Below the pieces are notes generated by a model. It was not told the DNA's origin. It worked only from the letters and a program-made list of their open reading frames with translations, and did no database searches. This document shows positions 1 to 64,000 of a DNA stretch of 64,000 nucleotides, one piece after another (position 1 is the stretch's first letter; each line of letters opens with the position of its first letter). The position numbers were made by a program, and so were the translations under genes. The DNA lies in assembly GCF_030817475.1 (NCBI RefSeq), contig NZ_JAUSZJ010000002.1, positions 5,284,626 to 5,348,625 of the forward strand. Reading direction: 5' to 3'. Source of the stretch: Streptomyces sp. V2I9 (GTDB lineage: Bacteria > Actinomycetota > Actinomycetes > Streptomycetales > Streptomycetaceae).

Positions 1-1
1 C

Positions 2-1828
2 GCGGTGGCCGCCTCCTGGGTCGCGGACGCCCCGCGCGAAGGGCTCGACCGGGCCCGCCGGACCCTCCTCGACACCCGCGACGCCCTCCACCTCACCACC
101 GGGCGCGCCACCGACCGCCTCGCCCTCCAGGAACAGGACCAGGTCGCCGGAGCGCTCGGCCTGCTCGACGCCGACACCCTGCTGCGCCAGGTCTACGAGG
201 CCGCGCGGACGGTCTCGTACGCCACCGACGTCACCTGGCGCGAGGTCGAACGCGTCCTGCGCGCCCGCTCCGCCCGCCCCAAGCTCCGCGCCCTGCTCGG
301 CGGCGGCCTCGGCTCCAGGACCGCCCCCGAACGCACCCCGCTCGCCGACGGCGTGGTGGACGCGGACGGCGAAGTGGTCCTCGCCCGCGCCGCCCGCCCC
401 GAACGCGACCCGGTCCTCACCCTGCGCGCCGCCGCGGCCGCCGCCGAGGCCGGGCTCCCGCTCTCCCGCCACCTCGTACGCCACCTGGCGGCCACCGCCC
501 GGCCGCTGCCGGTGCCCTGGCCCCCCGAGGCCCGCGAGGAACTGGTCACCCTGCTCGGCGCGGGCGAGGCCACCGTCCCCGTCTGGGAGGCGCTGGAGGC
601 GGAGGGGATCGTCACCCGGCTGCTGCCCGACTGGGAACGCGTGCACTGCCGCCCCCAGCGCAACCCCGTCCACACCTGGACCGTCGACCGGCACCTCGTG
701 GAGACGGCCGTCCGCGCGGCCTCCCTCACCCGCCGCGTCCACCGCCCCGACCTCCTCCTGGTCGCCGCCCTCCTCCACGACATCGGCAAGGGCTGGCCCG
801 GCGACCACTCCGTGGCGGGCGAGGTCATCGCCCGCGACATGGCCACCCGCATCGGCTTCGACCAGCAGGACACCGGCGTCATCGCCACCCTCGTCCGCCA
901 CCACCTCCTGCTCGTCGAGACCGCCACCCGGCGCGACCTCGACGACCCCGCCACCGTGCGGGCGGTCGCCACGGCCGTGGGCGACGCCTCCACCCTGGAG
1001 CTGCTGCACGCCCTCACCGAGGCCGACGCGCTGGCCACCGGGCCCGCCGCCTGGAGCTCCTGGCGGGCCTCCCTCGTCGCGGACCTCGTCGGACGCGTGG
1101 CGGCCGTTCTCGCCGGGGAGCTTCCCGAGGAGCCCGCCGAGGGCGCCCCCAGCACCGAGCACGAACGCCTCGCCGTCGAGGCACTGCGCACCGGCGGCCC
1201 CGTCCTCACCCTGCGCACCCGCACCGAGGAACCCCACGGGGACGGCGAGGTGGCGCCGGTCGGCGTCGAACTCCTCATCGCCCTGCCGGACCGTCCCGGC
1301 GTCCTGCCCGCCGCGGCGGGCGTCCTCGCCCTGCACCGCCTCACCGTGCGCTCCGCGGATCTGCGCGCGCTGGAACTGCCCGACGACGTGGGGGAGCGGG
1401 CGGACCTGCTGCTGCTCAGCTGGCGGGTGTCCGCCGCTTACGGGTCCCTCCCGCAGGCCGCCCGCCTCCGCGCCGACCTCGTACGCGCCCTGGACGGCTC
1501 CCTGGACATCCGGGCGCGGCTCGCCGAACGGGAGGCCGCCTACCCCCGCAGGCGCGGGGTCAAGGCCCCGCCGCCACGGGTCTCCGTGGCCGCCGCGGGC
1601 TCCCGCCGGGCCACCGTCATCGAGGTCCGCGCCCAGGACGCTCCGGGCCTGCTGCACCGGATCGGCCGGGCCCTGGAGGGCAGTGCGGTACGGGTGCGGA
1701 GCGCCCATGTCTCCACCCTCGGCGCCAACGCCGTGGACGCCTTCTACGTGACCGGCGCGGACGGGGAACCGCTGCCTCCGGAACGGGCCGCCGAGGTGGC
1801 CCGCGAGGTCGAGAAGGCCCTCAACTGA
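2..1828 (+). CDS. glnD: PII protein nucleotidyltransferase GlnD, 3' part
   Basis: This is the C-terminal ~608 residues of the bifunctional nucleotidyltransferase/removing enzyme that modifies the PII nitrogen-signalling protein; the N-terminal catalytic domain lies off the left edge (full family length is about 800). An HD hydrolase domain is visible around residues 255-300 with LLHDIGKG and VRHH motifs, used for removal of the nucleotide. Two ACT-type glutamine-sensing domains follow, near residues 415-500 (ALPDRPGVLPAAAGVL) and 535-607 (AQDAPGLLHRIG). In S. coelicolor the family member is known to adenylylate rather than uridylylate GlnK. It is probably the last gene of an amtB-glnK-glnD operon, which cannot be seen here; a hairpin follows the stop. 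Confidence 0.95.
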   Translation, partial: AVAASWVADAPREGLDRARRTLLDTRDALHLTTGRATDRLALQEQDQVAGALGLLDADTLLRQVYEAARTVSYATDVTWREVERVLRARSARPKLRALLGGGLGSRTAPERTPLADGVVDADGEVVLARAARPERDPVLTLRAAAAAAEAGLPLSRHLVRHLAATARPLPVPWPPEAREELVTLLGAGEATVPVWEALEAEGIVTRLLPDWERVHCRPQRNPVHTWTVDRHLVETAVRAASLTRRVHRPDLLLVAALLHDIGKGWPGDHSVAGEVIARDMATRIGFDQQDTGVIATLVRHHLLLVETATRRDLDDPATVRAVATAVGDASTLELLHALTEADALATGPAAWSSWRASLVADLVGRVAAVLAGELPEEPAEGAPSTEHERLAVEALRTGGPVLTLRTRTEEPHGDGEVAPVGVELLIALPDRPGVLPAAAGVLALHRLTVRSADLRALELPDDVGERADLLLLSWRVSAAYGSLPQAARLRADLVRALDGSLDIRARLAEREAAYPRRRGVKAPPPRVSVAAAGSRRATVIEVRAQDAPGLLHRIGRALEGSAVRVRSAHVSTLGANAVDAFYVTGADGEPLPPERAAEVAREVEKALN

Positions 1829-1842
1829 CCGCACGGCAACCG

Positions 1843-1870
1843 CCCTCGCCCGGAAGGTCCCGGGCGAGGG
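1843..1870 (+). terminator. Hairpin terminator after glnD
   Basis: An 11-bp perfect stem (CCCTCGCCCGG at 1843-1853 with CCGGGCGAGGG at 1860-1870) with a 6-nt loop sits 14 nt after the glnD stop and before ffh. No T tract follows, which is usual for streptomycete terminators. Confidence 0.7.
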
Positions 1871-1950
1871 CCCGGGGTTGTCCGGGGGGCGGATACCCTG
1901 GAGGGCGATCGACCTGCCCCTGACCCCGACCCTGAGGACCGACGAGCGCC

Positions 1951-3504
1951 GTGTTCGATACTCTCTCCGACCGCCTTAGCGCGACCTTCAAGAACCTCAG
2001 GGGCAAGGGCCGCTTGTCCGAGGCGGACATCGACGCCACGGCACGCGAGATCCGTATCGCCCTGCTGGAAGCCGACGTCGCCCTGCCCGTGGTCCGGACC
2101 TTCATCGCCAACGTGAAGGAGCGGGCGCGCGGCGCCGAGGTCTCCCAGGCGCTGAACCCCGCCCAGCAGGTCGTCAAGATCGTCAACGAGGAGCTCGTCT
2201 CCATCCTCGGCGGCGAGACCCGGCGGCTGCGGTTCGCCAAGACCGCCCCCACCGTGATCATGCTCGCCGGCCTCCAGGGCGCCGGTAAGACGACGCTGGC
2301 CGGAAAGCTCGGCCTCTGGCTCAAGGGCCAGGGCCACTCCCCGCTGCTCGTCGCCTGCGACCTCCAGCGCCCCAACGCCGTCAACCAGCTGAGCGTCGTC
2401 GCCGAGCGCGCCGGCGTCGCGGTGTACGCCCCCGAGCCGGGCAACGGTGTCGGCGACCCGGTCCAGGTCGCCAAGGACTCCATCGAGTTCGCCAAGGCCA
2501 AGGTGCACGACATCGTCATCGTCGACACCGCCGGCCGCCTCGGCATCGACCAGGAGCTGATGCGGCAGGCCGCGGACATCCGCGACGCCGTCAGCCCCGA
2601 CGAGATCCTCTTCGTCGTCGACGCGATGATCGGCCAGGACGCGGTCAACACCGCCGAGGCCTTCCGCGACGGCGTCGGCTTCGACGGCGTGGTGCTCTCC
2701 AAGCTCGACGGTGACGCCCGCGGTGGTGCGGCCCTGTCGATCGCCCACGTCACGGGCAAGCAGATCATGTTCGCGTCGAACGGCGAGAAGCTGGAGGACT
2801 TCGACGCGTTCCACCCGGACCGGATGGCCTCCCGCATCCTCGACATGGGTGACCTGCTCACGCTGATCGAGCAGGCGGAGAAGACGTTCAGCCAGGAAGA
2901 GGCCGCCAAGATGGCCTCCAAGCTCCAGTCGAGCAAGGGTGGGAAGGACTTCACCCTCGACGACTTCCTGGCCCAGATGGAGCAGGTCCGCAAGATGGGC
3001 TCCATCTCCAAGCTGCTCGGGATGCTGCCCGGCATGGGGCAGATCAAGGACCAGATCAACAACATCGACGAGCGCGACATCGACCGCACCGCCGCGATCA
3101 TCAAGTCGATGACGCCCAAGGAGCGCGCCGAGCCGACGATCATCAACGGCTCCCGCCGGGCCCGTATCGCCAAGGGCGCCGGCGTCGAGGTCTCCGTCGT
3201 CAAGAGCCTGGTGGAGCGCTTCTTCGAGGCCCGCAAGATGATGTCGAAGATGGCCCAGGGCGGCGGCATGCCCGGTATGCCGGGCATGCCGGGCATGGGT
3301 GGTGGTCCCGGACGGCAGAAGAAGCAGGTCAAGCAGGCCAAGGGCAAGCGCAAGAGCGGCAACCCCATGAAGCGCAAGGCCGAGGAGCAGGCGGCGGCGG
3401 CCCGCCGCGAGCAGGCGGCCCAGAACGGTGGCGCCCTCGGACTGCCCGCCCCCCAGGACGGCAAGAACTTCGAGCTGCCGGACGAGTTCAAGAAGTTCAT
3501 GTAG
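1951..3504 (+). CDS. ffh: Signal recognition particle GTPase Ffh
   Basis: SRP54 homologue that binds signal sequences of nascent membrane and secreted proteins together with 4.5S RNA and docks on FtsY. The 517-residue product has the N domain (residues 1-90), the G domain with P-loop GLQGAGKTT near residue 108, DTAGR near 193 and TKLD-type SKLDGDARGG near 250, then the methionine-rich M domain with GMLPGMGQ. The C-terminal tail carries a short Gly-Met-Pro repeat (3268-3300) and a Lys/Arg-rich segment. A GTG start is used. The gene stands alone between two hairpins, so it is probably its own transcription unit. Confidence 0.97.
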   Translation: MFDTLSDRLSATFKNLRGKGRLSEADIDATAREIRIALLEADVALPVVRTFIANVKERARGAEVSQALNPAQQVVKIVNEELVSILGGETRRLRFAKTAPTVIMLAGLQGAGKTTLAGKLGLWLKGQGHSPLLVACDLQRPNAVNQLSVVAERAGVAVYAPEPGNGVGDPVQVAKDSIEFAKAKVHDIVIVDTAGRLGIDQELMRQAADIRDAVSPDEILFVVDAMIGQDAVNTAEAFRDGVGFDGVVLSKLDGDARGGAALSIAHVTGKQIMFASNGEKLEDFDAFHPDRMASRILDMGDLLTLIEQAEKTFSQEEAAKMASKLQSSKGGKDFTLDDFLAQMEQVRKMGSISKLLGMLPGMGQIKDQINNIDERDIDRTAAIIKSMTPKERAEPTIINGSRRARIAKGAGVEVSVVKSLVERFFEARKMMSKMAQGGGMPGMPGMPGMGGGPGRQKKQVKQAKGKRKSGNPMKRKAEEQAAAARREQAAQNGGALGLPAPQDGKNFELPDEFKKFM

Positions 3505-3522
3505 CCGCCACGACGCACCCGT

Positions 3523-3560
3523 GCGTATGGGGCGCCCTTGAGAGAGGGCGCCCCTTACGC
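3523..3560 (+). terminator. Hairpin terminator after ffh
   Basis: Ten-bp stem GGGGCGCCCT (3529-3538) with AGGGCGCCCC (3545-3554), extended by GCGTA/TACGC outside. It lies between ffh and the convergent methyltransferase gene and could stop transcription in both directions. Confidence 0.75.
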
Positions 3561-3636
3561 GTGTCCGGCGCACGCTCCCGGCCGGGTCGTACGGAGGTTC
3601 AGGTCACGCGTGCGGGTCCCCGGCTCACGGAGACGC

Positions 3637-4515
3637 TCACGTCACACAGATCAGATAGCGGAAGACGTTCGGCATCCACACCGTGCCGTCCGGCCGCCGA
3701 TGCGGGTGAAGCGCCTCCGCGACCTCCTTCTCCACCTGAGAACGGTCCGTGGCCCGTACGGCGGCGTCGAAGAGGCCGGTGGACAGCAGCCCGCGCACCG
3801 CGCTGCCCACGTCCGCGTAGCCGAACGGGCAGGACACCCGCCCCGAACCGTCCGGCCGCAGCCCGGCCCGCGCCGCCACGTCCTCCAGGTCGTCCCGGAG
3901 GGTGGGCCGCCACCTGCCCGGTTCCGTACGCGTCGGCGGCGCCGAATCCGTCAGCCGGGCGGCCACCCGCAGCACGTCCGCCGTGGCGCAGCGCTCCGGC
4001 GGGCCCCAGCCGGTCAGCACCACCGAGGCGCCCCGGACGGCCAGCGGGACGGCCGACCGCAGCGCCGGCACCAGCCCCTCGGAGTCCCCGGCCGCGCAGC
4101 CGATCGGCTCGAACACCGTGATCAGGTTGTACGGAGCCCCGTCCGCGCCGGCGGGCGCCGGCCGCCCGTCCTCCAGCAGCCGGGCCCGGCCCCCGGCCGG
4201 GTGCCGGGCGTGCGCGTCGTCCCAGTCGGCGCCGGGCAGCAGCCTCGCACGGGCCAGGGCCAGGCGTTCCCGGTCGGAGTCCACACCCGTGACCTGCGCC
4301 CCGCGGGCCGCCGCGACGAGCATCGCGAGGCCCGAGCCGCAGCCGAGGGCGAGCATCCGGGTGGCGGCCCCGACCTCCAGCCGGTCGTAGACGGCTCCGT
4401 GCAGGGGAGCGAGCATGCGTTCCTGGATCTCGGCCCAGTCGCGTGCGCGGGTACCGGCGTCCGCCGGCGCGGAGACGTCCGCGTACGGCTGGTTCCGGAC
4501 GAGCGTTGGTGTCAT
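3637..4515 (-). CDS. SAM-dependent methyltransferase, unknown substrate
   Basis: A 292-residue class I methyltransferase. The glycine-rich SAM-binding motif is seen as LALGCGSGLAML about residue 55, followed by the acidic end of strand 2 in GVDSDRER. The rest shows no substrate-defining motif that I recognise; a C-terminal segment with CPFGYADVGSAVRGLL resembles streptomycete methyltransferases placed beside ffh/rpsP. The start was taken at the ATG at 4515 because upstream in-frame residues are Arg/Thr-rich and unlike protein. It is convergent with ffh and divergent from the next gene, so it is probably monocistronic. Substrate cannot be inferred. Confidence 0.8.
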   Translation of the reverse strand: MTPTLVRNQPYADVSAPADAGTRARDWAEIQERMLAPLHGAVYDRLEVGAATRMLALGCGSGLAMLVAAARGAQVTGVDSDRERLALARARLLPGADWDDAHARHPAGGRARLLEDGRPAPAGADGAPYNLITVFEPIGCAAGDSEGLVPALRSAVPLAVRGASVVLTGWGPPERCATADVLRVAARLTDSAPPTRTEPGRWRPTLRDDLEDVAARAGLRPDGSGRVSCPFGYADVGSAVRGLLSTGLFDAAVRATDRSQVEKEVAEALHPHRRPDGTVWMPNVFRYLICVT

Positions 4516-4965
4516 GGAAAGTGCCCCAATCCGCCAAGAGGTCGGTCGTGCCCGAGTGGACGTCCCCCGTGTGCGTGTGTTCCGCACCCCGTAGTCAGAG
4601 AACTGCGCATCCGCCGTCCCGTCCAGGGGTCGTGGAGCAGTGCTTGCGTGCCCCGGTCGTGCGCCCCGTCCCGCGTTGCTCTCCGACCAGTCTTACCCGA
4701 CACCCGGTACCGGGCACGTCGAGGGGCCGCGCGGGTAGTCTTCCGGGCGGATCCGGCAGGGGCGCCGGTCGCCCGTGCGCCGTGGGCGCGAGCCTCCCGG
4801 CGTACCGCACGCTGTGCACCACCTTGGTGCGAGCTGTGCGTCTTCTCCGCAGTTCTGCGTACCCGCCCTCGTCCGGACGCATCAAGGGCGACTGACTGGT
4901 ACGTGCAAATTATTTGGGATGCCCCGGAATAGGAACACCGGAGCACTCGGGCTCGTTGTCACGAC
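4516..4965. other. 450-bp non-coding divergent region
   Basis: No convincing gene on either strand. It separates the divergent methyltransferase and SprT-like genes and must hold both promoters. A short AT-rich patch at about 4905-4920 stands out from the GC-rich surroundings. No Shine-Dalgarno sequence is obvious just before the GTG at 4966. Confidence 0.5.
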
Positions 4966-5559
4966 GTGAGCACGACACCACCTGTACTTGCCGCAGAGCT
5001 GGCGCAGGCGTGGGCCGACATTCAGCGGTACCACCCCGAGCTGCCCGATCTCGCCGCCCCAGAGTCCCTGATCGGAGAGTCCTCGTCCGCCTGTGGCGCC
5101 GAGCTCTCCTTCGAGCGACTGCTCCACGAGGCAGTCCACGGCATCGCCGCAGCGAGAGGAGTCCGAGACACGTCCCGCGCCGGCCGCTACCACAACCGAC
5201 GCTTCCTCGCCATCGCCGAGGAGCTGGGCCTCGACCACGCCGAGGAACCCCACCCCAGCAGCGGATTCTCGCTGGTCACGCTGAATCCGGAAGCCAAGCG
5301 CCGGTACCGTCCGACCACCGAACGGCTGCAGCGCGCCCTCAAGGCGCACACCGTCGCCACCGCCGCCGACACCAAGCGCTCCTTCCGCGGACCTGCCGCC
5401 CGGCACGGTTCCTCCGGGGGCGGTGTGCGGGTCAAGGCCGTCTGCGAGTGCGGACGCAACGTCCGTGTCGTCCCGTCGGTCCTGGCGCAGGCGCCGATCG
5501 TCTGCGGCGGCTGCGGCAAGCCGTTCCGTATCCCGGAAGCGGCGGTCGCGGTGGGGTGA
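4966..5559 (+). CDS. Predicted SprT-like zinc metalloprotein with C-terminal zinc ribbon
   Basis: A 197-residue protein, conserved in streptomycetes as far as I recall but without an assigned role. Residues 54-58 read HEAVH, a HExxH zinc-binding motif, and H75 follows in GRYHNRRF, the spacing and context expected for the third ligand of SprT-family proteins, where an H-x-x-x-F segment follows the motif. The C-terminus has a zinc-ribbon knuckle pair: C159-x-C161 and C179-x2-C182. SprT/Spartan relatives cleave DNA-protein crosslinks, so a DNA- or RNA-linked protease role is possible but is inference. The GTG start has no clear ribosome-binding site. It lies upstream of rpsP, separated by 157 bp, so co-transcription is uncertain. 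Confidence 0.75.
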   Translation: MSTTPPVLAAELAQAWADIQRYHPELPDLAAPESLIGESSSACGAELSFERLLHEAVHGIAAARGVRDTSRAGRYHNRRFLAIAEELGLDHAEEPHPSSGFSLVTLNPEAKRRYRPTTERLQRALKAHTVATAADTKRSFRGPAARHGSSGGGVRVKAVCECGRNVRVVPSVLAQAPIVCGGCGKPFRIPEAAVAVG

Positions 5560-5716
5560 GGCGATGTGGTGTGGCACAATGGCTAGCTGTACTCGACAGC
5601 CGCACAGGACCCCTCTCTCCTCCGGCTGACGCGTCCATCGGGCACTCCGAGTACCGCAACCCCACGTGGCATCTTGTTGTGCCCAACCACGTCATAGACC
5701 AGGAGACACCACTTCC

Positions 5717-6157
5717 GTGGCAGTCAAGATCAAGCTGAAGCGTCTGGGCAAGATCCGTTCGCCTCACTACCGCATCGTCGTCGCCGACTCCCGTACCCGC
5801 CGTGACGGCCGGGCCATCGAGGAGATCGGCCTGTACCACCCGGTGCAGAACCCCTCGCGCATCGAGGTCAACTCGGAGCGTGCGCAGTACTGGCTGTCCG
5901 TCGGCGCCCAGCCGACCGAGCCGGTTCTCGCGATCCTGAAGCTCACCGGTGACTGGCAGGCCCACAAGGGTCTCCCGGCCCCCGCGCCGCTGCTGCAGCC
6001 GGAGCCCAAGGCTGACAAGCGTGCCCTGTTCGAGGCGCTGTCCGCGGACGGCGACGAGGCCAAGGGCGAGGCCATCACGCCCAAGGCCAAGAAGTCCGAC
6101 AAGAAGGCGGACGAGGCGGCCGACGCTGCCGCGTCCACCGAGTCGACCGAGGCCTGA
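5717..6157 (+). CDS. rpsP: 30S ribosomal protein S16
   Basis: Small-subunit protein S16, needed for 30S assembly. The first 80 residues match the family closely ([38 protein letters not shown]). At 146 residues it is longer than the usual 80-90 because of a charged Ala/Lys/Glu-rich C-terminal tail typical of actinobacteria. The GTG at 5717, preceded by AGGAG, was chosen over an earlier ATG at 5666 because family similarity begins there. It is the first gene of the rpsP-khpA unit; 2 nt separate it from the next gene. Confidence 0.96.
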
Positions 6158-6159
6158 GC

Positions 6160-6399
6160 ATGCTCGAGGAGGCTCTCGAGCACCTCGTGAAGGGCATCGT
6201 CGACAACCCCGACGACGTGCAGGTTGCCGAGCGCACCCTGCGGCGCGGGCGCGTGCTGGAGGTCCGGGTCCACCCCGACGACCTCGGCAAGGTGATCGGC
6301 CGTAACGGCCGCACCGCTCGCGCCCTGCGTACGGTCGTGGGTGCCATCGGCGGACGCGGTATCCGTGTCGACCTCGTCGATGTGGACCAGGTTCGCTGA
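6160..6399 (+). CDS. khpA: KH-domain RNA-binding protein KhpA
   Basis: A 79-residue protein made of a single type II KH domain. The GxxG loop is seen as VIGRNGRTA near residues 46-54. Family members bind RNA, often as a heterodimer with KhpB/EloR, and affect translation and cell elongation in Gram-positive bacteria. It directly follows rpsP and precedes rimM, the standard order in this block, and a strong hairpin with a TTCG loop follows it. Confidence 0.93.
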
Positions 6400-6422
6400 T
6401 CAGCGAGTTGAACACCGGCCAG

Positions 6423-6454
6423 GGCCGGGGAGGGCCTTCGGGCCGTCCCCGGCC
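6423..6454 (+). terminator. TTCG-loop hairpin between khpA and rimM
   Basis: A 14-bp stem with one mismatch (GGCCGGGGAGGGCC at 6423-6436 and GGCCGTCCCCGGCC at 6441-6454) around a TTCG tetraloop, followed by TTTGTC. This is the best intrinsic-terminator candidate in the ribosomal block, and may attenuate read-through into rimM-trmD. Confidence 0.85.
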
Positions 6455-6524
6455 TTTGTCGTCGGCCACCGGGACGTCTCCGCGCGACGGACGGACGTCC
6501 CCACCCCACCCATCGGAGAACAGC

Positions 6525-7136
6525 GTGCAGTTGGTAGTCGCGCGGATCGGCCGCGCCCACGGCATCAAGGGCGAGGTCACCGTCGAGGTACGAACGGACG
6601 AGCCGGAGCTGCGGCTCGGCCCCGGCGCCGTCCTGGCCACGGAACCGGCGGCGACGGGCCCGCTGACGATCGAGGCGGGCCGGGTCCACAGCGGCAGGCT
6701 CCTGCTGCGCTTCGAGGGCGTGCGCGACCGCACCGCGGCCGAGGCCCTGCGCAACACCCTGCTGATCGCCGAGGTGGACCCGGAGGAACTGCCCGAGGAG
6801 GAGGACGAGTTCTACGACCACCAGCTGATCGACCTCGACGTCGTGCTCGCCGACGGCACCGGGATCGGCCGGATCACCGAGATCTCCCACCTGCCCTCGC
6901 AGGACCTGTTCATCGTGGAGCGCCCCGACGGCAGCGAGGTGATGATTCCCTTCGTCGAGGAGATCGTCACCGAGATCGACCTGGAGGAGCAGCGAGCGGT
7001 CATCACCCCGCCGCCCGGCCTGATCGACGAGAGCGAGGCCGTGATCGCCTCCGCCCGCGACGAGGAGGAGGCCCTCGCCGGGGACACGGAGAAGGCGTCC
7101 GGGGACGCGGGCGAGGCGTCGAGGGGCGACGCCTGA
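6525..7136 (+). CDS. rimM: Ribosome maturation factor RimM
   Basis: Maturation factor that binds S19 and helps assemble the 30S head. The 203-residue product begins with [14 protein letters not shown], the family hallmark, and has the PRC-barrel half with [15 protein letters not shown] near residues 85-100. The C-terminal 30 residues are Ala/Glu/Gly-rich and variable. The GTG at 6525 was chosen because similarity starts there; the in-frame upstream region overlaps the hairpin. The stop overlaps the start of trmD (TGATG), which suggests translational coupling. Confidence 0.95.
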
Positions 7137-7957
7137 TGCGGCTCGACGTCGTCACGATCTTCCCCGAGTACCTGGAACCGCTGAACGTCTCCCTGGTCGG
7201 CAAGGCCCGCGCGCGGGGCGTGCTGGACGTCCATGTCCACGATCTGCGGGAGTGGACGTACGACCGGCACAACACGGTCGACGACACCCCCTACGGCGGC
7301 GGCCCCGGCATGGTCATGAAGACCGAGCCCTGGGGTGACGCCCTGGACGAGGCCCTGGCCGACGGCTACGAGGCCGGGGCGCACTCCCCGGTCCTCGTCG
7401 TGCCCACGCCCAGCGGGCGGCCGTTCACCCAGGAGCTCGCCGTCGAACTCTCCGCCGAGCCGTGGCTCGTCTTCACCCCGGCTCGGTACGAGGGCATCGA
7501 CCGCCGGGTGATCGACGAGTACGCCACCCGGCTGCGGGTCGTCGAGGTCTCCATCGGGGACTACGTGCTGGCCGGCGGGGAAGCGGCCGTGCTGGTGATC
7601 ACGGAGGCGGTGGCCCGGCTGCTGCCCGGCGTCCTCGGAAACGCCGAGTCCCACCGGGACGACTCCTTCGCCCCCGGCGCGATGGCCAACCTCCTGGAGG
7701 GCCCCGTCTACACCAAGCCGCCCGAGTGGCGCGGCCGCTCCATCCCGGACGTCCTGCTCAGCGGGCACCACGGGAAGATCGCGCGCTGGCGGCGGGACCA
7801 GGCCTTCGCCCGTACCGCCCTCAACCGGCCCGATCTGATCGAGCGGTGCGAGGCGAGCGCCTTCGACAAGAAGGACCGCGAGATCCTGTCCATCCTCGGT
7901 TTCGCCCCCGAGCCCGGCGGCCGATTTTGGCGCAGGCCCACCGCCGTGGAAGAATAG
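7136..7957 (+). CDS. trmD: tRNA (guanine-37-N1)-methyltransferase TrmD
   Basis: SPOUT-class enzyme that makes m1G37 in tRNAs and prevents +1 frameshifting. The 273 residues start [13 protein letters not shown], with [11 protein letters not shown] near residue 57, [10 protein letters not shown] near 118 and the trefoil-knot segment [20 protein letters not shown] near 138, all SAM-site features. The ATG shares its first base with the rimM stop. The rimM-trmD-rplS order is the standard one; 129 bp separate it from rplS. Confidence 0.97.
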
Positions 7958-8086
7958 GCCGCTGCTGTACGTCCGGTGGGCGCCCCTGCCACAGGGGGAA
8001 AGACGCCCTCCCGATGTGATCAGCTCTCCTGACTCTCCACGACATTCCGTCGATGACCTGTGGCATCGGCGAAGAAAGCAGAAACC

Positions 8087-8437
8087 ATGGCTTCCCTGCT
8101 CGATGGCGTCAATGCCGCGACCCTCCGTTCGGACGTCCCGGCGTTCCGCGCGGGTGACACCGTCAACGTCCACGTCCGCGTGATCGAGGGCAACCGCTCC
8201 CGTATCCAGCAGTTCAAGGGTGTTGTCATCCGCCGCCAGGGCGCGGGCGTCAGCGAGACCTTCACGGTCCGCAAGGTCTCCTTCAGCGTCGGCGTCGAGC
8301 GCACCTTCCCGGTGCACAGCCCGATCTTCGAGAAGATCGAGCTCGTCACCCGCGGTGACGTCCGCCGCGCCAAGCTGTACTTCCTCCGTGAGCTGCGCGG
8401 CAAGGCCGCGAAGATCAAGGAGAAGCGCGACAACTGA
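8087..8437 (+). CDS. rplS: 50S ribosomal protein L19
   Basis: Large-subunit protein at the 30S-50S interface. The 116-residue product matches the family through [32 protein letters not shown] and the C-terminal [18 protein letters not shown]. The ATG at 8087 (MASLLDGV) fits the family length; an in-frame ATG 27 nt upstream would add only unlike residues. It closes the rpsP-rplS group and is followed 66 nt later by the first signal peptidase gene. Confidence 0.97.
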
Positions 8438-8503
8438 GCTGTCGCCCGGCCATCCCCCCGGGGGTGACCCGTCCACAGCCCGGCCGGATAAGCTTCGGCC
8501 GCT

Positions 8504-9274
8504 ATGGACACCCCAGCACAGCACACGGAGCGCGATCGCTCCTCGGAACCCGACGCGGGGTCCGGGGAGGGGTCGCGCTTCTCGCGTACGCGGGCCCGCC
8601 TGGTGGCCGCCCTGCCCTGGCGGCGGGTGCTCGCCGGGGCCGTCCTGGCCACCGCGGCCCTGCTGCTGTGCAGCTCCTACGTGGTCCAGCCCTTCCTGAT
8701 CCCCAGCGGCTCGATGGAGCCGACGCTGAAGGTGGGCGACCGGCTCCTGGTGAACAAGCTGGCGTACCGCTTCGGCGCCGAGCCCGAGCGCGGAGACGTG
8801 GTGGTCTTCGACGGCACCGGCTCGTTCGTACGGGAGGACCCCGACGCCGATTCCCTGACCGGGGCGGCACGCGGAGCGGCTGCCTCCCTGGGGCTGGCCG
8901 AGCCGGCCGACACCGACTTCGTGAAGCGGGTGGTGGGCGTGGGCGGCGACCGCGTCGTCTGCTGCGACGCGCGGGGGAGGCTCGCGGTCAACGGGACGGT
9001 GGTGGACGAGCCGTATCTGTATCCGGGTGACACCGCCTCCCGCGTGCCCTTCGACATCGTGGTGCCCGGCGGCGCGCTGTGGATGATGGGCGACCACCGC
9101 AGCCGCTCCAGCGACTCGCGGGACCACCTCGGATCGCCCGGCGGTGGAATGGTTCCGGTGGAGCGGGTGTCGGGCCGGGTGGACTGGCTGGGCTGGCCGC
9201 CGGGCCGGACGGGTTCGCCGGCGGGGACCGACGCGTTCGCCGGCGTACCGGCTCCCGGCGCGGCGCATGGGTAA
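8504..9274 (+). CDS. sipW: Type I signal peptidase, first of four (SipW type)
   Basis: Membrane serine protease of the Ser/Lys type that removes signal peptides from secreted proteins. Of 256 residues, 40-63 form the N-terminal membrane anchor. The catalytic serine is S70 in IPSGSMEPTL and the catalytic lysine lies in DFVKRVVGVGGD near residue 147; the later MGDHR and SDSRD boxes are present. The C-terminus lacks an obvious second membrane segment. Its last 8 nt overlap the next signal peptidase gene. The cluster placement after rplS matches sipWXYZ of S. lividans. Confidence 0.92.
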   Translation: MDTPAQHTERDRSSEPDAGSGEGSRFSRTRARLVAALPWRRVLAGAVLATAALLLCSSYVVQPFLIPSGSMEPTLKVGDRLLVNKLAYRFGAEPERGDVVVFDGTGSFVREDPDADSLTGAARGAAASLGLAEPADTDFVKRVVGVGGDRVVCCDARGRLAVNGTVVDEPYLYPGDTASRVPFDIVVPGGALWMMGDHRSRSSDSRDHLGSPGGGMVPVERVSGRVDWLGWPPGRTGSPAGTDAFAGVPAPGAAHG

Positions 9275-10343
9275 CCGGGGGCGTCCGCGCGGCGCGTCCG
9301 ACCCGGACGCGTCCCTGCCGACCGGGACCAGGCCCACCCGGCCGCGCTCGCTGCCCACGCGGGCGGAGCGTCGCAAGCTGGCCCGGAAGGTCCGCCGCAA
9401 GCGCCGCAGGTCGGCGGTGAAGGAGATACCCGTCCTCGTCACCGTGGCGCTCCTGATCGCGCTCGTCCTGAAGACGTTCCTGGTCCAGGCGTTCGTCATC
9501 CCGTCCGGATCGATGGAGCAGACCATCCGGATCGGCGACCGGGTGCTGGTGGACAAGCTGACCCCGTGGTTCGGCTCGAAACCGCAGCGCGGCGACGTCG
9601 TGGTGTTCAAGGACCCCGGCGGCTGGCTGCGGCAGGAGAACGCGGGGGACAGGGACGACCCGCCGATCGGCGTCAAGCAGGTCACCGAGGCGCTGACCTT
9701 CGTCGGGCTGCTGCCCTCCGACGACGAACAGGACCTGATCAAGCGGGTCATCGCGGTCGGCGGCGACACGGTGAAGTGCTGCGGCGAGGACGGCCGGGTC
9801 ACCGTCAACGGCGTACCGCCGGCCGAGACGTACCTCCACCCCGACGACCGGCCGTCGACCATCCCCTTCGAGGTGAAGGTCCCCGAGGGCCGGCTGTTCG
9901 TGATGGGCGACCACCGGTCCGACTCGGCCGATTCCCGCTTCCACCTCGACGAACCCGACCGGGGCACGGTCTCCGAGCGGGAGGTCGTGGGGCGGGCCGT
10001 CGTGATCGCCTGGCCGTTCGGCCACTGGAGCACCCTGGAGGAGCGCGACGCCTTCTCCGCGATCCCCGGAGTGCGGGCATCGGAAGCGGCCGGTCCGGTC
10101 CCGTCGCATAGTGTGGCACCTCCGGATCGCGACGGAATGGTCCGGCTCCCGACCCCTGCGGAACTCCCGCTCGTTATGGGAGTGGTGGGCCTGCACCGGA
10201 TCGGGCGCGGGCAGTGGTACGTACTGAGGAGTGGATGTGGGGGATTTGGCGGTCGGCGCACGATCCGGACACGACGAACCCGAGGACCGGCCGGAGCGCG
10301 ACGAGTCTCCCGCGGGCGGGACGGCGGTCCCGCCGGAGGATGA
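9267..10343 (+). CDS. sipX: Type I signal peptidase, second of four (SipX type)
   Basis: Second signal peptidase, 358 residues if translated to the in-frame stop. A basic N-terminal tail (RKVRRKRRR) precedes the membrane anchor at about 53-72, then S82 in IPSGSMEQTI and the catalytic lysine in DLIKRVIAVGGD. MGDHRSDSADSR marks box E. After the catalytic domain the reading frame runs about 80 residues further through an ordinary segment (LPLVMGVVGLHRIG) and an Arg/Gly-rich tail. That tail overlaps the start of sipY by 107 nt, so the true C-terminus deserves checking. ATG overlaps the sipW stop. Confidence 0.9.
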   Translation: MGNRGRPRGASDPDASLPTGTRPTRPRSLPTRAERRKLARKVRRKRRRSAVKEIPVLVTVALLIALVLKTFLVQAFVIPSGSMEQTIRIGDRVLVDKLTPWFGSKPQRGDVVVFKDPGGWLRQENAGDRDDPPIGVKQVTEALTFVGLLPSDDEQDLIKRVIAVGGDTVKCCGEDGRVTVNGVPPAETYLHPDDRPSTIPFEVKVPEGRLFVMGDHRSDSADSRFHLDEPDRGTVSEREVVGRAVVIAWPFGHWSTLEERDAFSAIPGVRASEAAGPVPSHSVAPPDRDGMVRLPTPAELPLVMGVVGLHRIGRGQWYVLRSGCGGFGGRRTIRTRRTRGPAGARRVSRGRDGGPAGG

Positions 10344-11136
10344 CGGGGCGGCCCCGGGCGTCGGCAGGCCGCCCAAGAAGCAGAGGTCCTTCTGGGTGGA
10401 GCTGCCGCTGCTCGTCGGCATCGCGCTGGTGTTGGCGCTGCTGATCAAGACGTTCCTGGTCCAGGCGTTCTCGATTCCCTCGGACTCGATGCAGAACACG
10501 CTGCAGCGGGGCGACCGGGTGCTGGTGGACAAGCTGACCCCGTGGTTCGGCTCGGAGCCGGAGCGCGGCGAGGTCGTGGTCTTCCACGACCCAGGCGGCT
10601 GGCTGGAGGACACCGCGACCCCGGAGCCCAACGCGGTGCAGAAGTTCCTGAGCTTCATCGGCCTCATGCCGTCCTCCGAGGAGAAGGACCTGATCAAGCG
10701 GGTCGTCGCGGTCGGCGGCGATACCGTGGAGTGCAAGGAGAACGGGCCGGTGAAGGTCAACGGGAAGAGCCTGGACGAGAAGTCGTTCATCTTCCCGGGC
10801 AACACCCCCTGCAACGACAAGCCCTTCGGCCCGATCACGGTGCCGGACGGCCGGATCTTCGTCATGGGCGACCACCGGCAGAACTCCCTGGACTCGCGCT
10901 ACCACCAGGAGCTTCCGGGGCAGGGCACGGTCTCCAACGACGAGGTCGTCGGCCGCGCGGTCGTCGTCGCCTGGCCGGTGGGCCGCTGGGCCACCCTCCC
11001 GGTCCCCGACACCTTCGACCAGCCGGGTCTGAACGCGGCCGCCGTGATGGCCCCGGCGGCACTCGGTGTAGCCGGAGCGCTCCCCCTCGTGTTGTGGCGC
11101 CGCCGGAGGCTGACCGCCGGGCGTACCGCCGGGTAG
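10237..11136 (+). CDS. sipY: Type I signal peptidase, third of four (SipY type)
   Basis: Third signal peptidase, 299 residues. A ~50-residue acidic cytoplasmic N-terminus precedes the anchor (about 55-74). The catalytic serine is S84 in IPSDSMQNTL, and the lysine lies in DLIKRVVAVGGD. A second hydrophobic stretch near the C-terminus (AAAVMAPAALGVAGALPLVL) is followed by Arg residues, so this one probably spans the membrane twice. The GTG at 10237 is preferred to the GTG at 10231 because GAGGA at 10226-10230 then has a 6-nt spacer. It starts inside the sipX reading frame. Confidence 0.9.
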   Translation: MGDLAVGARSGHDEPEDRPERDESPAGGTAVPPEDDGAAPGVGRPPKKQRSFWVELPLLVGIALVLALLIKTFLVQAFSIPSDSMQNTLQRGDRVLVDKLTPWFGSEPERGEVVVFHDPGGWLEDTATPEPNAVQKFLSFIGLMPSSEEKDLIKRVVAVGGDTVECKENGPVKVNGKSLDEKSFIFPGNTPCNDKPFGPITVPDGRIFVMGDHRQNSLDSRYHQELPGQGTVSNDEVVGRAVVVAWPVGRWATLPVPDTFDQPGLNAAAVMAPAALGVAGALPLVLWRRRRLTAGRTAG

Positions 11137-11186
11137 GGTGCCGACTCGGATCAGCGATTGTCGATCTCCGACGGGGGAGCGCTGGG

Positions 11187-11945
11187 ATGAGCGGTACGCG
11201 TAGCGAGCAGGACGGCCGCGGCCGGTTCGGCGCCATGGTGTCGGGTCTGGCCGTGGCCGTCGGCTGTGTGCTCTTCCTCGGCGGTTTCGCCTGGGCGGCG
11301 GTGGTCTACCAGCCGTACACGATCCCGACCGACTCCATGGCCCCGACGGTGCAGCCGGGCGACCGGGTGCTCGCCGAACGGATCGACGGCGCCGAGGTCC
11401 GCCGCGGTGACGTGGTGGTCTTCACCGACGAGGTCTGGGGCGCCACACCGATGGTGAAGCGCGTCGTCGGCGTCGGCGGCGACAAGGTGGCCTGCTGTGA
11501 CAAGAGCGGCCGCCTCACCGTCGACGGCACCCCCGTCGACGAGCCGTACCTCGGCAGGGGCCCGGCCGCGACGGGCGGCAAGCAGGCTCCCGCCGCGCCG
11601 GAGGACTTCTCCGCCACCGTTCCGCGCGGCAAGATCTTCCTGCTCGGCGACGAGCGGGCCACCTCCCTGGACTCGCGGGTCCACCTCCAGGACCCCGGTC
11701 AGGGTTCCGTACCCCTGAGCGCGGTGCGGGCACGGGTGGACGCGGTGGCCTGGCCGATGGACGGCATGATCGACCGGCCCTCCTCGTTCGCCGCGCTGCC
11801 GGGCGGGGTGTCCGCCGCCGGGCCCCTGCCGCTCCAGCTGGGCGCGATCGTGGTGGGCGCGGTCCTGATCTTCTGCGGCGCGTTGTACGGGCCCGTGGCG
11901 GCGCGCCCGGGCCGTCGCAGGACGACCGCCGGCGGGGCCCGGTGA
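11187..11945 (+). CDS. sipZ: Type I signal peptidase, fourth of four (SipZ type)
   Basis: Fourth signal peptidase, 252 residues, more divergent than the others. Anchor at about 18-40, catalytic S50 in IPTDSMAPTV, lysine in MVKRVVGVGGDKV. Box E reads LGDERATSLDSR instead of the usual GDHR. A second hydrophobic segment near the C-terminus (LQLGAIVVGAVLIFCGAL) is present. The ATG at 11187 is preceded by GGGGGAG. It overlaps the Nudix gene by 4 nt. In S. lividans sipZ is described as the first gene of a separate operon, which agrees with the 50-bp gap before it here. Confidence 0.9.
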   Translation: MSGTRSEQDGRGRFGAMVSGLAVAVGCVLFLGGFAWAAVVYQPYTIPTDSMAPTVQPGDRVLAERIDGAEVRRGDVVVFTDEVWGATPMVKRVVGVGGDKVACCDKSGRLTVDGTPVDEPYLGRGPAATGGKQAPAAPEDFSATVPRGKIFLLGDERATSLDSRVHLQDPGQGSVPLSAVRARVDAVAWPMDGMIDRPSSFAALPGGVSAAGPLPLQLGAIVVGAVLIFCGALYGPVAARPGRRRTTAGGAR

Positions 11946-12436
11946 CCTCCGGGGCCGAGGCCCGCAAGGTCGCCCGCGTGGTCCTGCTGGACCCCGACGA
12001 CCGCGTCCTGCTGCTCCACGGCCACGAGCCGGACGATCCGGCCGACGCCTGGTGGTTCACCCCGGGCGGCGGCCTGGAGGGCGACGAGAGCCGTGAACAG
12101 GCGGCCCGCCGTGAACTGGCCGAGGAGACCGGCATCACGGACATCGAGCTGGGTCCACCGCTCTGGACCCGGATCTGTTCCTTCCCCTTCGACGGGCGGC
12201 GCTGGAACCAGGACGAGTGGTACTACCTGGCCCGTACGACGCATACCGACACGGCCCCGCTGGGCCTCACCGACCTGGAGCGGCGCAGTATCGCCGGCCT
12301 CAGGTGGTGGACCTCCGCCGAACTGCTCTCGACGCGTGAGACGGTGTACCCGACCAGACTCGCCGAGCTGCTGCGCACGCTCCTCGACGAGGGTCCCCCG
12401 CGCGATCCGCTGGTTCTGGCCCCCGAAATCGTCTAA
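11942..12436 (+). CDS. Nudix hydrolase
   Basis: A 164-residue Nudix pyrophosphohydrolase. The Nudix box is complete: G-x5-E-x7-REL-x-EE-x-G is seen in GGLEGDESREQAARRELAEE followed by TGI, residues about 43-65, giving the metal site. Substrate is not predictable; family members hydrolyse nucleoside diphosphates linked to another moiety, including damaged dNTPs. The GTG start overlaps the sipZ stop (GTGA), suggesting coupling within the sipZ unit. Confidence 0.9.
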   Translation: MTSGAEARKVARVVLLDPDDRVLLLHGHEPDDPADAWWFTPGGGLEGDESREQAARRELAEETGITDIELGPPLWTRICSFPFDGRRWNQDEWYYLARTTHTDTAPLGLTDLERRSIAGLRWWTSAELLSTRETVYPTRLAELLRTLLDEGPPRDPLVLAPEIV

Positions 12437-12500
12437 TCGTTCGGGGACGCCCGAGGCTGACGCACAATGGGGGCACGCACGGCTGAAGGGGAAACATGCC

Positions 12501-12809
12501 ATGAGCGCCGAGGACCTCGAGAAGTACGAGACCGAGATGGAGCTGAAGCTCTACCGGGAGTACCGCGATGTCGTCGGTCTGTTCAAATATGTGATCGAGA
12601 CCGAACGGCGCTTCTACCTCACCAACGACTACGAGATGCAGGTGCACTCCGTCCAGGGTGAGGTCTTCTTCGAGGTGTCCATGGCGGACGCCTGGGTCTG
12701 GGACATGTACCGACCCGCGAGGTTCGTCAAGCAGGTCCGCGTGCTGACCTTCAAGGACGTCAACATCGAAGAGCTCAACAAGAGCGATCTGGAACTTCCG
12801 GGAGGCTGA
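12501..12809 (+). CDS. DUF2469 family protein
   Basis: A 102-residue actinobacterial protein of unknown function, matching the DUF2469 family: starts [18 protein letters not shown], contains the conserved [13 protein letters not shown] and [19 protein letters not shown]-like segments and a basic strand before the end. No signal peptide, membrane segment or catalytic motif is apparent. It sits between the signal peptidase/Nudix unit and yraN, its usual location in actinomycetes, and a hairpin follows. Confidence 0.93.
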
Positions 12810-12874
12810 CCCCACGCGGTCCCCGGCCGGCCACCGTGGCCGAGCGGGCCGCCGATACGAGCGTTGCAGTGGAG

Positions 12875-12902
12875 ACCCGGTCACCCGTGAGGGTGGCCGG
12901 GT
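12875..12902 (+). terminator. Hairpin with T run after DUF2469 gene
   Basis: Stem ACCCGG-t-CACCC / GGGTG-g-CCGGGT around a GTGA loop, followed directly by TTTT. One of the few canonical intrinsic terminators in the window; it separates the signal-peptidase block from yraN. Confidence 0.8.
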
Positions 12903-12984
12903 TTTCCCCATCCGCCGGGTTGTCCACCAAGATCCACATCTTTCTGCGGGCCGGGTCACAGTCGGTGCCGGAGGTGGTGCCGAT

Positions 12985-13344
12985 ATGAACGCACGGGGGG
13001 CACTCGGGCGGTACGGCGAGGATCTGGCGGCGCGGCTGCTGGCCGGAGCCGGAATGACGGTGGTCGAGCGCAACTGGCGCTGTCGTGCCGGAGAGATCGA
13101 CATCGTGGCCAGGGACGGCGACGCCCTGGTCTTCTGCGAGGTGAAGACCCGCCGGTCGGGCGGGTTCGAACACCCCATGGCGGCGGTCGGCCCGGCCAAG
13201 GCGGACCGGCTGCGCCGACTGGCCGAGATCTGGCTCGACCAGCACGAGGGGCCGCCGCCCGGAGGGGCCCGCATCGACCTGATCGGAGTGATCGTGCCCC
13301 GGCACGGAGCACCGGTCACGGAGCACGCGCGGGGGGTGTCCTGA
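12985..13344 (+). CDS. yraN: YraN/UPF0102 nuclease-fold protein
   Basis: A 119-residue protein of the UPF0102 family with a Holliday-junction-resolvase-like fold. Conserved features: [12 protein letters not shown] at residues 9-20, then the restriction-endonuclease-like core [13 protein letters not shown] and FCEVKTRR, giving the E-x-D...E-x-K pattern at residues about 37-55. Activity has not been firmly established for the family. It overlaps yifB by one base and precedes dprA, so these probably form one operon linked to DNA uptake or recombination. Confidence 0.92.
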
Positions 13345-14957
13345 TGGGCTTCGCTCGTGCGTGTTCCGTGGCGCTGGTCGGCGTCGAGGGGGTGGTGGTG
13401 GAGGTCCAGGCGGACCTGGAACCGGGTGTGGCGGCCTTCACCCTGGTGGGCCTGCCGGACAAGAGCCTGGTCGAGAGCAGGGACCGGGTCCGGGCCGCCG
13501 TGGTCAATTCCGGGGCCGAGTGGCCGCAGAAGAAGCTCACGGTCGGGCTCTCCCCGGCCTCCGTGCCGAAGAGCGGGTCGGGGTTCGACCTCGCCGTCGC
13601 GTGCGCCGCGCTCGGGGCGGCGGGGCGGGTCGATCCCGCTGTGATCGCCGATGTGGTGATGATCGGCGAACTGGGCCTGGACGGCCGGGTCCGTCCGGTG
13701 CGGGGTGTGCTGCCCGCCGTCCTGGCCGCCGCCGAGGCAGGGTACGAGCAGGTCGTCGTCCCCGAGCAGTCGGCCGGGGAGGCGGCGCTGGTGCCGGGCG
13801 TCTCGGTCCTCGGGGTCCGCAGCCTGCGCCAGCTCATCGCCGTCCTGTGCGACGAACCGGTGCCCGACGAGGCCGCGGACGCCCAGGGGCGCCCCGACAC
13901 CCTCTCGGCCGGGCTGATGCTCCCCGGTACGGGAGTGGGGACCGGACTCGCCGTGGGGGGTGACGGGCACCGACCGGACCTGGCGGACGTCGCGGGCCAG
14001 CCACGGCCGCGGCAGGCGCTGGAGGTGGCGGCGGCCGGCGGACACCATCTGCTGTTCACGGGCCCGCCGGGCGCGGGCAAGACCATGCTGGCCGAGCGGC
14101 TGTCGGCGGTCCTGCCGCCGCTGACCCGGCAGGAGTCCCTCGAAGTGACGGCGGTCCACTCGGTGGCGGGCATCCTCCACCCTGGTGAACCGCTCGTCTC
14201 CCGCGCGCCCTACTGCGCCCCGCACCACTCGGCGACCATGCAGTCCCTGATCGGCGGGGGCAACGGGATCCCGAGACCCGGAGCGGTGTCCCTGGCCCAC
14301 CGGGGAGTGCTCTTTCTCGACGAGGCCCCGGAGTTCTCGGGGAAGGCGCTGGACGCGTTGCGCCAGCCCCTGGAGTCCGGGCACGTGGTGGTCGCACGGG
14401 CGGCGGGCGTGGTGCGTCTTCCCGCCCGCTTCCTGATGGTCCTGGCCGCCAATCCGTGTCCCTGCGGCCGGCACACCCTCACCGGGGCGGGCTGCGAGTG
14501 CCCGCCCTCGGTGGTCCGCCGCTATCAGGCCCGTCTGTCCGGGCCGTTGCTGGACCGGGTGGACCTGCGCGTCGAGGTGGAGCCGGTGGGCCGCGCCGAC
14601 CTCCTGGGGCAGGGCGGCCGGGGCGAGCCGACGGCCGTCGTCGCCGCACGGGTGCGGGAGGCCAGGGCGCGGGCGGCCGAGCGGCTGGCCGGCACCCCGT
14701 GGACCACCAACAGCGAGGTGCCCGGCCACGAACTGCGTACCCGGCTGCCGGCGGCTCCGGGGGCACTGGCGGCGGCGGAGCGCGACCTGGAGCGCGGAGC
14801 TCTGACGGCCCGTGGCCTGGACCGGGTGCTGCGGGTCGCGTGGACCGTGGCGGACCTGCGCGGCGCGGACCGCCCGGCCGCCTGCGATGTGGCGGTCGCC
14901 CTGGAACTGCGGACGGGCGTCCAGCGCGGGGTGCCGGTGGCGGCGGGGCAGCGGTGA
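13344..14957 (+). CDS. yifB: YifB/ComM family Mg-chelatase-like AAA+ ATPase
   Basis: A 537-residue AAA+ ATPase. The N-terminal ChlI-like domain (residues 1-170) has the GLPD segment typical of the family; Walker A GPPGAGKT is near residue 238, Walker B LLFLDEAPEF near 323, and a C-terminal Mg-chelatase domain with the NPCPCG motif near 373 follows. ComM in Haemophilus and Vibrio is a hexameric helicase that aids branch migration during natural transformation; the role in streptomycetes is unknown. It overlaps yraN and dprA by 1 and 4 nt. Confidence 0.93.
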   Translation: MGFARACSVALVGVEGVVVEVQADLEPGVAAFTLVGLPDKSLVESRDRVRAAVVNSGAEWPQKKLTVGLSPASVPKSGSGFDLAVACAALGAAGRVDPAVIADVVMIGELGLDGRVRPVRGVLPAVLAAAEAGYEQVVVPEQSAGEAALVPGVSVLGVRSLRQLIAVLCDEPVPDEAADAQGRPDTLSAGLMLPGTGVGTGLAVGGDGHRPDLADVAGQPRPRQALEVAAAGGHHLLFTGPPGAGKTMLAERLSAVLPPLTRQESLEVTAVHSVAGILHPGEPLVSRAPYCAPHHSATMQSLIGGGNGIPRPGAVSLAHRGVLFLDEAPEFSGKALDALRQPLESGHVVVARAAGVVRLPARFLMVLAANPCPCGRHTLTGAGCECPPSVVRRYQARLSGPLLDRVDLRVEVEPVGRADLLGQGGRGEPTAVVAARVREARARAAERLAGTPWTTNSEVPGHELRTRLPAAPGALAAAERDLERGALTARGLDRVLRVAWTVADLRGADRPAACDVAVALELRTGVQRGVPVAAGQR

Positions 14958-16477
14958 GCGCCGGGGGGTCGGGGGAGCGCGGGCGGGCGGAGGTGCGGTG
15001 GACCGCCACCGGCTCCGCGCCGGGGGCGGACCGGGAGGAGGAGGGCGGGCACGACACGCAGGAGGACGGCGGGCCGGGCCTGGACCTGCGGCATGACCGG
15101 TGCCAGGACCCGCGCGGGCCGGGGGAGGGCTACGGCGAACCGGGGCGGGACGGCTGCGGGAAGGGCGGCCGCGAACCGCTCCGGGGCGGCGACGGGGGGC
15201 CGGGCCCGGACGGTGACAGGGGCGGTGTCGGCGAGCGGGGCCGGAAGGGCTGCCGCGAACCGGTCCGTGCCGGTTCCGGTGACCGGGGCCGGGACCCGGA
15301 TCGGGGCGCGGACGGGCACCCGGAGGGGGAGCCCGCGCGGTCGGCCAGGGCCGCGTTGACGCGGGTGCTGGAGCCGGGGGACGAGCGGGCCGGGCGGTGG
15401 CTCCGGCAGGTCGGCCCGGACGAGTTGCTGCGGCGGTTCACGGTCGAGGACGGTTCCGCCGAGAAGCTGCTGGGGATGACCGCCGCCCGGCTCGGGGGAT
15501 ACCGGCTGCGTGCGGCCGGCGCGGACCCGGAGCGGGACCTGGCCGCGATCGCGGCGGCCGGCGGGCGCTTCGTCTGCCCGGGGGACCGGGAGTGGCCGAG
15601 CCAGCTGGACGACCTGGGCGACGCCCGCCCCGTCGGGCTCTGGGTACGGGGCCTGCCCGACCTGCGGCTCTGGTCCCTGCGCTCGGTCGCGGTGGTCGGC
15701 GCGAGAGCCTGCACGCCGTACGGGGCGCACATGGCGGCGACCCTCGGGTCCGGACTCGCCGAGCGCGGCTGGGTGGTGGTGTCGGGGGCGGCGTTCGGGG
15801 TGGACGGGGCCGCCCACCGGGGCGCGCTGGCAGCGGGTGGAGCGACGACCGCGGTGCTGGCCTGCGGAGTCGACGTCCCCTACCCGCGCGGGCACGCCGA
15901 GTTGCTCGGGAGGATGGCTCAACAGGGCCTCGTCGTCGCCGAGTTGCCGCCTTCGGCGCACCCCACCCGTAGCCGGTTCATCCTGCGCAACCGCGTCATC
16001 GCCGCGTTGACCAGAGGAACGGTCGTGGTCGAAGCGGCCCTCCGCAGCGGTTCGCTGGCCACCGCCCGCCACGCGCAACGGCTCGGCCGCTTCGCCATGG
16101 GAGTGCCCGGCCCGGCCACCAGCGGGCTCTCGGCGGGGGTTCACGAACTCCTGCGCGGCGAGGGCGTGCTCGTGACCGGCGCGGACGAAGTCGTCGAACT
16201 GGTGGGGGACATCGGCGACCTCGCGCCGGCCCGCCGGGGGCCGGTGCTGCCCAGGGACCTCCTGGACGCGGCCGCCGCGAGAGTCCTCGACGCACTCCCC
16301 TGCCACGGGGTCGCCCACCCCCGTGACCTCGCCCGCACGGCGGGGACGTCCACCGACGAAGCCCTCGGTCGACTGTACGAACTTCACTCACTGGGGTTCG
16401 TCGAACGGGAAGGCGACGGCTGGCGGTTGACGCCCCCTTCCGTAGGCAACGACGACGCGCGGCGGGGCGGTACTTGA
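14954..16477 (+). CDS. dprA: DNA-processing protein DprA with long low-complexity N-terminus
   Basis: A 507-residue DprA/Smf protein. The Rossmann-like core lies at about residues 240-450: VAVVGARACTPYG, VVSGAAFGVDGAAHRGAL, VLACGVDVPYPRGH, RFILRNRVIAALT and VVVEAALRSGS. A C-terminal winged-helix segment follows. DprA loads RecA on single-stranded DNA during transformation in other bacteria. The first ~130 residues are an imperfectly repeated Gly/Arg/Asp/Pro-rich stretch absent from ordinary DprA (about 290-390 residues). The GTG at 14954 overlapping the yifB stop was taken as the start; a later start within or after the low-complexity stretch is possible. Confidence 0.85.
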   Translation: MSAGGSGERGRAEVRWTATGSAPGADREEEGGHDTQEDGGPGLDLRHDRCQDPRGPGEGYGEPGRDGCGKGGREPLRGGDGGPGPDGDRGGVGERGRKGCREPVRAGSGDRGRDPDRGADGHPEGEPARSARAALTRVLEPGDERAGRWLRQVGPDELLRRFTVEDGSAEKLLGMTAARLGGYRLRAAGADPERDLAAIAAAGGRFVCPGDREWPSQLDDLGDARPVGLWVRGLPDLRLWSLRSVAVVGARACTPYGAHMAATLGSGLAERGWVVVSGAAFGVDGAAHRGALAAGGATTAVLACGVDVPYPRGHAELLGRMAQQGLVVAELPPSAHPTRSRFILRNRVIAALTRGTVVVEAALRSGSLATARHAQRLGRFAMGVPGPATSGLSAGVHELLRGEGVLVTGADEVVELVGDIGDLAPARRGPVLPRDLLDAAAARVLDALPCHGVAHPRDLARTAGTSTDEALGRLYELHSLGFVEREGDGWRLTPPSVGNDDARRGGT

Positions 16478-16529
16478 CCTGGAGCATTCGGGTGAAAAGG
16501 TAAGGCCGATGACCTCGCACGATCGATCG

Positions 16530-16541
16530 GTGACCTGTCAC
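16530..16541. promoter_or_regulatory. Possible BldD-like operator upstream of whiG
   Basis: GTGAC-CT-GTCAC forms an inverted repeat in the 254-bp region before whiG, beside a CGATCGATCG palindrome. BldD is known to bind upstream of whiG in S. coelicolor and recognises GTGAC/GTCAC-type half-sites, so this is a candidate. The rest of 16478-16731 shows no gene. Confidence 0.35.
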
Positions 16542-16731
16542 GGGGCCGCGACCACGGCTACGGCCGCGGCCCCCGGCGGGCCCGGACGGCGGGACGGGCG
16601 ACGCGCCGTCACACGCCAGGGATCTCCCGTCCTGCGCGGACCGCGACGTCGTAGTCACGCTACGCTCACAAGGACTACGCCCCAGACACAAGTCCCCCAG
16701 CACTTCACGGCAGAACGGCTCAAGGCACCAC

Positions 16732-17568
16732 ATGCCCCAGCACACCTCCGGGTCTGACCGCGCGGCAGCACCACCGCTTGCGCGTGGCACTGTGCGCCCT
16801 CCCGCCCCCTCCTCCCTCGACGAGTTGTGGCGTTCCTACAAGGCCACCGGTGACGAGCGGCTGCGGGAGCAGCTGATCCTGCACTACTCGCCGCTCGTCA
16901 AGTACGTCGCGGGCCGGGTGAGCGTGGGGCTGCCGTCCAACGTCGAGCAGGCCGACTTCGTCTCGTCCGGGGTCTTCGGACTGATCGACGCCATCGAGAA
17001 GTTCGACCTCGAACGGGCCATCAAATTCGAGACGTACGCGATCACCAGGATCCGCGGCGCGATGATCGACGAACTCCGCGCCCTGGACTGGATCCCGCGG
17101 TCCGTCCGGCAGAAGGCACGCAACGTGGAGCGCGCGTACGCCACGCTGGAGGCGCGATTCCGGCGCACGCCGTCGGAGGCCGAGGTCGCAGCGGAGATGG
17201 GCATCTCGCTGGAGGAACTGCACGCGGTCTTCAGCCAGTTGTCGCTGGCGAACGTGGTGGCCCTGGAGGAGCTGCTGCACGTCGGCGGAGAGGGCGGCGA
17301 CCGGCTGAGTCTGATGGACACGCTGGAGGACACCGCCGCGGACAATCCGGTGGAGGTCGCCGAGGACCGCGAGCTTCGAAGACTTCTGGCACGGGCGATC
17401 AACACCCTCCCCGACCGCGAGAAGACCGTCGTGACCCTCTACTACTACGAGGGTCTGACCCTCGCGGAGATCGGCAACGTCCTCGGCGTGACCGAGAGCC
17501 GGGTCAGCCAGATCCACACCAAGTCCGTGCTCCAGCTCCGGGCGAAGCTGGCGGACGCGGGCCGCTGA
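16732..17568 (+). CDS. whiG: Sporulation sigma factor WhiG
   Basis: RNA polymerase sigma factor of the sigma-28/FliA type that commits aerial hyphae to sporulation in Streptomyces. The 278 residues include region 2 ([52 protein letters not shown]), region 3 ([19 protein letters not shown]) and region 4 with the helix-turn-helix ([23 protein letters not shown]), all matching WhiG. Known targets in the genus are whiH and whiI. It lies 254 bp after dprA with a probable own promoter region, and a TetR gene follows 132 bp later. Confidence 0.96.
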
Positions 17569-17614
17569 CGCCCCGGCCGACCGCGCCCCGTCCCCGCCGT
17601 CGTTCCGGCGGTGT

Positions 17615-17658
17615 CCGCCGATCGGGATCCGCGGTCCCTCCGGCCGTCCGATCGGCGG
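17615..17658. repeat. 11-bp inverted repeat between whiG and TetR gene
   Basis: CCGCCGATCGG (17615-17625) and CCGATCGGCGG (17648-17658) form a perfect 11-bp inverted repeat with 22 nt between. It may be a whiG terminator or an operator for the TetR gene that begins 42 bp later; a TAGAGT -10-like hexamer at 17689-17694 lies only 6 nt before that gene's GTG. Confidence 0.5.
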
Positions 17659-18232
17659 CCGTACCCTTCCTCCGCAGGCGTGCCGCCGTAGAGTGGACGC
17701 GTGCCCAGGATTCGAGCGGCCTCCGTGGCCGAGCACCGGACCATGCAGCGCGGCGCCCTCCTGGACGCCGCGCGCTCCCTGTTGTCCGAGGGCGGTACGG
17801 AGGCGCTGACCTTCCCCGCACTTGCCGAGCGCACGGGCCTCGCCAGGTCCTCCGTGTACGAGTACTTCCGCTCCCGAGCCGCCGTCGTCGAGGAGCTGTG
17901 CGCCGTCGACTTCCCCGTCTGGGCCGCCGAGGTGGAGAACGCCATGCGGCGCGCCGAGACGCCCGAGGCGAAGATCGAGGCGTACGTGCGCCGACAGCTC
18001 GACCTCGTCGGGGACCGCCGTCACCGCGCGGTCGTCGCCATCTCCGCGAGCGAGCTGGACGCGGGCGCGCGGGAGAAGATCCGCGCCGCGCACGGCGGAC
18101 TGATCGCCATGATCGTCGAAGCGCTCGGCGACCTGGGCCACACCCAGCCGCGGCTGGCCGCCATGCTCCTCCAGGGCTCGGTGGACGCCGCCGTGCGCCG
18201 GATCGAGCTGGGCGTCGCCGAGGAGCCCGGGG

Positions 18233-19159
<927 letters not shown>

Positions 19160-19569
19160 GCCGCCACCCTGTCCCGGACGCCGGGATTCCGGGGATCGGC
19201 GGCCGTTCCTGTGGACCACTCGCCGGTTGTGGACATCTCCGTCACCGCTTCGTGAACGGTCCCCACCCGGTTGCGCACCTCACCGTCACCCGCCCGATTC
19301 GGCCCCGTCACCCGTCCGTGGCGACCCCGCCACCCACCCGTGAACCGGATCGTCGTCCGGCCGTGGCGGTCGCCGTCATCCGGCACCCGGCCGGTCCCGT
19401 ACACTTCTTACGGCGATCCGGGTCACCGGGTCGACTTCGCACGCCCCGCCACCTCCATCTTCGCGGAGGTGGCCGCGCTCCTCGGTCCCTCGTGGCACGG
19501 CGCGTCGGGGCGTCAGGCGCGGACGCAAACCTGCGGCCGCGATAACCGAGCACCTCAAGGAGTACGGCC
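19160..19569 (+). promoter_or_regulatory. Promoter and leader region of rpsB
   Basis: A 410-bp non-coding stretch between the divergent M23-like gene and rpsB. A 9-bp perfect hairpin (GCCACCTCC at 19448-19456 with GGAGGTGGC at 19465-19473) lies 97 nt before rpsB, within the expected 5' leader. S2 regulates its own operon through such leaders in other bacteria, so this is a candidate autoregulatory element. AAGGAG precedes the rpsB ATG. Confidence 0.5.
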
Positions 19570-20517
19570 ATGGCCGTCGTCACGATGCGGGAGCTGCTGG
19601 AAAGCGGCGTCCACTTCGGTCACCAGACCCGTCGCTGGAACCCGAAGATGAAGCGCTTCATCTTCACCGAGCGCAACGGCATCTACATCATCGACCTGCT
19701 CCAGTCGCTGTCGTACATCGACCGCGCCTACGAGTTCGTCAAGGAGACCGTCGCCCACGGCGGCTCCATCATGTTCGTGGGTACGAAGAAGCAGGCCCAG
19801 GAGGCCATCGCCGAGCAGGCGACGCGCGTCGGCATGCCGTACGTCAACCAGCGTTGGCTCGGTGGCATGCTCACCAACTTCTCCACCGTCTACAAGCGCC
19901 TCCAGCGCCTGAAGGAGCTGGAGCTCATCGACTTCGAGGACGTGGCCGCCTCCGGCCTCACCAAGAAGGAGCTCCTGGTCCTCTCGCGCGAGAAGGCCAA
20001 GCTGGAGAAGACCCTCGGTGGTATCCGCGAGATGCAGAAGGTGCCCAGCGCCGTCTGGATCGTCGACACCAAGAAGGAGCACATCGCCGTCGGTGAGGCG
20101 CGCAAGCTCCACATCCCGGTCGTCGCGATCCTCGACACCAACTGCGACCCCGACGAGGTCGACTACAAGATTCCGGGCAACGACGACGCGATCCGCTCCG
20201 TCACCCTGCTCACCCGCGTGATCGCCGACGCCGTCGCCGAGGGCCTCATCGCCCGCTCCGGTGCCGCCACCGGCGACTCGAAGCCGGGCGAGAAGGCCGC
20301 CGGCGAGCCCCTCGCCGAGTGGGAGCGCGACCTGCTCGAGGGCGACAAGAAGAACGTCGAGGTCGAGTCCTCGGTCGAGAACGAGCGTGACGTCGTCGCC
20401 GAGTCCGAGGACCCGGCCGAGCGCAACGCCGCCGCCGAGGCCGTGGGCGACTCCGTTCCCGTGGTCGAGACCCCCGACCAGGCCGCTGCCGCCGACGCGG
20501 ACGCCGAGCAGGCCTGA
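19570..20517 (+). CDS. rpsB: 30S ribosomal protein S2
   Basis: Small-subunit protein S2. Residues 1-235 match the family: [57 protein letters not shown] and [36 protein letters not shown]. At 315 residues it is longer than E. coli S2 (241) because of an acidic Glu/Ala-rich tail common in high-GC actinobacteria. ATG with AAGGAG. The rpsB-tsf pair is a standard operon, with a strong hairpin between the genes here. Confidence 0.97.
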
Positions 20518-20537
20518 CACCCGTCACGGCTGCTGAC

Positions 20538-20571
20538 GGCGGGGGCCGACGCCACGAGCGTCGCCCCCGCC
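20538..20571 (+). terminator. Hairpin between rpsB and tsf
   Basis: GGCGGGGGC-c-GACGC pairs with GCGTC-GCCCCCGCC around a 5-nt loop. It lies within the expected rpsB-tsf operon, so it probably attenuates rather than fully stops transcription, giving more S2 than EF-Ts message, or stabilises the upstream mRNA. Confidence 0.75.
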
Positions 20572-20616
20572 GTTCACCCGTAGATCTTTCAGACTTCGAG
20601 AGAGACATACAGACTC

Positions 20617-21453
20617 ATGGCGAACTACACCGCCGCTGACGTCAAGAAGCTCCGCGAGCTCACCGGCGCCGGCATGATGGACTGCAAGAAGGCGCTCGAC
20701 GAGGCCGACGGCAACGTCGACAAGGCCGTCGAGGCGCTCCGCATCAAGGGCCAGAAGGGCGTCGCCAAGCGCGAGGGCCGTTCCGCCGAGAACGGCGCCG
20801 TCGTCTCCCTCATCTCCGAGGACCAGACGTCCGGCGTTCTGCTCGAGCTGAAGTGCGAGACGGACTTCGTCGCCAAGGGCGAGAAGTTCCAGAACGTCGC
20901 CAACACGCTCGCCGCGCACGTCGCCGCCACCTCCCCGGCCGACATCGAGGCGCTGCTCGCCTCCGAGATCGAGGCCGGCAAGACCGTCCAGGCGTACGTC
21001 GACGAGGCCAACGCCAACCTCGGCGAGAAGATCGTCCTGGACCGCTTCGCGCAGTTCACCGGTGCCTTCGTCGCCGTGTACATGCACCGCACCATGCCCG
21101 ACCTGCCCCCGCAGATCGGTGTTCTGGTCGAGCTGGACAAGGCCGACGCCGAGCTGGCCAAGGGCATCGCGCAGCACATCGCCGCCTTCGCCCCGAAGTA
21201 CCTCTCCCGCGAGGACGTCCCGGCCGAGGTCGTCGAGGCCGAGCGCCGCGTCGCCGAGGAGACCACCCGCGCCGAGGGCAAGCCCGAGGCCGCCCTCCCG
21301 AAGATCGTCGAGGGTCGGGTCAACGGCTTCTTCAAGGAGGCCACCCTCCTGGGCCAGCCGTACGCGCTGGACGCCAAGAAGTCGGTCCAGAAGGTTCTGG
21401 ACGAGGCCGGTGTCACCCTGAAGCGCTTCTCGCGCATCAAGGTCGGCATCTGA
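20617..21453 (+). CDS. tsf: Elongation factor Ts
   Basis: Nucleotide exchange factor for EF-Tu. The 278-residue product begins with the UBA-like domain (YTAADVKKLRELTGAGMMDCKKAL), followed by two dimerisation-type core domains with CETDFVAKGE and the C-terminal IKVGI-type end. Length and motifs fit the family. It is followed by a long-stem hairpin before pyrH. Confidence 0.97.
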   Translation: MANYTAADVKKLRELTGAGMMDCKKALDEADGNVDKAVEALRIKGQKGVAKREGRSAENGAVVSLISEDQTSGVLLELKCETDFVAKGEKFQNVANTLAAHVAATSPADIEALLASEIEAGKTVQAYVDEANANLGEKIVLDRFAQFTGAFVAVYMHRTMPDLPPQIGVLVELDKADAELAKGIAQHIAAFAPKYLSREDVPAEVVEAERRVAEETTRAEGKPEAALPKIVEGRVNGFFKEATLLGQPYALDAKKSVQKVLDEAGVTLKRFSRIKVGI

Positions 21454-21541
21454 GTCCGTCCGGGCGAACAGCACCGGACCCGATAGGGTCGGGTGCAGTC
21501 GACGGCCGTACTCACGCCGGACGACCGCAGATCTGACGAGG

Positions 21542-21586
21542 AGGCCATTGCCGCTGTAGGGACACCAGACCCACCGGCAATGGCCT
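21542..21586 (+). terminator. Intrinsic terminator between tsf and pyrH
   Basis: A 12-bp perfect stem (AGGCCATTGCCG at 21542-21553 with CGGCAATGGCCT at 21575-21586) with a 21-nt loop, followed by TCTTCG. It marks the end of the rpsB-tsf unit, 29 bp before the pyrH start. Confidence 0.85.
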
Positions 21587-21614
21587 TCTTCGTATGTGCA
21601 CGAGGAGAATTTCC

Positions 21615-22391
21615 ATGGACAAGGGCGCGGACGCCATTCAGGCCGACGGCAAGGGCGACGACGACAAGGGCTCCGGGCGTTTCATGCTGAAGCTCTCCGG
21701 CGAGGCTTTCGCCGGTGGCGGCGGGCTCGGCGTCGATCCCGACGTCGTGCACACCATCGCCCGCGAGATCGCCGCCGTCGTCCGCGACGGTGCCCAGATC
21801 GCGGTGGTCATCGGCGGAGGCAACTTCTTCCGCGGTGCCGAGCTGCAGCAGCGCGGCATGGACCGGGCCCGGTCCGACTACATGGGCATGCTCGGCACCG
21901 TCATGAACTGCCTGGCACTCCAGGACTTCCTGGAGAAGGAGGGCATCGACTCGCGCGTCCAGACCGCCATCACCATGGGCCAGGTCGCGGAGCCGTACAT
22001 CCCGCTCCGCGCCGTCCGGCACCTGGAGAAGGGCCGCGTGGTGATCTTCGGCGCCGGTATGGGCATGCCGTACTTCTCCACCGACACCACCGCCGCGCAG
22101 CGCGCCCTGGAGATCGACGCCGAGGCGCTGCTCATGGGGAAGAACGGGGTGGACGGGGTCTACGACTCCGACCCGAAGACCAACCCTGGAGCGGTCAAGT
22201 TCGACGCGCTGGAGTACGGCGAGGTGATCGCCCGCGATCTGAAGGTCGCGGATGCCACCGCCATCACGCTCTGCCGTGACAACAAGCTGCCGATCCTCGT
22301 CTTCGAGCTGACCGCCCTGGGCAATATCGCTCGCGCGGTCAAGGGTGAGAAGATCGGCACGCTCGTGAGTGACGAGAGCACCCGGGCCTGA
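21615..22391 (+). CDS. pyrH: UMP kinase
   Basis: Amino-acid-kinase-fold enzyme that phosphorylates UMP to UDP in pyrimidine synthesis. The 258 residues include MLKLSGEAF at about 23-31, [13 protein letters not shown] at about 58-70, [16 protein letters not shown], and the C-terminal substrate loop [15 protein letters not shown] and [15 protein letters not shown]. The ATG at 21615, with GAGGAG upstream, was preferred to an ATG 21 nt earlier. The gene begins just after the terminator of the tsf unit, so its promoter may overlap the hairpin. Confidence 0.97.
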
Positions 22392-22514
22392 CGGCCCCCA
22401 GGATGGACAACGGCCTGCCGGTGGGACACCGTGCAGGTTCAAGGACGCGACGCAGGACCCGCAGGGCCAGGCGATGACGACGCCGGGCCCACTCAAGACA
22501 CGCAGGAGCACGTG

Positions 22515-23072
22515 GTGATCGAAGAAATCCTCCTCGAAGCCGAGGAGAAGATGGAGAAGGCCGTTGTCGTCGCGAAAGAGGACTTCGCCGCGATCCGTAC
22601 CGGCCGTGCGCACCCGGCGATGTTCAACAAGATCGTCGCCGACTACTACGGCGCGCTGACCCCGATCAACCAGCTGGCCTCGTTCTCGGTGCCCGAGCCG
22701 CGGATGGCCGTCGTGACGCCGTTCGACAAGACCGCGCTGCGCAACATCGAGCAGGCGATCCGCGACTCCGACCTCGGCGTCAACCCGAGCAACGACGGCA
22801 ATATCATCCGGGTGACCTTCCCCGAGCTGACGCAGGACCGCCGCAAGGAGTACATCAAGGTCGCCAAGGCCAAGGCCGAGGACTCCAAGATCTCGATCCG
22901 CTCCATCCGCCGCAAGGCGAAGGAAACGCTCGACAAGCTCGTCAAGGACAAGGAGTCCGGCGAGGACGAGGTGCGCCGCGCCGAGAAGGAGCTCGACGAC
23001 ACCACCGCGAAGTACGTCGCGCAGGTGGACGAGCTGCTGAAGCACAAGGAAGCCGAGCTGCTCGAAGTCTGA
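22515..23072 (+). CDS. frr: Ribosome recycling factor
   Basis: Splits post-termination ribosomes with EF-G. The 185-residue product has the expected length and motifs: [62 protein letters not shown] and the long coiled coil ending [14 protein letters not shown]. Two GTG codons in tandem (22512 and 22515) can serve as start; the second leaves a better spacer to the CAGGAG upstream. Its stop overlaps the cdsA start (TGATG). Confidence 0.97.
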
Positions 23073-24169
23073 TGAACGACTCTTCCTGGGGCGCCCCGCA
23101 AGGAGCCGGATACCGGGGCACGCCCGAGATGAGGGCTGCCCCGGCGGGTCTTGTCCACGATGTGCATGGCGCCCAGCAGACTCGGCCCATGCCCATCGTG
23201 CCGGACAGCCCCGACGCAGGTAGAGACGTAGGCGGAGAAGCCGACAACCGCGACGACCGGGACAGGGACGCCGCCCACATCGGCGGCCCCCTGTTCCGTG
23301 ACGAGATGCCGCAGGAGCCCATGTCCACTCCGCTGCCGCCCCCGCAGCAGAAGAAGCGCGCGGGGCGTGATCTGCGCGCCGCCATAGGGGTCGGCGTGGG
23401 ACTCGGCGCCGTCATCGTCCTTTCGCTGTTCGTCGTGAAGGCCGCCTTCGTCGGCGTCATCGTGGTCGCCGTCGTCGTCGGCCTCTGGGAGCTCACCTCC
23501 CGCCTCAAGGAGCGCAAGGGCATCAACGCGCCCCTGATCCCGCTGGCCGTCGGCGGTGCCGCCATGGTCATCGCCGGGTACGCCCGGGGCCCCGAGGGGG
23601 CCTGGATCGCGATGGCGCTGACCGCCCTGGCGGTGCTGGTCCGGCGGATGACCCAACCGCCGGAGGGATACCTCAAGGACGTCACCGCCGGGGTCTTCGC
23701 GGCGTTCTACGTCCCCTTCCTGGCCACCTTCGTGGCCCTGATGCTGACGGCGGACGACGGAGAGTGGCGGGTCCTGGCCTTCCTCGTCCTCACGGTGGTC
23801 AGCGACACGGGGGCGTACGCGGTCGGCTGGCGGTTCGGCACGCACAAGCTCGCCCCGCGCATCAGCCCCGGCAAGACCCGTGAGGGACTGCTCGGCGCGG
23901 TCGGCTTCGCGATGGCCGCCGGCGCGCTGTGCATGGAGTTCCTGATCGACGGCGGCGCCTGGTGGCAGGGGCTCCTCCTGGGTCTCGGGGTGGCCGTCAG
24001 CGCCACCCTGGGCGACCTCGGCGAATCCATGATCAAGCGGGACCTCGGGATCAAGGACATGGGCACCCTGCTTCCGGGCCACGGCGGCATCATGGACCGG
24101 CTCGACTCGCTCCTGCCGACCGCGCCGGTCGTCTGGTTGCTGCTGGTGCTGTTCGTGGGCTCCACCTGA
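23072..24169 (+). CDS. cdsA: Phosphatidate cytidylyltransferase
   Basis: Makes CDP-diacylglycerol from phosphatidate and CTP, the branch point to phosphatidylglycerol, cardiolipin and PI in the membrane. The first ~100 residues are hydrophilic, variable and acidic, typical for streptomycete CdsA. About eight hydrophobic segments follow. The family signature is complete near the C-terminus: SMIKRDLGIKD and LPGHGGIMDRLDS at residues about 315-345. ATG overlaps the frr stop, so the pair is coupled. The 365-residue length fits actinobacterial members. Confidence 0.95.
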   Translation: MNDSSWGAPQGAGYRGTPEMRAAPAGLVHDVHGAQQTRPMPIVPDSPDAGRDVGGEADNRDDRDRDAAHIGGPLFRDEMPQEPMSTPLPPPQQKKRAGRDLRAAIGVGVGLGAVIVLSLFVVKAAFVGVIVVAVVVGLWELTSRLKERKGINAPLIPLAVGGAAMVIAGYARGPEGAWIAMALTALAVLVRRMTQPPEGYLKDVTAGVFAAFYVPFLATFVALMLTADDGEWRVLAFLVLTVVSDTGAYAVGWRFGTHKLAPRISPGKTREGLLGAVGFAMAAGALCMEFLIDGGAWWQGLLLGLGVAVSATLGDLGESMIKRDLGIKDMGTLLPGHGGIMDRLDSLLPTAPVVWLLLVLFVGST

Positions 24170-24278
24170 GCCTCCTCGCACCCCGGTACCCCTCCCCACC
24201 TGCACGTTTCACGAATGAGGGTCCGTTGTCCACAGGGCGGCGGGCCCTTACTCGTATGTCTGCGACACTGGATGAACC

Positions 24279-25385
24279 ATGCCTAAGCCCGGAGAACTCA
24301 CTTTCGTCGCGCCCCGCGGAGCCAAGCAGCCCCCGCGGCACCTCGCCGACCTCACGCCCGCCGAGCGCAAGGAAGCGGTCGCCGCTACCGGTGAGAAGCC
24401 GTTCCGCGCCCAGCAGCTCTCGCAGCACTACTTCTCGCGGTACGCGCACGACCCCGCCCAGTGGACGAACGTCCCGGCCGGGTCGCGCGAGAAGCTGGCC
24501 GAGGCGCTGTTCCCCGAGCTGATGTCGGTGGTCCGGCACATCAGCTGCGACGACGACACCACCCGTAAGACCCTGTGGAAGCTGCACGACGGGACGCTCG
24601 TCGAGTCCGTCCTGATGCGCTACCCGGACCGCGTCACCATGTGCATCTCCTCGCAGGCCGGCTGCGGCATGAACTGCCCGTTCTGCGCCACCGGCCAGGC
24701 CGGCCTCGACCGCAATCTGTCGACCGCCGAGATCGTGCACCAGATCGTCGACGGCATGCGCGCCCTGCGCGACGGCGAGGTGCCCGGCGGTCCGGCGCGG
24801 CTGTCCAACATCGTCTTCATGGGCATGGGTGAGCCGCTCGCCAACTACAAGCGCGTGGTCGGCGCGATCCGCCGGCTCACCGACCCGGAGCCGGACGGCC
24901 TCGGTCTCTCGCAGCGCGGGATCACCGTCTCCACCGTGGGCCTGGTCCCGGCCATGCTGCGCTTCGCCGACGAGGGCTTCAAGTGCCGCCTCGCCGTCTC
25001 GCTGCACGCCCCGGACGACGAGCTGCGCGACACCCTCGTCCCCGTCAACACCCGGTGGAAGGTCCGCGAGGTCCTGGACGCCGCCTGGGAGTACGCCGAG
25101 AAGTCCGGCCGCCGGATCTCCATCGAGTACGCCCTGATCCGGGACATCAACGACCAGGCATGGCGCGGTGACCTGCTCGGCCGGATGCTCAAGGGCAAGC
25201 GGGTCCACGTCAATCTGATCCCGCTGAACCCCACGCCCGGCTCCCGGTGGACCGCCTCGCGGCCCGAGGACGAGAAGGCGTTCGTCGAGGCCATCGCGGC
25301 CCACGGCGTGCCCGTCACCGTCCGGGACACCCGGGGGCAGGAGATCGACGGGGCCTGCGGGCAGCTCGCGGCCTCCGAGCGCTGA
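24279..25385 (+). CDS. rlmN: Dual-specificity 23S rRNA/tRNA methyltransferase RlmN
   Basis: Radical-SAM enzyme that makes m2A2503 in 23S rRNA and m2A37 in some tRNAs. The 368 residues show the 4Fe-4S ligand motif C129-x3-C133-x2-C136 in [12 protein letters not shown], the [10 protein letters not shown] motif near 176, [14 protein letters not shown] near 233 and the second catalytic Cys in [14 protein letters not shown] at the C-terminus. 109 bp separate it from cdsA. The region downstream carries a thiamine riboswitch. Confidence 0.96.
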
Positions 25386-25515
25386 GGCCGGGGAATGCGA
25401 GGCCCGGACCGGCGCCGGGGTCAGGCCGGGGGCGGAGGCCCGTGGTCCCACGCGACCTCCCGGACCGGCCGGAAACCGCCCGTGTAGCCTGGGCCGAAAC
25501 CAACTTCATATTCCG

Positions 25516-25610
25516 ACAGGGGAGCGCCACAGCGCTGAGAGTGCGGCACCGACGACAGGTTGGCCGCAGACCCTCTGAACCTCGCCCGGGTCATTCCGGG
25601 TAGGAAGTTC
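25516..25610 (+). ncRNA. TPP riboswitch (THI element)
   Basis: The conserved TPP aptamer elements occur in order: ACAGGGGAGC at 25516-25525, GCTGAGAGTG at 25533-25542, ACCCTCTGAACCT at 25570-25582 and a TCCGGGTAGGAAG-type 3' arm at 25595-25607. These form the helices of the thiamine pyrophosphate sensor. It precedes thiB by about 95 nt, so thiamine pyrophosphate should repress the thiBPQ importer genes. Confidence 0.93.
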
Positions 25611-25632
25611 GGACAGTACTCAAGCTGTTGCG

Positions 25633-25669
25633 CCCTGCCCGCTTCCGGTTCGCCGGAGAGCGGGCAGGG
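25633..25669 (+). terminator. Hairpin in the riboswitch expression platform
   Basis: CCCTGCCCGCT (25633-25643) pairs with AGCGGGCAGGG (25659-25669), with a further CCGG/CCGG pair around a TTCG loop. Its position between aptamer and start codon fits a transcription-attenuation platform, although no T run follows. Confidence 0.65.
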
Positions 25670-25705
25670 CCGCGTCTCTTCCTGGTCACCTCCAGGAGGA
25701 ATCAC

Positions 25706-26803
25706 ATGAACACCACCACGAAGTACGCGGCGGCCGCGCTCGCCGCGACGCTCGGCGTCACCGTGCTCGCGGGCTGCGGGAGCGACGGGGACCCGGCCGG
25801 CTCCGGGGCGTCCAAGGGCAGCGGCTCCAAGACCGTCACCCTGGTCAGCCACGACTCCTTCAACGTCTCGGACAAGGTGCTGAAGGCGTTCACGAAGGAG
25901 ACCGGCTACCGGGTCAAGACGCTCAAGAGCGGTGACGCCGGAGCCGCGCTCAACCAGGAGATCCTGACCAAGGGCTCCCCGCGCGGCGACGTCTTCTTCG
26001 GCGTCGACAACACCCTGCTCTCCCGCGCCCTCGACAACGGCCTGTTCACCCCGTACGAGGCCAAGGGTCTCGACCGGGTCGCCCGGGACACCCAGCAGGA
26101 CGAGAAGCACCGCGTCACTCCCGTCGACACCGGTGACATCTGCGTCAACTACGACAAGAAGTTCTTCGCCGACAAGAAGCTCGCGCCGCCGAAGACCTTC
26201 GAGGACCTGCTGAAGCCCGCGTACAAGAACCTCCTCGTCACCGAGAACGCCGCCAGCTCCTCGCCCGGTCTCGGCTTCCTCCTCGGCACCATCGCCTCCG
26301 AGGGCGAGGACGGCTACGAGGCGTACTGGAAGAAGCTCGAGGCCAATGGGGTCAAGGTCGTCGACGGCTGGGAGCAGGCCTACAACGAGGAGTTCTCCGG
26401 CTCCGCCGGCGGGAAGAAGACGGGCGCCGACCGGCCGCTCGTCGTCTCCTACGCCTCCAGCCCGCCCGTCGAGGTACTGTACGCCGACCCGCAGCCGAAG
26501 GAGGCCCCCACCGGGGTCGCCACGGGGACCTGCTTCCGGCAGACCGAGTACGCCGGGCTGCTGACCGGGGCGAAGAACGAGGCGGGCGGCAAGGCGCTGC
26601 TGGACTTCCTGATCAGCAAGACCTTCCAGGAGGACATGCCGCTGAACATGTTCGTGAACCCGGTCGTGAAGGACGCCGAACTCCCGGAGCTGTTCACGAA
26701 GTTCGGCGAGCAGATCGCCACGCCGCCCACCGTCGCGCCCGAGAAGATCACCGCCAACCGCGAGCAGTGGATCCAGTCGTGGCAGTCGCTGGTCCTGAAG
26801 TAG
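25706..26803 (+). CDS. thiB: Thiamine ABC transporter substrate-binding lipoprotein
   Basis: Extracytoplasmic binding protein of the TbpA/ThiB type, 365 residues. A lipoprotein signal peptide ends in the lipobox VLAGC (residues about 18-22), so it is probably anchored outside the membrane. Characteristic segments are VSHDSFNVSDKVLKAFTKE at about 47-65 and RGDVFFGVDNTLLSRAL. A C-terminal tryptophan-containing helix ends the protein. Strong GGAGGA lies before the ATG. The TPP riboswitch upstream and the permease and ATPase downstream identify the operon as a thiamine or thiamine phosphate importer. Confidence 0.93.
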   Translation: MNTTTKYAAAALAATLGVTVLAGCGSDGDPAGSGASKGSGSKTVTLVSHDSFNVSDKVLKAFTKETGYRVKTLKSGDAGAALNQEILTKGSPRGDVFFGVDNTLLSRALDNGLFTPYEAKGLDRVARDTQQDEKHRVTPVDTGDICVNYDKKFFADKKLAPPKTFEDLLKPAYKNLLVTENAASSSPGLGFLLGTIASEGEDGYEAYWKKLEANGVKVVDGWEQAYNEEFSGSAGGKKTGADRPLVVSYASSPPVEVLYADPQPKEAPTGVATGTCFRQTEYAGLLTGAKNEAGGKALLDFLISKTFQEDMPLNMFVNPVVKDAELPELFTKFGEQIATPPTVAPEKITANREQWIQSWQSLVLK

Positions 26804-28509
26804 AGCCCGCGAAGCGGACCGCCCGGCCTGCGCCGCCCGTGCGCGGTGCAGGCCGGCGTGGGGCGGCGCTGCGGCTCGGCCTGATGGCCGTGCCCGCCGC
26901 CTTCTTCGTCGTCTTCTTCGCCTACCCCGTGACCGCGATCGTCGGCCGCGGGATCAAGACGGAGGACGGCTGGCAGTTCGGGCGGATCGGCGAGGTGCTG
27001 GGCCGCCCGGACATCCTCGACGTCCTCTGGTTCACCACCTGGCAGGCCCTCGCCTCGACCGCGCTCACCCTGCTGATCGCCCTGCCCGGAGCGTACGTCT
27101 TCGCACGCTTCGCCTTTCCCGGCAAACAGGTGCTGCGGGCCGTCGTCACCGTGCCGTTCGTGCTGCCGACCGTCGTCGTCGGCACCGCGTTCCTGGCGGT
27201 GCTGGGGCGCGGCGGGCTCCTGGACGAGCTGGGGGGCGTCCGCCTCGACACCACCGTGTGGGCGATCCTGCTGGCCCACGTCTTCTTCAACTACGCCGTC
27301 GTCGTCCGGACGGTGGGCGGACTCTGGTCCCAGCTCGACCCGCGCCAGGAGGAGGCCGCCAGGGTGCTGGGGGCCGGGAGGTTCGCCGCCTTCCGCCGGG
27401 TGACGCTGCCCGCGCTCGCCCCGGCCGTCGCCGCCGCCGCGCTGATGGTCTTCCTCTTCACCTTCACCTCCTTCGGCGTCGTGCAGATCCTCGGCGGACC
27501 GGCGTACTCCACCCTGGAGGTGGAGGTCTACCGGCAGACCGCCCAGCTGCTGGACCTGCCGACCGCCGCCGTGCTGACCCTGGTGCAGTTCACGGCGGTC
27601 GGCGCGATCCTCGCCGTGCACGCCGTGACCGTGCGCCGCCGGGAACGGGCGCTGAAACTGGTCGATCCGGCCCGGACCTCCCGCCGGCCGCGCGGCGCGG
27701 GGCAGTGGGCGCTGCTCGGCGGCGTCCTGCTCACCGCCCTGCTGCTGATCCTGCTGCCGCTCGGGGTGCTGGTGGAGCGATCCTTCGGGGGAGCCGACGG
27801 GCCGGGCGGTTACGGGTTCGGCTACTACCGGGCCCTCCGGTCCGCCGGGTCCGGCGCCTCCTCCACCTTCCTGGTGCCTCCGCTGGAGGCCGTCGGCAAC
27901 TCCCTGCGGTACGCGCTCGCCGCGACGCTGATCGCCCTCGTCGTCGGCGGGCTCGCGGCGGCGGCCCTGACCCGCAGGGCCGGGCGGCTGGTCCGGGGCT
28001 TCGACGCGCTGCTGATGCTGCCGCTCGGGGTCTCCGCCGTGACCGTGGGCTTCGGCTTCCTGATCACCCTGGACGAGCCGCCGCTCGATCTGCGGACCTC
28101 CTGGATCCTGGTCCCGCTCGCGCAGGCACTGGTCGGCGTCCCCTTCGTCGTCCGGACCATGCTGCCGGTGCTGCGCGCGGTCGACGAGCGGCTGCGGGAG
28201 GCCGCCGCCGTGCTCGGGGCCTCCCCGTGGCGGGCCTGGCGGGAGGTCGATCTGCCGCTGGTACGGCGGGCGGTGCTGGTGGCGGCGGGCTTCGCCTTCG
28301 CCGTCTCGCTCGGGGAGTTCGGCGCCACGGTCTTCATCGCGCGGCCCGACAACCCGACCCTGCCGGTCGCCGTGGCCCGGCTGCTCGGCCGCTCCGGGGA
28401 GCTCAACTACGGGCAGGCGATGGCCCTGAGCACGATCCTCATGCTGGTGTGCGCGGTGTCGCTGCTGCTCCTGGAACGCATCCGCACCGACCGATCAGGG
28501 GAGTTCTGA
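26779..28509 (+). CDS. thiP: Thiamine ABC transporter permease (fused double domain)
   Basis: A permease with two binding-protein-dependent transport domains in one chain, about 576 residues, as in ThiP. Around twelve hydrophobic segments are seen; the EAA loops are visible in EEAARVLGAGRFAAFRRVTLP in the first half and LREAAAVLGASPWRAWREV in the second. The start is uncertain: the GTG at 26779 would overlap thiB by 25 nt; GTGs at 26767 and 26839 are alternatives and none has a clear ribosome-binding site. Translational coupling to thiB is likely. Confidence 0.9.
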   Translation: MAVAGPEVEPAKRTARPAPPVRGAGRRGAALRLGLMAVPAAFFVVFFAYPVTAIVGRGIKTEDGWQFGRIGEVLGRPDILDVLWFTTWQALASTALTLLIALPGAYVFARFAFPGKQVLRAVVTVPFVLPTVVVGTAFLAVLGRGGLLDELGGVRLDTTVWAILLAHVFFNYAVVVRTVGGLWSQLDPRQEEAARVLGAGRFAAFRRVTLPALAPAVAAAALMVFLFTFTSFGVVQILGGPAYSTLEVEVYRQTAQLLDLPTAAVLTLVQFTAVGAILAVHAVTVRRRERALKLVDPARTSRRPRGAGQWALLGGVLLTALLLILLPLGVLVERSFGGADGPGGYGFGYYRALRSAGSGASSTFLVPPLEAVGNSLRYALAATLIALVVGGLAAAALTRRAGRLVRGFDALLMLPLGVSAVTVGFGFLITLDEPPLDLRTSWILVPLAQALVGVPFVVRTMLPVLRAVDERLREAAAVLGASPWRAWREVDLPLVRRAVLVAAGFAFAVSLGEFGATVFIARPDNPTLPVAVARLLGRSGELNYGQAMALSTILMLVCAVSLLLLERIRTDRSGEF

Positions 28510-28514
28510 ACGAC

Positions 28515-29543
28515 ATGCTGAGCTTGCGGGAAGCCACCGTACGGTTCGGGAAGCGGACGGCGCTGGACGCGGTGGACCTGGAGGTCGCCGACCACCGGGT
28601 CGTCTGCCTGCTCGGCCCCAGCGGCAGCGGCAAGTCCACCCTGCTGAGGGCTGTCGCCGGACTCCAGCCGATGGACGGCGGCCGGGTCGTGCTGGACGGC
28701 CGGGACCAGGCGGGCGTCCCGGTGCACCGGCGCGGCCTCGGCCTGATGTTCCAGGACCACCAGCTCTTCCCGCACCGGGACGTCGGCGCGAACATCGCCT
28801 TCGGGCTGCGGATGCACGGCGTCGGGCGGGCCGAGGCCGGGAACCGGGTGCGGGAGCTGCTGGAACTGGTGGGGCTGCCGGGGGCCGAACGGCGTGCGGT
28901 CGCCGCGCTCTCCGGCGGTGAGCAGCAGCGCGTCGCCCTGGCCCGCGCGCTGGCCCCGCGCCCGAAGCTGCTGATGCTGGACGAACCGCTCGGCCAGCTC
29001 GACCGGAGTCTGCGTGAGCGGATCGTCATCGAACTGCGCACGCTCTTCCGGGAGTTGGGCACCACTGTGCTGGCCGTCACCCATGACCAGGGCGAGGCGT
29101 TCGCGCTCGCCGACCGGGTCGTCGTGATGCGGGACGGCCGGATCGCGCAGGAGGGCAGCCCGCTGGAGGTCTGGCAGCGGCCGACCTCCGCGTTCGTCGC
29201 CCGGTTCCTGGGCTTCGACAACGTCACCGGGGCGACCGTGACCGGGCGGGCCGCCGCCACCGCCTGGGGGAAGGTCCCTGTGCCCGAGGGCTCCCCGCAG
29301 GGCGACGCCGCTCTGCTGGTCCGGCCCGCCGGGGTCCTGATCGGCGCTCCCGAGGAGGGCCTGCGCTGCACGGTGGGCGTCCGCACCTTCCGGGGCAACC
29401 ACGTGACCGTACGCCTGGTGCCCGAGAACGCGCCCGTGCTGGAGGCCGAGTGCGCTCTGCGGGACACCCCGGACGAGGGCGCCGTCGTGGGCGTCCGGTT
29501 CGACGCGGCGGAGACGGTGGTGCTGGCGGGCGAGGGCCGCTGA
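28515..29543 (+). CDS. thiQ: Thiamine ABC transporter ATP-binding protein
   Basis: ATPase of the thiamine importer, 342 residues. Walker A GPSGSGKS at 34-41, Q-loop MFQDHQLFPH, signature LSGGEQQRVALARAL, Walker B LLMLDEP, and switch H in VLAVTHDQGEAFALA are all present. A C-terminal regulatory (TOBE-like) extension of about 110 residues makes it longer than E. coli ThiQ (232). Starts 5 nt after the thiP stop. Confidence 0.92.
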   Translation: MLSLREATVRFGKRTALDAVDLEVADHRVVCLLGPSGSGKSTLLRAVAGLQPMDGGRVVLDGRDQAGVPVHRRGLGLMFQDHQLFPHRDVGANIAFGLRMHGVGRAEAGNRVRELLELVGLPGAERRAVAALSGGEQQRVALARALAPRPKLLMLDEPLGQLDRSLRERIVIELRTLFRELGTTVLAVTHDQGEAFALADRVVVMRDGRIAQEGSPLEVWQRPTSAFVARFLGFDNVTGATVTGRAAATAWGKVPVPEGSPQGDAALLVRPAGVLIGAPEEGLRCTVGVRTFRGNHVTVRLVPENAPVLEAECALRDTPDEGAVVGVRFDAAETVVLAGEGR

Positions 29544-29550
29544 CAAGGCC

Positions 29551-29620
29551 CCCGAGCGACCGGGTGGGGCCGTCGCGCGGCCGGGAGGACCGTCCCGAGC
29601 GACCGGGTGGGGCCGTCGCG
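29551..29620 (+). repeat. 27-bp direct repeat after thiQ
   Basis: An identical 27-bp sequence beginning CCCGAGCGACCGGGTGGGGC occurs at 29551-29577 and 29594-29620, 16 bp apart, in the thiQ-SRPBCC intergenic region. Each copy has an internal CCCGAGCGACCGGG dyad; function unknown. Confidence 0.9.
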
Positions 29621-29731
29621 TCCCCCATCGACGCGACAAGGGGGTGCGGGGCCGGGCAAGCTGGAGGGGGAGACCCCGCCGGCCGCGCACCCGCCCCGGC
29701 GGGGACGGCCGAACCGACAAGGACCGTGACC

Positions 29732-30226
29732 ATGACCGGTGGCACCCGCGAGGGCATCGACCTCACCCGCGTCCTGCACGCCCCGCAGCAGCGTGTCTTC
29801 GCCGCCTGGACCTCGCCGGAGGACTTCGCCGCCTGGTACGGGGGCGAGGCGGAGGTTCCGCTGGACCGGGTGGCGATGGACGTACGTCCTGGTGGCGGGT
29901 GGAGTCTGGTCATCGTGATGCCGGGGGTGGAGCTGCCCTTCCGCGGGGTCTACCGGGAGGAGAGCGAGCCCGACGGGCTGGTGTTCACGCTGCTGGACTC
30001 CTCCGCGCCCGAGGGCGCACCCGATGGTTCTGAAGGTTCCGGGGGTTCCGAGGTCACCGAGGGCGAGACCGTCACCGTCACCTTCAGCGACCTGGGTGAC
30101 GGCACCACGGAGCTGGCCTTCCAGCAGCGCGGCGGCAACCTCACCCCCGAGCAGTACGCGGCGGCCGAGGACGGCTGGGAGGCGTTCTTCGACGCCCTGG
30201 CCGCACGTCTCGCCACCCACCCCTGA
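29732..30226 (+). CDS. SRPBCC (AHSA1-type) domain protein
   Basis: A 164-residue protein of the START/Bet v1-like superfamily, AHSA1/activator-of-Hsp90 homology subgroup. Typical segments are LTRVLHAPQQRVFAAWTSPEDFAAWYGG at the N-terminus and VTVTFSDLGDGTTELAFQQ near 105-123, with the C-terminal helix EDGWEAFFDALAARL. These domains hold small hydrophobic ligands; some act as toxin-sensor or polyketide-related proteins, none of which can be inferred here. An in-frame GTG lies 6 nt upstream of the chosen ATG. It is probably monocistronic, with paired hairpins downstream. Confidence 0.85.
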   Translation: MTGGTREGIDLTRVLHAPQQRVFAAWTSPEDFAAWYGGEAEVPLDRVAMDVRPGGGWSLVIVMPGVELPFRGVYREESEPDGLVFTLLDSSAPEGAPDGSEGSGGSEVTEGETVTVTFSDLGDGTTELAFQQRGGNLTPEQYAAAEDGWEAFFDALAARLATHP

Positions 30227-30230
30227 GCCC

Positions 30231-30369
30231 GCCGGGGGCTCCCGCCGTACCCCCGGGAGCCCCCGGCGGCCGCCGTACCCCTGTTGTCCCGCGCCGGAGC
30301 TCCCGCCGGCCCTCGTACGCCGGGGCATGCGAAAGGGGCTCCCGGCGGGCCTCGTGCCGCGGGAGCCCC
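30231..30369. terminator. Two hairpins between convergent genes
   Basis: A 13-bp perfect stem GCCGGGGGCTCCC (30231-30243) / GGGAGCCCCCGGC (30255-30267), and a second GGGGCTCCC (30335-30343) / GGGAGCCCC (30361-30369). The two share the same core sequence and lie between the SRPBCC gene (+) and the ABC permease gene (-), so they probably terminate both directions. Confidence 0.8.
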
Positions 30370-30376
30370 CTGCGCG

Positions 30377-31537
30377 TCACTTCGTCAGCGGGAGCGCCGC
30401 CAGCTGCGCGATCAACCAGGTCAGCGGGGCGAACAGGGTCAGCAGCGCGACCGCCCGCAGCGCCGTCGCGCGACGCAGGGCGGTGGCCGGGGTGCCCATC
30501 CTCAGCAGCACCCCGACCGTGTGGGCGCGGGCGTGCTTGGCTTCCAGTGCCGAGGTCAGCAGCGTCGCCGTCGTACAGCCGATGACCAGCACCGCGCCGA
30601 GTGCGGTGAGCGGGCCGTAGGGGCGCTCACCGCCTCCGTAGAGCGCGGACGCGGCGATCGCGGCGGACACCACCGCGCAGACGACGCCGAGCGGGCGGCC
30701 GATCCGGCGGGCCTCGTCCATCAGGACCCGGCCCGCCAGCAGCCGTACGGCACCGGGGCGCACCGCCTGCAGTGCCCGCCCGCACAGATACGTCAGGCTC
30801 GGGCCCGCCGTCGCCAGGCCGACCGCGGTGAGCGTCCACCCGATCAGGACCGCGACCGGGGTGGAGTCGTACCGTCCGGGCAGCGGGAACGCGTTGCCGC
30901 CCGACCCGCGGGAGGCGATCGCCTCGACCGCCAGCCCGGCGGCCACCAGGGCCACGCCCCAGGGGAGCCCGGCCGGGGCCGGGGCGGGCTCCACGAGCTC
31001 CTCGGAGCCGAAGGCGTCCCGTGCGGGGTCGGGCCGCGACCGCAGCGCCAGCGCGCTCGCCGTCGAGGCGGCCACCGGCACCAGCGCCAGCAGCGTCAGC
31101 GCGGCGGCGAGCGGCAGCGGGGTGCCCGCGCCGAGGAACTCCGCCGCGCCGCCGTCGAACGGCATCCCGGTCAGATCGCCGCGCAGGTGCAGGAAGAAGA
31201 GCAGCGCCACCAGCGAGCCGAGGGTGGTGGAGACCGCCGTGGAGACCGCGGCCAGCACCGAGAGCCGTACCGGGCCCAGGCCCAGGGCGGAGAGGCCCGG
31301 CCGGGGCCGGGTGCTCGGGTCCGCGCGGGCCACCGCCACGGCGAACTGCACCGTGGCGGCCAACGGGACGAAGCACCAGAGCAGCCGCAGCACGGAACCG
31401 GCGGAGGCGGGGTGCGCCACGGCGTACCCGAGGGCGCACAGGAGGAGGAACCCGACGCCGGCCGAGGCGGCGGCGACCAGCAGCCGCCGGACCAGGACGA
31501 GAGGGTGGGAACCGCGGGCTAGACGGAGAGCGAGCAC
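30377..31537 (-). CDS. Polytopic membrane protein, ABC permease-like
   Basis: A 386-residue integral membrane protein with about eight to ten hydrophobic segments, for example LVLVRRLLVAAASAGVGFLL near the start and TWLIAQLAALPL at the end. Its GTG start overlaps the upstream ATPase gene by 19 nt, so the two are co-translated and likely form one ABC transporter. Sequence resembles FtsX/MacB-type permeases in general layout (a soluble-poor core with paired helices) but I cannot assign a family from the sequence alone. Substrate unknown; export or antibiotic-peptide resistance is a possible role for such pairs. Confidence 0.75.
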   Translation of the reverse strand: MLALRLARGSHPLVLVRRLLVAAASAGVGFLLLCALGYAVAHPASAGSVLRLLWCFVPLAATVQFAVAVARADPSTRPRPGLSALGLGPVRLSVLAAVSTAVSTTLGSLVALLFFLHLRGDLTGMPFDGGAAEFLGAGTPLPLAAALTLLALVPVAASTASALALRSRPDPARDAFGSEELVEPAPAPAGLPWGVALVAAGLAVEAIASRGSGGNAFPLPGRYDSTPVAVLIGWTLTAVGLATAGPSLTYLCGRALQAVRPGAVRLLAGRVLMDEARRIGRPLGVVCAVVSAAIAASALYGGGERPYGPLTALGAVLVIGCTTATLLTSALEAKHARAHTVGVLLRMGTPATALRRATALRAVALLTLFAPLTWLIAQLAALPLTK

Positions 31538-32256
31538 GCCGCGCGGCCCTCCGCTTCCGGTTTCGCGGGCAGGGTGACGGTGGCGACGCAGCGGCCGTCC
31601 AGCATCGGGACCGCCCGGTCGGCGAGCGCGGCGACCTCCGCGTCGTGCGTGGCCAGCACGATGGTGATGCCGTGCGAGCGGGCCGCCGTGGTCAGCGTGC
31701 GCAGCACCTGCGTGCGGTCGGTGCGGTGCAGGGTGGCCGTGGGCTCGTCCGCGAAGATCACCGTCGGCGAGCCGCACAGGGCGCGGGCCACCGAGATCCG
31801 CTGGCGCTGCGCCTGGAGCAGGGCGTACGGCCGCTTCTTGGCGAAGGCGGCGATGTCCAGGCGCTCCATCCACTCCGCGGCCGCCTTCCGGGCGGCCCGG
31901 TGCGAGACGCCGCGCAGCAGCAGCGGCAGCGCGACGTTCTCCCGGACGGTCAGCTCGGGGACCAGCTCCGGGTCCGCGCCGATCCAGCCGAAACGCTCGC
32001 GGCGCAGCTGTTCGCGGACCCGTGGGGCCATGGTGTGGACGGGCACGCTGTTGAACCAGACCTCGCCCTCCTGGGGCACCAGGCGGCCCGAGAGGCAGTG
32101 CAGCAGCGTCGTCTTGCCGCTTCCGCGCGGCCCGGTCACGGCGAGGATCTCGGCGTCCCGGACGCCGATGGAGACACCGCCGAGACCGGGCGATCCGTTG
32201 TGGGAGTGGTGCAGGGAGCGCGCCCAGATCACGTCGTTGTCCGGCGGGGCCACCAT
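31519..32256 (-). CDS. ABC transporter ATP-binding protein with degenerate signature
   Basis: A 245-residue ATPase of the LolD/MacB/FtsE type. Walker A is GPRGSGKT, the Q-loop region is replaced by FGWIGADPELVPELTVRENV, Walker B is VIFADEP and the switch histidine is in VLATHDAEVAALAD. The signature motif, normally LSGGQQQR, reads LLQAQRQR, so the key Ser-Gly-Gly is absent. The ATG at 32256 was chosen since GAGG lies 8 nt upstream; a GTG 9 nt earlier is possible. Overlaps the permease gene. The missing signature suggests weak ATPase activity or an asymmetric partner. Confidence 0.85.
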   Translation of the reverse strand: MVAPPDNDVIWARSLHHSHNGSPGLGGVSIGVRDAEILAVTGPRGSGKTTLLHCLSGRLVPQEGEVWFNSVPVHTMAPRVREQLRRERFGWIGADPELVPELTVRENVALPLLLRGVSHRAARKAAAEWMERLDIAAFAKKRPYALLQAQRQRISVARALCGSPTVIFADEPTATLHRTDRTQVLRTLTTAARSHGITIVLATHDAEVAALADRAVPMLDGRCVATVTLPAKPEAEGRAACSLSV

Positions 32257-32367
32257 GGCGTACACCTCGGTTCAGGTCAGATTTCCCGTTCCCCCGTACG
32301 GGGGAACGAAGACGCGGCCGATCGGTCACTGGGCACCGTAGGGAGTCGGAGCGGGGCAGGCGTACAG

Positions 32368-32420
32368 CACGCGGCCCGGATACCCCCTTCTCACTCGAAG
32401 GGGCGTATCCGGGCCGCGTG
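32368..32420 (-). terminator. Very long hairpin after the aminotransferase gene
   Basis: A 23-bp stem with one bulged base: CACGCGGCCCGGATAC + CCCCTTC (32368-32390) pairs with GAAGGGG + c + GTATCCGGGCCGCGTG (32397-32420), loop of 6. It lies 52 nt past the minus-strand aminotransferase stop and upstream of the ABC ATPase gene, isolating the two units. Confidence 0.9.
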
Positions 32421-32471
32421 GACCGATGAAATGACCGCCCGGCGGCTATCGGCCGGGGGACCTGGTGGAGG

Positions 32472-33833
32472 TCAGAGCTTGGCCCACGCCTCCGTGAGGA
32501 CGTTCCGCAGGATGCCCTCGATCTCATCGAACGTGGACTGGTCGGAGATCAGCGGCGGTGCCAGCTGGACGACCGGGTCGCCGCGGTCGTCGGCCCGGCA
32601 GTACAGGCCGTTCTCGTACAGCGCCTTGGAGAGGAAGCCGTACAGGACGCGCTCGGTCTCCTCCTCGGTGAACGTCTCCTTGGTGGCCTTGTCCTTCACC
32701 AGCTCGATGCCGTAGAAGTACCCGTTGCCGCGGACGTCGCCGACGATCGGCAGGTCGTGCAGCTTCTGGAGCGTGGTCAGGAAGGCGTTCTCGTTGTCGA
32801 GGACGTGCTGGGTGAGGTTCTCGCGCTCGAAGATGTCGAGGTTGGCGAGGCCCACTGCGGCGGAGACCGGGTGACCGCCGAAGGTGTAGCCGTGCAGGAA
32901 GGTGTTGCCGCCCTGGTAGAACGGTTCGGCGACCCTGTCCGAGACGATGCAGGCGCCGATCGGGGAGTAGCCCGAGGTCATGCCCTTCGCGCAGGTGATC
33001 ATGTCCGGTACGTAGCCGAACTTGTCGCAGGCGAAGATCGTGCCGAGCCGGCCGAAGGCGCAGATGACCTCGTCGGAGACGAGCAGCACGTCGTACCGGT
33101 CGCAGATCTCGCGGACCCGCTGGAAGTAGCCGGGCGGCGGCGGGAAGCAGCCGCCCGCGTTCTGCACGGGCTCCAGGAAGACGGCCGCGACGGTCTCGGG
33201 ACCCTCGAAGAGGATCTCCTGCTCGATCTGGTCGGCGGCCCAGCGGCCGAAGGCCTCCGGGTCGTCGCCGAAGAGCGGGGCGCGGTAGATGTTGGTGTTC
33301 GGCACCTTGTGCGCACCGGGGACCAGCGGTTCGAAGGGGGCCTTCAGGGCCGGGAGGCCGGTGATGGAGAGTGCGCCCTGCGGGGTGCCGTGATAGGCGA
33401 CCGCACGCGAGATGACCTTGTACTTGGTCGGCTTGCCCTGGAGCTTGAAGTACTGCTTGGCCAGCTTCCAGGCGGTCTCGACGGCCTCGCCGCCACCGGT
33501 GGTGAAGAAGACCTTGTTGAGGTCGCCCGGAGCGTAGTCGGCGAGCCGCTCGGCCAGCTCGACGGCCTTCGGGTGGGCGTAGGACCAGACCGGGAAGAAG
33601 GCCAGTTCCTGAGCCTGCTTGTACGCCGTCTCGGCGAGCTCGTGACGACCGTGACCGGCGTTGACCACGAACAGGCCGGAGAGGCCGTCCAGGTACCGCT
33701 TGCCCTTGTCGTCGAAGATGTACGTCCCCTCGCCGCGCACGATGGTGGGAACGGGCGCGTTCTCGTAGTCCGACATGCGGGTGAAGTGCATCCACAGGTG
33801 GTCGTACGCGGTTCGGCTGAGGTCCTTGCTCAC
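32472..33833 (-). CDS. Class III aminotransferase, polyamine/GABA type
   Basis: A 453-residue PLP enzyme of the class III (omega) aminotransferases. The family lysine is in DMITCAKGMTSGYSP; LLVSDEVICAFGR gives the PLP-binding Asp and VFFTTGGGEAVETAWK the phosphate-binding loop. Similarity is to putrescine/beta-alanine-pyruvate type transaminases. Neighbouring Lrp regulator, aminobutyraldehyde dehydrogenase and polyamine binding protein support a role in putrescine-type diamine degradation. The GTG at 33833 directly follows the Lrp stop (2-nt gap); an in-frame GTG at 33851 is the alternative. Likely translated with the Lrp gene. Confidence 0.9.
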   Translation of the reverse strand: MSKDLSRTAYDHLWMHFTRMSDYENAPVPTIVRGEGTYIFDDKGKRYLDGLSGLFVVNAGHGRHELAETAYKQAQELAFFPVWSYAHPKAVELAERLADYAPGDLNKVFFTTGGGEAVETAWKLAKQYFKLQGKPTKYKVISRAVAYHGTPQGALSITGLPALKAPFEPLVPGAHKVPNTNIYRAPLFGDDPEAFGRWAADQIEQEILFEGPETVAAVFLEPVQNAGGCFPPPPGYFQRVREICDRYDVLLVSDEVICAFGRLGTIFACDKFGYVPDMITCAKGMTSGYSPIGACIVSDRVAEPFYQGGNTFLHGYTFGGHPVSAAVGLANLDIFERENLTQHVLDNENAFLTTLQKLHDLPIVGDVRGNGYFYGIELVKDKATKETFTEEETERVLYGFLSKALYENGLYCRADDRGDPVVQLAPPLISDQSTFDEIEGILRNVLTEAWAKL

Positions 33834-33835
33834 GG

Positions 33836-34327
33836 CTATCGGGTTCCCCACATATAGGTCTGCTTCTTGAGCTTGAGGTAAACAAAGCTCTCGGTGGAGC
33901 GCACGCCGGGAAGGGTCCGGATGCGTTTGTTGATCATCTCCAGCAGGTGGTCGTCGTCCTCGCAGACGATCTCCACCATCAGGTCGAAGGAGCCCGCGGT
34001 CATGACCACGTACTCGCACTCGTCCATGGCCGACAGGGCCTCGGCCACCGGGTCGAGGTCGCCCTCGACGTTGATGCCGACCATCGCCTGGCGTCGGAAC
34101 CCGACGGTGAGCGGGTCCGTGACGGCGACGATCTGCATCACGCCCTGGTCGAGCAGCTTCTGGACGCGCTGGCGCACGGCCGCTTCGGAGAGGCCGACGG
34201 CCTTGCCGATCGCGGCGTAAGGCCGCCGGCCGTCCTCCTGGAGCTGTTCGATGATGGCGAGGGAGACGGCATCGACCGCCTGCGGCGATCCGTTCCCGGT
34301 CCTGGAGTCTGCGCTGCGACTGGCCAC
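33836..34327 (-). CDS. Lrp/AsnC family regulator
   Basis: A 163-residue Lrp/AsnC regulator. The helix-turn-helix is at about residues 22-66 (SLAIIEQLQEDGRRPYAAIGKAVGLSEAAVRQRVQKLL) and the ligand-binding RAM domain with TLPGVRSTESFVYLKLKKQ at the C-terminus. Divergent from an aminobutyraldehyde dehydrogenase gene and upstream of the aminotransferase in the same unit; it probably senses an amino acid or amine linked to this pathway. The GTG at 34327 was chosen; one further in-frame GTG lies 15 nt upstream. Confidence 0.92.
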   Translation of the reverse strand: MASRSADSRTGNGSPQAVDAVSLAIIEQLQEDGRRPYAAIGKAVGLSEAAVRQRVQKLLDQGVMQIVAVTDPLTVGFRRQAMVGINVEGDLDPVAEALSAMDECEYVVMTAGSFDLMVEIVCEDDDHLLEMINKRIRTLPGVRSTESFVYLKLKKQTYMWGTR

Positions 34328-34365
34328 GCACCCACCATGCACCGCCCTCGTCTGTCTCGCAACCC

Positions 34366-34403
34366 CAGATCGATGAAATTCGTTGTCCAGACGCTTCGAT
34401 CTG
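34366..34403. promoter_or_regulatory. Inverted repeat in the Lrp/dehydrogenase divergent region
   Basis: CAGATCGA (34366-34373) and TCGATCTG (34396-34403) are perfect 8-bp inverted arms with 22 bp between, in the only region separating the two divergent genes. Position fits an operator of the Lrp regulator acting on both directions. Confidence 0.55.
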
Positions 34404-34503
34404 ACTGAATCCGAAGGTGGCGGCGGGTGGGTATGTCGAAAGCGTCACCGGACCGATTAAGGTGGGCGTCTCACCCATCGGACAGCCGACAGGAGGGGTG
34501 GTT

Positions 34504-35943
34504 GTGACCACCGAGGTGCGCCGTCTGCGCAACTACATCAACGGAGAGTTCCGGGACGCCGCGGACGGGCGGACCATCGACGTGGTCAACCCGGTGACGG
34601 AAGAGGTCTACGCGACCTCGCCGCTCTCCGGCCAGGCCGACGTCGACGCCGCCATGGAGGCCGCCGCCGCGGCCTTCCCCGCCTGGCGCGACACCACGCC
34701 CGCCGAGCGCCAGAAGGCTCTGCTGAAGATCGCGGACGCCTTCGAGGAGCGGGCCGAGGACCTGATCGCCGCCGAGTCGGAGAACACCGGCAAGCCGATC
34801 GGGCTGACCCGCAGCGAGGAGATCCCGCCGGCGGTGGACCAGATCCGCTTCTTCGCGGGGGCCGCCCGGCTGCTGGAGGGCCGTTCGGCCGGCGAGTACA
34901 TGGAGGGCCTGACCTCCATCGTCCGCCGCGAGCCGGTCGGCGTCTGCGCCCAGGTCGCGCCGTGGAACTATCCGCTGATGATGGCCGTCTGGAAGTTCGC
35001 CCCGGCCCTCGCCGCGGGCAACACGGTCGTCATCAAGCCGTCCGACACCACCCCGGCGTCGACCGTGCTGATGGCCGAGATCATGGGCCAGATCCTCCCC
35101 AAGGGCGTCTTCAACGTCCTGTGCGGCGACCGGGACACCGGCCGCGCCATGGTCGAGCACCCGACCCCCGCGATGGCCTCCATCACCGGTTCGGTCCGGG
35201 CCGGCATGCAGGTCGCCGAGTCCGCCGCCAAGGACGTCAAGCGCGTCCACCTGGAGCTGGGCGGCAAGGCGCCCGTCGTGGTCTTCGAGGACGCCGACAT
35301 CGCCAAGACGGTCGCGGGCGTCTCCGAGGCGGGCTTCTTCAACGCCGGCCAGGACTGTACGGCCGCCACCCGCGTCCTGGTCCACGAGTCGATCCACGAC
35401 GACTTCGTCACGGCGCTCGCCAAGGCCGCCGCCGACACGAAGACCGGGCAGCCGGACGACGAGGACGTGGCGTACGGCCCGCTCAACAACGCCAACCAGC
35501 TCAAGCAGGTCAGCGGCTTCATCGAGCGGCTCCCCGCCCACGCCAAGGTCGAGGCGGGCGGCCACCGGGTCGGTGACAAGGGCTACTTCTACGCCCCGAC
35601 CGTCGTCTCCGGCCTGAAGCAGGACGACGAGATCATCCAGAACGAGGTCTTCGGCCCCGTCATCACCGTCCAGTCCTTCAGCGACGAGAAGCAGGCCGTC
35701 GAGTACGCCAACGGCGTCGAGTACGCGCTGGCCTCCTCGGTGTGGACGCAGAACCACTCCCGCGCCATGCGCATGTCCAAGAACCTCGACTTCGGCTGCG
35801 TGTGGATCAACACCCACATCCCGCTGGTCGCCGAGATGCCGCACGGCGGGTTCAAGAAGTCCGGCTACGGCAAGGACCTCTCCGCCTACGGCTTCGAGGA
35901 CTACACCCGCATCAAGCACGTCATGACGTCCATCGAGGACTGA
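34504..35943 (+). CDS. Gamma-aminobutyraldehyde dehydrogenase-type ALDH
   Basis: A 479-residue NAD(P)-dependent aldehyde dehydrogenase. Catalytic Cys is in FNAGQDCTAATRV, catalytic Glu in HLELGGKAP, and APWNYPLMMAVWKFAP is the cofactor-binding segment. The DCTAATR and PHGGFKKSGYGKDLS segments match YdcW/PatD-type enzymes that oxidise 4-aminobutanal to GABA. The GTG at 34504 with AGGAGG at 7-nt spacing was chosen over an upstream in-frame ATG. Divergent from the Lrp gene and followed by a TTCG hairpin. A second paralogue is at 42423-43937. Confidence 0.93.
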   Translation: MTTEVRRLRNYINGEFRDAADGRTIDVVNPVTEEVYATSPLSGQADVDAAMEAAAAAFPAWRDTTPAERQKALLKIADAFEERAEDLIAAESENTGKPIGLTRSEEIPPAVDQIRFFAGAARLLEGRSAGEYMEGLTSIVRREPVGVCAQVAPWNYPLMMAVWKFAPALAAGNTVVIKPSDTTPASTVLMAEIMGQILPKGVFNVLCGDRDTGRAMVEHPTPAMASITGSVRAGMQVAESAAKDVKRVHLELGGKAPVVVFEDADIAKTVAGVSEAGFFNAGQDCTAATRVLVHESIHDDFVTALAKAAADTKTGQPDDEDVAYGPLNNANQLKQVSGFIERLPAHAKVEAGGHRVGDKGYFYAPTVVSGLKQDDEIIQNEVFGPVITVQSFSDEKQAVEYANGVEYALASSVWTQNHSRAMRMSKNLDFGCVWINTHIPLVAEMPHGGFKKSGYGKDLSAYGFEDYTRIKHVMTSIED

Positions 35944-35961
35944 CGCGCCCCCAACGACCCT

Positions 35962-35993
35962 GAACGGCCCCGGACTTCGGTCCGGGGCCGTTC
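35962..35993 (+). terminator. TTCG-loop terminator after the dehydrogenase gene
   Basis: A 14-bp perfect stem (GAACGGCCCCGGAC with GTCCGGGGCCGTTC) around TTCG, 19 nt after the stop codon. A strong intrinsic hairpin separating the dehydrogenase from the binding-protein gene. Confidence 0.88.
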
Positions 35994-36017
35994 ACGTGCG
36001 GCCCTCCGGCGAGTCCG

Positions 36018-36056
36018 CCCCGCACACATCCCCCCGGCTGGACAACGTGTGCGGGG
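36018..36056 (+). repeat. 10-bp inverted repeat before the binding-protein gene
   Basis: CCCCGCACAC (36018-36027) and GTGTGCGGGG (36047-36056), perfect, 19 bp apart, upstream of the binding-protein start at 36145. It could be an operator or an attenuating hairpin. Confidence 0.5.
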
Positions 36057-36144
36057 CTGGCCCGCGCCGCTGGACGCTTGGTCCATTGCCCGTGCCGTCG
36101 CCGACCGGCATCCTGCGCTGGTGCGAGCGATCAGGAAGAACCCC

Positions 36145-37308
36145 ATGTCCCGCCGTTCCCTGCTGCGCGCCCTCGGGGCGGGAGCGGCCGGCGCCGCCCT
36201 GGCCGGCTGCGGGGTGCCGGCGGCCTTCGTCGAGCCCGGCGAGCGGGCCGGACACGACAGCTCCGCCGCCGACCGCACGCTCCACTTCGCCAACTGGCCG
36301 CTCTACATCGACACCGATGACGACGACGAGTCGAAGCGCCCCACGCTGGACGCCTTCACCGAGCGGACCGGGATCTCCGTCACGTACACCGAGGAGATCA
36401 ACGACAACGACGAATTCTTCGGCAAGATCAGCCCCGCGCTGATGAACCGCCGGCAGACCGGCCGGGACCTGATCGTCATCAGCGACTGGATGGCCGCCCG
36501 CTTCGTCCGGCTCGGCTGGGTCCAGGAGATGGACCGCGCGAAGCAGCCCAACGTCGCCAAGCACCTCGACCCCCAGCTGCGCACCCCCGCCTTCGACGAG
36601 GGACGGCGCCACAGCGTCCCGTGGCAGTCCGGGATCACCGGCATCGCCTACAACCGCAGGAAGCTCGGCCGCGAGATCCGCTCCACGGGAGAACTGTGGG
36701 CCGACGACCTGCGCGGGCGGGTCACCCTGCTCTCCGGGCTCGACGAGTCGTTCGCGCTGCTGATGCAGGGCGACGGGGTCGACATCACCCGCTGGACGGC
36801 CGACGACTTCCACACGATGTGCGAGCAGGTCGAGAAGCGGGTCCGCTCGAAGCACATCCGCCGCTTCACCGGCAACGACTACATCAAGGACCTCGCCACC
36901 GGCGACGTGCTCGCCTGCCAGGCGTACTCCGGCGACGTCATCCAACTCCAGGCCGACAACCCCGACATCGCCTTCGTGGTCCCGGAGGAGGGCGCCGAGC
37001 TGTGGGCCGAGTCGCTGATGATCCCCAACCTCGCCCGGCACAAGCGCAACGCGGAGCGCCTGGTGGACCACTACTACGATCCCGAGGTCGCCGCCGAACT
37101 CGCCGCCTGGGTCAACTACGTCTGCCCCGTGCCCGCCGCCCGCGACGTCCTGGCCTCCTCCAAGGACGAGGAGACGGCCGCGCTCGCCGAGGACCCGCTC
37201 ATCTTCCCCGACGACACGATGCGCGAACGGCTCGCCATCGCGCGCGACATCACCTCCGAGGAACGCATGGGCTTCGCCAAGAAGTGGAACTCCATCGTCG
37301 GCCTGTGA
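36145..37308 (+). CDS. Polyamine-type ABC substrate-binding lipoprotein (PotD-like), orphan
   Basis: A 387-residue extracytoplasmic binding protein. SRRSLLRALGAGAAGAALAGC at the N-terminus is a twin-arginine-like, lipobox-bearing signal peptide. The mature part has FANWPLYIDTDD, NDNDEFFGKISPAL, GDVIQLQADNPDI and WVNYVCPVPAARDVLA, the marks of PotD/spermidine-putrescine binding proteins. It is a clear paralogue of the protein at 44011, sharing many segments, but no permease or ATPase gene follows, so it may share the PotABC importer further right. The ATG at 36145 follows AGGAAG; a GTG at 36121 is possible. Confidence 0.9.
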   Translation: MSRRSLLRALGAGAAGAALAGCGVPAAFVEPGERAGHDSSAADRTLHFANWPLYIDTDDDDESKRPTLDAFTERTGISVTYTEEINDNDEFFGKISPALMNRRQTGRDLIVISDWMAARFVRLGWVQEMDRAKQPNVAKHLDPQLRTPAFDEGRRHSVPWQSGITGIAYNRRKLGREIRSTGELWADDLRGRVTLLSGLDESFALLMQGDGVDITRWTADDFHTMCEQVEKRVRSKHIRRFTGNDYIKDLATGDVLACQAYSGDVIQLQADNPDIAFVVPEEGAELWAESLMIPNLARHKRNAERLVDHYYDPEVAAELAAWVNYVCPVPAARDVLASSKDEETAALAEDPLIFPDDTMRERLAIARDITSEERMGFAKKWNSIVGL

Positions 37309-37362
37309 AGTGCTGACCGGGGTGCCGTAAAGGGGCGGTAAACACGGGCGTACGCTGCGGAT

Positions 37363-37905
37363 ATGAGCGAGAGACACGCCCTCACCCGGCGCATCCGCAG
37401 GTGGCTGGTCTTCTTCATCGTCTGTCTGGTGCTGAGCGGGCTCACGGCCTTCCCGCTCGTCACCGAGCTCCGCTGGGCCGAGGAGCTGCTGGGCGCCTCC
37501 GCCTCTCCGGTCCCCGAGCATCTTCCCGGTCTGATGGAGTGGATCAGCCGGGTCCGCGATGGGCTCGACACCGTCGACCGCGAGCAGCCCTTCATGCTGT
37601 ACGGCACCGACTGGCTGGCCTTCGCCCACCTGGTCATCGCGGTCGCCTTCCACGGCCCCTACCGCGACCCGGTCCGCAACATCTGGGTCGTCGAGTTCGG
37701 CATGATCGCCTGCGCCGGGATCATCCCGCTCGCCCTGATCTGCGGGCCGATCCGCGGCATCCCGTTCTGGTGGAGCGTCATCGACATGTCGTTCGGCGTC
37801 TTCGGCATCATCCCGCTGCTGATCGTCCGCCGCATGATCAAGCGCCTGGAGGCGCTGGAGCGGGCGGCCACCGAGCGTCCCGTGCCCGTTCCGGCGAGCG
37901 CCTGA
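37363..37905 (+). CDS. Integral membrane protein, unknown function
   Basis: A 180-residue membrane protein, unassigned. Four hydrophobic segments are seen: WLVFFIVCLVLSGLTAF near 14-30, WLAFAHLVIAVAF near 83-95, IWVVEFGMIACAGIIPLALI at about 106-125 and VIDMSFGVFGIIPLLIV near 138-154. N-terminal residues are basic (RHALTRRIRR), giving an inside N-terminus. It follows the binding-protein gene by 54 bp and may be co-transcribed. No family motif recognised. Confidence 0.8.
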   Translation: MSERHALTRRIRRWLVFFIVCLVLSGLTAFPLVTELRWAEELLGASASPVPEHLPGLMEWISRVRDGLDTVDREQPFMLYGTDWLAFAHLVIAVAFHGPYRDPVRNIWVVEFGMIACAGIIPLALICGPIRGIPFWWSVIDMSFGVFGIIPLLIVRRMIKRLEALERAATERPVPVPASA

Positions 37906-37944
37906 GGCCCGTCCGGCGAACGTACGGGCCCGCGATTCCGGGCC

Positions 37945-38058
37945 AGGGCTTCCGGACCGGAGCCTCCGGGCGCGGGCCCCGGCTCGTGAGGCGTCAGGGC
38001 TTCCGGACCGGAGCCTCCGGGCCCGCGCCCCGGCTCGTGAGGGCGTCAGGGCTTCCGG
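37945..38058. repeat. Two tandem 51/52-bp repeats downstream of the methyltransferase gene
   Basis: Near-identical units at 37945-37995 and 37996-38047, followed by the first 11 bp of a third copy that forms the 3' end of the minus-strand methyltransferase gene (its stop codon is at 38046-38048). Each unit holds an internal CGGAGCCTCCG dyad. It looks like a recent local duplication of the gene end and could act as a bidirectional terminator. Confidence 0.8.
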
Positions 38059-38843
38059 GCCACCACGCCGAACTGGGCGACCTCCGGCTCCCGCGGGTTC
38101 GTCCGCCAGCGGGAGCAGGAGACGATCCCCGGCTCCAGGATCTCCAGCCCGTCCAGGAACGAGGCGACCTCCTCCCGGCTGCGGGCGGTGATCGGCGGGG
38201 TGGCGTTCTCGTTCCAGAAGCGCATCGCCGCCTCGTTGCCCTCGCCGCCGAGCTCCAGCGTCGGGTGGGTCAGCACCAGGTGGCTGCCCGAGGGCACCGC
38301 CGCCATCAGCGTCCGCACGATCGACCGGGCCTCGTCCGTGTCCAGCACGAAGTTCAGAATGCCGAGCATCATCACCGCGACCGGCCGCCCCAGGTCCAGG
38401 GTGGGCTCGGCGGCCCGCAGGATCTCCTCCGGGCGGTGCGCGTCGGCGTCGATGTACTCGGTCGCGCCCTCCAGCGAACTGCTCAGCAGGGCGCGGGCGT
38501 GGGCCAGCACGATCGGGTCGTTGTCCACGTACACGATCCGCGCGTGCGGCGCGGTGTGCTGGGCGATCTCATGGGTGTTGTTCACGGTCGGCAGCCCGGT
38601 GCCGATGTCGAGGAACTGGTCCACGCCCACGTCCCCGGCCAGATGACGCACCACCCGTCCGAGGAACGCCCGGTCCGCACGGGCCACTTCGCCGATGCTC
38701 GGGTACATCCCGGTCACCTGGTCGCCCACCGCCCGGTCCACCGGGTAGTTGTCCTTGCCGCCCAGCCAGTAGTTCCACACACGGGCGTTGTGCGCGACGT
38801 CGGAGCGTATCCGGGCGGCGGCTGTCTGCGGGCGGGGGTCCAT
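38046..38843 (-). CDS. S-adenosyl methyltransferase (PF04672/DUF574 type)
   Basis: A 265-residue predicted methyltransferase of the actinomycete-enriched DUF574 family. Conserved N-terminal part is ARVWNYWLGGKDNYPVDRAVGD, followed by the SAM-binding segment FLDIGTGLPTVNNTHEIAQ and VYVDNDPIVLAHARALL. Streptomycete genomes carry dozens of such genes, often beside regulators or toxin-like loci, with unknown substrates. ATG at 38843 with GAGGAG at 8-nt spacing. Separate from the upstream diesterase by 91 bp. Confidence 0.92.
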   Translation of the reverse strand: MDPRPQTAAARIRSDVAHNARVWNYWLGGKDNYPVDRAVGDQVTGMYPSIGEVARADRAFLGRVVRHLAGDVGVDQFLDIGTGLPTVNNTHEIAQHTAPHARIVYVDNDPIVLAHARALLSSSLEGATEYIDADAHRPEEILRAAEPTLDLGRPVAVMMLGILNFVLDTDEARSIVRTLMAAVPSGSHLVLTHPTLELGGEGNEAAMRFWNENATPPITARSREEVASFLDGLEILEPGIVSCSRWRTNPREPEVAQFGVVARKP

Positions 38844-38934
38844 GGCATCTGCTCCTCGGCGACGGAGGGCTCCGCCTGCCGCGAGGGTGGCGCGGCGGCG
38901 GGCCGATACGGGTCCCTCCATCATGCCGGATCGA

Positions 38935-39657
38935 TCAAGAAGCCCCGTGTCCGGGCGAGTTGGCCAGCACCTGGCGGAGCGCGTCGATCCGGTTGGTGGT
39001 GATCGAGTCGACCCCCCGGCCGATCAGCCTGCGCATCGTGCGCTTCGTGTCGGCCGTCCACGCGGAGACGAGCAGGCCGTCCCGGTGCGCCCGGTCCGTC
39101 AGCTCCCGGCTCACCAGGCCGAAGCGGTAGTTCAGCCAGCGCGGCCTGACCGCCGCCAGCAGTTCCGGGCGCGGCGGGGCCGGCGTGCTCCAGGTCAGGG
39201 CGATCTCGGCGGACGGGTCGGCGGCGCGCACCCGCAGCATCGCCCCGGCGTTCGCGCAGTAGTACACCCGGTCGTCCGCCCCGCACTCCCGGACCGCCCC
39301 GACGATCTTTCGCACCGAGGCGTCCGTGGAGCCGGGCAGGTCCACCATCACCCGGTGTGCCCCGGCCGTGAGGAGCGCCTCGCGGAGCGTGGGCACCCCG
39401 CCGCCGGTCAGTTCCTCCAGCTCCGCGTGGTCGATGCGGTCGAGGCGCCGGTCGTGGCCCCACAGTCGTTCCAGCGTCGCGTCGTGCAGCAGCACGGGCA
39501 CCCCGTCGCGGGTCACCCGTACGTCGATCTCGACCGCGTCCGCCCCCCGTTCGAGGGCGGAGCGGATCGAGGGCAGGGTGTTCTCGCGGGCGAGGTACGG
39601 GTCGCCGCGATGGGCTACGGCGGTGACGCGGGGGAGCGGGGTGACGGTGTCGGCCAT
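38935..39657 (-). CDS. Glycerophosphodiester phosphodiesterase
   Basis: A 240-residue GDPD-family enzyme that hydrolyses glycerophosphodiesters to glycerol-3-phosphate and an alcohol. The catalytic segment is near the N-terminus: AHRGDPYLARENTLPSI and VEIDVRVTRDGVPVLLHD, with His, Glu, Asp and His metal/catalytic residues in the expected order. The TIM-barrel ends with ISTNRID-type DSITTNRID. No signal peptide is evident, so it may act in the cytoplasm. It lies 22 bp after the deaminase gene on the same strand and is probably co-transcribed with it. Confidence 0.92.
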   Translation of the reverse strand: MADTVTPLPRVTAVAHRGDPYLARENTLPSIRSALERGADAVEIDVRVTRDGVPVLLHDATLERLWGHDRRLDRIDHAELEELTGGGVPTLREALLTAGAHRVMVDLPGSTDASVRKIVGAVRECGADDRVYYCANAGAMLRVRAADPSAEIALTWSTPAPPRPELLAAVRPRWLNYRFGLVSRELTDRAHRDGLLVSAWTADTKRTMRRLIGRGVDSITTNRIDALRQVLANSPGHGAS

Positions 39658-39679
39658 GGGGCCATTGTCGACGACCGGG

Positions 39680-40714
39680 TCAGCGGCCGGGCGCCCGGAG
39701 CCAGTTCGCCGTGTACGTGTCGATCTCCTCGGCCAGCTTCCGCTTGCCCGCCGGGTCGAGGAACGACGCCTCCACGGCGTTCTTCGCGAGGTCCGCGATG
39801 CCCCGCTCGTCCAGCTCCAGCAGCCGGGCCGCCACCGCGTACTCGTTGTTGAGGTCGGTGCCGAACATCGGCGGGTCGTCGCTGTTGACCGTGACCTGCA
39901 CGCCGGCCCGGACCATCTCCCGGATGGGGTGCTGCTCGATGTCGGTGACCGCGCGGGTGGCGATGTTCGACGTCGGGCACACCTCCAGGGCGATCCGGTG
40001 CTCGGCGAGGTGCTCCAGCAGCTTCGGGTCCCGTACGGAACTGGTGCCGTGGCCGATGCGCTCGGCGCGCAGCGCGGTCAGCGCGTCCCAGACCGTCTGC
40101 GGCCCGGTGGTCTCCCCGGCGTGCGGCACCGAGTGCAGGCCCTCGGCGATGGCCCGGTCGAAGTAGGGCTTGAACTGCGGCCGCTCCACCCCGATCTCGG
40201 GCCCGCCGAGACCGAAGGAGACCAGCCCGTCGGGCCGCCGCTCCACCGCGAGCCGGGCGGTCTCCTCGGCCGCCTGGAGCCCGGCCTCGCCCGGAATGTC
40301 GAAGCACCAGCGCAGGACGACGCCCAGCTCGGCCTCGGCGGCCTTGCGCGCGTCCTCGATGGCCTCCATGAACCCCGCCTCGGGGATGCCCCGGCGGGTC
40401 GAGCTGTACGGGGTCACGGTCAGTTCCGCGTACCGGATGTTCTGCCGGGCCATGTCCCGCGCCACCTCGAAGGTGAGCAGCCGGACGTCCTCGGGGGTGC
40501 GGACCAGGTCCACCACCGAGAGGTAGACCTCGATGAAGTGGGCGAAGTCGGTGAAGGTGAAGTAGTCGGCCAGGGCCTCCGGATCCGTGGGGACCCGGGA
40601 GTCCGGGTGGCGGGCGGCCAGCTCCGCGACGATCCGGGGCGAGGCCGACCCGACGTGGTGGACGTGCAGCTCGGCCTTGGGCAGCCCGGCGATGAAGGGA
40701 TGCGGGTCGGTCAT
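39680..40714 (-). CDS. add: Add-family deaminase, possibly aminodeoxyfutalosine deaminase
   Basis: A 344-residue metal-dependent deaminase of the adenosine deaminase family. Zinc and catalytic motifs are present: HVHHVGS (residues 16-22), FGLGGPE, PHAGET, RIGHGTSS and VNSDDPPMFG. The strand-1 motif HVHHVGS differs from the HLHLDGS typical of true adenosine deaminases. Streptomyces make menaquinone by the futalosine pathway, and an Add homologue of S. coelicolor is reported to deaminate aminodeoxyfutalosine, so this may be the gene for that step. Ordinary adenosine deaminase is the alternative. ATG at 40714. Confidence 0.85.
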   Translation of the reverse strand: MTDPHPFIAGLPKAELHVHHVGSASPRIVAELAARHPDSRVPTDPEALADYFTFTDFAHFIEVYLSVVDLVRTPEDVRLLTFEVARDMARQNIRYAELTVTPYSSTRRGIPEAGFMEAIEDARKAAEAELGVVLRWCFDIPGEAGLQAAEETARLAVERRPDGLVSFGLGGPEIGVERPQFKPYFDRAIAEGLHSVPHAGETTGPQTVWDALTALRAERIGHGTSSVRDPKLLEHLAEHRIALEVCPTSNIATRAVTDIEQHPIREMVRAGVQVTVNSDDPPMFGTDLNNEYAVAARLLELDERGIADLAKNAVEASFLDPAGKRKLAEEIDTYTANWLRAPGR

Positions 40715-40835
40715 CGGAAATCTCCCGGTTCGGCGTGACAGCGGCCGGGCGCACCGGCCGCACCGATCATCGCAGGCGGGGTCCGGCGCCGTCAGCCTTG
40801 GCCGTAGCATGACGGGACCACGATGGGGGAGGCCC

Positions 40836-41552
40836 ATGTCAGACAACACACAGCAGCCCGGGGGCGGGGCAGCGCCGCGCGATCCGTGGGCACCGCCGGA
40901 CAGCAGGGTGGACCTGGGCAAGTCGGGTGCGCAGACCCCGCCGCCCGCCGCGCACACGCCGCCCGCCGTCCACGACCAGCCGACCGTGACGTCGATGCCG
41001 AGCGCGGGGCCGGGAAGCGGCACCGGGCCGATACCCCAGCCCGGACCCGGAGCCTTCGGGCCCGCACCCTCGGACGTACCGCCGCCGCCGGTGGGTCCGA
41101 ACGGCCCCGGCCACGCGGCCCCGCCCCCCGCCGCGCACTACGGCTACCCGGCCCCGCCCGCGCAGCCGTACGGCGGCTATCCGGGCTACGGCGCCTACGG
41201 TGTCGGCCCGGCCGGCTGGGCCCCCGCGCCCAACAACGGCCTCGGCACGGCCGCGATGGTGATCGGTATCGTCTCGGTGGTCGGGTTCTGCCTCTACGGC
41301 CTCAACATCATCCTCGGCATCCTGGCGCTGATCTTCGGCATCATCGGCCTCGGCCGGGCGAAGCGCGGCGAGGCCACCAACCGGGGCATGGCGCTGGCCG
41401 GCGTCATCCTCGGCTCCGTCGGCATCGTCGTCGGCGCGACGATCCTCGGCCTGATCATCTGGGCCGCCACGACCGCGGACCGCGACTCGGACTACAACGA
41501 CCCCTACGACGACCCGTTCCCGACGTCGCTGGTCGTCGAGGACCGCCGCTAG
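40836..41552 (+). CDS. DUF4190 membrane protein with Pro-rich tail
   Basis: A 238-residue protein. The first ~130 residues are disordered, Pro/Gly/Ala-rich, with YPAPPAQPYGGYPGYGAYG. The remainder has two hydrophobic segments typical of DUF4190 (TAAMVIGIVSVVGFCLYGLNIILGILALIFGIIGLGRAKRGE and a second from about residue 190) with the RGMALAGVILG signature between. A charged tail follows. Function is unknown. GGGGGAGG precedes the ATG. A strong hairpin follows, shared with the convergent NADAR gene. Confidence 0.9.
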   Translation: MSDNTQQPGGGAAPRDPWAPPDSRVDLGKSGAQTPPPAAHTPPAVHDQPTVTSMPSAGPGSGTGPIPQPGPGAFGPAPSDVPPPPVGPNGPGHAAPPPAAHYGYPAPPAQPYGGYPGYGAYGVGPAGWAPAPNNGLGTAAMVIGIVSVVGFCLYGLNIILGILALIFGIIGLGRAKRGEATNRGMALAGVILGSVGIVVGATILGLIIWAATTADRDSDYNDPYDDPFPTSLVVEDRR

Positions 41553-41571
41553 GAAGCGTCCGGCGGATCAG

Positions 41572-41609
41572 GGCCGGCCGGGCAGGGGGCACTCCCCGCC
41601 CGGCCGGCC
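41572..41609. terminator. Bidirectional hairpin between convergent genes
   Basis: GGCCGGCCGGGC-a-GGGG pairs with CCCC-GCCCGGCCGGCC around a short loop. It sits between the DUF4190 gene (+) and the NADAR gene (-), so it can stop both. Confidence 0.8.
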
Positions 41610-41652
41610 TCCTGCGGGGCACCGCCGGCACGGCCGTGCGCGCCGCCGCCCG

Positions 41653-42210
41653 TCAGCCGGCCGCGCCCGCCCGCAGCTTCTCCCGTGCCTCCATCAGCGC
41701 GAAGCCCAGCAGGTTCAGCCCCCGCCACTCCTGCGGCCGCTCCACCCGCTCGTCGTCCGGCGCGAGCCCGATGCCCCAGATCCGGTCCAGCGGGGACGCC
41801 TCCACCAGCACCCGGTCACCGGTGGACAGCAGATAGCCGGCCAGCTCCGGATCCTGCCCGAACTTGTGGACGCTGCCCTCCACCACCAGGGCGAACCGCT
41901 CCCGTATCCACACGTCCTCGTCGAAGCCGCGCACCAGCCGCCCCGCCTTCTTCGCCGCCGCCGGGCTCTTCGCCGACACCGCCGCCCGCTCCGCCTCCGG
42001 ATCGCCGAAGAGCCGCGCCTTGCCGGCCATCATCCAGTGCTCGGCGCTCGCGTACACCACCCCCTCCACCGTGAACGGCGACGGCCACCACTGGCTCAGA
42101 CAACCGGCCCCCAGCCGGCCGTCCGGGCGCGGGCGGTGCCCCCAGAACGGCAGATACTTCACCCGCGTGCCCCGCGCCACGGCCGCCAGAAGCTCATCGA
42201 TCGGTCCCAT
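41653..42210 (-). CDS. NADAR family protein
   Basis: A 185-residue NADAR (DUF1768) protein. Diagnostic segments: KYLPFWGH at 18-25, GCLSQWWPSPFTVEGVVYASAEHWMMAGKARLFGD at 37-71, and GFDEDVWIRERFALVVEGSVHKFGQ near 93-117. NADAR proteins are predicted ADP-ribose/NAD-linked hydrolases; some members remove ADP-ribose from nucleobases. The ATG at 42210 matches the family start, though its ribosome-binding site is weak. It is divergent from the downstream dehydrogenase and convergent with the DUF4190 gene. Confidence 0.9.
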   Translation of the reverse strand: MGPIDELLAAVARGTRVKYLPFWGHRPRPDGRLGAGCLSQWWPSPFTVEGVVYASAEHWMMAGKARLFGDPEAERAAVSAKSPAAAKKAGRLVRGFDEDVWIRERFALVVEGSVHKFGQDPELAGYLLSTGDRVLVEASPLDRIWGIGLAPDDERVERPQEWRGLNLLGFALMEAREKLRAGAAG

Positions 42211-42422
42211 GGCATGTGAGTGTGGCATCCGCCACTGACACTCCGTACGGGGATTTCCGCACCGACACGACAGATGGTCGACAGATTCCGTCGCGTAACC
42301 AAAAGGAAACAACGGAATCACTTGTTGGTCGTGAACCCCTCTGTCAGGATCGGCACTCAATTCAGGAAGAAGCTACGCCGCCCCCGCCGCACAGCGCGGG
42401 CACCGCGGCTCAGGAGAGCGTC

Positions 42423-43937
42423 ATGAGCAACGGCTTCCACGTCCAGGACCGCTTCGCGGACGGTGCGCAGTACATCGGCGGCAGGCTGCTCCCCGGCACG
42501 TCCGGCGACCACCACGACATCGTCAACCCCGCGACCGGCGAAAGCGTGCTCCGCTACGAGCTGGCCGGTGCCGACGACGTGGACGCGGCCGTCGCCGCGG
42601 CCCGCGCCGCCTTCCCCGGCTGGTCCGGGGCGACACCCGGCGAACGCTCCGACCTGATGCACCGCTTCGCCGCCGTCCTCGCCGAGCAGGCCGACGACTT
42701 CGCGTACGCCGAATCGCTCCAGTGCGGCAAGCCGGTCAAGCTCTCCACCGAGTTCGACGTCCCCGGCACCGTCGACAACGCGGCCTTCTTCGCGGGCGCG
42801 GCCCGCCACCTGGAGGGCAAGGCCGCCGCCGAGTACGACGGCGACCACACCTCCTACGTACGCCGCGAGGCGATCGGTGTCGTCGGCTCCATCGCCCCCT
42901 GGAACTACCCGCTCCAGATGGCCGCCTGGAAGATCCTCCCGGCCGTCGCCGCGGGCAACACCATCGTCCTCAAGCCCGCCGAGCTGACGCCGCTCACCTC
43001 GCTGATGTTCGCCCGGGCGGCCACCGAGGCCGGCATCCCCGACGGCGTCATCAACATCGTCACCGGCGCGGGCAAGGACGCCGGCGAACACCTCGTCGGC
43101 CACCCGGACGTGGTGATGACCTCCTTCACCGGCTCCACCGCCGTCGGCAAGCGGGTCGCGGAGATCGCCACCGCCACCGTCAAGCGCCTCCACCTGGAGC
43201 TGGGCGGCAAGGCCCCCTTCGTGGTCTTCGACGACGCCGACCTGGAGGCCGCCGTGCACGGCGCGGTCGCCGGCTCCCTCATCAACACCGGCCAGGACTG
43301 CACCGCCGCCACCCGCGCCTACGTCCAGCGCCCCCTCTACGACGCCTTCGTCCGGGACGTCGCCGCGCTCATGGAGACCGTCCGGCTCGGCGACCCCTTC
43401 GACGCCTCCACCGACCTCGGCCCGCTGATCAGCCACGCCCAGCGCGACCGGGTCGCCGCCTTCGTCGAGCGGGCCCGCGGCTACGCCCGGATCGTCACCG
43501 GCGGCGAGGCCCCCGGCGGCGACCTGGCGGCCGGCGCGTACTACCGGCCGACCCTCATCGCGGACGCCGCCCAGGACAGCGAGGTGGTCCAGGCGGAGAT
43601 CTTCGGCCCGGTCCTGGTCGTGCTGCCCTTCGACACCGACGACGAGGGCATCGCGCTCGCCAACGACACCCCGTACGGACTGGCCGCCTCCGCCTGGACC
43701 CGCGACCTGTACCGCGCGAACCGCGCCACCCGCGAGATCCAGGCGGGCTGCGTGTGGGTGAACGACCACATCCCGATCCTTTCCGAGATGCCGCACGGCG
43801 GATACAAGGCCAGCGGCTTCGGCAAGGACATGTCGGCGTACTCCTTCGAGGAGTACACGCAGGTCAAGCACGTCATGTACGACAACACGGCGGTCGCCCG
43901 CAAGGACTGGCACCGCACGATCTTCGGGGACCGATAG
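42423..43937 (+). CDS. Gamma-aminobutyraldehyde dehydrogenase-type ALDH, second copy
   Basis: A 504-residue aldehyde dehydrogenase related to the one at 34504. Catalytic Cys lies in INTGQDCTAATRA, Glu in HLELGGKAPFV, and APWNYPLQMAAWKILP is the cofactor site. The polyamine importer and PuuB-like oxidase genes downstream make 4-aminobutanal or gamma-glutamyl-aminobutanal the likely substrates. ATG at 42423 with AGGAG at 7-nt spacing. The 212-bp region before it (42211-42422), divergent from the NADAR gene, is AT-rich at about 42297-42335 and has no gene. Confidence 0.92.
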   Translation: MSNGFHVQDRFADGAQYIGGRLLPGTSGDHHDIVNPATGESVLRYELAGADDVDAAVAAARAAFPGWSGATPGERSDLMHRFAAVLAEQADDFAYAESLQCGKPVKLSTEFDVPGTVDNAAFFAGAARHLEGKAAAEYDGDHTSYVRREAIGVVGSIAPWNYPLQMAAWKILPAVAAGNTIVLKPAELTPLTSLMFARAATEAGIPDGVINIVTGAGKDAGEHLVGHPDVVMTSFTGSTAVGKRVAEIATATVKRLHLELGGKAPFVVFDDADLEAAVHGAVAGSLINTGQDCTAATRAYVQRPLYDAFVRDVAALMETVRLGDPFDASTDLGPLISHAQRDRVAAFVERARGYARIVTGGEAPGGDLAAGAYYRPTLIADAAQDSEVVQAEIFGPVLVVLPFDTDDEGIALANDTPYGLAASAWTRDLYRANRATREIQAGCVWVNDHIPILSEMPHGGYKASGFGKDMSAYSFEEYTQVKHVMYDNTAVARKDWHRTIFGDR

Positions 43938-44010
43938 CAGCTGCCGCACGATCGGGACCCGCCCACGGCGGCGGGCCCCGGCGGCCTCCCACCCGAAAGG
44001 GCAACAGCGT

Positions 44011-45258
44011 ATGGAGAGTTACGAGACCGAGACCCTCTCGTCCGCGCAACTGGCGGCGATGAGGCGATCGTTGAGCAGCGGCCGGGGTGCGCTCACCCGC
44101 AGGTCGCTGCTGCGCGCCTCCGGCATGGGCGCGCTCGCGCTGGGCGGTGCGGCCACCCTCGGCGCGTGCGGCATCCCGCCCGCCGGACGCGCCGAGGGCA
44201 GCGCCGCCTCCGACGACCACTCGGCGAAGGAGAAGGTGGTGAACTTCTCCAACTGGACCGAGTACATGGACGTCTCCGAGGACGAGAAGAGCCGCCCCAC
44301 CCTGGAGGCCTTCACCGAGCGCACCGGGATCAGGGTCAAGTACACCGAGGACATCAACGACAACGTCGAGTTCTTCGGGAAGATCAAACCGCAGCTCGCG
44401 GCCGGCCAGGACACCGGGCGCGACCTCATCTGCGTCACCGACTGGCTCGCCGCCCGCATCATCCGGCTCGGCTGGGCGCAGAAGCTCGACGCCTCGAACC
44501 TCCCGCACGCCTTCGCCAACGTCTCGGCCCAGTTCCGCACCCCCGACTGGGACCCCGGACGTGCCTACTCCTACCCCTGGACCGGCATCCCGGCCGTCAT
44601 CGCCTACAACGCGAAGGCGACCGGCGGACGCAAGGTCGACTCCGTCACCCAGCTCCTCGACGACCCGAAGCTCAAGGGCCGCGTCTCCTTCCTCTCCGAG
44701 ATGCGCGACACCGTCGGCATGACCCTGCTCGACCTGGGCAAGGATCCGGGGAAGTTCACCGACGCCGACTACGACGAGGCGATCGGCCGGCTCCAGAAGG
44801 CCGTCGACAAGAAGCAGATACGCCGCTTCACCGGCAACGACTACACCGCCGACCTGAGCAAGGGCGACATCGCCGCCTGCGTCGGCTGGGCCGGGGACAT
44901 CATCCAGCTCCAGGCCGACAACCCGGACATCAAGTTCGCGATCCCGGCCGCCGGTTACATCACCTCCAGCGACAACCTCCTGGTCCCCGCCCGGGCCCGG
45001 CACAAGACCAACGCCGAGAAGCTCATCGACCACTACTTCGAGCCGCCGGTCGCCGCCCAGCTCGCCGCGTACATCAACTACGTCTGCCCGGTCGACGGCG
45101 TACGCGAAGAACTCGCGAAGATCGACCCGTCGATGGCCTCCAACACCCTCATCCTCCCCGACCGGGAGATGGCGGTGAAGTCCCGTTCCTTCCGCTCCCT
45201 GAGCTCGAAGGAAGAGACGGCGTACGAGGAGAAGTTCGCCAAGCTCATCGGCGCCTGA
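44011..45258 (+). CDS. potD: Polyamine ABC transporter substrate-binding lipoprotein (PotD-like)
   Basis: A 415-residue binding protein. An N-terminal cytoplasmic-looking leader of about 25 residues precedes TRRSLLRASGMGALALGGAATLGAC, a twin-arginine-like lipoprotein signal. The mature part has NFSNWTEYMDVSEDEKSR, NDNVEFFGKIKPQL and GDIIQLQADNPDIKFAIP, matching spermidine/putrescine binding proteins. It precedes potA, potB and potC in one unit, with a small hairpin between it and potA. Confidence 0.93.
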   Translation: MESYETETLSSAQLAAMRRSLSSGRGALTRRSLLRASGMGALALGGAATLGACGIPPAGRAEGSAASDDHSAKEKVVNFSNWTEYMDVSEDEKSRPTLEAFTERTGIRVKYTEDINDNVEFFGKIKPQLAAGQDTGRDLICVTDWLAARIIRLGWAQKLDASNLPHAFANVSAQFRTPDWDPGRAYSYPWTGIPAVIAYNAKATGGRKVDSVTQLLDDPKLKGRVSFLSEMRDTVGMTLLDLGKDPGKFTDADYDEAIGRLQKAVDKKQIRRFTGNDYTADLSKGDIAACVGWAGDIIQLQADNPDIKFAIPAAGYITSSDNLLVPARARHKTNAEKLIDHYFEPPVAAQLAAYINYVCPVDGVREELAKIDPSMASNTLILPDREMAVKSRSFRSLSSKEETAYEEKFAKLIGA

Positions 45259-45261
45259 CCC

Positions 45262-45288
45262 GGCCCCGGCGCGCCCCCGGCCGGGGCC
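45262..45288 (+). terminator. Attenuator-like hairpin between potD and potA
   Basis: An 8-bp stem GGCCCCGG (45262-45269) / CCGGGGCC (45281-45288), just after the binding-protein stop. It may protect the potD message or reduce read-through, giving binding-protein excess. Confidence 0.55.
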
Positions 45289-45332
45289 GCCCCCTCCCCG
45301 TCACTCCCCCGAACACACTGGGACCGCGACCC

Positions 45333-46484
45333 ATGACACAGCAGCAGACCACGGGCGGCGATGTCCGCCTCTCCGGGATCAGCAAGACCTACGGCTCCTT
45401 CACCGCCGTGCACCCGCTCGACCTGACCGTGCCCCGGGGCTCCTTCTTCGCCCTGCTCGGCGCGTCCGGCTGCGGCAAGACCACCACGCTGCGGATGATT
45501 GCCGGCCTGGAGGAGGCCACCACCGGCACGGTCTTCCTCGGGGACCGGGACATCACCGACCTGCCCCCGTACAAGCGCCCCGTCAACACCGTCTTCCAGA
45601 GCTACGCGCTCTTCCCGCACCTCGACATCACCGAGAACATCGCCTTCGGGCTGCGGCGGCGCGGCATCAAGTCGGTGAAGAAGCAGGTCGAGGACATGCT
45701 GGAGCTGGTCCAGCTCGGCGACTTCGCCCGCCGCAAGCCCCACCAGCTCTCCGGCGGCCAGCAGCAGCGCGTCGCCGTCGCCCGCGCGCTCATCAACCAC
45801 CCGCAGGTCCTGCTGCTCGACGAACCCCTCGGCGCGCTCGACCTCAAGCTCCGCCGCCAGATGCAGCTGGAGCTCAAGCGCATCCAGACCGAGGTCGGCA
45901 TCACCTTCGTGCACGTCACCCACGACCAGGAGGAGGCCATGACCATGGCCGACACCGTCGCGGTGATGAACGGCGGCCGCGTCGAGCAGCTCGGCGCCCC
46001 CGCCGACCTCTACGAGAACCCGCGCACCACCTTCGTCGCCAACTTCCTCGGCACCTCCAACCTCATCGAGGGCGAGATCGTCTCCACCGGCGAGCAGCTG
46101 ACGGTGAGCGCCGGCGGCGGGAAGCTCACCCTGCCCCGCACGCGATGTTCGGCCCCCACCGCGAGCGGCGGCCGCCTCCTCCTCGGCATCAGGCCCGAGA
46201 AGATATCCCTGGCCCACGCGGACGACGCGGACACCCTCGCGGCCGGCCGCAACCGCGTCACCGGACGCATCACCGACTCCAGCTTCATCGGCGTCTCGAC
46301 GCAGTACGTCGTCGAGAGCCCGGCCGGTACGGCCCTCCAGGTGTACGAGCAGAACATCGAACGCGACACGCGCCTGGTCCCCGGCGCCGAGGTCGTCCTG
46401 CACTGGAACCCGGACCACACCTTCGGGCTCGACGCCGCCCAGGACATCGACGCGGGCGCGACCAGCGTGGAGGACGGGGAATGA
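45333..46484 (+). CDS. potA: Polyamine ABC transporter ATP-binding protein
   Basis: A 383-residue importer ATPase of the PotA type. Walker A GASGCGKT at 43-50, Q-loop VFQSYALFPHLD, signature LSGGQQQRVAVARAL, Walker B LLLDEP, switch H in VTHDQEEAMTMAD, and a C-terminal TOBE domain with LLLGIRPEKISL. Overlaps potB by 4 nt (ATGA). Fits a spermidine/putrescine importer with the adjacent genes. Confidence 0.94.
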   Translation: MTQQQTTGGDVRLSGISKTYGSFTAVHPLDLTVPRGSFFALLGASGCGKTTTLRMIAGLEEATTGTVFLGDRDITDLPPYKRPVNTVFQSYALFPHLDITENIAFGLRRRGIKSVKKQVEDMLELVQLGDFARRKPHQLSGGQQQRVAVARALINHPQVLLLDEPLGALDLKLRRQMQLELKRIQTEVGITFVHVTHDQEEAMTMADTVAVMNGGRVEQLGAPADLYENPRTTFVANFLGTSNLIEGEIVSTGEQLTVSAGGGKLTLPRTRCSAPTASGGRLLLGIRPEKISLAHADDADTLAAGRNRVTGRITDSSFIGVSTQYVVESPAGTALQVYEQNIERDTRLVPGAEVVLHWNPDHTFGLDAAQDIDAGATSVEDGE

Positions 46485-47422
46485 GCGCCACCGCGGCGCC
46501 GCCCGCGCCCCCCGCCGAACCGCAGGAGCCACGGGAGCCCGTGCTCCGCAAGCCCTCCACCCGCAAACGGCTCGTCCCCTACTGGCTGCTGCTCCCCGGC
46601 ATCCTCTGGCTGCTCGTCTTCTTCGCCCTGCCGCTCGTCTACCAGGCGTCCACCTCCGTCCAGACCGGATCGCTGGAGCAGGGCTTCGAGGTCACCTGGC
46701 ACTTCCAGACGTACGTGGACGCGCTGCGCGAGTACTGGCCGCAGTTCATCCGGTCCCTGCTGTACGCGGGCACCGCCACGCTCCTGTGCCTGCTCCTGGG
46801 CTACCCGCTCGCCTACCTCATCGCCTTCAAGGCGGGCCGCTGGCGCAACCTCGTCCTGGTGCTGGTCATCGCCCCGTTCTTCACCAGCTTCCTCATCCGC
46901 ACCCTGGCGTGGAAGACGATCCTCGCCGACGGCGGCGCGGTCGTGGACGTGCTCGACACGCTGCACGTCCTGGACGTCACCAGCTGGCTCGGCTGGACCG
47001 AGCCCGGCCGGGTCCTGGCCACCCCGATGGCCGTCGTCTGCGGCCTCACGTACAACTTCCTGCCGTTCATGATCCTGCCGCTCTACACCTCGCTGGAGCG
47101 GATCGACGGCCGGCTGCACGAGGCGGCGGGCGACCTCTACGCCACCCCCGCCACCACCTTCCGCAAGGTGACCTTCCCGCTCTCCATGCCCGGCGTCGTC
47201 TCCGGCACCCTGCTGACCTTCATCCCGGCCAGCGGTGACTACGTCAACGCCGAACTGCTCGGCTCCACCGACACCAAGATGGTCGGCAGCGTCATCCAGA
47301 GCCAGTTCCTGCGGGTCCTGGACTACCCGACGGCCGCCGCGCTCTCGTTCATCCTCATGGCGATCGTCCTGCTGGCGGTCACCGTCTACATCCGCCGCTC
47401 CGGGACGGAGGACCTGGTCTGA
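46481..47422 (+). CDS. potB: Polyamine ABC transporter permease PotB-like
   Basis: A 313-residue permease with six hydrophobic segments starting YWLLLPGILWLLVFFALPLVY at about 28-48 and an EAA-type loop LHEAAGDLYATPATTFRKVTFPLSMPG near 205-231. A ~25-residue Pro-rich cytoplasmic N-terminus is present. ATG overlaps the potA stop, and its own stop overlaps the potC start. Confidence 0.93.
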   Translation: MSATAAPPAPPAEPQEPREPVLRKPSTRKRLVPYWLLLPGILWLLVFFALPLVYQASTSVQTGSLEQGFEVTWHFQTYVDALREYWPQFIRSLLYAGTATLLCLLLGYPLAYLIAFKAGRWRNLVLVLVIAPFFTSFLIRTLAWKTILADGGAVVDVLDTLHVLDVTSWLGWTEPGRVLATPMAVVCGLTYNFLPFMILPLYTSLERIDGRLHEAAGDLYATPATTFRKVTFPLSMPGVVSGTLLTFIPASGDYVNAELLGSTDTKMVGSVIQSQFLRVLDYPTAAALSFILMAIVLLAVTVYIRRSGTEDLV

Positions 47423-48225
47423 TGCCCGCACTGCGCTGGATACGCCGGAACCTGGTCGTCATCGCGGGTCTGCTGACCCTCGCGTACATGATCCTGCCGA
47501 ACATCGTCGTGATGGTGTTCTCGCTCAACAAGCCCAAGGGGCGGTTCAACTACGCCTGGCAGGAGTTCTCCCTGGACGCCTGGAAGGACCCGTGCGGCGT
47601 CGCCGACCTGTGCGGCTCGCTCTCCCTCTCGCTCCGGATCGCCTTCTGGGCGACGCTCGGGGCGACCGCGCTCGGCACGATGATCGCCTTCGCCCTGGTC
47701 CGCTACCGCTTCCGGGCGCGCGGCGCGATCAACTCGCTGATCTTCCTGCCGATGGCGATGCCCGAGGTCGTCATGGCCGCTTCCCTGCTCACCCTCTTCC
47801 TGAACATGGGCGCCCCGCTCGGCTTCTGGACCGTGCTGATCGCGCACATCATGTTCTGCCTCAGCTTCGTGGTGACCGCCGTCAAGGCGCGCGTGATGTC
47901 GATGGACCCGCGACTGGAGGAAGCCGCCCGCGACCTGTACGCGGGCCCCGTGCAGACCTTCGTACGGGTGACCCTCCCCATCGCCGCCCCCGGCATCGCG
48001 GCGGGAGCGCTGCTCGCTTTCGCGCTCTCGTTCGACGATTTCATCATCACGAATTTCAACGCGGGCTCCACCGTCACGTTCCCCATGTTCGTCTGGGGCT
48101 CGGCACAGCGCGGCACGCCCGTGCAGATCAATGTCATCGGCACCGCGATGTTCGTCCTTGCGGTACTGATGGTGCTCATCGGCCAGCTCATCACGAGTCG
48201 TCGTAAGAGCACCGCACGAAACTGA
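47422..48225 (+). CDS. potC: Polyamine ABC transporter permease PotC-like
   Basis: A 267-residue permease with six membrane segments; the EAA loop is seen as LEEAARDLYAGPVQTFVRVTLPIAAPG near 170-196. The pattern FALSFDDFIITNFNAG near 210-225 is typical of PotC. TGATG overlap with potB. Followed 23 nt later by the oxidoreductase gene, so the whole unit potD-potC-oxidase may be one transcript. Confidence 0.93.
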   Translation: MPALRWIRRNLVVIAGLLTLAYMILPNIVVMVFSLNKPKGRFNYAWQEFSLDAWKDPCGVADLCGSLSLSLRIAFWATLGATALGTMIAFALVRYRFRARGAINSLIFLPMAMPEVVMAASLLTLFLNMGAPLGFWTVLIAHIMFCLSFVVTAVKARVMSMDPRLEEAARDLYAGPVQTFVRVTLPIAAPGIAAGALLAFALSFDDFIITNFNAGSTVTFPMFVWGSAQRGTPVQINVIGTAMFVLAVLMVLIGQLITSRRKSTARN

Positions 48226-48248
48226 AATTCCCGAAGGAGTTGGAAACC

Positions 48249-49664
48249 ATGGCCCCAGCTGCCATGCGTACCGCTGCATCATCCCTTTCCGGCGCCAAGC
48301 CGGTCCCGTACTGGCTCGACGATCCGGACAAGCCCGACGCGCTCCCCGCCCTCACCGGCGACGAGCGCACCGACCTGCTGGTCGTCGGCGGCGGCTACAG
48401 CGGCCTGTGGACCGCGCTCATCGCCAAGGAGCGCGACCCGGACCGGGACGTCGTCCTCATCGAGGGGCACGAGGTGGGCTGGGCCGCCTCGGGCCGCAAC
48501 GGCGGCTTCTGCGCCGCGTCCCTCACCCACGGGCTGGCCAACGGTGTGGAGCGGTGGCCCGGGGAGATCGGGAAGCTGGAGGAGCTGGGGGAGCGGAACC
48601 TCGACGCCATCGAGGCCGCCGTCGCCCGTTACGGCATCGACTGCGAGTTCGAACGCACCGGCGAGATCGACGTCGCCACCGAGCCCCACCAGCTCCAGGA
48701 GCTGCGGGAATGGCACGAGAAGATCGTGAGCCTCGGCATCACGGGCGTGGACTTCCTGGACCGCGACGCCCTGCGTGCCGAGGTCGACTCGCCGACCTTC
48801 CTCGGCGGCCTCTGGGACCGTCGCGGGGTCGCGCTGCTGCACCCGGCGAAGCTCGCCTGGGGTCTGAAGCGGGCCTGCCGGGAACTGGGCGTACGGATCT
48901 ACGAGCACACCCGCGGCCTGGACCTCGTCCGCTCCGGCGCCGGGATGGCGGTCCGCACCCCGTACGGCCGGGTCTTCGCCCGGCGCGTCGCGCTCGGCAC
49001 CAACATCTTCCCCTCGCTGGTGAAGCGCGTGAGGCCGTACACCGTGCCGGTCTACGACTACGCGCTGATGACCGAACCGCTCACCCCGCAGCAGCGGGAA
49101 TCCATCGGCTGGAAGGGGCGCCAGGGACTCGGTGACAGTGCCAATCAATTCCATTACTTCCGGCTCTCCGCGGACCACCGGATCCTGTGGGGCGGATACG
49201 ACGCGATCTATCCGTACGGGGGAAAGCTGAACGCCGATCTCGATCAGCGCCCCGAGACGTTCCTGAAACTCGCGGAACAGTTCTTCACGTGTTTTCCGCA
49301 GCTTTCCGGAGTGCGTTTCTCGCACGCCTGGGGAGGAGCGATCGACACCTGTTCGCGCTTCACCGCGTTCTTCGGCACGGCGCACCGGGGGCGGGTCGCC
49401 TACGCCGCCGGATTCACCGGTCTCGGCGTCGGTTCCACCCGGTTCGGGGCCGAGGTGATGCTCGATCTGCTCTCCGGCGAGGAGACCGAGCGGACCCGGC
49501 TGGAGATGGTCCGCTCCAAGCCGATGCCGTTCCCGCCGGAACCGTTCGCCTGGGCCGGCATCGAGATGACCCGGCGGTCCCTCGCCCGCGCCGACGACAA
49601 CGGCGGGCGCCGCGACCTGTGGCTGAGGGCCATGGACAAGCTGGGCCTCGGTTTCGACAGCTGA
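48249..49664 (+). CDS. FAD-dependent oxidoreductase, PuuB-like
   Basis: A 471-residue DAO-family flavoprotein. The dinucleotide-binding motif is LLVVGGGYSGLWTALIAKE at about residues 44-62, followed by the GRNGGFCAASL FAD loop, with a C-terminal GFTGLGVGSTRFG FAD segment. It resembles gamma-glutamylputrescine oxidase (PuuB), which produces gamma-glutamyl-gamma-aminobutyraldehyde. Located after potABCD, with the dehydrogenase upstream, this fits the gamma-glutamylated putrescine route. An upstream TTG exists, but AAGGAG leads to the ATG at 48249. Confidence 0.9.
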   Translation: MAPAAMRTAASSLSGAKPVPYWLDDPDKPDALPALTGDERTDLLVVGGGYSGLWTALIAKERDPDRDVVLIEGHEVGWAASGRNGGFCAASLTHGLANGVERWPGEIGKLEELGERNLDAIEAAVARYGIDCEFERTGEIDVATEPHQLQELREWHEKIVSLGITGVDFLDRDALRAEVDSPTFLGGLWDRRGVALLHPAKLAWGLKRACRELGVRIYEHTRGLDLVRSGAGMAVRTPYGRVFARRVALGTNIFPSLVKRVRPYTVPVYDYALMTEPLTPQQRESIGWKGRQGLGDSANQFHYFRLSADHRILWGGYDAIYPYGGKLNADLDQRPETFLKLAEQFFTCFPQLSGVRFSHAWGGAIDTCSRFTAFFGTAHRGRVAYAAGFTGLGVGSTRFGAEVMLDLLSGEETERTRLEMVRSKPMPFPPEPFAWAGIEMTRRSLARADDNGGRRDLWLRAMDKLGLGFDS

Positions 49665-49763
49665 CCCGTCCCCACCTCGACCGAGCACTGTGACCTACAT
49701 CACGTTCATGCGTAGCCCCGATCCGCGTCATAGCCGACCCCGAGCCCTCTCTCGTACGTAGAC

Positions 49764-49787
49764 GCACCGGCGGAACCCCGCCGGTGC
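49764..49787 (+). terminator. Hairpin after the oxidoreductase gene
   Basis: A 10-bp perfect stem GCACCGGCGG / CCGCCGGTGC with AACC loop, 99 nt after the oxidoreductase stop and 22 nt before the next start. Probable terminator of the polyamine transport operon. Confidence 0.75.
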
Positions 49788-49809
49788 CCGCGTTCACGGG
49801 AGGCAGGCC

Positions 49810-50283
49810 ATGGCAGGGCCGGAAACGAAAGCCGCGGTCGCGTGGCTCGCATCGGTGGCACCGGACCCCGGCGCCTGCCGGTGGGAATGGGAGCGCAATC
49901 CGCACGGGACCGTGCTCCTTCCCGCCGGCAGGCGCTGGGACGTCCTGATCCTGCCGGGGGAGTTGGGCTGTCCGACGCTCGATGTCCTCACCCGCCTCGT
50001 CGACCGCCCCGGCCCGGTGCTCGCCGACTCCGGAGGCGGGCGCATGGGTTTCTTCGTCCCGCCGGGCACCGCCTCCCGCTGGATCGGCGGCGGCGTCCGG
50101 GGCTGCGGCCGGGGTTCCTGGATCGTCGTCCCGTATCCGGGCCGGGCCACCGGAGGTGTGCGCTGGCTGATCCGGCCGGACGGTTCGGGGACGCTCACCG
50201 ACGCGGCACTCCTCGAACGCGCGATGCACGAGGCGGCGGGCGCCGCCGCCCAGGCCGCCCGTGAGTGGCGGCCGGAGAGCTGA
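49810..50283 (+). CDS. Conserved hypothetical protein
   Basis: A 157-residue soluble protein without membrane segments. It is rich in Gly and Pro, with ILPGELGCPTLDVLTRLVDRPGPVLADSGG in the middle and a GTASRWIGGGVRGCGRGSWIVVPYPG strand-rich part. A resemblance to the N-terminal part of bifunctional DNA primase/polymerase proteins (Prim-Pol-type sheets) is possible but weak. I do not recognise a catalytic motif. No promoter was assigned; it lies between the polyamine unit and the chitinase gene. Confidence 0.75.
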   Translation: MAGPETKAAVAWLASVAPDPGACRWEWERNPHGTVLLPAGRRWDVLILPGELGCPTLDVLTRLVDRPGPVLADSGGGRMGFFVPPGTASRWIGGGVRGCGRGSWIVVPYPGRATGGVRWLIRPDGSGTLTDAALLERAMHEAAGAAAQAAREWRPES

Positions 50284-50292
50284 GCCGGCTGC

Positions 50293-50329
50293 CAGAGGTC
50301 TTGACAACCTCATTGGTCTGGACCATGTT
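50293..50329 (+). promoter_or_regulatory. Chitinase promoter with DasR-type (dre) operator
   Basis: TTGACA at 50301-50306 and CATGTT at 50324-50329 (17-bp spacer) form a promoter. Overlapping it, ATTGGTCTGGACCATG at 50312-50327 closely matches the DasR consensus TGGTCTAGACCA. A second partial palindrome GAGGT-CTTGAC-AACCTC lies at 50295-50311. DasR is the N-acetylglucosamine-responsive repressor of streptomycete chitinase genes. Confidence 0.8.
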
Positions 50330-50373
50330 GTGCGCACGCCACACCCCGAAATTCCCCCCGCGCGGAGGCTGTT

Positions 50374-52197
50374 GTGGAACGCACCGGACCAACCGTGAGA
50401 TTTTCCGGACTCCTGGCCGCCTGCTCGGCCGGCCTGATCGCCGCCGGCGCCCTGGTCGCCACGGCCCCGGCGGCCGGCGCCGCCGACACCGACCTGGCAC
50501 GCAACGGCGGCTTCGAGGCGGGCCTGGACGGCTGGACCTGCGCCAACTCCAGCGGGACTGCGGTCACCACACCCAAGCGCACCGGAGCTTCCGCACTCCA
50601 GGCCACCCCGGCCGGCAACGACCACGCCAAGTGCTCCCAGAGCGTCACCGTGAAGCCCAACTCCACGTACACGCTGAGCGCCTGGGTCCAGGGCGGCTAC
50701 GTCTACCTCGGCGCGTCCGGCACCGGCACCACCGACGTCTCCACCTGGACCCAGTCGCCGGGCGCGTGGAAACAGCTCACCACCACGTTCAGGACCGGCC
50801 CGTCCACCACCTCCGTGAGCGTGTACACCCACGGCTGGTACGGCACCCCCGCGTACTACGCCGACGACCTCACCCTCGTCGGCCCCGGCGGCGACCCCGT
50901 GGTGGTCCCGGCCGTCCCCGCCGGCCTCAAGCAGACCGCGACCACGTCCACCTCCGTCGCCCTCTCCTGGAACGCGGTCTCCGGCGCGAGCGGCTACCAC
51001 GTCTACCGCGGCGGTACGAAGGTCGCCTCGGTCACCGGGCCCTCCGCCACCGTGACGGGCCTGACGCCCTCCACCGCGTACAGCTTCCAGGTCACCGCCG
51101 CCAACGCGGCCGGCGAGTCCGCGAAGTCGGCGGCGCTCAGCGTGACCACCGGCGCGGGCGGCGGAGGCGGCGGGGCCGAGCTCCCGGCCCGCGCGCTCGT
51201 GGGCTACCTGCACGCCAGCTTCGCCAACGGCTCCGGCTACACGCGGATGGCGGACGTGCCCGACTCCTGGGACGTCATCAACCTCGCCTTCGGCGAACCC
51301 ACTTCCGTCACCTCCGGCGACATCCGCTTCTCACTCTGCCCGGCCGCCGAGTGCCCGAACGTGGAGTCCGAGGCCGAGTTCAAGGCCGCGATCAAGGCCA
51401 AGCAGGCCGCGGGCAAGAAGGTGCTGATCTCGATCGGCGGCCAGAACGGCCAGGTCCAGCTCAACTCCACCGCCGCCCGCGACGCCTTCGTCGCCTCGGT
51501 ATCGAAGATCATCGACACCTACGGGCTCGACGGCCTCGACATCGACTTCGAGGGCCACTCCCTCTCGCTGAACACCGGCGACACCGACTTCCGCAACCCG
51601 ACCTCGCCGGTGATCGTCAACCTGATCTCCGCGCTGAAGACACTCAAGGCGAAGTACGGCTCCGACTTCGTCCTCACGATGGCGCCGGAGACCTTCTTCG
51701 TCCAGCTCGGCTACCAGTTCTACGGCTCGGGCCCCTGGGGCGGCCAGGATCCGCGCGCCGGGGCGTATCTGCCGGTCATCCACGCGCTGCGCGACGACCT
51801 GACCCTGCTGCACGTACAGGACTACAACTCGGGTCCGATCATGGGGCTGGACAACCAGTACCACACCATGGGCGGCGCGGACTTCCACATAGCGATGACC
51901 GACATGCTGCTGGCGGGCTTCCCGGTGGCGGGCGACACCACCAAGGTCTTCCCCGGCCTGCGCCCCGGCCAGGTCGCCATCGGCCTGCCGGCCTCCCCCC
52001 AGGCGGGCAACGGCCACACCGCTCCGGCCGAGGTCGACAAGGCGCTCGACTGCCTGATCAAGAAGACGAATTGCGGTTCCTACCGGACTCACGGGACCTG
52101 GTCGGACCTGCGCGGCCTGATGACCTGGTCCATCAACTGGGACCGCTTCAACAACGGGGAGTTCAGCCGGAACTTCGACGCCTACTTCGGCAACTGA
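50374..52197 (+). CDS. Secreted family 18 chitinase with carbohydrate-binding and Fn3 domains
   Basis: A 607-residue exported chitinase. Residues 1-33 are a signal peptide (LLAACSAGLIAAGALVATAP, cleavage near GAA-ADT). A CBM-like jelly-roll domain follows at about 35-170 (NGGFEAGLDGWTC, WKQLTTTFRTG), then a fibronectin type III domain at about 180-258 (VSWNAVSG-type LSWNAVSGASGYHVYR), a Gly-rich linker, and the GH18 domain at about 270-607. The catalytic DxxDxDxE motif is in DGLDIDFEG. It breaks chitin in the medium. The GTG start follows GCGGAGG. Promoter carries a dre-type site. Confidence 0.94.
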   Translation: MERTGPTVRFSGLLAACSAGLIAAGALVATAPAAGAADTDLARNGGFEAGLDGWTCANSSGTAVTTPKRTGASALQATPAGNDHAKCSQSVTVKPNSTYTLSAWVQGGYVYLGASGTGTTDVSTWTQSPGAWKQLTTTFRTGPSTTSVSVYTHGWYGTPAYYADDLTLVGPGGDPVVVPAVPAGLKQTATTSTSVALSWNAVSGASGYHVYRGGTKVASVTGPSATVTGLTPSTAYSFQVTAANAAGESAKSAALSVTTGAGGGGGGAELPARALVGYLHASFANGSGYTRMADVPDSWDVINLAFGEPTSVTSGDIRFSLCPAAECPNVESEAEFKAAIKAKQAAGKKVLISIGGQNGQVQLNSTAARDAFVASVSKIIDTYGLDGLDIDFEGHSLSLNTGDTDFRNPTSPVIVNLISALKTLKAKYGSDFVLTMAPETFFVQLGYQFYGSGPWGGQDPRAGAYLPVIHALRDDLTLLHVQDYNSGPIMGLDNQYHTMGGADFHIAMTDMLLAGFPVAGDTTKVFPGLRPGQVAIGLPASPQAGNGHTAPAEVDKALDCLIKKTNCGSYRTHGTWSDLRGLMTWSINWDRFNNGEFSRNFDAYFGN

Positions 52198-52996
52198 CCC
52201 ACCCCAGGGGCGCCAGCACCAACGGCCCCAGGCACCAACTGGCCAGCACGTCCAGCGGCCAGTGGTAGCCGTGCAGCACCAGACCGATGCCCGTCGCCGT
52301 GGTCAGCAGGATCGCGGCGACGGGCATCATCCACGTCCGGGGCCAGGAGGCGTCGCGCAGCCACGCCGGGCGGGGGAGGGCCAGCAGCACCAGGGCCGAA
52401 GCCCCGTACGCCACCGCCGCCGTCGCCGTATGACCGGACGGGTAGTAGTTCACCGCCTCGGTCAGCGGCCCCTGCCGGGCGGTCGCCACCTTCAGCGGGA
52501 TCACCAGCGCGGGCACCGCCGCCATGGTCAGGGCCGCGCAGACGGCGAGGCCGAGGGCGCGGCGCCACAGGGCGTACCCGAGCACACAGGCCAGCACGGG
52601 GAGCGCCACCGGCATCCCGCCGAGGTCGGAGAGGAGCTGGGTCAGGGCGGCGGGCCCGTGCTCGAACAGCCTCGCGCCCACACGTTCGTCCAGCCGCAGG
52701 AGCGGGCCCCCGACGGCGACCTGCCAGGTGATCAGCGCGAAGAGGACGGCGAGCAGGCCGAGGACGCCGGAAACGAGAGGGGCCGGCCACCCGGGAACAG
52801 GGGGGGTTGTTCCGGGATGGCCGGCGGGATCGGTTCGCCGCGCGCCCCGGGGGGTGTGGGGCGGGCGGCCGTCCGATCGGTGAGGAGTCCCGGAGCCGTC
52901 GGCTCCGGCATGCGCGAACGCATGCTCCGGGCGGTGCCGGGGAAGCCCCGTCCCGGAGTCGGCCGAGGTCTCCCCCGGCCGAGGTGTTTCTCTCAT
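52163..52996 (-). CDS. PAP2-family membrane phosphatase
   Basis: A 277-residue integral membrane phosphatase of the PAP2 superfamily. After a ~75-residue Arg/Pro-rich cytoplasmic region, five or six hydrophobic segments follow. PAP2 motifs: LKVATARQGP (variant C1), YPSGHTATA (C2) and HGYHWPLDVLASW (C3) at about 170-250. Family members dephosphorylate lipid phosphates or undecaprenyl pyrophosphate. Its last 35 nt overlap the chitinase gene on the opposite strand. The ATG at 52996 lacks a strong ribosome-binding site. Confidence 0.87.
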   Translation of the reverse strand: MRETPRPGETSADSGTGLPRHRPEHAFAHAGADGSGTPHRSDGRPPHTPRGARRTDPAGHPGTTPPVPGWPAPLVSGVLGLLAVLFALITWQVAVGGPLLRLDERVGARLFEHGPAALTQLLSDLGGMPVALPVLACVLGYALWRRALGLAVCAALTMAAVPALVIPLKVATARQGPLTEAVNYYPSGHTATAAVAYGASALVLLALPRPAWLRDASWPRTWMMPVAAILLTTATGIGLVLHGYHWPLDVLASWCLGPLVLAPLGWVSCRSRRRSSG

Positions 52997-53133
52997 CTGC
53001 AGAAACCGTACGGCAGTGAGCAAGCGGCCGACAGTCGCCACCGCGACCCGCCATCGCCCCCGCACACGTTCTTCACAGGGCTCACCCGGACGGCGGGCGG
53101 AAGCGGCGGAAGACCGCTCCGCCCGCCCATCGT

Positions 53134-53149
53134 TCGACAGAATTGTCGA
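53134..53149. repeat. Palindrome between gabT and PAP2 genes
   Basis: TCGACA-gaat-TGTCGA, 17 nt past the minus-strand gabT stop at 53166 and 138 bp upstream of the PAP2 start. It could end gabT transcription or act as an operator for the PAP2 gene; no T run follows. Confidence 0.45.
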
Positions 53150-53165
53150 CCGTGTGTGCGGGTGA

Positions 53166-54506
53166 TCAGAGCTGGCCGAACGCCTGCTCGATCAGGTCCA
53201 GGCCCTCGTTCAGCAGGTCCTCGCCGATCACCAGCGGCGGCAGGAAACGCAGGACGTTGCCGTACGTGCCGCAGGTCAGGACGAGCAGCCCCTCGGCGTG
53301 GCAGGCCTTCGCGAGCGCGCCCGCCGCCTCCGGGTTCGGGTCCTTCGTGCCGGACTTCACCAACTCGATCGCGATCATCGCGCCGCGCCCGCGGATGTCG
53401 CCGATGATGTCGCCGTTGGGCAGCTTGGCCCGCATCTCGGCGAGGCGGCCCTTCATGACCTCCTCGATCCGCCTGGCCTTCGCGTTCAGGTCCAGCTCAC
53501 GCATCGTCTCGATGGCCCCGAGGGCGCCGGCGCAGGCGACCGGGTTGCCGCCGTAGGTGCCGCCCAGGCCGCCCGCGTGCGCGGCGTCCATGATCTCGGC
53601 GCGGCCGGTGACGGCGGAGAGCGGCAGACCGCCCGCGATGCCCTTGGCGGTGGTGATCAGGTCCGGGACGATGCCCTCGTCCTCGCAGGCGAACCACTGG
53701 CCGGTACGGCAGAAGCCGGACTGGATCTCGTCCGCGACGAACACGATGCCGTGGTCCTTGGCGAACTGCGCGATCGCCGGGAGGAAGCCCTTGGCGGGCT
53801 CGATGAAGCCGCCCTCGCCGAGCAGCGGCTCGATGACGATCGCGGCGACGTTCTCCGCCCCGATCTGCTTGGTGATCTCGTCGATGGCCTGCGCGGACGC
53901 CTCGGCCCCGGCGTTCTCGGCACCGGTCGGCCAGCGGTAGCCGTAGGCGACCGGGACGCGGTACACCTCGGGCGCGAACGGACCGAAGCCCTGCTTGTAC
54001 GGCATGTTCTTCGCCGTCATGCCCATGGTGAGGTTGGTGCGGCCGTGGTAGCCGTGGTCGAAGACGACGACGGCGGTGCGCCCGGTGTAGGCGCGGGCGA
54101 TCTTCACGGCGTTCTCGACGGCCTCGGCACCCGAGTTGAACAGCGCGGACTTCTTCGCGTGGTCGCCCGGTGTCAGCTCCGCGAGCTGCTCGCAGACCTC
54201 GACGTACCCCTCGTACGGCGTGACCATGAAACAGGTGTGGGTGAAGTCCGCGAGCTGCGCGGAGGCCCGCCGCACGACGGCCTCGGCGGACGCGCCCACC
54301 GAGGTCACGGCGATCCCGGACCCGAAGTCGATCAGGCGGTTGCCGTCCACGTCCTCGATGATCCCGCCGCCCGCACGGGCGGTGAACACCGGCAGCGTGG
54401 AGCCCACACCTGCGGCGACGGCCGCCGTACGACGAGCCTGCAGCTCGACGGACTTCGGTCCGGGGATGGCGGTGACGACGCGGCGCTCCTGCGGGATTGC
54501 GGTCAT
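53166..54506 (-). CDS. gabT: 4-aminobutyrate aminotransferase
   Basis: A 446-residue class III aminotransferase that transfers the amino group of GABA to 2-oxoglutarate, giving succinic semialdehyde. Key segments: VDGNRLIDFGSGIAVTSVGA at about 56-75, ALFNSGAEAVENAVKIAR near 128, GEGGFIEP, IVFVADEIQSGFCRTG (PLP-binding Asp) and DLITTAKGIAGGLPLSAVTG (PLP lysine). It consumes the GABA produced by the dehydrogenases to the left. It is separated from them by the chitinase and PAP2 genes. No succinate-semialdehyde dehydrogenase lies adjacent. Confidence 0.94.
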   Translation of the reverse strand: MTAIPQERRVVTAIPGPKSVELQARRTAAVAAGVGSTLPVFTARAGGGIIEDVDGNRLIDFGSGIAVTSVGASAEAVVRRASAQLADFTHTCFMVTPYEGYVEVCEQLAELTPGDHAKKSALFNSGAEAVENAVKIARAYTGRTAVVVFDHGYHGRTNLTMGMTAKNMPYKQGFGPFAPEVYRVPVAYGYRWPTGAENAGAEASAQAIDEITKQIGAENVAAIVIEPLLGEGGFIEPAKGFLPAIAQFAKDHGIVFVADEIQSGFCRTGQWFACEDEGIVPDLITTAKGIAGGLPLSAVTGRAEIMDAAHAGGLGGTYGGNPVACAGALGAIETMRELDLNAKARRIEEVMKGRLAEMRAKLPNGDIIGDIRGRGAMIAIELVKSGTKDPNPEAAGALAKACHAEGLLVLTCGTYGNVLRFLPPLVIGEDLLNEGLDLIEQAFGQL

Positions 54507-54771
54507 GAGGGGCTCCTGGGGGTGTTTCGGACGCTGTTCTTTCTGCAGGCTAGGGGCGGGGGAGGGGTGCGGGCATGCTCCGATCGGGAGTGGTGGGGGC
54601 GTGTCCTTGTCCTTGGCGGACAGGTGGCCTAGGCGGTGGACTTCCGGGGTGACACGAGTCGGCGCACCGCCCGGCGGGTCATCATTCCGGCGCTTCGCCG
54701 AACTGCCCGTGCGCGCGCACTAGATTGACCGGGGCAGCGATACGGACCGGCAGGTCAGGGGGCAGTGGTTC

Positions 54772-57207
54772 ATGGACGACGGAACACGGGGCGTACGGGG
54801 ATCGAACGCGGACAAGGTCCCCGGACCTGCCGTTCCGCCACCGCCCACGACCCGGCCGCGGGTACCTCCGCCCACCGCCGCGCACGAGGCGCCCCGCCAC
54901 CGGGACGCACCGGCCGAAGACCGGCCGACCCGGACCACGACCCCCTCGCCGGCCGGGCAGCCGCTCGGCGGCGCCCCGGTCGACGCCTGGCTGCGCACAC
55001 CCCGTCCCGCCCAGGAGCCCGGCGTCTGGCGGTACGGGTACACCCCGCCCCCACCCGAGGAATCCGAGGCCGTCTCGGACCGGTCGCTGCTGGTCGGCGC
55101 GCTGATCTCGCTGCTCTCGGCTCTGCTGCTGTGGTCCCTGTGGCGCAACGGCTACCTTCCCTACCGGCTCGTTCCCCTCAAGCTCTTCACTCCGGGGGAG
55201 TGGTGGAATCCAGGCACCTCCGGCGGCCCCCGCACCATCGAGGGCAGTGACGCGCTCACCGTGTACGAGGCGATCCTCTTCGGCCTGCTGGCCTACGGGT
55301 GCGGCCGGATCGGCAACTTCTCCGAGCTGTTCCGACGCCATGTCGCCGAGCGCGGGCAGCCCTTCCTCGCCCTCGCCGCTGCCGCCGCCGCGGGGCTGAC
55401 CCAGCTGCTCGTCTGGAAGGAGACGATTCCGGTCGTCCGCCCGATCCTCGTCCTCGTCGCCTCCGTCGCGGGCGGCGAGATCTACCAGAGCCAGACCGTC
55501 GTCAATGTGGTCTACGCCCTGATCGCCGCCCTCGTCCTCTGGCCCTTCGCCCGGCTCGGCCGCTGGCGCGAACTGATCGCCGCCCGTAGCCGGGGCGGCT
55601 CCCCGCCGCCTGCCGCCACCGCGACCCCCGCCACCGCGGCCTTCGCCGACCAGTGGCCCGAGCTGCGCGCCGCGGGCTGGAGCGACGCTGCCGACACGCT
55701 CACCGCCGAGGTCCGCACCGGACGCATGAACGACGTGGACGTGGCCCGGCTGCGCCACGCGTGGACGCTCGCCGCCCAGCGGCCCGACCGGCTCGCCCCC
55801 CTCGCGGAGGCCGTACTGCGCACCGGCGGTGCCGCCGCCCCGCACCCCTCCGGCCGCCGCGACCTCTCCCGCCGCACCGCCCGCCACGACGTGCTCACCG
55901 GCCAGGTCAGGATCGGCCGGTGCGCCGACGACCCGCACAACCCCTACGTCCGCCGGGGCACGGGCCTCGCGCTGGATCCCGCCCTGCTCGGTACCTCCCT
56001 TCTCGCGGTCGGGCCGCCCGGAGCAGGGAAGTCGGCCCGGCTGATCCGCCCCGTCGTCGAGGCCCTCACGCTGAGGGCGCTGGCCGGACAGGCGGCGGTC
56101 CTCGCCGTCGGCGGTGCGGGCACCCCGCTCGGCCCGGACGATGCCTTCGACGTCGTCGTCCGCGTCGGCCACCCGGGCTCGGCCCACGACATCGACCTGT
56201 ACGGCGGCACCACCGACCCCGACGAGGCGGCGGCCGTCCTCGCCGAAGGGCTCGTCGGCGACGTGGGCAGCCTCGACAGCCGCCGCGCCGCCACGGTCCT
56301 GGCCCAGTTGCTCGGCCCGTACCGCGCCGCCCACGGCTACTTCCCCTCCGTGCCCGAACTACGCGAACTCCTCGACGGCACCCCGGCCGCGCTCACCGGC
56401 CTCCGCGCCACCCTCGAAGCCGGCGGCCATCAGGCGATGCTCCGCGAGCTGGACGCGCGGGCCCGGCAGGCGGGCGGCCCCGGCGACCCCGCACCCGTCC
56501 TCGCCGACCGGGTCGCCCTGCTCGACCGGCCCGCGTTCGCCGACTTCTTCGCCACCGGCCCGGACGCCCGCCCCTTCGCACTGCGGGCCCTCGGCCAGTA
56601 CCCGCTGAGGGTCCGCGTGGACCTGCCGGAGCGCGGCCACGCGGAGGCGTCCCGGCTGCTCACCCGGCTGCTCCTCGCCCAGTTCACCGCGATCACCGCC
56701 GCCCGCGCCGACACCACGCTCTTCGCCTGCCTCGTCCTGGACGACGCCACCCATGCGGTGACCGCCGAGACCGTCCGGGGCATCCGCCGTCTGCGCTCGG
56801 TCAACGCGGGGGCCGTTCTCGCCCTCCGTACCGTCGACGACGTCCCGGAGAACCTGCACACCCCGCTGCTCGGCGCGGTCGGCTGCACGGCGGCCTTCTC
56901 CGGCATCACCACCTGGGACGGCAAGCGTTTCGCCGAAGCCTGGGGCAAGGAGTGGGTCGAGACCCGCGAGGTCGCCCAGCACACCGTCTTCGCCGACCAG
57001 CCGTTCACCCGCGCCCTGCACGCCCTGCGCAAGCTCGTCACCGGGAAGGCCGTGACCACGGACGCGGTGACCGTGCGGCAGGTGGAGAAGGAGCGGTGGT
57101 CGGCGTCCGAACTCGCCTACGCGGTCCCGGCGGGGCATGCCGTCATCCGGGTGGCCACCGTCCACGGCGAACACGCCCCCCCGCTCCTCGTCCACCTCGA
57201 CGGCTGA
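54772..57207 (+). CDS. Membrane ATP/GTP-binding protein resembling a type IV coupling ATPase
   Basis: An 811-residue protein. The first ~100 residues are Pro-rich and disordered. Hydrophobic segments at about 100-125, 160-180 and 205-240 anchor it. A ~380-residue ATPase part follows: Walker A VGPPGAGKS near residue 423, a Walker B-like ACLVLDDATH near 656, and a C-terminal segment with TVHGEHAPPLLVHLDG. The order of anchor, P-loop and conserved C-terminal VRQVEKERWSASELAYAV recalls TraG/VirD4-type coupling proteins, but no relaxase or type IV secretion genes are near. Function unknown. Confidence 0.8.
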   Translation: MDDGTRGVRGSNADKVPGPAVPPPPTTRPRVPPPTAAHEAPRHRDAPAEDRPTRTTTPSPAGQPLGGAPVDAWLRTPRPAQEPGVWRYGYTPPPPEESEAVSDRSLLVGALISLLSALLLWSLWRNGYLPYRLVPLKLFTPGEWWNPGTSGGPRTIEGSDALTVYEAILFGLLAYGCGRIGNFSELFRRHVAERGQPFLALAAAAAAGLTQLLVWKETIPVVRPILVLVASVAGGEIYQSQTVVNVVYALIAALVLWPFARLGRWRELIAARSRGGSPPPAATATPATAAFADQWPELRAAGWSDAADTLTAEVRTGRMNDVDVARLRHAWTLAAQRPDRLAPLAEAVLRTGGAAAPHPSGRRDLSRRTARHDVLTGQVRIGRCADDPHNPYVRRGTGLALDPALLGTSLLAVGPPGAGKSARLIRPVVEALTLRALAGQAAVLAVGGAGTPLGPDDAFDVVVRVGHPGSAHDIDLYGGTTDPDEAAAVLAEGLVGDVGSLDSRRAATVLAQLLGPYRAAHGYFPSVPELRELLDGTPAALTGLRATLEAGGHQAMLRELDARARQAGGPGDPAPVLADRVALLDRPAFADFFATGPDARPFALRALGQYPLRVRVDLPERGHAEASRLLTRLLLAQFTAITAARADTTLFACLVLDDATHAVTAETVRGIRRLRSVNAGAVLALRTVDDVPENLHTPLLGAVGCTAAFSGITTWDGKRFAEAWGKEWVETREVAQHTVFADQPFTRALHALRKLVTGKAVTTDAVTVRQVEKERWSASELAYAVPAGHAVIRVATVHGEHAPPLLVHLDG

Positions 57208-57418
57208 GCGGCGGCGTACCGGAGGGCGGCGGGGCGGTCCGCCGGGCGCGGTTTCCGGCACTCTGCCGCCCTGGCAGAATCGGAGGCGGCCGTTCATACG
57301 CGACGGCGAAATCCGGTGTCACCGATCCGCTCGCCCGGATCACCCGCCCGCGACCGGCCGGTGATCCGGGCGGCCGGATCGCGGCGCTCCCGTCCCCGAC
57401 CCCGAGGGTTCCCCGCCC

Positions 57419-58993
57419 ATGCCCCCCACGCTCGCCTCGCTCGTCCAGCACCCGGCACTCAAGCTCGTCGTGCGGGCGGGTGCTGACCGGCTCGGTACGC
57501 CCGTGCGGTGGGCCCATGCCAGTGAGCTGGCCGACCCCGTCCCGTACATGGACGGCGGCGAACTCCTCCTGGTGACCGCCACCAACCTTGACGCCGAGGA
57601 CGCCGAGGCCATGCGGCGCTACGTGCGGCGGCTGGACGCGGCCGGGGTCGCCGGAGTCGGGTTCGCGGTCGGCGTGAACTACGAGGACGTCCCGGCCGCT
57701 CTCGTGGAGGCCGCCGAGGAGGCCGGGCTGCCGCTCCTCGAAGTGCCGCGCCGCACCCCCTTCCTCGCCATCAGCAAGGCCGTCTCCGCCGCCATCGCCG
57801 CCGACCAGTACCGTGCGGTCACCGCCGGCTTCGAGGCCCAGCGCGAGTTGACAAAGGCCGCGCTCGCCGGGGACGGGCCCGCCGGTCTGCTCGCCCGGCT
57901 CGCCGCCCACGTCGACGGCTGGGCCGCCCTGTACGACGCCTCCGGCGCGGTCCTCGCCGCCGCCCCCGAGTGGGCCGCCCGCCGTGCCGCCCGCCTCACC
58001 CCCGACGTCGAACGCCTCCGGGACCGCCCCGCCCCCGCCAGCGTAGTCGTCGGCGGCAGCGACGACCGGGTCGAGCTCCAGTCGCTCGGCACCGGCAGAC
58101 GGGCCCGCGGCGCGCTGGCCGTCGGCACCGGAGCCGCGCTGGGCACCGCCGAGCGGTACGCCGTGAACTCCGCCGTGGCCCTCCTCACCCTGACCACCGC
58201 CCGCTCCCGCGCCCTCCACGGCGCGGAACAGCGCCTGGGCGCCGCCGTCCTGCGCATGTTGCTCGCCGGACAGTCCGACCATGCCCGCGCCGTCGCCGGA
58301 GACCTCTACGGCGACCTGCTCGACACCCCGTTCCGGCTGCTCATCGCCGAGGCCGCCGCGCCCGCCGGGGCCGAGGCGCTCACCGAGACGATGGAGGCCG
58401 CCGCCGCCCGCACCGGCGAGGCGCTGCTCCTGGTCCCGGAGGCCGAGCGCGTCCTCGTGCTGGCGGCCGACGGCGGCGCCGCCGTCGCCGCGTGCGCCGC
58501 CTACGCCGCGGCCCAGGACGAGCGCGGCCCGCGCGAGGGCGGCGCCGACGACAGCGACGTCGTCGTGGGGCTCTCCGCGCCCTCGGGACCGATCGCCGTC
58601 TCCGCCGCGTACAAACAGGCCGAACAGGCCCTGTCCGTCGCGCGCCGCCGGGGCAGGGCGCTGGTCGAGCACGAGGAGCTGGCGACCGGCTCGGTGCTGC
58701 CGCTGCTCGCCGACGACGCGGTACGCGCCTTCGCCGACGGCATGCTCCGCGCGCTGTACGAGCACGACGCCAAGGGCCGCGGCGACCTCGTGGCCTCCCT
58801 GCGTGCCTGGCTCTCCCGTCACGGCCAGTGGGACGCCGCGGCCGCCGACCTCGGGGTGCACCGGCACACCCTGCGCTACCGGATGCGCCGGGTGGAGGAG
58901 ATCCTGGGCCGCTCGCTGGACGACCCGGACGTCCGCATGGAGCTGTGGCTCGCCCTCAAGGCGACCGACGCGGCGGCCCCCGCCGAGGGGTGA
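57419..58993 (+). CDS. PucR-family transcriptional regulator
   Basis: A 524-residue regulator. The N-terminal PucR domain (residues 1-130) contains SELADPVPYMDGGELLLVTA and LVEAAEEAGLPLLEVPRRTPF. A GGDEF-like middle region follows, and the C-terminal helix-turn-helix reads SLRAWLSRHGQWDAAAADLGVHRHTLRYRMRRVEEILGR at about 445-483, the family hallmark. Such regulators often control purine, amine or amino-acid catabolism; the target here is unknown. The region before it (57208-57418) has no gene; a 55-nt gap separates it from the next regulator. Confidence 0.93.
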   Translation: MPPTLASLVQHPALKLVVRAGADRLGTPVRWAHASELADPVPYMDGGELLLVTATNLDAEDAEAMRRYVRRLDAAGVAGVGFAVGVNYEDVPAALVEAAEEAGLPLLEVPRRTPFLAISKAVSAAIAADQYRAVTAGFEAQRELTKAALAGDGPAGLLARLAAHVDGWAALYDASGAVLAAAPEWAARRAARLTPDVERLRDRPAPASVVVGGSDDRVELQSLGTGRRARGALAVGTGAALGTAERYAVNSAVALLTLTTARSRALHGAEQRLGAAVLRMLLAGQSDHARAVAGDLYGDLLDTPFRLLIAEAAAPAGAEALTETMEAAAARTGEALLLVPEAERVLVLAADGGAAVAACAAYAAAQDERGPREGGADDSDVVVGLSAPSGPIAVSAAYKQAEQALSVARRRGRALVEHEELATGSVLPLLADDAVRAFADGMLRALYEHDAKGRGDLVASLRAWLSRHGQWDAAAADLGVHRHTLRYRMRRVEEILGRSLDDPDVRMELWLALKATDAAAPAEG

Positions 58994-59010
58994 ACGGCCG
59001 ATCCGGCATC

Positions 59011-59042
59011 GTATTGCATCGTTCGGTACAAAACCCTAGAGT
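59011..59042 (+). promoter_or_regulatory. TetR gene promoter with palindromic operator
   Basis: TTGCAT (59014-59019) and TAGAGT (59037-59042) with a 17-bp spacer make a promoter whose start point would fall at about the ATG at 59049, so the mRNA is probably leaderless. The 24-bp operator at 59011-59034 lies across the -35 and spacer. It matches the operator before the MFS gene at 17 of 24 positions in one orientation. Confidence 0.75.
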
Positions 59043-59048
59043 GCTGTC

Positions 59049-59645
59049 ATGGCCCGACCGCGACAGTTCGACGAGGAACGGGCCCTGGACGCCGCGATGC
59101 GCACCTTCTGGGAGTACGGCTACGAGGCCGCCTCCACCCGGGACCTGTGCGACGCGACGGGGCTGGGGCGCAGCAGCATCTACAACACCTTCCGGAGCAA
59201 GCGCGAGCTGTTCGCGCGCTCGCTCACGCGCTACCTGGACGCCATGGCGGACGCCCAGGACGCCGTACTCGACGACACGTCGCGCCCGCCGGGCGAGCGG
59301 GTGCGCGCCCTGCTCGACAAGATCGTGGCCGACGAGTTCGACCACCGCCCCGACGGTCGCAGTCTCGGGTGCCTGGGGGTCAACTCCACGGTCGAGCTGG
59401 CGGCCCGTGAACCGGAGGTCGCCCGGCTCCTGGACCGGGACGCCGCCCGCCGGCTGCGGAGCCTGTCCGCCGTCGTCGCCGCCGGACTGCGCGACGGCTC
59501 CATCGTCTCCGCGCGGGGTCCCGACGCTCTGGCCCGGTACCTCAACGCCGTCATCGGCGGTATGCGGATCGCCGCCCAGGGCGGGGCCGACCGGGCCGCC
59601 GTCCAGTCCGTGGCCGACACCGCGCTGGATGCCCTGACCCGCTGA
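59049..59645 (+). CDS. TetR-family regulator of the adjacent MFS gene
   Basis: A 198-residue TetR-family regulator. The DNA-binding domain is at about residues 8-52: ALDAAMRTFWEYGYEAASTRDLCDATGLGRSSIYNTFRSKRELF. The C-terminal domain resembles TetR_C regulators of multidrug pumps (LGCLGVNSTVELA, RYLNAVIGGMRIAAQGG). Its own promoter and the MFS gene's upstream region share the same palindrome, so it likely represses both itself and the exporter until a ligand binds. Confidence 0.92.
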   Translation: MARPRQFDEERALDAAMRTFWEYGYEAASTRDLCDATGLGRSSIYNTFRSKRELFARSLTRYLDAMADAQDAVLDDTSRPPGERVRALLDKIVADEFDHRPDGRSLGCLGVNSTVELAAREPEVARLLDRDAARRLRSLSAVVAAGLRDGSIVSARGPDALARYLNAVIGGMRIAAQGGADRAAVQSVADTALDALTR

Positions 59646-59712
59646 GCGCCGCTCCGGCCGCACGGCCTGCCCGCCCGCCCTGCCGGAGCCGGGCGGGTGC
59701 CGCCATGCCCAC

Positions 59713-59736
59713 GTTTTGAACTGATCAATACAAAAC
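59713..59736. promoter_or_regulatory. Operator upstream of the MFS gene
   Basis: A 24-bp imperfect palindrome, arms GTTTTGAACTGATC and its complement, 20 of 24 positions symmetric, centred on TGATCA. A TTGAAC -35-like hexamer lies inside it. The surrounding sequence is unusually AT-rich for this chromosome. Confidence 0.8.
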
Positions 59737-59760
59737 AATGTTTCCAAGGGGGAACCCACC

Positions 59761-61056
59761 GTGCCACGTGCTGTCCATGTACTGGCCTTCGGCATCTTCG
59801 CCATGGTCACCAGCGAATTCGTCGTCGCCGGACTGATGCCGCAGATGGCCGAGGGGCTGAACGTCACCGTTCCGCGGATCGGCTACCTGATCACCGTCTT
59901 CGCCCTCTCCATGGCGTTCGGCGGCCCGCTGCTCTCCGTCGCCCTGCTGCGGCTGCCGCCCAGGACCGCGCTCATGGTCCTCTTCCCGCTCTTCCTGGCC
60001 GGCAACGTGCTCGCCGCCACCGCGTCCGGCTACCCGGTCATGGTGGTCGCGCGGGTGATCACCGGAGTCGCCTCGCAGGCGTTCTTCGGCGTCGCGATCT
60101 CGCTCGGCTCCCAGCTCACCCGCCCCGAACAGCGCGGCCGGGCCATGGCGGTCATCCTCAACGGCCTGATGCTCGGCACCCTGCTCGGACTCCCGCTGGC
60201 CACCCTGACCGGTGAGCGGTACGGCTGGCGGGCCGCGTTCTGGGCCATCTCCGCACTGACGGTCGCCGCCGCACTGTGCACCGCCGTCGGCGTGCGCCGG
60301 ACGGGCCGGCCGGAGGGCAGTGGCACCTTCCGCTCCGAGCTGACGGCCTTCCGCGTTCCCCGGCTCTGGCTCACCCTGCTGACCAGCACCATGGTCATCG
60401 GCGCGACCTTCTCCGCCTTCAGCTACCTCAACCCGATCCTCACCGAGGTCACCGGCTTCTCCCCGGGCACCGTCCCGCTGCTGCTCCTCGCGTACGGCGC
60501 CGCCACGGTCGTCGGCAACACCGTGGTCGGCCGGCTCGCCGACCGGCACACCCTTCCCGTCCTGCTCGGCGGCCTGTCCCTGAACGCGGTGTTCCTCGCC
60601 GGGTTCGCCCTGCTGGCCGGGGTGGAGGCCGGGGCGGTGCTCTGCATGCTGGGCGTCGGCCTGGTCGGGGTCACCATGAACCCGGCCCTGGTCACCCGGG
60701 TGCAGCGGACCGGCAACGCCCGGCCGCTCGTCAACACGGTGCACAGCTCCTTCATCACCCTCGGCGTGGTGCTCGGCTCCGCGCTGGGCGGCCTGGGCCT
60801 CGACCGGTTCGGCCCCAGGGCCCCGCTCTGGCTGGGCGTGGCCCTCGCGGTGGCCGGCCTGCTCACCCTCGTACCGGATCTGCTCCGGCGCGGGAAGCCG
60901 CGCGGGGCGGTCGGGCCGGACGGCCGTTCCGCCGAGGGCAGCCTCTCCGTCGAGGAAGACTTCGCCGCCGGTGAAGGACCGTCCGCCGGTGAGGGCCCTT
61001 CCGCCAATTCGGAGCAGCGGGTCACCGCTCCGCTCCACGCCGGACAAACCCCTTGA
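59761..61056 (+). CDS. MFS transporter, DHA1-type efflux
   Basis: A 431-residue major facilitator with twelve predicted segments, for example IGYLITVFALSMAFGGPLLSVALLRL in helices 2-3 and AFFGVAISLGSQLTRPEQRGRAMAVILNGLMLGTLLGLPLATL, with the GMALGPxxG-like motif C near the loop 4-5 region. Similarity is to arabinose/chloramphenicol-efflux (AraJ/Cmx-like) DHA1 exporters. A hydrophilic Ser/Gly/Glu-rich C-terminal tail is present. GTG start with GGGGGA. The TetR regulator upstream suggests induction by its substrate. Confidence 0.92.
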   Translation: MPRAVHVLAFGIFAMVTSEFVVAGLMPQMAEGLNVTVPRIGYLITVFALSMAFGGPLLSVALLRLPPRTALMVLFPLFLAGNVLAATASGYPVMVVARVITGVASQAFFGVAISLGSQLTRPEQRGRAMAVILNGLMLGTLLGLPLATLTGERYGWRAAFWAISALTVAAALCTAVGVRRTGRPEGSGTFRSELTAFRVPRLWLTLLTSTMVIGATFSAFSYLNPILTEVTGFSPGTVPLLLLAYGAATVVGNTVVGRLADRHTLPVLLGGLSLNAVFLAGFALLAGVEAGAVLCMLGVGLVGVTMNPALVTRVQRTGNARPLVNTVHSSFITLGVVLGSALGGLGLDRFGPRAPLWLGVALAVAGLLTLVPDLLRRGKPRGAVGPDGRSAEGSLSVEEDFAAGEGPSAGEGPSANSEQRVTAPLHAGQTP

Positions 61057-61144
61057 CGGCCTTCCCGTCCTACCGTGGGACGACAGCGGACCCCCTCCGG
61101 GCACCCGCCACCTCCGTCACGACCTCCGAAGGGCCGGAACCTCC

Positions 61145-62590
61145 ATGACTTCGCCCCACGCCTTCTGGGTGGCCGGCCGCCGGGCCACCGGTGCCGACAG
61201 CTTCGACGTCACCAACCCGTACGACGGACGTCTTGTCGGCACCGTCAGCGTGCCGACCGATGCCCAGGTCGAGGAGGCCGTCGCCGCCGCCCACGCCGTA
61301 CGCGACGAGTTCGCCGCCACCCCGGCGCACGTCCGGGCCGCCGCGCTCGACCACGTCGTACGGCGGCTCGGGGAGCGCACCGAGGAGATCGCCCAACTGA
61401 TCTCGGCGGAGAACGGCAAGCCGATCAAGTGGGCCCGCGGCGAGGTCGGCCGGGCCGTGTCCGTGTTCCGGTTCGCCGCCGAGGAGGCCCGCCGCTTCAA
61501 CGGCGGCGAGGCCCAGCGGCTCGACACCGACCTCGGCGGCACCGGCCGTCTCGGGCTGACCCGGCGCTTCCCGCGCGGGGCCGTCCTCGGCATCGCGCCC
61601 TTCAACTTCCCGCTGAACCTCAGCGCCCACAAGGTCGCCCCGGCCATCGCCGTCGGCGCCCCGATCATCCTCAAGCCCGCCCCGGCGACCCCCATCTCGT
61701 CCCTCATCCTGGGCGAGCTGCTGGCCGAGACCGACCTCCCGGCCGGCTCCTGGTCCGTCCTGACGGTCCCGAACGACAAGATGCCCGCGCTGGTCCAGGA
61801 CGAGCGGCTGCCGGTCATCTCCTTCACCGGCTCGGGCCCCGTCGGCTACGCGATCATGGAATCGGTGCCCCGCAAGCACTGCACCCTGGAGCTGGGCGGC
61901 AACGGCGCGGCGGTCGTGCTCGGCGACTACGCCTCCGACGAGGACCTCGACTGGGCGGCCACCCGGATCGCCACCTTCTCCAACTACCAGGGCGGCCAGT
62001 CCTGCATCTCGGTGCAGCGCGTCATCGCCGACGCCTCGGTCTACGACCGGCTCGTCCCGAAGATCGTCGCCGCCGTCGAGGCCCTGGTCACCGGCGACCC
62101 GGCCGACGCCGCCACCGACGTCGGCCCGCTGGTCAGCGAGGACGCGGCCAAGCGCGTCGAGTCCTGGGTCGACGAGGCCGTGAGGGGCGGCGCGGAGCTG
62201 CTCACCGGCGGCGAGCGGGACGGGGCCACCTACGCTCCGACGGTCCTGGCGGACCTCCCCGACGACGTGAAGCTCTCCTGCGAGGAGGTCTTCGGACCGG
62301 TCATGTCCCTCCGGAAGGTCGACGGCGAGGCCGAGGCGTTCGCCGCCGTCAACTCCTCCAAGTACGGCCTCCAGGCGGGCGTGTTCACCCATGACCTGCA
62401 GACCGCCTTCCGCGCCCACCGCGCGCTGGAGGTCGGCGGCGTGATCATCGGCGACGTCCCGTCGTACCGCGCCGACCAGATGCCGTACGGCGGCGCCAAG
62501 CAGTCCGGCGTCGGCCGCGAGGGCGTGCGCTACGCCATGGACGACTACACCTACGAGCGCGTCCTGGTCCTCACCGGCCTCGCGCTGTAG
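61145..62590 (+). CDS. Aldehyde dehydrogenase, unknown substrate
   Basis: A 481-residue aldehyde dehydrogenase. Catalytic Cys is in QGGQSCISVQRV, Glu in TLELGGNGA, and the cofactor loop in APFNFPLNLSAHKVAPAIAVG. The sequence differs from the aminobutyraldehyde enzymes of the window and resembles glyceraldehyde-phosphate- or lactaldehyde-type members. Its 88-bp gap after the MFS gene suggests co-transcription, raising the possibility that it processes the exporter's substrate or a related aldehyde. ATG at 61145 after GAAGGG. Confidence 0.88.
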   Translation: MTSPHAFWVAGRRATGADSFDVTNPYDGRLVGTVSVPTDAQVEEAVAAAHAVRDEFAATPAHVRAAALDHVVRRLGERTEEIAQLISAENGKPIKWARGEVGRAVSVFRFAAEEARRFNGGEAQRLDTDLGGTGRLGLTRRFPRGAVLGIAPFNFPLNLSAHKVAPAIAVGAPIILKPAPATPISSLILGELLAETDLPAGSWSVLTVPNDKMPALVQDERLPVISFTGSGPVGYAIMESVPRKHCTLELGGNGAAVVLGDYASDEDLDWAATRIATFSNYQGGQSCISVQRVIADASVYDRLVPKIVAAVEALVTGDPADAATDVGPLVSEDAAKRVESWVDEAVRGGAELLTGGERDGATYAPTVLADLPDDVKLSCEEVFGPVMSLRKVDGEAEAFAAVNSSKYGLQAGVFTHDLQTAFRAHRALEVGGVIIGDVPSYRADQMPYGGAKQSGVGREGVRYAMDDYTYERVLVLTGLAL

Positions 62591-62653
62591 CACCCCGGAC
62601 GCCCCCGCCCGCGCCCCCGCCCGGACAGCGGGTGCGGGAGGGGCGCGAAAGAC

Positions 62654-62692
62654 GGACGGCCCGAACCCGCTGTGCGGGGGTTCGGGCCGTCC
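62654..62692 (+). terminator. Hairpin after the aldehyde dehydrogenase gene
   Basis: A 15-bp perfect stem GGACGGCCCGAACCC / GGGTTCGGGCCGTCC with a 9-nt loop, 63 nt after the stop, in the 254-bp region before the acyl-CoA dehydrogenase gene. That region holds no other gene. Confidence 0.85.
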
Positions 62693-62844
62693 GCGTATCC
62701 GAGCGCGGACCCTTGTGCGGGTGCCGAACCGCGCGTACACGGGTTACATACGGACCAGGAGCAGCCCACCAGCAGCAGCGACGAGAAGTCCGTGCGCCCG
62801 GGCGTCCCTCCGCCCCGGCGGCGCGCGGCGAGGCGAGGTCCCCC

Positions 62845-64000
62845 ATGTCCGCACCCCACAACACGCCTCAGGTCCCCAAGGCGCCCAAGGTCACCGAGCG
62901 CGAAGCGCGCCGCGTCGCCGAGGCCGCGCGCGAGCAGGACTGGCGCAAGCCCAGCTTCGCCAAGGAGCTGTTCCTCGGGCGGTTCCGGCTCGACCTGATC
63001 CACCCGCACCCCCTGCCGCCGCCCGACGACATCCGGCGCGGCGAGGAGTTCCTGGCCAGGCTGCGCGCCTTCTGCGAGACGCACGTCGACGGCGCGCGGA
63101 TCGAGCGCGAGGCGCGGATCCCCGACGAGGTGATCGACGGGCTCAAGCGGCTCGGCGCGCTCGGGATGAAGATCGAGACCAGGTACGGCGGCCTCGGCCT
63201 CACCCAGGTGTACTACAACAAGGCGCTCGCCCTGGCCGGCTCCGCCAGCCCCGCGATCGGCGCGCTGCTCTCCGCGCATCAGTCGATCGGCGTACCGCAG
63301 CCCCTGAAGATCTTCGGCACCCGTGAGCAGAAGGACGTCTACCTGCCCCGGCTGGCCACCACCGACATCTCCGCCTTCCTGCTGACCGAACCGGACGTCG
63401 GCTCCGACCCGGCCCGCCTCGCCACCACCGCGATGCCCGACGGGCCGGACTACGTCCTGGACGGGGTGAAGCTCTGGACCACCAACGGCGTCGTCGCCGA
63501 CCTCCTGGTCGTCATGGCCCGCGTCCCCGCCTCGGAGGGCCACCCCGGCGGGATCACCGCGTTCGTCGTCGAGGCCGACGCCCCCGGCGTCACCGTGGAG
63601 CACCGCAACGCCTTCATGGGGCTGCGCGGCATCGAGAACGGCGTCACCCGCTTCCACGGCGTCCGGGTGTCCGCCGCCTGCCGGATCGGGCCCGAGGGTG
63701 CCGGGCTCAAGATCGCCCTGACCACCCTCAACACCGGCCGCCTCTCGCTGCCCGCGATGTGCGTGGGCGTCGGCAAGTGGTCGCTGAAGATCGCCCGCGA
63801 ATGGTCCGGCGTACGCGAGCAGTGGGGCAGACCCGTCGCGCGGCACGAGGCGGTCGGCTCGAAGATCTCGTTCATCGCGGCCACCACGTTCGCCCTGGAG
63901 GCCGTCGTCGACCTCTCCTCGCAGATGGCGGACGAGGACCGCAACGACATCCGCATCGAGGCCGCCCTCGCCAAGCTGTACGGCTCCGAGATGGGCTGGC
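62845..64000 (+). CDS. Acyl-CoA dehydrogenase, 3' end outside the window
   Basis: The first 385 codons of an acyl-CoA dehydrogenase, cut by the right edge. The N-terminal helical domain includes IEREARIPDEVIDGLKRLGALGMKIETRYGG; the catalytic-loop part shows FLLTEPDVGSDPARL, followed by VLDGVKLWTTNGVVADLLVV and FHGVRV in the beta-barrel middle domain, then the start of the C-terminal domain WGRPVARHEAVG. It uses FAD to oxidise acyl-CoA esters. ATG at 62845, with GAGG at a 6-nt distance. Confidence 0.92.
   Translation, partial: MSAPHNTPQVPKAPKVTEREARRVAEAAREQDWRKPSFAKELFLGRFRLDLIHPHPLPPPDDIRRGEEFLARLRAFCETHVDGARIEREARIPDEVIDGLKRLGALGMKIETRYGGLGLTQVYYNKALALAGSASPAIGALLSAHQSIGVPQPLKIFGTREQKDVYLPRLATTDISAFLLTEPDVGSDPARLATTAMPDGPDYVLDGVKLWTTNGVVADLLVVMARVPASEGHPGGITAFVVEADAPGVTVEHRNAFMGLRGIENGVTRFHGVRVSAACRIGPEGAGLKIALTTLNTGRLSLPAMCVGVGKWSLKIAREWSGVREQWGRPVARHEAVGSKISFIAATTFALEAVVDLSSQMADEDRNDIRIEAALAKLYGSEMGW

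Follow-up and report, generated by a model that had tools for sequence, protein, structure and literature searches.

The locus lies on the plus strand at positions 57419-62590 of the window, i.e. the whole 64,000-nucleotide stretch of DNA that was analysed (G000:C2:5284626-5348625), where genes for a PucR-type regulator, a TetR-family repressor, an MFS exporter and an aldehyde dehydrogenase (aldh) follow one another in that order. Its features are:

59011..59034, + strand, putative operator O1, GTATTGCATCGTTCGGTACAAAAC, spanning the -35 and spacer of the TetR promoter
59014..59019, + strand, -35-like hexamer TTGCAT, inside O1
59037..59042, + strand, -10 hexamer TAGAGT, 6 nt before the ATG and separated from TTGCAT by a 17-nt spacer
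59049..59645, + strand, TetR-family repressor, 198 aa, with an invariant G107-C108; leaderless mRNA predicted
59704..59710, + strand, CATGCCC block, directly 5' of O2, conserved in most of 85 relatives
59713..59736, + strand, putative operator O2, GTTTTGAACTGATCAATACAAAAC, 5' of the exporter gene
59746..59752, + strand, Shine-Dalgarno-like AAGGGGG of the exporter gene
59761..61056, + strand, MFS exporter, 431 aa, GTG start
61145-62590, + strand, aldehyde dehydrogenase, 88 bp 3' of the exporter gene

The TetR protein passed the model of the N-terminal HTH (PF00440, 54.3 bits against a gathering score of 24), and its structural model was helical and confident (mean pLDDT 92.4), the nearest PDB entries being TetR-family structures. 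The exporter passed MFS_1 (PF07690, 172.7 bits against a gathering score of 33.4). Its best NCBIfam model was that of the Cmx/CmrA chloramphenicol exporters (NF033135), yet the score of 299.6 bits was under the curated cut-off of 400, so that the Cmx/CmrA substrate cannot be carried over and chloramphenicol is not claimed as the substrate.

The 24-bp motif comprises 12 specified positions, over which mismatches were counted. The initial annotation had placed one copy before the TetR gene and one before the MFS gene, and nowhere else. Both were found exactly at O1 and O2, where the motif as noted reads on the minus strand with 0 mismatches each, and our hand count of the palindrome (20/24 for O2, 16/24 for O1) agreed with the 20 of 24 that had been given for the second site. 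Within the window, four strand-matches were observed at up to 3 mismatches, a number equalled in 0/100 shuffles, for a chance expectation of 0.07 (sd 0.29). The whole-genome search that had been suggested as a check was run on both strands of the 7.16-Mb genome (7,161,965 bases), and O1 and O2 proved to be the sole pair at up to 2/12 mismatches, without any third site. At the 3-mismatch level, 16 forward and 14 reverse matches were obtained, O1 and O2 included, versus 27 and 15 in a reversed-pattern control; the other genomic matches, all at 3 mismatches, were thus no commoner than in the control. One of these matches is present in six identical copies and was set aside because we take it to be 23S rRNA. 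When a broader pattern drawn up from the relatives was used (5 forward and 4 reverse matches in the genome vs 2 and 2 in the control), O1 and O2 were recovered at 0-1 mismatch. Further regulon members were not retained: the only candidates were five places at 3 mismatches to this broader pattern, three of them copies of one sequence.

TetR relatives were gathered from 295 genus genomes (68 with a match), 60 fetched regions and named species genomes (71 loci). Removal of two pucR-derived loci from the resulting 162 rows and merging of loci that share their first 150 aa left 131 TetR loci, in which the G154 locus (L025/L088) was not included. Our main counts concern the 103 non-redundant TetR loci at 48 % identity or more, and they do not equal numbers of independent evolutionary events because near-identical relatives were kept separate. 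The motif with which these relatives were scanned was derived solely from the window. O1 was recovered at up to 2/12 mismatches in 100/103 of them (37 with 0, 49 with 1 and 14 with 2 mismatches), ending 14-19 bp 5' of the TetR start; it was missing at this level from L137, L058 and L041, L058 having a 1-mismatch site 56 bp inside the extrapolated TetR start. A same-strand MFS homologue stands 3' of TetR in 98/103 loci. Among the 93 with a readable exporter start, O2 was present in 85 (17 with 0, 44 with 1 and 24 with 2 mismatches) and missing at the same level from eight, and both sites occurred together in 83 loci. Control stretches from the same loci reached 2 mismatches or fewer in 17/7,843 cases. 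When TetR identity fell below 48 %, O1 was found at up to 2 mismatches in only 9/28 loci. The genera represented at 48 % TetR identity or more in the named species genomes were Streptomyces, Saccharopolyspora, Goodfellowiella, Actinomadura, Nocardiopsis, Nocardia, Kitasatospora and Phytomonospora, and both sites are also there in Stackebrandtia, whose TetR is at 43 % identity.

A scan of 291 genus genomes with the strict motif returned 34 distinct places in 30 genomes, 32 of which are no more than 200 bp away from a tetR gene of this family; one genome was matched by the reversed-pattern control. The two exceptions were G058 (sister clade), where the place is 1.8 kb from a family TetR gene, and G158, which is without a family TetR. 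Among the 68 genomes with a TetR match, of which G294 was outside the scan, 29 were matched by the strict motif; it thus misses many TetR-bearing genomes, so that many sites deviate from the strict form. From the relatives' counts, the family operator is approximately GTATTGSAHCGNNCGNTCCAAAAC on the tetR side and GTTTTGNACTGATCNATCCAAAAC on the exporter side.

The initial annotation had read TTGCAT-17-TAGAGT as a clear promoter under the first site. Hexamers and spacer are there; the word clear is not warranted, as the hexamers agree with only 7/12 consensus positions by our own count and a consensus scan of 58950-59800 returned no promoter and no terminator. It is conservation among relatives, not a consensus score, that makes this promoter convincing. 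The TTG at O1 positions 4-6 is conserved at 98-100 %, and a TANNNT hexamer ends 6 nt (76 loci) or 7 nt (24 loci) before the TetR start in 100/100 O1-bearing relatives, a placement found in 3.5 % of shuffled tails. With the -35-like TTG inside O1 and the -10 element 3' of it, O1 lies over the -35 and spacer. The spacing from the operator TTG hexamer to the -10 element is 17 in 14 relatives, 18 in 38, 19 in 41, 20 in 6 and 21 in 1, i.e. 19 or more in 48/100, which is long for a standard promoter. No Shine-Dalgarno was seen before the TetR ATG at 59049, and SD-like motifs occur in 4/100 TetR leaders vs 79/85 exporter leaders. Together with the invariably start-proximal TANNNT, this bears out the earlier prediction of a leaderless TetR message, which looks conserved, with transcription most likely starting at the ATG. 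In S. coelicolor, 264 leaderless messages are reported, and the tetR message of Tn1721, which belongs to a TetR-TetA system, is likewise described as leaderless (PMC4681348).

These observations led us to propose that TetR and the exporter form a two-gene efflux switch in which TetR represses both its own gene and that of the exporter through O1 and O2 until released by an inducer, a reading to which we assign a probability of roughly 0.88. A TetR dimer would bind the same 24-bp palindromic operator at both sites and, at O1, would cover the -35 and spacer of the promoter that drives its own leaderless message, so that expression of both TetR and the exporter would be held low without inducer. 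The entry of a toxic small molecule into the cell would make the repressor let go, the exporter would be produced and pump the compound out, and the climbing TetR level would then reset the switch. We infer binding, repression, induction by the exported compound and the leaderless 5' end from sequence comparison. The self-repressed TetR-exporter switch of the initial annotation is therefore kept as regards the shared motif and the cover of the TetR promoter, on which relatives and genome scans agree; its suggestion that the aldehyde dehydrogenase may belong to the switch is not.

That suggestion was assessed on the neighbouring genes. A pucR match was found in 118/121 genus genomes, and the best 30 of the 118 loci were fetched. 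The tetR-mfs cassette sits behind pucR in two of the 30, namely the window and G056. In the 28 without the cassette, aldh comes directly after pucR in 22, stands about 1.3 kb off in 2 and did not appear in the 1.5-kb flank of the remaining 4; the pucR-aldh pairing is thus probably older than the insertion. Conversely, pucR and/or aldh adjoin only ten TetR loci, all at about 85 % TetR identity or more. A regulon that takes in aldh, with an exporter handling the aldehyde or its acid, would fit the short gap and common strand in the window and the recurrence of aldh after the exporter gene in nine further loci of the clade to which the window belongs. We regard it as very improbable, given the order of the cassette-free loci, the absence of aldh at 50 % identity or more from the remaining 121 non-redundant TetR loci (among all 131, 17 are shorter than 8 kb) and the lack of any operator before aldh in the genome motif scan. 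It was rejected, since in one Streptomyces clade the cassette separates pucR from aldh, a pair that is apparently older, and the neighbouring aldh and PucR genes are most likely outside the switch. In 53 long loci (TetR at 58 % identity or more), the flanking proteins form 21 groups, the largest comprising 15, 11 and 7 loci, with nothing common between groups at the thresholds used and any one flanking gene in at most 8/53 loci. As these flank groups are unrelated, the cassette looks free-standing and seems to have come to lie between these two genes, pucR and aldh, in one clade. The same flanks, with no gene common to more than 8/53 loci, gave no hint of the inducer.

Two other explanations concern the sites themselves. 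Each site alone is short and AT-rich, which would suit a chance resemblance; conservation in relatives and uniqueness in the genome leave this explanation a virtually negligible probability. TetR might also repress only itself, O2 then acting as a road-block or decoy and the exporter being made by read-through from tetR. The two genes are indeed co-directional with short gaps, and no conserved -10 hexamer was found 3' of O2 in the 85 exporter-side sites. This reading is nevertheless unlikely: O2 is far better conserved than its 3' flank, at a distance from the exporter start that varies from 9 to 136 bp, it has its own conserved CATGCCC block, and the exporter gene carries an SD-like motif in 79/85 relatives. 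Within the block, G at -5 and C at -2 are found in 87 % and 88 % of the 85 exporter-side sites, respectively, and the block fits neither the O2 palindrome nor any visible -10 element. Exporter starts were placed by homology in these comparisons, 3/85 being neither ATG nor GTG. The efflux switch with repression at both sites is thus the reading retained below. As side observations, the operator before the exporter is doubled in L030, L089 and L132, with copies 22-51 bp apart, and in L031 and L133 the tetR operator is intact, there is no second operator and the exporter looks truncated, its homology beginning about 20 bp after tetR and inside the protein, at residue 55 or 73.

How the repressor might be released was considered from the protein. 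In the fold search, CifR on its 26-bp operator was the closest (29-30 % identity, TM 0.82-0.83), followed by NemR (19 %); the profile search gave 2.2e-50 for CifR, 9.4e-46 for 2i10 and 7.1e-15 for NemR. TetR could be a thiol or electrophile sensor that is released by covalent modification of Cys108 instead of by reversible drug binding, in the manner of NemR, AltR and possibly CifR, the pump removing reactive compounds, e.g. quinones or epoxides. The G107-C108 pair is invariant in 103/103 relatives and in 27/27 more distant ones, a further one being too short to be counted. In the profile alignment it coincides with NemR G105-C106, which makes thiol sensing possible, and Cys108 aligns with CifR Cys107, a Ser in 6nsm (titled C107S). 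Both NemR (40.7 bits) and, by a narrow pass, the window TetR (29.6 bits) exceed the cut-off of 27 of the C-terminal domain PF16925 (TetR_C_13). NemR Cys106 serves bleach sensing (PMC8748444, PMC3739934), and AltR Cys100 serves thiosulfinate sensing (PMC13178969), AltR being likened here by description only. Moreover, tetR comes after a RidA-like gene at L065, L075 and L076, three loci of more distant relatives. Against this, a cysteine at the Cys108 position is common in the domain group, as it occurs in 2i10, 3qbm and 3knw by profile alignment, and, by eye, the genome's other strong PF16925 protein has a GGC motif at a like place, so that conservation need not mean sensing. Electrophiles are reported to be served by other NemR cysteines (21 and 116; PMC3739934). 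In Corynebacterium, the TetR repressor CssR, a neighbour of an ABC exporter, makes no use of its cysteines, which are located at other positions (17 and 58; PMC8176726). In the flanks covered, no redox or detoxification enzyme was seen to accompany the cassette. The invariance of Cys108 therefore backs thiol sensing weakly, and we hold this mode of release to be possible rather than probable. More doubtful still is the fuller proposal that the cassette is an actinobacterial NemR/CifR counterpart, i.e. a covalent Cys108 sensor of thiol/epoxide type with a dedicated exporter of reactive natural products, a module of two genes that would have passed from one actinomycete genus to another with its 24-bp operator fixed and its repressor message leaderless.

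The efflux switch proposed here can be set beside known systems. CifR of Pseudomonas aeruginosa, which has a role in the epoxide response, is the best solved relative by profile and fold and shares the Gly-Cys; it was crystallised on a 26-bp operator according to the entry title, and was compared with the window TetR by protein alone. NemR of E. coli has the same C-terminal family and the same cysteine position, but it is only 19 % identical to the window TetR and a reductase gene comes after nemR. Both NemR and AltR of Pantoea ananatis are autoregulated via an inverted repeat; AltR differs in that its target is a tolerance cluster rather than an MFS gene of this type, and in the operators given for it (PMC13178969). 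TetR-TetA (Tn10/Tn1721) likewise combines a TetR-family repressor with palindromic operators at its own and the exporter promoters; there, the genes are divergent around one intergenic region with two 15-bp operators (PMC3511530), whereas those of the window are co-directional with one 24-bp operator each. DitR-MfsBC of Stenotrophomonas maltophilia, likened by description, also has a TetR by MFS genes, promoter-overlapping sites and cysteine dependence; it differs by three boxes of the CATACN5GTATG type and by its cysteines, Cys92 and Cys127 (PMC9342713). The operators tabulated in PMC3511530 for seven other Streptomyces TetR proteins differ by eye from O1 and O2. Among the literature matches listed, including those for GTTTTGTAC with TetR, we recognised no description of this TetR-MFS pair or of its operator. 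The PqrA-PqrB pair of S. coelicolor is a paraquat pair.

The cassette is very probably, on sequence grounds, a TetR-MFS efflux switch of an ordinary biological kind, conserved and self-controlled. It would define a regulon made of one TetR subgroup, one 24-bp operator and one exporter in many actinomycetes. TetR-exporter pairs can serve as parts of biosensors and help to identify pump substrates, and the uniform start-proximal promoter under the operator provides a natural series for the study of leaderless repressor expression.

The exporters themselves fall into two groups, 76 of the 93 readable ones being at 57 % identity or more to that of the window and 17 below 45 %, so that the same regulator and operator can precede two exporter lineages. 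Under the same TetR subgroup, the second lineage may have been re-paired, or regulator and exporter may have diverged at different rates. The same operators are found in the examples of this lineage (17 loci) L049, L051, L054, L143, L145 and L150.

Other loci depart from this arrangement. In 5/103 (L050, L053, L056, L139 and L155), the own-promoter operator is present with no MFS homologue within 3 kb, as at the G154 locus (L088), which also has the own-promoter operator and no MFS homologue nearby; L050 and L056 seemingly have another MFS gene, convergent with tetR. Protein alignment A1 covers 40 sequences (the window and 39 named loci), some of which are short by a few C-end residues. Sister clades at 40-45 % TetR identity (L063, L065, L071, L074, L075, L076 and L094) are arranged otherwise, tetR coming after the MFS gene in L063, L065, L071, L074 and L094; of the RidA-like proteins in this group, that of L076 was the one scanned with Pfam. 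Operator-like sites precede the MFS gene there or, in L076, the RidA gene, and several far sites, at the same loci as the control stretches, resemble those of these clades. In L071 and L074, the TetR-side site reads GGTTTTGTACGGGCGCTACAAAAC, with a half-site gap one base shorter.
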